Part shown: positions 1 to 29,144 of the stretch, piece by piece
How the letters are laid out: every line of letters begins with the position of its first letter
Position numbering within the stretch: the stretch's first letter is position 1
Source: Biscogniauxia marginata
Lineage: Eukaryota; Ascomycota; Sordariomycetes; Xylariales; Xylariaceae
Length of the DNA: 29,144 bases
Assembly: GCA_022695795.1 (NCBI GenBank)
Contig: MU404254.1
Location: forward strand, 1-29,144
Reading direction: 5' to 3'
Position numbers and translations under genes: made by a program
The notes under the pieces: generated by a model
The model's database searches: none
Told to the model about the DNA's origin: nothing
The model's input: only the letters and a program-made list of their open reading frames with translations

Positions 1-185
1 TAAAAATTAAAAATTAAAAATTAAAAATTAAAAATTAAAAATTAAAAATTAAAAATTAAAAATTAAAAATTAAAAATTAAAAATTAAAAATTAATTTATT
101 AAACTTAAAAATTTTTATAAAATATATATTAATTTTTATTTACTTTAATGCACGGCTTTTAAAATAAAAGGTATTTATTAATTAC
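1..185. repeat. AT-rich block edge with a 7-bp satellite
   Basis: Bases 1-92 are about 13 tandem copies of the heptamer TTAAAAA with no visible interruption. Bases 93-185 are AT-rich DNA without a usable reading frame. Composition becomes ordinary near base 186. This appears to be the margin of an AT-rich block like the one beyond 10,795. No transposon features can be read in this short piece. Confidence 0.85.
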
Positions 186-1080
186 CTCACCTAGTAAATC
201 TAATTGCCAAATTCGGCTAAAACCCCAAGTGGCCAATTCAGGTTTTGGGGTTTTGGCGGATACGCTCTAATGGAGCACCGTAGTCACCCCCGGACAGCTT
301 ATATAAGTGGGGTCCCGACAAGAGGGAACTTTGAGTCTATTCACAACAAAGTGGGTCCTTGGGTATCATATATTCGATTATACTCACAACAGCAGTCCCA
401 GACTCACAAGCATATAGTAATGGGCCTAATAATCGCACAGCAGATCCGTACAATGATAGATGCAGTCTACAAGGTATTTTCATAAATTAATAGGTATATG
501 GCTACGTGGCACAAGTACCTTAAACATGGAAGAACATCCTGGTGTAAGATGCTCTAGCTCCAAACTGAGATAAAGCACACAGAGCTGCAAATACAAGAAC
601 AACCAGGGTTTATGCATATATACAGTGTCATTTTCTTCCGGCTAGCTTGGTATATCCTGTTCCTTTCGCTGCTGCAACTTCCTGCTGGTAAAAGCCAGAA
701 CTGCTCGCTTACGTTTTGCAAAGCAAAGAAAACACACCCCTTAAATTGTTTATACAAACTTATTTCTTTAGCCAGTGCCAGGCCCAAATCCTCTTCATAG
801 TCGCCTTCATTATCAGCTTAGGATTTGGTTGAGATAATGCCAAGGCATGTGGACGGGATGGAGTGTATTAGTCCATGTAAGAGCCCGAAAGGGGGGTGCG
901 GAAGCCTAGATAGAGATGCATATGGGAGGCCATAGTACCACCATACCTACAGAGAAAAATCGAAAACGCTTAGGACCTGGCACTAGGCCGTACTGCAGAA
1001 GAAGCCATTAGTGAGCAGGTACTTGCATGGCAACATTGTGTACCTCCCTACCCCATTGCATTCTACCGTGTGAATATTAC
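186..1080. other. Intergenic DNA, no gene supported
   Basis: Ordinary base composition. The open frames here (such as 204-485 on + and 612-800 / 554-787 on opposite strands) are short, mutually overlapping or lack an ATG, and have no recognisable domain. A TATA-like CTTATATAAG lies near 297-306, with a CCAATT at 233-238 upstream, so an unrecognised short transcript or a solo LTR is possible. Nothing supports a specific call. Confidence 0.5.
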
Positions 1081-1115
1081 AACCAATGAATGCTGAATAT
1101 AATATTATATATACC
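1081..1115 (+). promoter_or_regulatory. Probable core promoter of the 856-aa gene
   Basis: A CCAAT pentamer at 1083-1087 is followed about 20 bases later by an AT stretch ending in TATATATA (about 1106-1112). These lie about 185 bases before the ATG at 1298, a plausible distance for a fungal promoter with a 5' UTR. The 100 bases before the ATG are C/T-rich, as is common in fungal leaders. This is inference from motif and spacing only. Confidence 0.45.
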
Positions 1116-1297
1116 CCCGGAGAATTACTACTTAAGACGAAATAAATTCCCACTCAGACTGCTTCTAGCTCTGCAAACCTTCTTCATCATTCTTCAAGAA
1201 TATTAGCATCACCAGCCACCGTCGAACACCCAAACCACATATTTCCAACTCTCAACTTCGTCAGCACGTACTTCCCTGAGACCCTCTCCCAGACAAA

Positions 1298-3384
1298 ATG
1301 AACAAACACAATCATCAATATGATCCCAAGGAGGGCATGATCCTTGAGTTCAACGCAAGTGGCTTGCACATGCCTACCTCAAGGCCCACCTGTGTCGAAG
1401 AGGTGCAGCAGGAAGCCAAAGAGCTTAGCCACTCCATTTTCCACTCTTGGAATAAGTTACACGCGATTCTTGAGAAACGAGAGGAGTCCCTCCGTAATAG
1501 GTGGGCCAAAATGACCAGAGGACAGCGAGGAAAGATCCTACAAGCTGCTTGGCCATGTATTGGAGGCCCGGGTTCTGCTACCTCCATGCCGGTAAACCAC
1601 AATCCCCATATAAAGCAACTCCTACAATCGGAAGAGAATCTGGTCGGGAGCAACTTCGTGTGGCCATACGTCAATCTCGAGGACTTGGCTCAACCTCGTA
1701 ATCTTTTACTCCTACTCAACTCACGCGGACGTAATCTCCCCGGCGCGTTTGCTCACGCAGACATGGCTGCTGCTCGCCTAGGTATCTTCTTTGGAGTCCG
1801 ACCTTGGAAAGTTCTCAACGACTGGATAATGTACCTACCGTGTCAGACGGCACAGGAGGCTTACGGTCGTTTGGAATCTTTCCATGGGGATACTTGCGCG
1901 CCAGTGGCCGAGCATAACCAGTTCGACATCACATCCGGACTTATTGTAATGGAAGCCCAGGATAAACTCCTCAAGTTCCTGGTCGAATGCTGCTACCAGA
2001 TATTTGGCAAGGTGCCAAGGGAGAAAATTGCTGACGACACCTTGCCTTCGCTTCCCGAACCCCCTACTCTGGTCAGCGAGCATCCGTATGCGGATTCCAT
2101 CATAATCCCCACGGAGTATGCATATCAGATCCCGAAAAAGTTTGATATGAATCGTCTGAAGCAGCTGGTAGAGGCTCGAAAGGCGGCCGCGCTCGATCAC
2201 GTATTTGATCTCAGAGAGGACCCAGGATACTTTGCCTCCGCCATCTTGGATCAAGGAGATCATCAGTGGCAAAGGATACTTGATACAAACGGCGAGCGGC
2301 ACCCGCACGACAATGACGGGAGGTTCTGGCGCCGGACGGCTTCCAGGGTTATACAGGAGGCCTATTCCAGGTTTCTGGTCTTCGACAAAGTCTACGAAAA
2401 GATCCTAGCTATCGAGAAAGCGGGCTTGAATGACGACAACATATTGGATCCGATGAAGCCGTTGCCCGAGGAGCTGGAAGCGGCGCTGCTAGATTTGCGA
2501 TTGTTTCTCTATGTCAAATCCAACCAAGCAATTGAGACTTTGAAGGAGAACGTCGTAGGATCGCCCGAGCTGCGCAAACTCTTCTTACGGATGCCATACT
2601 TGTATTTGAACGTCGAGAATGAGGACGTAGACGTCGTCAAGTACAAGAACAAACCAACCGACGACATCCTTCTATCACTTTTCAATTGGCTTTGGGATAA
2701 GAACCAGGTCTCCATACTACAACTGCAAACAATCGCTGACGAGATCCAACGGTGTATAGACAATGACGCTTACCAGCAGTCACGGATCTCTCAATGGATC
2801 CTTTTTGTGTTCTCCGAAGTTACTTTATTCGCTCAGCTGTGCCACCATATCGACACTCTCTATCCCTGGGGCCCCGAGATCAATCGTAAGAATTACGAGA
2901 ACATCGAGGCGAAGAAGCCTCTAAATATGGACGATTTTGAGGACATGCTTGACGTTGAATACTCTTGTCTATCTTTCAGGAGAGCCACAAAACACCTCAC
3001 CCCTATAGAAAGCCGCTTCTACTACCCCGCCGATGGTCGCCGGAACAAGGCGAGAACAAAGCAGATGCAGCGGGCAGAGCATAACCTCGACAAGTTCTGG
3101 AAAAACTTCGACAGGCACTTCATCAACTATGTAGGGATATCCATACAGGAGCTGCTTCAGGACCGCGGAGTCGAATGGCGCGAGATGAGCCGGACCCCGG
3201 AATGGATCCCGCGGATGAAGAGAGCCGCGCCGTCGCCGTCCCAGGACGAGATCGACAGCTTCCAGGTCCCGGGCTCGTACGGCGCGCCGGAAAAGGCGCC
3301 GGGCCGCCTCGCTGTCGAGCCGGAGAAGGCAAAGCCCAAGACGCGAGGCACGCCGGACGCGTCCCGCGCCGAACCCAGCGAGGC

Positions 3385-3428
<44 letters not shown>

Positions 3429-3868
3429 CCGCGACGCCGGCCGCGGAAGCGGAAGCGGAAGCGGAAGCGGAAGCGGAAGCGGACGAGGACCCCGCGCCCC
3501 CCTTGTTCGCGGTGCCCAGGCGCGCGTACAAGGTCTTCTCGGCGCTGTTCTTCATGCGCGAGGACGCCGCCGCGGGCACGATCGCCTGGGCCGACTTCCT
3601 CTACGCCATGGCGTGCGTCGGGTTCAGGTTCGAGAAGCGCTACGGCTCCGCCTGGCAGTTCACGCCGACGCGACTCGGCGTCGGTGCCTGCGCCGGCGCC
3701 GGGGGGCAAAATAAGAATAAGACGGCGACGACGACGACGACGATGAGGGGCATCCTGTTCCACGAACCCCACCCGGGCGGCAAGATCGGCCGCGAGCTCG
3801 CGCGCTGCCTCGGCCGCAGGCTGAGCCGGAACTACGGCCTCAGCGGAGAGAACTTCATGCTCGCGTAG
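1298..3868 (+). CDS. Fungal protein of unknown function with Ser / Glu-Ala repeats and a HicA-like C-terminal region
   Basis: An uninterrupted 856-codon frame whose ATG sits in a good context (ACAAAATG). The N-terminal ~240 residues match my memory of a large family of uncharacterised Pezizomycotina proteins: a helical SWNKLHAILEKREE-type start, an FVWPYVNLEDL motif near residue 120, and a segment about SRGRNLPGAFAHAD (~142-155). Residues ~670-740 are low complexity, with a run of 14 Ser at 697-710 and six Glu-Ala pairs. The last ~100 residues contain GSAWQFTP and FHEPHPGGKI, then an arginine-rich end. That layout (GF...G-S...H...K...L) recalls the HicA double-stranded-RNA-binding-like fold, here split by a low-complexity insert (Gly/Ala, Asn-Lys, poly-Thr). 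GC content rises sharply after about 3200. No catalytic function can be assigned. The gene converges on the next gene at 4349-5305. The coding call is strong; the HicA resemblance is inference. Confidence 0.85.
3386..3427 (+). repeat. (AGC)14 microsatellite coding poly-Ser
   Basis: Fourteen uninterrupted AGC triplets in frame with the 856-aa protein, coding Ser 697-710. Pure triplet runs of this length are prone to length change, so this protein is likely to vary between isolates. Confidence 0.97.
3445..3480 (+). repeat. (GGAAGC)6 minisatellite coding Glu-Ala repeats
   Basis: Six perfect copies of GGAAGC, in frame, coding alternating Glu and Ala just after the poly-Ser run. The unit is two codons long, so gain or loss keeps the frame. 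A further (ACG)5 run at 3728-3742 codes for poly-Thr inside the C-terminal domain. Confidence 0.97.
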
Positions 3869-4348
3869 ATGGCTGGCTGGGGATGTCTGTGTTCTTTTCC
3901 TTTTTTTCTTTTTTCCCCCTTTTTTTTCCTTATCAAATCCACAATGAAAATTCCCGTCAGATTCTATGAACCCTGTTAATCAAGGATTACTTCCTAATGT
4001 TTTTTCTTTCTTTTTCCTCAATTCTTTTTTCTCTTTTCCCTTTTTCCTTTTTTATTTTTCATTTTTTTCATTTTATGATATCTGGGGGTTTTTAGTCCGT
4101 ACCTATGGGAAGAGAGTACTTGCCGATTGAGATACTGCTGATCAAGCCTCGAAAAAACCGCCAGAGGGTTACCATGAGACAGGCGGCCGAGTTTTGGACT
4201 AGTTTAGGAGCTAGGAAACAAATAATGGTATCTAAGTGAGCAGATTCAAATTTAGTAGGGCAAGAACCCTATATTTTCCGGTCATTACATTACAGTTCTA
4301 GTGAATAGTGGCTATAGATGCTGCCTCATTTATGATGTGTCCCCCGTC
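3869..4348. other. Convergent 3' intergenic region, T-rich
   Basis: 480 bases between two genes that point at each other, so it should contain both 3' UTRs. The plus strand has long T and T/C runs at about 3896-3930 and 4000-4075. No reading frame, RNA gene or repeat element is recognisable. Confidence 0.6.
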
Positions 4349-5305
4349 TTAAGACTCCCGCCCTCCGTGGAAGAAAAGAGTGCGGAGATGATTGTACATC
4401 TCCTCTGAACTAGACAACCTAGTAGCGTTGCTGTCTGATGCCGAATATCTCGTCGATGGCGGTATATGGTCCAATGTACTATCTAATATTTCCTCGTCCT
4501 CACTCTCCCAGACGGGATCCAGTGACGCGACATCTCTGAACGTCCACTCCCTGCCCAGCCCGAGCACAGAAATTTCACCATTTGGGTGCTGGTTGATCGT
4601 CCACTCGGATCTCTTCTGGATAGTCATCAAGGCCCAGAGCTTCCCGAGGTTGATGATCGGGCTTAGGGAGCTGTACTGATCGAACAGCTGCTTCATTGTA
4701 CTGAAACCCGCACAATCAAAACTGCCCTGCCACATATCAGTAGCTAGCGAGCAAATAGTGCCGAATTCCTTCCTTGAGCTAAAAGTGGCCAAAAACAGCG
4801 AGTCCTGTCTCATTAGCCGCCCGTGATGGAGGTACTCGTATCGGTGATGCACCAGCTTCCGCCTTTTCCAATTCTCGTCCCTCATATGATAGTCTCCCCC
4901 AACGTACCCTAGTTTTCTCGCGATGGCGTGCGCGTTGTACAGATGTTCGAGGTCTCTGCCCCAAATAGCGATGATACTAATTCTCCGGCCTCCTTTCGAA
5001 AATATCCAAGATATCCGCCGCATAGCGGTATTCCAGTCACTGAAGAATGATATATAAGGAGTAGGAACGTGCTTCCAAGACATATGGTCGTCGAAACTTT
5101 CTAGAGAAACAGTGGCTGTTTCTAATGGCCATCGGGGCCTCAGGTTTCCTTTCCAGTCAAACCCCCCATTTGGGGCTCCTGGTCCCCGTTCAGGACCAGA
5201 TTTGTTTATCACTCGGAAGAGCACATAAGGGCGCTGAGACTCTGGGAGCGACAAGGGGGTATTGCCTGAATGGTTCGAGCCATCGGGATCGTATATTGGC
5301 GGCAT
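4349..5305 (-). CDS. DUF7587-like fungal protein
   Basis: A single-exon 318-residue frame. Residues ~27-115 carry a recognisable pattern: LFRVI near the start, then GFDWKGN, a Trp, a leucine/histidine segment (SLESFDDHMSW), TPYISFFSDW, and a hydrophobic strand ISIIAIWGRDL. This matches the uncharacterised ascomycete domain I know as DUF7587, often found in secreted or stress-related multi-copy fungal families. The arrangement of an early Arg and a later YIS-F-S motif is loosely like ADP-ribosyltransferase folds, but no catalytic Glu can be assigned from sequence alone. No signal peptide or membrane segment is apparent. A TATA-like TATATAAA (minus strand) at about 5426-5435 lies some 125 bases upstream. 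The C-terminal third is acidic and Ser-rich. Coding is likely; family assignment is from memory and moderate. Confidence 0.75.
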   Translation of the reverse strand: MPPIYDPDGSNHSGNTPLSLPESQRPYVLFRVINKSGPERGPGAPNGGFDWKGNLRPRWPLETATVSLESFDDHMSWKHVPTPYISFFSDWNTAMRRISWIFSKGGRRISIIAIWGRDLEHLYNAHAIARKLGYVGGDYHMRDENWKRRKLVHHRYEYLHHGRLMRQDSLFLATFSSRKEFGTICSLATDMWQGSFDCAGFSTMKQLFDQYSSLSPIINLGKLWALMTIQKRSEWTINQHPNGEISVLGLGREWTFRDVASLDPVWESEDEEILDSTLDHIPPSTRYSASDSNATRLSSSEEMYNHLRTLFFHGGRES

Positions 5306-6560
5306 ACTTGACTTGACTGTGTCCGCCTGAATGGCTAGCTAGTTGAGAAACACGAGGAATATGGGTAGGTATGAGAGATGAACTTAAATCGCCGTAATGT
5401 AGGCGAAAGCAAGCGAGACGTGAGATTTATATACTACATAAGGGACCTCCTTTCTTTTTGTCAATGGCACCTGTTTTGTGCATACCCCTATCCGCAGCCT
5501 ACTGAGCGATTTTCATCGTGAACCATGGACGCAACAAAAGTCGATAATTACCAAGTGATCTATCTCACTTAGCTGTAAACAATGATCAAAAAACATATTT
5601 CTGCACTGAGGAGACGAAGATCGCGAATGGGCTGGCTAATCAGAAAGGGGGGAGGGGACGGGGCTAAACTGTCTGTCTATTCTCAGATATAATAACAACG
5701 CTGAGAAGTGCGGTCTTCAGAAAGCCTCAGGACAATATACACGTCTTGATTTGAAGTGAGGAAAGGGGAGAGGACTCATTGAGTATCGATGTGTCCTTTA
5801 TCAAAAAAGACCAGAGAATCCGATTTAGCAGAATATTAAAACTGACGACAGGTAGTATGCGAATCCCTTCACCTCAGGAACTACTTATCGCAGATGAAAA
5901 TGAACAAGTATATACATATATGTATGTCGATGTAAGACATGAGCCACTGAAACATGCTGAGCCCTCATGACGATTGAGAATCAATAATGTGTTGAATCCA
6001 TGTTTACTTCGCGACAGTTATCATGCCGTATCAATCAATGTACTAAGACTGCCTGAGTAAGTGGTGGTCACGGAAACGAATTAATAAAGGAGTGAATGAC
6101 GTGGTCGAAATGCCGTACTGGAAAATGGGGTTTTCAAGAACGACTTATGACGGTATACTGTCTCCTTCACTCACCTACCCACCCATTGCTATGACCTAGG
6201 CTTGGCCTTTTCTCAGTAGACAAGTTCAAATATGTACTCAATATGTACGTAGACCCTGACACCGCTTTGCGTATATAGTACTACAGTAAACTATGTGTAT
6301 CATTAGACACGTTATATTCTGGGTCTTCTCTCTGATAATGCGATCCCCCTTCAAACAGTTAACAAAGCCGTGTGGTATGCTGTGAGGGCTGGAAAAGGGG
6401 TCTCCTGAATATAGGATATGTCACATGTCAATTAGAGGATATAATCATCACGTTTGAGACGAATCAATATTATATCATTAATTCATTTTGGCATAAACAT
6501 TATTAACTATGACCTTTACCGCTACCTCCTCTCCCCTATCCGCCCTAAGCCCAGGCAAGA
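5306..6560. other. Intergenic region, no gene supported
   Basis: 1,255 bases of ordinary composition between the start of the DUF7587-like gene and the stop of get2, both on the minus strand. It should hold the promoter of the former and the 3' UTR of the latter. The longest open frame (5779-5970, +) lacks an ATG start and any known feature. No tRNA, rRNA or repeat was recognised. Confidence 0.55.
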
Positions 6561-7624
6561 CTAGGTTCTCAGTAGACGGCACACGCCCATGACGAAGACG
6601 CAGAAGAGCGCGTCGTTCCGGACCGTGCTGAAGATCTGCCCGTACCGCAGCGCGTGGCGCAGGTACCCCTTGGCCGGGTCGGGGAGGAAGCCGCTGACGG
6701 TCCACAGCCAGCCGCTCGGCGGCTCGCGCGCCGCGTCCATGAAATACCGCGTCGTCAGCAGCACGGCCTCGACCGAGGTGAAGACGTAGAAGAAGTAGGC
6801 GCGCGCCTGCTCGACGCTGATGTTGTCCCCCAGCAGGCCCGTGCTCTGGATGGCCGAGTCGTGCTCCCGCTCCGCCCGGCTGCCGGAGAAGGTCGTCGCC
6901 AGCGCCACGTAGAGGCCCAGGCCGAGGGCGAAGATGGCGTGCAGTATGCGCCAGAGGTTCACCGTCTTGCTCGACTGCTGCGCCTGTTGCTGCTGCAGGG
7001 GGTTGGCGCCGCCGAATAGCCCATCCATGCCCGTGCCCGCGAACGGGTTTGCGCCGCCGGGCATGCCGCCTCCCATCATCTTAGACAGCATCTGCACCAT
7101 GGGGTCCTCCTCCATGCCTTCCATGCCGGACGTCGGCGGCGTACCGTCGAATACCGGATTCTGACCCTGTGCGGAACTAGCCGACGCGGGGCGGTCGAGC
7201 CCAAGCATTATCTGTCGCAGCTGTGCCTCCGAGACGTCAGATGCGTCGCCTGTGGGCGTCCGTGAAGTGGCCTTAGGCTCGTAGTAGTGCTGAGAGATGT
7301 CGACTTCCTCCGGGTCGGCATGTTGGTCTGCAGTCGGGGTCGGTTTGGGAGCTGGTAAAGTTGTCGCAGTAGGCTGCGGTGCAGCTGATTCGGAGGCTGG
7401 TTGGGGTTGGGGATCTGGTTGCGATGGTCAGCAAATGGAGGTATTAGATGTCGAGGCAGATAAAGCTCACCTCTCTGGATGCCTCCTCCAAGGCCTGTGA
7501 TCTTATTCAGACGTGCAGCTCCCCCGGCCCTGATTTTGGCCTCTCTCCGTTCCTTGCGAAGACGGGCTTGCTCGGCGGCGCGGGCTGCTGCCGCATCCTC
7601 GGGTGCTTGAACCCCTTCGGTCAT
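6561..7624 (-). CDS. get2: GET complex subunit Get2 (two exons)
   Basis: Get2 forms, with Get1, the ER membrane receptor that takes tail-anchored proteins from the Get3 ATPase. Exon 1 is 7471-7624 and exon 2 is 6561-7414, giving 335 residues. The N-terminus carries the basic RLRKERREAKIRAGG segment (residues 21-35), the conserved Get3-binding motif of Get2/CAML proteins, followed by LNKITGLGGG. A Pro-rich linker leads to EEVDISQHYY and QLRQIMLGLDRP, typical of filamentous-fungal Get2. A Met/Gly-rich middle precedes three predicted membrane segments at about 206-227, 258-277 and 310-333, as expected for the family. The frame joins exactly across the intron (AGA G|AT), which supports the model. 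The stop is at 6561-6563, right after the third membrane segment, as is usual. Divergent with gep3. Confidence 0.9.
7415..7470 (-). other. Intron of get2 (56 bp)
   Basis: On the minus strand the donor is GTGAGC immediately after CAGAGAG. A branch site TGCTGAC lies 18-24 bases before the acceptor AACCAG. Removal restores a single frame from the RERR-type N-terminus into the membrane-domain exon. Without splicing, exon 1 runs on as an unrelated 138-residue frame. Confidence 0.9.
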
Positions 7625-8002
7625 TGTTTCGGGATGGGTATTTTTGTTTATTTTTAGGCTATTTTGCTTCTTCCTCTTCTTCTTCTCCGTAGGTGTTTGG
7701 TAGGTTTTGAGGTTGGGAGAGGTTAGGGGGGTTTTGCGTGGCGAGGTTGCGAGTTGTACAATGTAAGAATGATGAGTTGTTCGAGGAAAGATGCCAGAGG
7801 TGTTAGTGGCTTATCGATAACAACGGCGGCACGGGTTGCAGGGATCGTCTCCAATTAACGTCACCGTTCCTGCGTTTCCATCGCGCTAACTGGAATTTTT
7901 ATAAAGCTTAAAAAGGTTTTGCTTCTGATGCTATTTCCATTCTATTTTTACAAGTACTATCACCTACATATCCATGGCATACGTATCTGCAGGAAAGAGA
8001 CA
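7625..8002. promoter_or_regulatory. Shared divergent promoter region of get2 and gep3
   Basis: 378 bases separate the two ATGs, which point away from each other, so both promoters must lie here. On the get2 side there is a pyrimidine run on + (7668-7690), which is a GA-rich leader in get2 mRNA sense. On the gep3 side an AT-rich stretch with TTTTATAAAG sits at about 7897-7906, roughly 100 bases before the gep3 ATG. No specific operator was recognised. An upstream in-frame ATG at 7928 could give a 25-residue N-terminal extension of Gep3, but it would bury the targeting signal. Confidence 0.5.
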
Positions 8003-10273
8003 ATGCACCGTGCTCTGTCTTCAAGATGGCTCAAAGATGCCTTGAACATCGCAGACCGCCCGGCACGGCTCGAACTGCCTCTATTTCTTTGCCCGTCGGC
8101 TAAGTCGATACGACTCCGTCCAAGACCAAGTGCAGACCCATCTCTCTCTCAACCTCGCGGCCTGCCATGGAATATACATAGACGGGGCTTGCACACACCA
8201 GCAGATCCGTCCACGGCAACCTCCCTGGACCTAGGGAGCAGTGTTATTCAGCCAGCTCCTGCTCACAAACTGCCGAAGCAATGTACAGGCTGCGGTGCTT
8301 TCTCGCAGGCCTCGCATCCGAACATGCCTGGGTACTACGATTTAGAACGCAAAGCGGTCCGGAGGTATCTTGGAGTTGAGCCTAGTTTTAGGCGGTCCCG
8401 CCATGAAGACAAGATCTTCGAAGATGCTCTTAAGCACTTCGATCACGAGGAGCTGGCAAAACGAGGTGTAGACGTCCAGGCACTAGCCTTAAGTGCTGCT
8501 CCCACCGACGATGGCTCGCAGCACATCACGAAGCCACCTCTCTGCGACAGATGCCATTATCTGATGCATAACCACACTGGAGAGTCGATTTATCATCCGG
8601 ACATCGACTCTATTAGGGACACGCTTATGGAGTCACCATACAAATACAACCACGTCTACCACGTTCTTGATGCTGCCGACTTCCCCATGTCCCTCTTGCC
8701 ACGCATATCGCAACTACTTGAACTCATGCCTCTGCGAACCAAGAACCGTAGATCCCGAACCGAGAGGTTCTATCACGGCCAGAAGACTGAGTTGAGTTTT
8801 ATAATAACTCGTTCCGACCTCCTCGCCCCAACAAAAGAGCAGGTAGACAGGCTGTTTCCATATCTACAAAGCGTATTGCGTGACGTGCTGGGCCGCAGTG
8901 GGAGGAACGTCCGGCTGGGTAATATGTTTGCCGTTAGTGCAAAAAGGAGCTGGTGGACTAAGGAGCTCAGAGAGGAAATCTGGAAACGAGGCGGAGCAGG
9001 CTGGATGGTGGGCAAGGCCAATGTTGGCAAAAGTCAATTATTCGAAGCGGTTTTTCCGAAGGGCCGTATGGATTGGGCCCCTTCCAGACACCAGATCACA
9101 GTTGATATGCATGCGAGATCTGCGAATAGGAGGGATAAAAAAGTGCCAGAGATAGTTCCGGGTGTCCAGGAGAACCAGGAAGTCGACGAGCTTGACATGC
9201 TCGAGGGCGAAACATTGAGCAAATACTCACTCTTGCCACCAGCTCCCGAAGAGACACAATATCCAGCTATGCCGCTGGTATCTGATTTGCCGGGAACAAC
9301 CGCATCACCAATTCGGGTTCCTTTTGGAAACGGACGAGGTGAATTGATCGACCTTCCCGGTTTGGAGCGTACTGGTCTAGAACAATATGTCCCAAAAGAG
9401 CATCGCTTGTCCTTAATTATGAAGTCTCGCATAGTACCAGAACAGATCACTCTCAAACCAGGCCAGTCATTACTTATAGGGGGCTTTATCCGCATCACCC
9501 CTAGAGAGCCTGCACCTATCATGTTAACATATGCATTTACGCCTATCAAGCCGCATGGAACAAGAACGGACAAAGCGATTGAGATCCAGAAGCAAGACAC
9601 CCTTGTAAACGTCGAGAATATATCTGTGCCGGGCACGGGGGATAAAATTGAGCTCGCCGGCTCGTTCGAGCTTAAGTGGGATGTGACAAAACAGCGGACC
9701 GGTCCGTTGACGCGGCGTTCAGCTATCGGGCTAAGCGTAGATCGGCTACCGTACCGAGTCCTAGCGACCGATATCCTAATCGAGGGCGTGGGATGGGTAG
9801 AGGTCGTAGCCCAGGTGCGCACCAGGCATCTCTTTGAGGAGACACCGGGAGGAGAAAAGCCCGAGGGGGAGGAGGCCACGGAAGAAAAGAAGACGGAAGA
9901 AAAGACGGCGGAAGAAAATGTCGAGAAGGAATTAACGGCGTGGGAGAAGTTTGAGGCTGCCATCGAAGACCCGAAGAAGAAACTACGCAGCGAGATTCGC
10001 AAGGGATTACCCGCGTGGGGGCAAGGGGAGGCTGGCACTGAAGGTCCAGAGAAGCAATTGCTGCGCGAGCCCAACTGGCCCATCGTAGATGTTTACAGCC
10101 CCGAGGGCAAGTTTATCTCGTGTCGCCCGCCGATGAACGGCTGGCTCCTGAACAAGCCGCTCGTCACGAGTAAACACACGAGGTCGAGGCCGAGGAAGAG
10201 CATGAAGGGCGCAAAGAAGCTCATGAAGAAGCGCAGGCGAGAGAGCGAAGCTGCTGCTAGTGCCGCCTCGTAA
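8003..10273 (+). CDS. gep3: Mitochondrial circularly permuted GTPase Gep3 (genetic interactor of prohibitins 3)
   Basis: 756 residues from the chosen ATG. Gep3/Mtg3 is a YqeH-family GTPase linked to mitochondrial small-subunit ribosome maturation. The N-terminus (MHRALSSRWLKDAL...) is Arg/Ser/Leu-rich and nearly free of acid residues, as in a mitochondrial presequence, which is why ATG 8003 is preferred over 7928. A Cys4 zinc ribbon is visible: C94-x2-C97 and C181-x2-C184. The GTPase motifs occur in permuted order, the family hallmark: G4 TRSD (269-272), G5 SAK (312-314), G1 GKANVGKS (337-344), G2 PGTT (430-433), G3 DLPG (450-453). G4 has TRSD rather than NKxD. There is an ~85-residue insert between G1 and G2, and a Lys/Glu-rich stretch near 610-690. 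The protein is longer than yeast Gep3 (about 550 residues). It ends in a strongly basic tail. Confidence 0.92.
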   Translation: MHRALSSRWLKDALNIADRPARLELPLFLCPSAKSIRLRPRPSADPSLSQPRGLPWNIHRRGLHTPADPSTATSLDLGSSVIQPAPAHKLPKQCTGCGAFSQASHPNMPGYYDLERKAVRRYLGVEPSFRRSRHEDKIFEDALKHFDHEELAKRGVDVQALALSAAPTDDGSQHITKPPLCDRCHYLMHNHTGESIYHPDIDSIRDTLMESPYKYNHVYHVLDAADFPMSLLPRISQLLELMPLRTKNRRSRTERFYHGQKTELSFIITRSDLLAPTKEQVDRLFPYLQSVLRDVLGRSGRNVRLGNMFAVSAKRSWWTKELREEIWKRGGAGWMVGKANVGKSQLFEAVFPKGRMDWAPSRHQITVDMHARSANRRDKKVPEIVPGVQENQEVDELDMLEGETLSKYSLLPPAPEETQYPAMPLVSDLPGTTASPIRVPFGNGRGELIDLPGLERTGLEQYVPKEHRLSLIMKSRIVPEQITLKPGQSLLIGGFIRITPREPAPIMLTYAFTPIKPHGTRTDKAIEIQKQDTLVNVENISVPGTGDKIELAGSFELKWDVTKQRTGPLTRRSAIGLSVDRLPYRVLATDILIEGVGWVEVVAQVRTRHLFEETPGGEKPEGEEATEEKKTEEKTAEENVEKELTAWEKFEAAIEDPKKKLRSEIRKGLPAWGQGEAGTEGPEKQLLREPNWPIVDVYSPEGKFISCRPPMNGWLLNKPLVTSKHTRSRPRKSMKGAKKLMKKRRRESEAAASAAS

Positions 10274-10794
10274 CTTGGTTGACGATTTACCATGTATGCA
10301 TGTATTATGTATGGTTGGCTCTCCCCCAAATAACTTCTAGAGTTTATGTCTGTAATATTGTACATATATCAACCTGGGTACGCATGTAAATCTTGATAGC
10401 CATATATGACAACGTTGTATTATGTATATATATGTTGGCAGCTTAGGGTAGTTGCCTGGCTTTGTGGCCCGCTGTGAAAGGGGGTATGCATGTAAGGGAA
10501 GACCGTTGTTTGTACTGCATTTAGGTACAAAACGAGATCTCTCCCTACTTAGAATCCCATCTCAGATGGCAATATGCACCCAAAACCTAGTTTCCTTCAA
10601 TATAGCTACTTGGTAGACCAGTATACGTCTTGTGAAATACTAGGTAATGATTGTTGACGATGTGGAATGAAACATTGGTGAAGTAGGTTAGGTATGCTAA
10701 GTAGTTTGCATGCTTGGCGGTTACCAGAATCGTTAAGCCACACACTAAAGCCACCTAATTTAGCCACATAACCCCCTTATTCGCCTACCTATTC
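10274..10794. other. gep3 3' region up to the AT-block boundary
   Basis: Ordinary-composition DNA, presumably the gep3 3' UTR and a gene-free spacer. Repeated ATGTATGT / TATGTAT motifs at 10,290-10,440 resemble fungal 3'-UTR sequence. No gene was recognised. Confidence 0.5.
10734..10772 (+). repeat. Three 13-bp iterons with AGCCAC core at the block boundary
   Basis: AGCCAC occurs at 10,736, 10,749 and 10,762, exactly 13 bases apart, with T/A-rich residues between cores. The array lies about 30 bases before the transition to the AT-rich block. It could be a subterminal repeat of an old transposon or a protein-binding array; its role is unknown. Confidence 0.6.
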
Positions 10795-12586
10795 ACTTAT
10801 TTATTTATATACACATAAGTTATTTATAATAACTTTATTTTTAATGTTTTAATATTTTTAATGTTTTAATATATAATTTTAACTTTATTTACTTTAATAA
10901 TATTTTTAATATTATAATATAAAGTTAAAATTAACGTTTATATATTTTTCCTTTAAATTTTAATACTTTTTATTTATTAGTTTTATTAAATTTTAAATGT
11001 TTTATATCGAAGTGTTTTTAATAAGAGATTTAATTTTCCGTATAATTAATTTAATAATAATAGTTTTAAAGTTATTATAAAGCTTTTAAATAATTACGTT
11101 TTTTATAATGTTATTTTTAACTATTTTAAACGTATATAAAAAGTTATAATTTTATTATAAAATAAAATTTAAATCGTAATACTTTTTAATTTTTTTAAAA
11201 ATTAACTTTATTAATTAAATATAAAATTTAAATTTTATCTTATTTTAAATGTTTTTAAAGGTTTTTATTTAATATTATAAAAAAAGTTATTTAAAATTAT
11301 TATATTTAATAATTATAATATAATAAATTATTTTTTCGTAATATTTAAAAAGAGGATTTAATTATTATTTTTAAAAGATTCGTTTTTTTAAAAACCGTTA
11401 TTATTTATTTATTTTGTTATTAAACATCTTAACGTGTTTTATAAGTAAATAAGCTATATAAACGAGTAAACTAGTTTTTATAACTTTCGTAATTTTAATT
11501 ATTAAAAAACATTTACGTGATATTAAAATTAATTAATAATTATTATTATTCAAATCTTTTTTTTAATTTTACGTTTTAAAAACTAAATATCTTTTTTATA
11601 TTAAGTATTTAGTTTTTTAACGCGTAATTTAAGTTAATTAATTTATAAATAATATATTTATTATTATTATTAAAACGTGTAAAATTATATTTATATATAT
11701 ATTTTTTTTAAAATTTTTATTTATTTTAAAACTTGATAATATTAAAAAAAACTCGAATAATTTATACGATTAAATGTAAATAATATTATTTAAAAATTTA
11801 CGTTTTATAAAAAAATAATTATTATTTATTTTTCGTTTAAATTATATTATTATAATAATTAACTTTTTATTACGTAAATATAATATAAAATAAGTCGGAA
11901 AAAACTAAATCTTTAATTTTGTACGGCGATAAAAATTATTATAAACGCGTTTAAATAAACAAATCGATTATTAAAAAGCTTTATATAAAAACTTAAATAT
12001 ATATTAAAATAGTTTAAATTAATATATAAAATAATTATTTAAATTAATATAATAATAATAAATATAAAATAATATAAATAATTTTAATAAACTTAATAAA
12101 AAATAAAAAATAAGTTATAATTATTTAAATTATTAATATTAATAATTTTATTATATTAATTAAAAAAAGTATTTAACTTTATAATATTATAATAATTTAT
12201 TATTATTATTAAAAAGTAAAGTTAAAATGTTGAATAATAATTAAATAATAAATAAACTTAATATAAAATTTTTAAAAGTTATTATTTTATAAAATTCGAA
12301 AAATAATATAAAAATTTAATATTATTATATTTAATATATTTAATTATTCGTTATATAAGTTATAATTTCTTGATTTTATATATTTTAATGTTTTAAAAAA
12401 CATATAATAATTATTTAAAAAAACTTAATAAAACGTTATTATTATTATTACGTTATAAAAAAGACTTTTTAATTAACTTTATTAAAATATTTATTATTAT
12501 AATAATTTTATAAGCGTGAAATTAAAAAGTATATAAAATAAGGTTTAAATAAGCTTACTTTTTATTTATTTAAAGTAAATATAAAG
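10795..12586. repeat. RIP-degraded AT-rich DNA of unknown origin
   Basis: Very AT-rich. Remaining C residues are mostly in CpG or CpT contexts and CpA is scarce, as expected after RIP (CpA to TpA). Every frame is closed by stops. A piece around 11,430-11,460 (AACGTGTTTTATAAG...) resembles the termini of the palindromic element at 21,197. A 12-bp inverted repeat (AAAAACTAAATA / TATTTAGTTTTT) lies near 11,577-11,615. The last 60 bases (12,521-12,580) recur after element 1 at about 20,227-20,288. No protein family could be read. Confidence 0.8.
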
Positions 12587-13059
12587 TGTAATAAACCTTT
12601 TTATGTGTTCTTAGTTAATTAACTTCATAAGTGAATACGTACTAGGTTTTCTTAATTTAAAGGTAATAATAAATTAAGGTTAATTTAAGTGATTTATAAT
12701 GTTTTGTTCGTTAAAGAGGTTTCAAGGTACTCTCACTATAATATCAAAGAGTAACTATAGTCTTAAATTGATAGCTGGAAAATGAAAAATCAAATACATA
12801 AAGAATTCCATCCTTTTTATACTTATCCTTTTTAATATATATTCTTTCTATTTAATATATTAAATACCTTTAGATTTAAATGAGTCTTAAGATTAACTTA
12901 GATTTATTATATTAAGTTTATTTTAATTAATAGATTAATATAGATTTAATATTACGTGACATTATATAAAATGTGTATTATCCTTATAATTTTATATATT
13001 TTTAGTCTTTATTTCGATATCTTTATTAGGGCTCCTTTTAATAGAGTTAATTTGTAACA
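12587..13059 (-). repeat. 3' LTR of element 1
   Basis: On + it begins TGTAATAAACC and ends TTTGTAACA, so both strands have TG...CA ends. It aligns without gaps to 19,694-20,166. All differences I could see are transitions. Because the element reads on the minus strand, this is the 3' copy. Confidence 0.93.
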
Positions 13060-13081
13060 TTATTCCCTCTTTTTCTAGATC
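13060..13081 (-). other. Polypurine tract of element 1
   Basis: On the minus strand a purine run (GAAAAAGAGGGAATAA) directly precedes the first base of the 3' LTR, the expected position of the plus-strand primer of an LTR retrotransposon. Element 2 has the matching GAAAGGGAAAAATAA at 22,092-22,106. Confidence 0.7.
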
Positions 13082-13128
13082 TTTATCCCAAAGATTTCGA
13101 GTAAGTTTTTTCCTTTTTATTCCTTATA

Positions 13129-13746
13129 ATGTCTAGTGTTTTAAAGCCACTTACGAAACCTCGTAAAAGTAAGTGGGAATCCTGTGATTCTTTTACTATA
13201 TATATTCGGTTTTCTAGCTTTAAGGTATTTCCTTGTTTTAATTGTTTTAGAATTAACCTATTTTGCTTTATAATTCTTGAATTTAAAACTTGTTTTAATT
13301 ATATAGTTAAAGTTCGTTATTATTATAATAATTCGGGTATTGAGATATTTAATTTATTTAATATAAGTTAAGAACGAAAGAGATTAATAGTTAAACGTCG
13401 CAAGATAAAAAAGGAACTTTAATCCTTTAATAACTAATTATTAGTTCTTATAAGGTGGTTAATTTATATTCGCAAGTAAAAGGAGTTTCTTTAAAGACGA
13501 GGTTTAAAGATGTTAAAACGTGGTTTTTTATTTATTAAAGAGATGAGGAAAGTGGAGGAAGAAGAATAAGAGCGTTTAAAAGAAGAGCAAGCTAGATTGA
13601 AGGCCAAATAGCGTTCGTTAGCCGAGTAAATTAATGTTGTTTTTATGGCCGTCCCCTTTTTTGACCTATTTTTTCTAAACCAGGATCTCGATTTTCGGGC
13701 CCTTTTAACCGATCCGGGTTTTAGCGGTGAAAGTTTTTAAGCTTAG
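13129..13746 (+). pseudogene. Antisense ORF of element 1: Cys-rich (Zn2Cys6-like) plus coiled-coil protein
   Basis: Starts at an ATG 70 bases inside the LTR and reads in one frame for 206 codons, opposite to gag-pol. Nine internal stops (13,369; 13,420; 13,435; 13,477; 13,492; 13,567; 13,609; 13,627; 13,738) are all TAA or TAG, which RIP makes from CAA/CAG. Residues 36-66 show C-x2-C-x6-C-x8-C-x2-Y-x7-Y. With TGT to TAT changes allowed, this is the spacing of a Zn(II)2Cys6-like cluster. Residues ~138-166 are Glu/Lys/Leu/Arg-rich and look like a coiled coil (EEQARLKAK). The tail contains LDFRALLTDPGFSGES. The frame ends at or just beyond the 3' end of pol on the other strand, so the two are tail to tail. 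Element 2 has an equivalent frame. Function is unknown; a DNA-binding regulator is an inference from the cysteine spacing. Confidence 0.75.
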
Positions 13747-16700
13747 TTATTAAATTCTTTAAATGTTTAAGTGGTTTTTAAGTGTTTTTTAAGTGGGTAT
13801 TCTTTTTATTTAACAAAATATTATAATTAACTTTTAATTCGTTTTAAATTTAATATCTTTTTTATTTTATATTTATTAAGGTTTTTTTTAAATTTTAATT
13901 AACTTTTTAATAAGGCGTTTTTTAATACTAGTTTTAAAAATGAAACATGAAATATAAAATGTATTTTAAATCTTTTTAATAACGCTAATTTATAATTAAC
14001 TTTCGAAATAACCTTTTTAATTTTATATAGTTTTAATTTCTTGAATTTAAGTTTTTTATTAGGTCGTTTTGTTTTAATTTAAGGTGTTTTTAATGTTGCG
14101 CTTTATTATTAATAAAGTAAGTAAACCATGTTTCCTCTTTTAAAAATTGGTCCTTTAATTCTTTTTTTGTTATAATACCTTGTTATTTTATCTTAAATAA
14201 ATTGTAATTCTTTTTATAGTTATTGTTGTATTGTTTAGACCTTTTTAGATAGTACTTTTACTTTTAGGGCTTTTGTTTCGACTTTTAGTGCTTTTGTGAG
14301 TTCGATTGGTTGTTTTTAAACTTCCGCTTTTTACTTGTATACTGCTTTGTGTAATGACATCTTTATGTTTTTGTTAACCGAAATGTTATATGTTATTTAG
14401 GCTATTAATAGCAATTCTACCTAGTTATTTATTTCCTAGTTAATATAGCTTTATAAATATTGTTTTATTATTTGGTTTAGTTTTTTTGTTTATTTATTTA
14501 TTTAAAGATAATACGTTATAAATAACTTTTATTTAATTTTTATTCGTTTTATTAGGTTTATCCAAAATTTTAAAGTAAATAACTTATTTTTATTTGAAAT
14601 AATGTGTTTTAATAATTCATGTTTATTAATATATTCCCTTAAGAAATTAAAAGCTAGTTATTTTGTTATGCTTAATTTATTAAATAATAAAAAATAAGCA
14701 TATTTCGTGAGTTTATTAATAGTTACTTATATGTTATTATAAGGTACTCTTGTGGTAAGATCTTTTAACTTTAGAAGTTTTATTACGAAATCCTATATAA
14801 TTATGTGCCACGCTTTATTAAGTATTTAAGTTAGTTATAATAGTTTATATGGTTTATATCGTGATGCCTTAGCTTTATTATAAACGTTACAATTTTTTAT
14901 AATTCTTTTAATTGTTTGTCGTATTTCTAGGAAGTCAAATTCCTTTTAAAGTCGTTTTATTATTTTAAAAATTCCCTGGTAACCGTATAGAGGATATTCG
15001 TGGAATTCTTTGACGAATTCGTCCTATACTCGTTCTAGTACGTATATCTTTTCCTTATATAAGAGAAGTTCATCGCTAAATCCTTATTAAAACTATAATT
15101 GTTTTTCTTTTTAATTGTAATTTTCCTTGAAACGTTATTTCTAGTTTTTTATATTAATTCGTATATAAGTTAATATAATTGATTTATTATTTTGTTATTT
15201 AAATATTTAGATATTTCTTTTATTGATTTTTAATTTATAATCTCTCTTTTTATTAAGAAGATTTACTTAAATATTTTCCTTTTTCTTAATATATTGGATT
15301 TTAAAATTGAATTTAAACAGGAAAATCATTTAACGCTTATGTCTTTAGTTAAGCGTTTGTATTATTATAAATCATATAAGGTTTTTATGATTTAAATATA
15401 TATTAATAGGTTCTTTAGTTCTGTTAAGTTATAGTTCTCATTTATTTAGTGCTTTAATAATTATTAATAGTTCCTTATTATAAATCTAATAATTCAGTTT
15501 AGTATTATATAGTGCTTTAAATAAGTACGCAACTAGGTACCATTTTTTATTGTTTTTTAGTTGCTTTAAAACTATTTTAATGGCGAAATCTAAGGCGTTT
15601 GTCCTTAGTCGTTTCTTTTTATTTTCGTTTAGAAGTTTATATATAACCTTATTAGTTATAACTTTTTTTAGCTGCTAAAAAGCCTGTTTAGCTTCTTTAA
15701 TGAAATAGAAAGCCTCTCTTGTTTTTATTAAGGTAATTAGTTCTGTTAATGGTTTAGCGATTCGCTTGAAATCTTTAATGAATTATTTAACGTAATTAAT
15801 AAAGCCAAGAAATACGCGTATATTTATAACACTTTTAAGTTTTAATTAATCCTTAACTATTGCTATTTTCCCTTTTTAAATGCGGATTTCTCCTAAACTT
15901 ATTATAAACTTTAAATAGTTTAGTTTTTTAATATATTATTTACTTTTAATTAAATAAATAAGTAGGTTTGTTTTTTCTAAGGCTTTTAACACTTGTTTTA
16001 TATATTCCTTATATTTCTTCTCGCTTTTTAAGTAAATTAATATATCGTTTAAATAAACGAATACAAATTTATTTAAAAACTTATAAAAGATCGTTATAAT
16101 TATATGTTAAAATGTAATAAGTGTGTTAATAAGTCTAAATAACATAACCTTATATTTATAGTATTTATATATCGTTTGAAATATGGTATATTATTTGTGT
16201 CTTTTAGCCATTTTAATTATATAATATTTATTATAAAGGTTTAGTGCTATAAAGATTTAAGCTTTGTTGATTTGTTCTTTTATGAGTTTTATTAGTAGTA
16301 ATAAGTGTCCGTTTTTCTTGGTTATTTTATTGAGGTGTTAGTAGTTAATTACTCGTTATTATATTAAACTTCCTTTTTTATTAATATGTTGTTTCTTGTT
16401 TTTATCGACTTTTAATATTATAATTACTAGGTATTTTAACGAAAACTTTAATTTTTAAATATATCCTTTATTAAATTCTTTTTAAATTCTTTTTTATAGT
16501 GCTTTTTGTTTTTCTTGATTTATAAGATATATTAAGAATAGTTTTAGCTATTTTCTTTTTTTAAAGTAAATTTAGTGATTTTATTAGCTATGTTTTAATA
16601 ATTCTTTTTTTATTTTGTTTTTAAATAATTTGTGAAAACAGAAGTACTTATGTAGTACTCTTTTCGTTAGATTTTTAAGCTTGGTTACTTAAATTATATA

Positions 16701-18360
16701 AGCGATATGTTTCGTTTTTGCATTTTTTTCTTTAAAATTATTTACGGTATTTATTTTATAACCCGTAATAGTTAACTCCTTTTATTTTTAATCTTAATGG
16801 AGCGTGTTTATCTCGAAATTTATTTGTGGATTACTTTTTTTAAGTTAATTCATTTTTAGTATTATGTCGTGACTTAATATATATATAATATTAAAAATGA
16901 CTTGCTCGAGATGTTTTTAAATGGTTATTAAGAGAGGGATTATTTTTTTAACACTTTACTATTTTTATAATTAAATATATATCTTTCGAAGTTTCGTAAT
17001 TAATATGAATTTTATTTATATATTTATAATATCTTGTTTTTTTGAGCTTTTTTAGTTAAGATATAATTTTTGTTTATTCTTAAGTTTATAAGGGCTTTAT
17101 ACTTCTTTTTATTATACTTGATTCTAGTTATAATGGTATTATTGAGTCTTAACTGGACTTTATATAAGGACTTGCTATTTATGGCTTTTCGCTGCCTTAT
17201 TAGCGAGAGCTTTTACCGTTTTTTGGTTTTCTACGTCTTTTCTCTTTTAAGTTTTTTTTAGTTGCTGCGGCTTTAATATCCTTTCATTTTTAGGCTTTTA
17301 TAAAAGCATGTTTTTAGTAATCATTATTTAAATAGTCTTTTTAATTATTTTTTATGTAATAAGGGGTAAAAGGTTTATTCTTTATATAAAACCTTGTATA
17401 TTAAAATTTTAATTCTTTTTTAAGTGCCTTTTTATAACTTATATCTATTTTTCTATTAACTCGAAATTTCTTAAGGTTTTAAATTATTTTCGAATAAAGG
17501 GCATAATCCTCGAATTTGCTTGTTAAAGGTAACTTAATATTTCTTTACAGGTTTATATAAATTTCTAGAAATTTTCCCTTTTTTTTGAAGTATGTCTTAA
17601 CGATTTGTTTATAACTTAGTTTAATCGCATGTATTTTTGCTTATTATTTTATTAAGTGCTTTCTTATGAAGTTAAATAGATTAGTGTTATATTTAGCTTG
17701 TTTTTCGAGTTATTATAAAATATATAGTCTTTTTTATAATTCCCACAATTTTTCCTTAATTTCGTCTTTTTCGAAACCCGCTTTAAATAAATCGTGTATA
17801 TTATATAGTATTAAAGTGTAACATATATAACCTTTAATAATTGCTTCGCGGCTTTTCTTAAAGCTTAAGTGAAAATAATATGCTTAAGGAAAATGTGGCC
17901 ATCGTGGGATATTATCGCAAATATATTTATTTTCTTTTATATTATTATTTTCTAGTTTTTAAGGATAATAACCGGCTTTATCCTTAAAACTTCTATGTAC
18001 TTAATAAGTGTCGTTAATATAAAAGCTTTAATATAACAATATATGTTTTTTTAAGCTTTAATAGACATTATAATTGTTATTTATATAAAACCTCCGGTTT
18101 AAACTATTATATTAACTTCTTCCCTAGTGGGTTTTACACTTATTATCGTTATAATGACTTTAATATAGCTTATTATAATTTAACTTAATTTCTAAGTTAT
18201 ATCTTAATTTATAGTTATTATATTCGTACGGTAATTCGTTTTTATTATATCTTTATTTAACTTGTTTTAATATAAAATATCCTAAGTATAAGTAGTTATC
18301 TTTTAAATAATCCTTATAATTAATCTAATAATATCTATAGATTTTTTTTATAAGGACCTC
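13745..18360 (-). pseudogene. pol of element 1 (RT, RNase H, integrase, chromodomain), broken
   Basis: Domains read on the minus strand, from high to low coordinates. The RT segment at about 16,150-16,350 has the NKA-x-IF-x-ALNLYNKY block. The RT catalytic box at 16,032-16,067 reads FVFVYLNDILIY, where families have YLDD, so the first Asp is now Asn. RNase H lies at about 15,345-15,600 (DFAI...VAYLFKALYNT...NYxIYNKELL...IxIYLNHKNL). Integrase lies at about 14,680-14,960, with an NCNVYNKAKASR zinc-finger end (second Cys now Tyr) and AWHII..DFVIKL including the first catalytic Asp (14,790-14,792). The chromodomain at 13,747-13,820 reads YFVK-stop-KEYP...KEFNN, where the stop replaces the conserved Trp. 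Stops occur throughout, mostly at former Trp or Gln codons. The protease could not be located with confidence. Confidence 0.88.
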
Positions 18361-18379
18361 CTTATTTTTCTCTGCCTTA

Positions 18380-19617
18380 ATAATAGTAATAATAAATACT
18401 TAATTTATCTTTTTATTATTTTCGAAATAAACCCTTGTTTTAAAGGTTCTTTTCTCGGGTTAAAAAATTCTTTTTGTTTTTGGTTCTTATTTCTTAAGAC
18501 TTCGGTACTCGTTCTTGTAATGTCTTTTTTTCTTGTAATTAAAACATTTAATAATTGACTTGTCTCGTTTCTTTTACTCCTTTTGAGTAGCGTTAATTTT
18601 AATAGGGTTTGACTTAGTTTTAGTGCTTTTCCTTGTTTCAGTATTACTTCTATGATTTCCTCTTTTTTATTACTTGCCATTTCTTCGTTATATCGTTTTT
18701 TTCTTTTTAAGGTATTGTTTAAAGTTCTTATTATTGATAGCAATTATTATTATAACATAGTTATTAAACTTTCCTGGGTTTTTTTCTTTATATAGGCTTT
18801 TTTTGTATAATTTATTTTTTATATAGTTTTTTAATTTTTAATAAAACAAGTAATATAGGCTTTTAATAAGTAATTATAACTAATTTGCGAATTTCTTGAA
18901 CTTAATAACGTAGTTTAAGGTTTTTTTGTTTTGTCGTAATTTATAAAGTCGAGGTTCGGTTTGTTATTTAAGGATTAAGTTACTAAATATAAATTTAAGT
19001 TGTTTTTTAAATTCCTTATAATTTTTAAAGACCTTTTTTATGTTTCTTTAAACGTTTAACCTGTTTTCTAGATAATTTTTTAATACTAGTTAAAACTAAG
19101 TTAAGGCAGTTTTGACGAGGAGCTGGAATACTATAAAAACTTTTTATTTTTTAGTGGTAATTGTTCCGTGATAAAACCGTAAATAAGTTCCGGCTTAAAT
19201 TAAAAATCTTTTTAAATCACTTAACTTATTATATTTGCTAAGTATAATTAGTTTAAAACTTTTTATATTAGGGGTTATTATATTGTTTTTGTCATTTAAG
19301 TTATTAGGGTCGTTATTATTTAAAGGTGGTTTTAGTTGTTTATTTTTAAGAGGTAAAGGTTGTTTTGCCTGTTTGTTTTCTTTTTTAAGTGTTTTTTTTT
19401 CCTTTTTTTCTTTTTTTTTAAATGATTTTTCTTATTAAGCTTTTAAAGTGTCCTTTTAAAACTCTTTTTTAGCTATAATTATAATTAACTTTTATATTGG
19501 TTTTTTTAAACCTTTTTATTATACCGTAAAAGAATTTAAAGCTTTCGTTTAAGAGCTTGTTAATTGTTGTTTTTTTACTTGTTTCTTTTTTTGTTGCTCT
19601 TTAGTTTTAAGGGGCAT
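18380..19617 (-). pseudogene. gag of element 1, broken
   Basis: The minus-strand start codon ATG at 19,615-19,617 followed by CCC CTT AAA is preserved, where element 3 has ATA. The charged Lys/Glu-rich middle and the downstream region match element 3's gag. A CCHC zinc knuckle lies at 18,505-18,546, but its second and last cysteines are Tyr codons (TAC). The 112-residue open frame at 18,405-18,743 is a different frame across this region and not a real gene. Confidence 0.8.
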
Positions 19618-19693
19618 GTTTGTTTTGGGACGATTCGACCGAGAGTCCCTTCTTTTAAATTAATGTTAAGCATTAATTAAGGAGTTATTAAAA

Positions 19694-20166
19694 TGTGATA
19701 AACCTTTTTATATGTTTTTAGTTAGTTAACTTTATAAATAAGTATATATTAGGTTTTCTTAATTTAAAGGTAATAATGAATTAAGATTGATTTAAGTGAT
19801 TTATAATGTTTTATTTGTTAAAAAGGTTTTAAGGTATTTTCATTATAATATTAAAGAGTGATTATAGTTTTAAATTAATAGCTGGAGAATGAAAAATTAG
19901 ATATATAAGGAATCTCATCCTTTTTATACTTATTCTCCTTGATATATATTCTTTCCGTTTAATATATTAAATACCTTTAGATTTAAATGAGTCTTGAGAT
20001 TAACTTAGATTTATTATGTTAAGTTTGTTTTAGTTAATAGATTAACACAGATTTAATATTACGTGACGTTATATAAAATGTGTATTATCCCTATAATTTT
20101 ATACATTCTTAGTCCTTGTTCTGACATCCTTGTTAGGGCTCCTTTTAACAGAGTCGATTTGTAACA
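19694..20166 (-). repeat. 5' LTR of element 1
   Basis: On + it begins TGTGATAAACC and ends ATTTGTAACA, 473 bp, the same length as the left copy. It should hold the element's promoter, reading leftwards. It keeps more C/G in its right-hand ~270 bases than the left LTR does, and less in its left-hand part. Confidence 0.93.
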
Positions 20167-21196
20167 AAATAATATAATTAACTTTATTATTAAAAACGCC
20201 GGGTTTATAACTTTTATAAGTATAAAACTAAAAAGTATATAAAATAAAGTTTAAATAAGCTTACTTTTTTATTTATTTAAAGTAAATAAAAGGCTTTTTA
20301 TATATAAATATTAATTATTTTTATTAAAATAAACATAATTACGTAATTTCCTTGATAAAGAGATTTAATATTTATAATTATAAATACCCTTATCCGCGAT
20401 AAATAATTATTTTAAATATATAAGTTAAGTTTTATATAATTAAATTAAAAAATTTAATTTAAAAAAGGTTATTATTATATTATTTTTATATTAAAAACGT
20501 ATATATTTTCTTTTAATTTCAATATAAATTAAGTGTTTTAAAAAGTTAAAATATTTATAATAATTTACGAGATATTATTATAATTTTATTTTATTATAAA
20601 TAAAATTAAAAAGTACTAAAAAAGTTGTTTTATAAATATTATAAATATTTAGAATTAATTTATAAAAATTAATTTATTATTATAATATAAAGTAGTTTTA
20701 TTACGAAATAAAATTATTTATTTTTAAAAAATAAATTATGTTTTTTATAAGCAATATAAAACTAAAAATAAATAATTATAAATAAAAAACATTTAATATA
20801 AAAAAGAATAATTTTATAAGTTAAAAAAGATAATATTATAATTAATAATAAAAAAGAAAAGCCTCGAAAAAAAGTAATAATTAAATAAAAAATAGTATAA
20901 TATATATAATTAAACTAATTATAATACGTATATTTATATAACAAATAAAAATGCGTTTAATAATTGTTGGTAAATACATATATAAATAAAGTAAATAACT
21001 AAACGAAGTAAAGCAAATAAGGTGAAACGATGTATATTTAGTTATTTAAAAAGGTAACTATTTAACTACGTATAAAGGAAATCTAAAACGTTACTTATAA
21101 GCCTTATATATAAAGGTCCCTTGTAAATTAATTATTTAACCATTAATAATATAATAAATAAAAAAGTATTTAATAATTTAGATTTTAAAGAGTTAT
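20167..21196. repeat. RIP-degraded AT-rich DNA between elements
   Basis: No readable protein. Bases 20,227-20,288 repeat the 60 bases just left of element 1. A perfect 11-bp inverted repeat (AAATAACTAAA at 20,993-21,003 and TTTAGTTATTT at 21,037-21,047) frames a slightly GC-richer 33-base core. The rest is featureless AT-rich sequence with RIP-type dinucleotide bias. Confidence 0.7.
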
Positions 21197-21624
21197 AACG
21201 TGTTTTATAAACGAGTAAGTTATATAAATAAGTGGGTTATTTAATTTCTTATATAAAATCGACTTTTTTAAAAATTTATAACTTCACATATAAAACTCGT
21301 AAAAATCTTAAACCTTTTTTAATTATATAACTATATAGTTTAATTAAAATAAAATAAAAATAAAAAGTGAAATGTATAAAAAAAATACGTAAAAAAGTTT
21401 ATATGTTTTGTTTTAATTTTAGTTTTTACGTGTTTCTTTTTCGCGTTTCTTAAAATCAATTTTTTTAAATTTTAATTAAAATAAATAGTTATATAACTAA
21501 AGAAAAAAGTCCGAGATTTTTACGATTTTTACGTGCGAAGTTATAAGTTTTTAAAAAAGTCGATTTTATATGAAAATTAAATAACCTACTTATTTATACA
21601 ACTTACTCGCTTATAAAACATATT
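21197..21624. mobile_element. 428-bp palindromic foldback / MITE-like element
   Basis: The left arm, about 21,197-21,396, is the reverse complement of about 21,423-21,624, with a loop of roughly 26 bases. Within the outer 150 bases the arms match over long blocks (for example ATAAAATCGACTTTTTTAAA is identical in both) and differ mostly by transitions, with a few short indels. The ends read AACGTGTTTTATAA. There is no coding capacity. The structure fits a non-autonomous foldback or MITE element hit by RIP. No target duplication could be assigned. Confidence 0.8.
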
Positions 21625-21721
21625 AATATTACTTATAATAATAATTTATAAGCTTTTTATTAACTTAATTAAATTTACGTTTATTTTTTTTATTAAATAA
21701 AATTATTATAATAAAATATTA

Positions 21722-21741
21722 TAACGTGTTTTATAAGCGAG
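21722..21741 (+). repeat. Truncated terminus of the palindromic family
   Basis: TAACGTGTTTTATAAGCGAG repeats the end of the 428-bp palindrome and stops exactly where the LTR of element 2 begins at 21,742. Element 2 therefore probably inserted into another copy of that element. Confidence 0.65.
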
Positions 21742-22091
21742 TATAACGAACCTCTTTATATATTTCTAGTTAATTAATTTCACAAGTAAATACGTACTAG
21801 GTTTTCTTGATTTAAAAGTAATAATAAATTAAGATTAGTTTAAGAGATTTATAATGCTTTATTCGTTAAAGAGATTTCAAGGTACTCTTATTATAGTATT
21901 AAAGAGTGATTATAGTTTTAAATTAATAGCTAAAGAACGAGAGACTAATTATATAGGAAATTTTAATCTTTTTATACTCGTTTTTCTTTTTATATAAATG
22001 GAATAAATAATAAATCGTATATTCTTAATTTATTATTTATTATTTGTAATTACGTAACTCGTATGTGCTTAATATTTCGATAGTTATAATA
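21742..22091 (-). repeat. 3' LTR of element 2 (variant U3)
   Basis: Begins TATAACGAACC (expected TG, now TA) and ends TTATAATA before TTATTTTTCCC, matching the element-1 junction. The first ~250 bases align with the LTRs of elements 1 and 3. The rest, the U3 side on the minus strand, does not align with either. Length is 350 bp against 473 bp in element 1. Confidence 0.75.
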
Positions 22092-22195
22092 TTATTTTTC
22101 CCTTTCGAAAATTTTCGTCCCGAAAATAAAAGAAAGTCTATTAAACCTCTTTTTTATTTATTAAAAACCTTAAATTTTCCTTAACTTATTTTATT

Positions 22196-22810
22196 ATGTT
22201 TTATCGTATTAATAAAAATCGTAAAGAAAATTCTCGCGTCTCGTGTTATATTAAGAAATTAATTAAAAATAAATTTACTTTTATAAACTTTGTTATTCTT
22301 AACAGTAAAAAGAAAATAATTTATTTATATTACGAGTATATTAAAAAGAAATATATTATTTTCGAGGATTTCGATTGTTATAACGAATATATTTAAATAA
22401 AGCGGTCCCGATATAATGTTTTTAATATTATAAAGAAAGGTGTTATTAAAATTATATAATAATTTTAATAAGTAAAAGCGGAATTAAAAAAGGCTAATAT
22501 TACTATTAAGGTTATTATAAATAAGGCCTGTTGTTTTTACATTTAAAAGCGTTTATAGTCCGAAAAATTATAAAAAATAATTACTCGGGGCCTTAATTTC
22601 ATCGAGGAATTAAAACGTGTAAAGCGTAAAAAGGCAAAACAAGGGCGCTTTATTATAAAATAAAAATACACGGAGAAATCGCTGTGTTAATTTAAACTCG
22701 AGTAAGGTGTATTTATTTCGAAGGCCTTCTCCTCTTTTAATTAGTTTTAATTAAATTCTTAGGTTTTTCTGGCCGATTTAGGTTTTAACGGTAAAACTTA
22801 ATAAGCTTAA
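22196..22810 (+). pseudogene. Antisense ORF of element 2: homologue of the Cys-rich frame
   Basis: ATG at 22,196, 105 bases inside the LTR, then one continuous frame of 205 codons on + against pol. The first 66 codons are still open. Later stops are TAA or TAG only. Residues 43-73 read Y-x2-Y-x6-Y-x8-Y-x2-Y-x7-Y, the same spacing as the Cys/Tyr pattern in element 1, consistent with TGT or TGC codons turned into TAT or TAC by RIP. A Ser-Cys pair at 16-17 corresponds to 18-19 in element 1. A basic, Lys/Arg/Glu-rich segment follows. The tail FLADLGFNGKT resembles the element-1 tail. Overall protein similarity is low outside these features although length is nearly identical. It overlaps the pol 3' end (chromodomain, 22,800-22,890). 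Confidence 0.7.
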
Positions 22811-25800
22811 TTATTAAGTTCTTTAAATACTTAAATAATTTTCACGTGTTTTTTTCGAGTAAATAACCTTTTTACTTAATAAAATATTATAATTAATTAT
22901 TAACTTATTTTAAATTTAATATCTTTTTAACCTCGTACTTATTAAGGTTTTTTTTAAATTTTAATTAGTTTTTTAATAAAGCGTTTTTCGATATTAGTTT
23001 TAAAAATAAAACATAAAATATAAAATGTATTTTAAATCTTTTTAGTAACAAAAATTTATAATTAACTTTTAAAATAACTTCTTTGACTTTATATGATTTT
23101 AACTTTTTAAACTTAAGTTTTTTATTAAGTCGTTTTATTTTAATTTAAGGTGTTTTTACTATTACGCTTTATTATTAACAAAGTAAATAAATTATGTCTT
23201 CTCTTTTAAGAATTAGTTCTTTAATTCTTTTTTTGTTATAATACTTTATTATTTTATTTTAAATAAATTATAATTCTTTTTATAGTTGTTATTATATTAC
23301 CTGGATTTTTTTTAGATAGTACTTTTACTCTCGAGGCTTTTATTTCGATTTTTAGTGCTTTTATAAGTTCGATCGGTTATTTTTAGATTTCTACTTTTTA
23401 ACCGTATACTACTTTATATAATGACATCTTTATATTTTCGTTAATTAAAGTGTTATATAATATTTAAATTATTAATAATAATTTTACTTAGTTATTTATT
23501 TCTTAATTAATATAACTTCGTAAATATTGTTTCATTATTTAATTTAGTTTTTTTATTTATTTGTTTATTTAAAGATAATACGTTATAAATAATTTTTATT
23601 TAACTTTTATTCATTTTATTAAATTAATTTAAAACTTTAATGTAAATAACTTATCTTTATTTAAAATAATATATTTTAATAACCCGTGTTTATTAACATA
23701 TTCTTTTAAGAAACTAAAAACTAATTATTTTATTATACTTGACTTATTAAACGATAAAAAATAAACATATTTCGTAAGTTTATTAACGATTACTTATATA
23801 TTATTATAAAGTACTCTTATAATAAGATCTTTTAACTTAAAAAGTTTCACTACGAAATCTTATACAATTATATACCACGCTTTATTAGGTATTTAAGTTA
23901 ACTATAATAATTTATATGGTTTATATTGTAATATTTTAACCTTATTATAAACGTTGTAATTCTTTATAATTCTTTTAATTGTTTATCGTATTCCTAGAAA
24001 ATTAAATTCCTTTTAAAGTCGTTTTAACGTTTTAAAAATTCCCTAGTAACCGTGTAAGAGGTGTTCGTAGAATTCCTTAACGAATTTGTTTTATACTCGT
24101 TTTAATACGTAAACCTTTTCCTTATACGAAAGAAGTTCGTTATTAAATCCTTATTAAAATTATAATTATTTTTCTTTTTAATTGTAATTTTCCTTAAAAC
24201 GTTATTTTTAATTTTTTATGTTAATTCGTATATAAACTAATATAATTAATCCGTTATTTTATTATTTAAACATTTAAATATCTTTTTTATTGATTTTTAA
24301 CTTATAATCTTCTCTTTTATTAAATAAATCTATTTAAATATTTTCCTTTCCCTTAATATAATAAATCTTAAAATTGAATTTAAATAAGAAAATCATTTAA
24401 CGTTTATATCTTTAATTAAGCATTTATATTATTATAAATCATATAAAGTTCTTATAATTTAAATAAATATTAATAGATTTCTTAGTTCCGTTAAACTATA
24501 GTTCTTATTCCTTTAATGTTTTAATAACTACTAATAATTCCTTGTTATAAATCTAATAATTCAATTTAACACTATATAGTGCCTTAAATAAATACGCGAC
24601 TAAGTACCATTTTTAATTGTTTTTTAGTTACTTTAAAACTACTTTAATAACGAAATTTAAAGCGTTTATCTTTAATTGTTTCTTTTTATTTTCGTTTAAA
24701 AGTTTATATATAACCTTATTAATTATAACTTCTTTTAATTACTAAAAAGCCCGTTTAGCTTCTTTAATAAAATAAAAAGCTTCTCTTATTTTCGTTAAGG
24801 TAATTAGTTCCGTTAATAGTTTAACGATTCGCCCGAAATTTTAAATAAGTTATTTAACGTAATTAATAAAGCCAAAAAATACGCGTACGTTTATAACATT
24901 TTTAAGTTTTAACTAATCCTTAATTATTATTATTTTTCCCTTTTAAATATGGATTTCTTTTAAACTTATTATAAACCTTAAATAATTTAGTTAAATAAAT
25001 AAGTAGGTTTACTCTTTTCAAGGTTTTTAATACTTATTTTATATGTTCTTTATATTTCTTTTCGTTTTTTAAGTAAATTAATATATCGTTTAAATAAACG
25101 AATACGAATTTATTTAGAAACTTACGAAAAACTATTATAATTATATATTAAAATGTAACGGGTGCGTTAATAAGTCTAAATAGTATAACTTTATATTTAT
25201 AATGTCTATATATCGTTCGAAAAGCGGTGTATTATTTGTGTCTTTTAGCCATTTTAATTATATAATAATTATCGCGAAGGTTTAATATTATAAAGATTTA
25301 AGCCTTATTAATTTACATTTTTATGAGTTTTATTAGTAATAACGAGTATTTGTTTTTTTTATTACTTTATTAAGGTATCGGTAATTAATTACTTATCGCT
25401 ATACTAAATTTCCTTTTTTATTAATATATTACTTTTCGTTTTTATTGATTTTTAGTATTATAATTACCGGGTATTTTAACGAGGATTTTAATTCTCGAAT
25501 ATATTTTTTATTAAATTCCTTTTAAATTCCTTTTTATAATGCTTTTTATTTTTCTTAATTTATAAGATATATTAAGAATAATTTTAGTTACTTTCCTTTT
25601 TTAAAGTAAATTTAATGATCTTACTAGCTATGTTTTAATAATTCTTCTTTTATTTTATTTTTAAATAATTTATAAAAACGAAAATACTCGCGTAGTACTC
25701 TTTTTGTTAAATCTTTAAGCTTAATTACTCGAATTATATAAGCGATATGTTTCGTCTTTATATTCGTTTTTTTAGTGTTATTTGCGGTATTTATCTTATA

Positions 25801-27299
25801 ACTCGTAATAATTAACTCTTTTTAATTTTAATCTTAATAAAGCGTGTTTATTTTAAAATTTATTTATAAATTACTTTTTTTAAGTTAATTTATTCTTAAG
25901 ATCATGTCGTGACTTAATATATATATAATATTAAAAATGACTTACTTGGTATATTTTTAAATAGTTATTAAAAAAGAGATTATCTCTTTTAATACCTTAT
26001 TATTTTCGTAATTAGATATATATCTTTTAAAGTTCTATAATTAATATAAACTTTGTTTATATACTTATAATATGTTGTTCTTTTAAATTATCTCAATTAA
26101 GATATAACTTTTATTTATTTTTAAATTTATAAAGGTTTTATATTTCCTTTTATTATTCCTGATTTTAATTATAATAGTATTGTTAAGTCTTAATTAAACT
26201 TCGTATAAAGACTTGTTATTTATAGCTTCTCGCTGCCTTACTAGCGAGAGCTTTTACCGTTTTTTGGTTTTTTACGTTCTCCTTTTTTTAGGTTTCTTTA
26301 AGTCGTTACGGCTTTAATGTTTTTCCACTCTTAGGCTTTTATAAAAGCGTGTTTTTAGTAATTATTATTTAAATAATTTCTTTAATTATTTTTTAAGTAA
26401 TAAAGAGTGAAAGGTTTATTTTTTATATAAAACCTTATATATTAAAACTTTAATTCCTTTTTAAGGCCTTTTTATAACTTAAATCCGTTTTTTTATTAAT
26501 TTAAAGCCTTTTAAGGTTCTGGATTATTTTCGAATAAAAGGCGTAATCTTCGTTTTTATTTATTAAAAATAATTTAATATTTCTTTATAAGTTTATATAT
26601 ATTTTAACGATTTATTTATAATTTAATTTAATTATATGTATTTTTATTTGTTATTTTATTAAGTGCTTTTTTATAGATTTAAATAAACTTATATCGTATT
26701 TAGCTCGCTTTTCGAGTTAATATGGAAGATATAGTTCTTTTTATAATTCTTATAATTCTTCCTCGACTTCGTTTTTTTCGAAACCCGCTCTAAGTAAATC
26801 GTGTATATTATATAGTACTAAGGTATAACATATATAACTCTTAGTAATTACTTTGTTGCTTCTTTCGGAACTTAAATAAAAATAACATACTTTAAAATAT
26901 TATAACTATCGTGGGATATTATTATAAATACACTTGTTTTTTTTCGTGTTATTACTTTCTAGTTTTTAAGGATAATAACTGGTTTTATTTTTAAAACTTC
27001 TATATATTTAATAAGCGTCGTTAATATAAAAGCTCTAATGTAGTGATATATATTTCTTTTATGATTTTATTATTTTATTCTTATTAAGGTGAAATATTTC
27101 GTTTTTTAATTATTTTACCACCTTTGGTTCTAGTTTAGGTTTTTTACTTAATAACTTATTAAGTTAGTTAATATTACTTAAGCTTGAATAAACATCGCAG
27201 TTATTATTTATGTAAAACTTCCGGTTTAAGTTATTATATTTACTTTTTCCTCAATATGTTTTATATTTATCGTTATTATAATGGCTTTAATTATTACGA
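22800..27299 (-). pseudogene. pol of element 2 (partial, broken)
   Basis: On the minus strand the chromodomain core at about 22,837-22,886 reads YFIK-stop-KGYLLEKNT-stop. Both stops sit at conserved Trp positions, one TAA and one TGA. Integrase lies near 23,750-24,010 and RNase H near 24,400-24,665. The RT box at 25,073-25,108 reads FVFVYLNDILIY, with the same Asp-to-Asn change as element 1. A short GC-richer block near 26,226-26,275 is almost unchanged from element 1 (17,178-17,230). The 5' part is cut at about 27,299. Confidence 0.85.
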
Positions 27300-27300
27300 C

Positions 27301-27677
27301 CTAACAAGGGTAAAAGGAATTAAAGTGGTCATGTGATTTAAGGTCACATGACTCTAGAAGGGAGAATGCCAAGATTCTCTGTTGTTCTCCTGAAAATTTG
27401 GGAGAATATGGGTATAACTCCTTATAAAGAATGAAGTATAAGTAGATTAGAATTTCCTACGTATTTAGTTATTTATTTTAGTTCCTTAGCTATTAATTTA
27501 AGACTATAATCACTCTTTAACATTATAATAAAAGTATTTTAAAACCTCTTTAATAAATAAAACATTATAAATTACTTGAATTAATCCTAATTCATTATTA
27601 CTTTTAAATTAAGAAAACCTAATACATATTTACTTATAAAGTTAATTAACTAAGAATTTATAAGGAGGTTCGTTACA
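27301..27677 (+). repeat. 5' LTR of element 3 with little-mutated U3
   Basis: The right part (about 27,430-27,677, ending GGTTCGTTACA) is the reverse complement of the shared LTR region of elements 1 and 2. The left ~120 bases are unlike either and have ordinary GC content. The left edge is uncertain: TAACAAGGG at 27,302 may be the start, or TGGTCATG at 27,326. A TATA-like stretch (GTATAAG) sits at 27,437-27,443. Confidence 0.75.
27328..27406 (+). promoter_or_regulatory. Palindromes in the element-3 U3
   Basis: GTCATGTGA (27,328-27,336) and TCACATGAC (27,344-27,352) form a perfect 9-bp inverted repeat with a 7-base spacer. GAGAAT/ATTCTC (27,362-27,367 and 27,374-27,379) and TTCTCC/GGAGAA (27,385-27,390 and 27,401-27,406) are further inverted pairs. 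Position in U3 suggests transcription-factor sites, for example CATGTG-type E-boxes. That role is inference. Confidence 0.6.
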
Positions 27678-27753
27678 TTTTGATAGCTCCTTAATTAATG
27701 CTTAATATTAGTTTAAAAGAAGGGACTTTCGGTTAAACCGTCCCAAGACAAAT

Positions 27754-28860
27754 ATACCCCTTAAAACTAGAGAGTAACAAGAAAAGAAACAAATAAAAAA
27801 ATAATAATTAATAAGCTTTTAAACGAAAGCTTTAGATTTTTTTACGGTATAATTAATAAAAAGGTTTAAAAAATTAATACAAAAATTAATTATAATTATA
27901 ATTAAAAAAGAGTTATAAGAGGATACCTCGAAAGCTTAACAAGAAGAATTATTTAAAAAAGAAAAAAAGGAAGAAGAAAAAACACTTAAAAAAGAAAACA
28001 AATAAGCAAAATAACCCTTACCTCCTAGAAATAAGTAACCGAAATTATTTTTAAACGATAGCGACCTTAATAACTCAAACGACGAAAACAATATAACAAC
28101 CCCTAATATAAAGGGTTTTAAACTAATTATACCTAGTAAATATAATAAGTTAAGCGATTTAAAAGGATTTTTAATTTAAGCCGGAACTTATTTACGGTTT
28201 TATTACGGAACGATTATCATTAAAGAATAAAAGGTTCTCACGGTATTTCAACTCCTTGTCAAAACTGCCTTAACCTGGTTTTAACTAATGTTAAAAGATT
28301 ATTTAAAAAACGGATTAAACGCCTAAAAAAACATAAAAAAAGTTTTCAAGAATTATAAAGAGTTTAAAAAACAACTTAGGTCTATATTCGGCAATTTAAT
28401 CCTTAAATAATAAGTTAAAGCTCGACTTTATAAACTACGATAAAATAAAAAAGCTTTAAACTACGCTATTAAATTCAAGAAACTCGCAAGCTAATTATAA
28501 TTACTTATCGAGAGTTTATATTACTTGTTTTATTAAGGACTAAAAAACTATATAAAGAAAAAAACCTAGGAAAGTTTAATAACTACGTTATAATAGCAAT
28601 TACTATTAATAACGAAAACTTCGAACGGTACTTCAAAAAGAAAAAGACGGTATAACGAAGGAATGGCGATTAATTAAAAAAAGGAAATTATAAAAGTGGT
28701 GCTGGAACTAAGAAAGGCATTAGAACTAAGTTAAACCCCATTAAAATTAACGTTACTTAAAAAGAGTAAAAGAAACAAGATAAGTTAACTATTAAGTGTT
28801 TTAACTATAAAAAGAAAGAACATTATAAAAACGAGTGCCGAAGTTTTAAGAAATAAAAAC
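27754..28860 (+). pseudogene. gag of element 3, broken
   Basis: The start codon position (27,754) now reads ATA, followed by CCC CTT AAA ACT as in element 1. The frame contains a Lys/Glu-rich stretch (about 27,950-28,010), then a typical retrotransposon capsid-like segment (SDLKGFLI, then RFYYGTII, KTALTWF, KKQLRSIFGN, ARLYKLR, YAIKFKKLAS) at about 28,150-28,490. A frame change occurs near the A-run at 28,556-28,566. The CCHC knuckle follows at 28,797-28,838, in the new frame. It retains its first and last Cys and the His, but its second Cys reads Tyr. Stops are TAA/TAG, as expected from RIP. Confidence 0.82.
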
Positions 28861-29050
28861 TAAGAATAAGAGGGATTTCTTAACCCGAGAAAAGAACTTT
28901 TAAAATAAGAGTTTATTTCGAAAATAACAAAGAGGTAAATTAAGTGTTTATTATTATTATTATTAAAATAGAGAAAAACAAGGAAGTCTTTATAGAAGAA
29001 ATCTATAGATATTATTAGGTTAACTATAAAAATTATTTAAAGGATAATTA

Positions 29051-29144
29051 TGTTACGGATCTCGTGTTCCCCCCCCCCCTCTGCGTGCAGGTCACGTGAG
29101 CAAAATATGAATCAGTGAATCATGGGTGGATAAGAGTCGATTCA
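29051..29144. other. Return to ordinary composition, window end
   Basis: Directly after element 3 the sequence switches to normal GC, with an 11-base C run at 29,069-29,079, a CACGTG at 29,093-29,098, and the direct repeat TGAATCAGTGAATCA. The ends TGAATCA and CGATTCA (29,109 to 29,144) are nearly inverted. Too short to assign; it may be the end of another element or the next gene island. Confidence 0.5.

Follow-up and report, generated by a model that had tools for sequence, protein, structure and literature searches.

A putative zinc-cluster gene, antisense to gag-pol, in RIP-mutated chromoviruses of Biscogniauxia marginata

Results

Element 1 and its surroundings

The window, i.e. the whole stretch of DNA analysed here (29144 nt), is an entire contig of the B. 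marginata genome (45.3 Mb). Its GC-normal flank, 1298–10273, carries host genes: a DUF7587 protein (4349–5305, minus strand), a GET2 homologue (6561–7208, minus) and a GTPase-domain match (7919–10273, plus). From about 10.5 kb onward GC content falls to 9–26% (1-kb bins), and this AT-rich part holds retrotransposon copies. Element 1 lies on the minus strand, with its 3′ LTR at 12582–13059 and its 5′ LTR at 19689–20166 (both minus), the two being 87% identical. The RIP signature of this element (TA/AT 1.29, composite 0.72) can be compared with the values 0.81 and −0.37 for the gene-bearing first 10 kb. A purine-rich stretch read directly from the sequence at 13060–13076 (minus), in the gap between the 3′ LTR and the ATG described below, is likely the polypurine tract. 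The sole recognisable part of element 1 pol is its C-terminus, the end of the chromodomain and the tail, at 13583–13789 (minus), where the tail aligns to 13789–13583; a Pfam scan of the element 1 pol pieces, made in one frame, gave no matches.

On both sides of element 1 there is an 85-nt repeat (12502–12584 and 20207–20291, 91% identical), which abuts the LTR on the left and lies about 40 nt off on the right. Near the contig end, at 27476–29050, a third copy of this element type begins, in inverted orientation (inverted repeats I1–I3).

A frame antisense to pol

On the strand opposite to element 1 a plus-strand frame of 206 codons (13129–13746) begins with an ATG; as read from the window it has ten stops, and those within 13129–13737 are seven TAA and one TAG, with no TGA. 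The original prediction had this length and start right; measured from the edge of the 3′ LTR, the ATG lies 70 bases into the internal part of the element. The 3′ end was revised. A distant relative with an uninterrupted frame, L051, aligns past 13746, and from this alignment, judged by eye, the frame of element 1 probably ended at the next stop, 13768–13770. We thus describe the RIP-decayed antisense frame (aORF) of element 1 as 13129–13770 (plus), based on the frame, a profile match and the comparison with L051; its 3′ end overlaps the pol C-terminus in antisense by about 160–190 nt.

Thirty-six proteins without interruptions, 35 taken from databases and one from the B. marginata genome, were made into a profile, which was compared with the six translated frames of the window. 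It produced a single clear match, 13156–13599 (plus), with E 6.6e-17; the next-best row (E 0.16) was the coil part of the aORF of element 2. L051, located at the start of contig C118, has a 230-aa aORF frame free of stops, so that the finding named beforehand as fatal, less degraded copies lacking an open frame, was not what we saw. Both results bear out the predicted antisense third ORF, and the plus-strand frame is almost certainly, judging by homology, what RIP has left of a genuine antisense gene.

The restriction of the stops to TAA and TAG had been offered as evidence as well. As an argument this was set aside, because over 27 copies the other five frames behave similarly, all six frames showing RIP-like stops that are hardly diagnostic (the plus frame has the lowest stop share, 5.2% of cells versus 6.2–11.0% in the other frames). 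It is homology that decides.

The pol adjoining the L051 frame has Pfam matches to protease, RT, RNase H, integrase H2C2, SH3 and chromodomain, with an integrase core match under the Pfam cut-off; this relative thus has the Ty3/gypsy chromovirus order PR-RT-RH-IN with a C-terminal chromodomain. Its pol frame ends at 678 and its aORF at 862, with 185 nt in common, in antisense. Past the chromodomain, the pol tail of L051 has an RGRPPK stretch, which we take to be AT-hook-like, at about 700–770 (minus); a RIP-altered form of it is present in element 1 at about 13620–13650 (minus) of the window.

Cysteine cluster and coiled coil

The predicted pattern C-x2-C-x6-C-x8-C-x2-(C/Y)-x7-(C/Y) is indeed present at 13234–13326 (plus), where the residues at the six sites are C, C, C, C, Y and Y, separated by 2, 6, 8, 2 and 7 positions. 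Tyrosine in place of cysteine is a change expected from RIP; uninterrupted proteins have cysteine. In 46 aligned proteins five of the sites are cysteine without exception and the third is cysteine in 45, the exception being L051 with tyrosine (L072, which had no pattern, was dropped before the protein counts). The family spacing, C-x2-C-x6-C-x8-C-x2-C-x7-C, is near-invariant; single members, P0028 and P0044 among them, deviate in the first loop.

The GAL4-class consensus is C-x2-C-x6-C-x(5–12)-C-x2-C-x(6–8)-C. Compared with it and with 19 host domains, the aORF cluster fits GAL4-class spacing. The proposed search with the PF00172 HMM gave a best score of 16.4 of 21 bits, under the cut-off. A basic first loop with Cys-Asp after it, usual in this class, is not a feature of the aORF family, in which the basic loop belongs to the second half. 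K+R is 1.6 in loop 1 and 2.3 in loop 2, versus 4.3 and 1.0 in host domains; an Asp follows Cys6 in 43/46 family proteins and Cys3 in 15/19 host domains. With a PF00172 score short of the cut-off and a basic loop placed in the other half, we call the cluster Zn2Cys6-like. All listed structural neighbours of the domain model (5/5 and 14/14 rows) were GAL4-class Zn2Cys6 domains, with weak scores; Foldseek with the full-length model listed nothing. Taken together, the aORF protein quite likely contains a zinc cluster, here called putative.

The E/K/L-rich part that follows in element 1 (13327–13640, plus, ends approximate) corresponds to a predicted coiled coil, as had been supposed: the homologue model has one long helix after the cluster, residues 76–145, and the family shows heptad periodicity over residues 117–172 (P 0.001). 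This region would be where the protein dimerises. Pfam found no other fungal transcription-factor domain in aORF proteins.

Conservation across copies

For copies of the element 1 type a set of 27 was used, the window included (L046, L048 and L050 were dropped from 30 as too short). Indels among them measure 6, 9, 21 and, once, 1 nt; 26 of the 27 copies differ in length by multiples of three. As RIP swamps dN/dS, which the original prediction had proposed to compute, transversions by codon position were used in its place: 17, 11 and 30 columns at positions 1, 2 and 3, a pattern that taken alone would equally fit minus frame 2. The six cluster sites are exclusively Cys or Tyr in 27/27 copies, the sixth being Tyr in every copy. 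Columns with at least 90% Cys/Tyr and a Cys number 5 of 206, and each of them is a cluster site.

The aORF of element 2 (22196–22804, plus) belongs to a second, deeply diverged lineage. All six of its cluster sites are Tyr; in the 20 copies sampled from 145 matches to the element 2 query, the same sites, at the same spacing, are solely Cys or Tyr (20/20).

Occurrence in the genome and in other fungi

At least 321 places in the genome carry an aORF of one of the two lineages, a lower bound as scoring covered the best candidates. Queries with the element 1 type and with P0002 gave 152 and 103 genome matches, respectively (150 of the 152 entered the count), merging into 202 places; for the element 2 query the figures are 145 matches and 135 places, of which 16 overlap the first set. 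An antisense aORF is present in most copies: it lies at the 3′ side of the chromodomain in 110 of the 134 best-scored chromodomain matches (65 pairs with a first-set aORF, all antisense, and 45 with a second-set aORF), and a same-sense aORF at that side was found in none of these 134. In 74 of the 110 pairs the two matches overlap, by 2–23 nt and always in one phase. In the first set, the 5′ side of the aORF was examined as well; here a chromodomain lay within 1.5 kb in two cases, once in the same sense as the aORF.

Protein searches (5.8 billion sequences), first with L051 and then with two alignments, listed 2, 36 and 50 homologues. The original prediction had also mentioned unnamed fungal database proteins with such a layout, and rightly so: among the at least 50 homologues listed, most named ones are 'hypothetical' or 'uncharacterized' proteins, one (Pyricularia oryzae) is a 'Zn(2)-C6 fungal-type domain-containing protein', and the fragment P0059 is called peptidoglycan hydrolase-like by its source. 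They come from Apiospora, Corynascus, Neoarthrinium, Cordyceps, Thyridium, Fusarium, Trichoderma, Xylaria and Cryphonectria, among others, with identity of about 30–60% across genera; by sequence similarity, then, the family occurs in many other Sordariomycetes. No BRTN-named protein was among the homologues listed, a scan of viral contigs gave no relative of the aORF, and Pfam, NCBIfam and PDB sequence searches with the homologues gave nothing over cut-off.

In 8 of the 50 homologues shown (P0022, P0024, P0025, P0029, P0034, P0035, P0040 and P0047; P0051–P0063 are outside the 50, and P0020 was left out of alignment A3) roughly 15–20 extra residues occur at one position after the cluster. They are absent in the Fusarium proteins P0042, P0043 and P0045, which are close to P0047, as well as in the window frame and in L051. 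From the protein alignments we infer an intron at this position; if so, the antisense mRNA would be spliced.

Discussion

We consider it moderately likely that the frame is a RIP-mutated third gene, antisense to gag-pol, whose product is a zinc-cluster DNA-binding regulator with the element's own LTR as its supposed target. The intact relatives resemble gene-regulating proteins, small ones with a zinc cluster and a coiled coil; the element therefore probably makes its own regulator. That the aORF product acts on its own LTR is nearly an even call, leaning slightly against.

The mechanism could be as follows. Chromoviruses of this genome almost certainly have a third gene that lies in antisense relative to gag-pol, with the 3′ end of pol on one side and the 3′ LTR on the other. 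Its mRNA would start within the 3′ LTR or close by (for element 1 this LTR is the presumed source of the transcript), would lose one intron by splicing in several fungi, and would be translated. The product, of roughly 200 aa, would bind two zinc ions, dimerise via the coil and bind DNA; the element's own LTR would be its most likely target, with sense transcription being tuned (copy-number control), much as the antisense HBZ acts on the HTLV-1 LTR. HBZ, a zipper-type nuclear regulator, is described as the product of an antisense gene at the 3′ LTR that represses sense transcription (PMC3185765). The comparison is one of working, by analogy; HBZ is a bZIP protein without zinc cluster and is unrelated to the aORF protein.

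More tentatively, one could speculate that the antisense gene is ancient and common to chromoviruses across the Sordariomycetes, in many cases with an intron, and that its Zn2Cys6-like coiled-coil product binds DNA and regulates the LTR of the element encoding it, as a fungal counterpart of HBZ. As part of this speculation, the recognition half of the cluster would have moved to the second half, the origin would be independent from that of HBZ, and the intron would persist because the genomic RNA is made from the opposite strand.

The protein could be real and yet serve as a nuclear or chromatin tether or as an accessory factor of integration, a partner of the pol chromodomain, and not as a transcriptional regulator. 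The aORF coexists with the chromodomain and overlaps it at the pol end, the cluster is without the usual basic first loop, and nuclear import and accessory roles are among those proposed for plant antisense ORFs in the account of PMC7264820; on the other hand, GAL4-like spacing, the coiled coil and the fold neighbours (weak scores) favour DNA binding, and we regard the tether as rather unlikely. Less probable still is a role for the antisense RNA alone, convergent transcription producing dsRNA that limits the element. Such a role agrees with the convergent, overlapping arrangement, and dsRNA is discussed for plant elements (PMC7264820); it is the cross-genus identity, the near-invariant cysteines and the length in threes that need a protein. 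Recent capture (transduction) of a host Zn2Cys6 gene by this one element family, in whose favour the host genome has at least 117 Zn_clus matches, is quite improbable: the component looks old, with two deeply separated lineages inside one genome and homologues across many genera, and the cluster polarity is unlike that of the 19 host domains compared. An artefact, either a shadow that conserved pol casts on its opposite strand or a frame that RIP happened to leave, can practically be dismissed, for although stops in the other frames are equally RIP-like and the pol overlap covers roughly the last quarter of the frame, about three quarters of it, the cysteine cluster in its entirety included, have no overlap with the pol match, uninterrupted genes share the layout, and the artefact is in our view refuted by the uninterrupted L051 frame together with a profile match confined to this frame.

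Antisense genes in this place are already known (PMC7264820, PMC8365987), and the remark that canonical Ty3/gypsy elements carry only gag and pol overlooked them. The gene brtn of Boty (Botrytis cinerea) is one (Zhao et al. 2011, as cited in PMC8365987, PMC7264820, PMC4227169 and PMC5987419); compared by description, it too is an extra gene of a fungal Ty3/gypsy element, lying in antisense between pol and the 3′ LTR, a place in which we found aORFs both in the window and across the genome, but the passages on brtn in these four papers make no mention of a zinc cluster. Plant counterparts (Grande gene23, RIRE2, Retand and PvRetro13) are, in the account of PMC7264820, alike in place, orientation, presence in most copies and a function stated to be unknown, as it is for antisense genes in this position generally; they differ in having no clear similarity to database proteins and no zinc finger, PvRetro13 having an SMC domain. 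With GAL4-class proteins (PF00172) the aORF protein shares the six-cysteine spacing, the coiled coil after the cluster and the structural neighbours (weak scores); it differs in its score under the Pfam cut-off, in the basic loop of the second half, in having no other fungal transcription-factor domain by Pfam, and in its size of only about 200 aa.

Among the matches listed, the literature had no report of a fungal element with an antisense gene for a zinc-cluster protein, and the words 'antisense' and 'zinc' are absent from the main text of Muszewska et al. 2011 (PMC3248453). Relative to those matches, what is new is the protein family, the cysteine cluster, the spread and the frequent pairing with a chromodomain. 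An antisense gene is here tied to a recognisable fold class (Zn2Cys6-like, with weak fold-neighbour scores), it accompanies most of the best-scored chromodomain matches of one genome, and uninterrupted homologues exist in many fungi; with these three, an element-encoded regulator becomes a direct question for the bench. The results also suggest that a set of 'hypothetical' fungal database proteins are parts of mobile elements.

A short element with little RIP inside, L053 (C2:902500–905800, positions 742–2493), deserves a separate mention. Its LTR-like repeats, at about 742–1177 and 1975–2493, enclose under 800 bases, in which we saw a gag-like start and, on the opposite strand, the N-terminal part of an aORF, free of interruptions and with its six cysteines complete; it gives the impression of a non-autonomous derivative shortened by an internal deletion that spared the zinc cluster. 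The low-RIP LTR-like repeats contain, at 1106–1177 and 2422–2493, two 10-base perfect palindromes, AGTACGTACT and GTCAGCTGAC, the second of which is intact in one repeat copy only; judged by eye, these are candidate sites for a dimeric binder.
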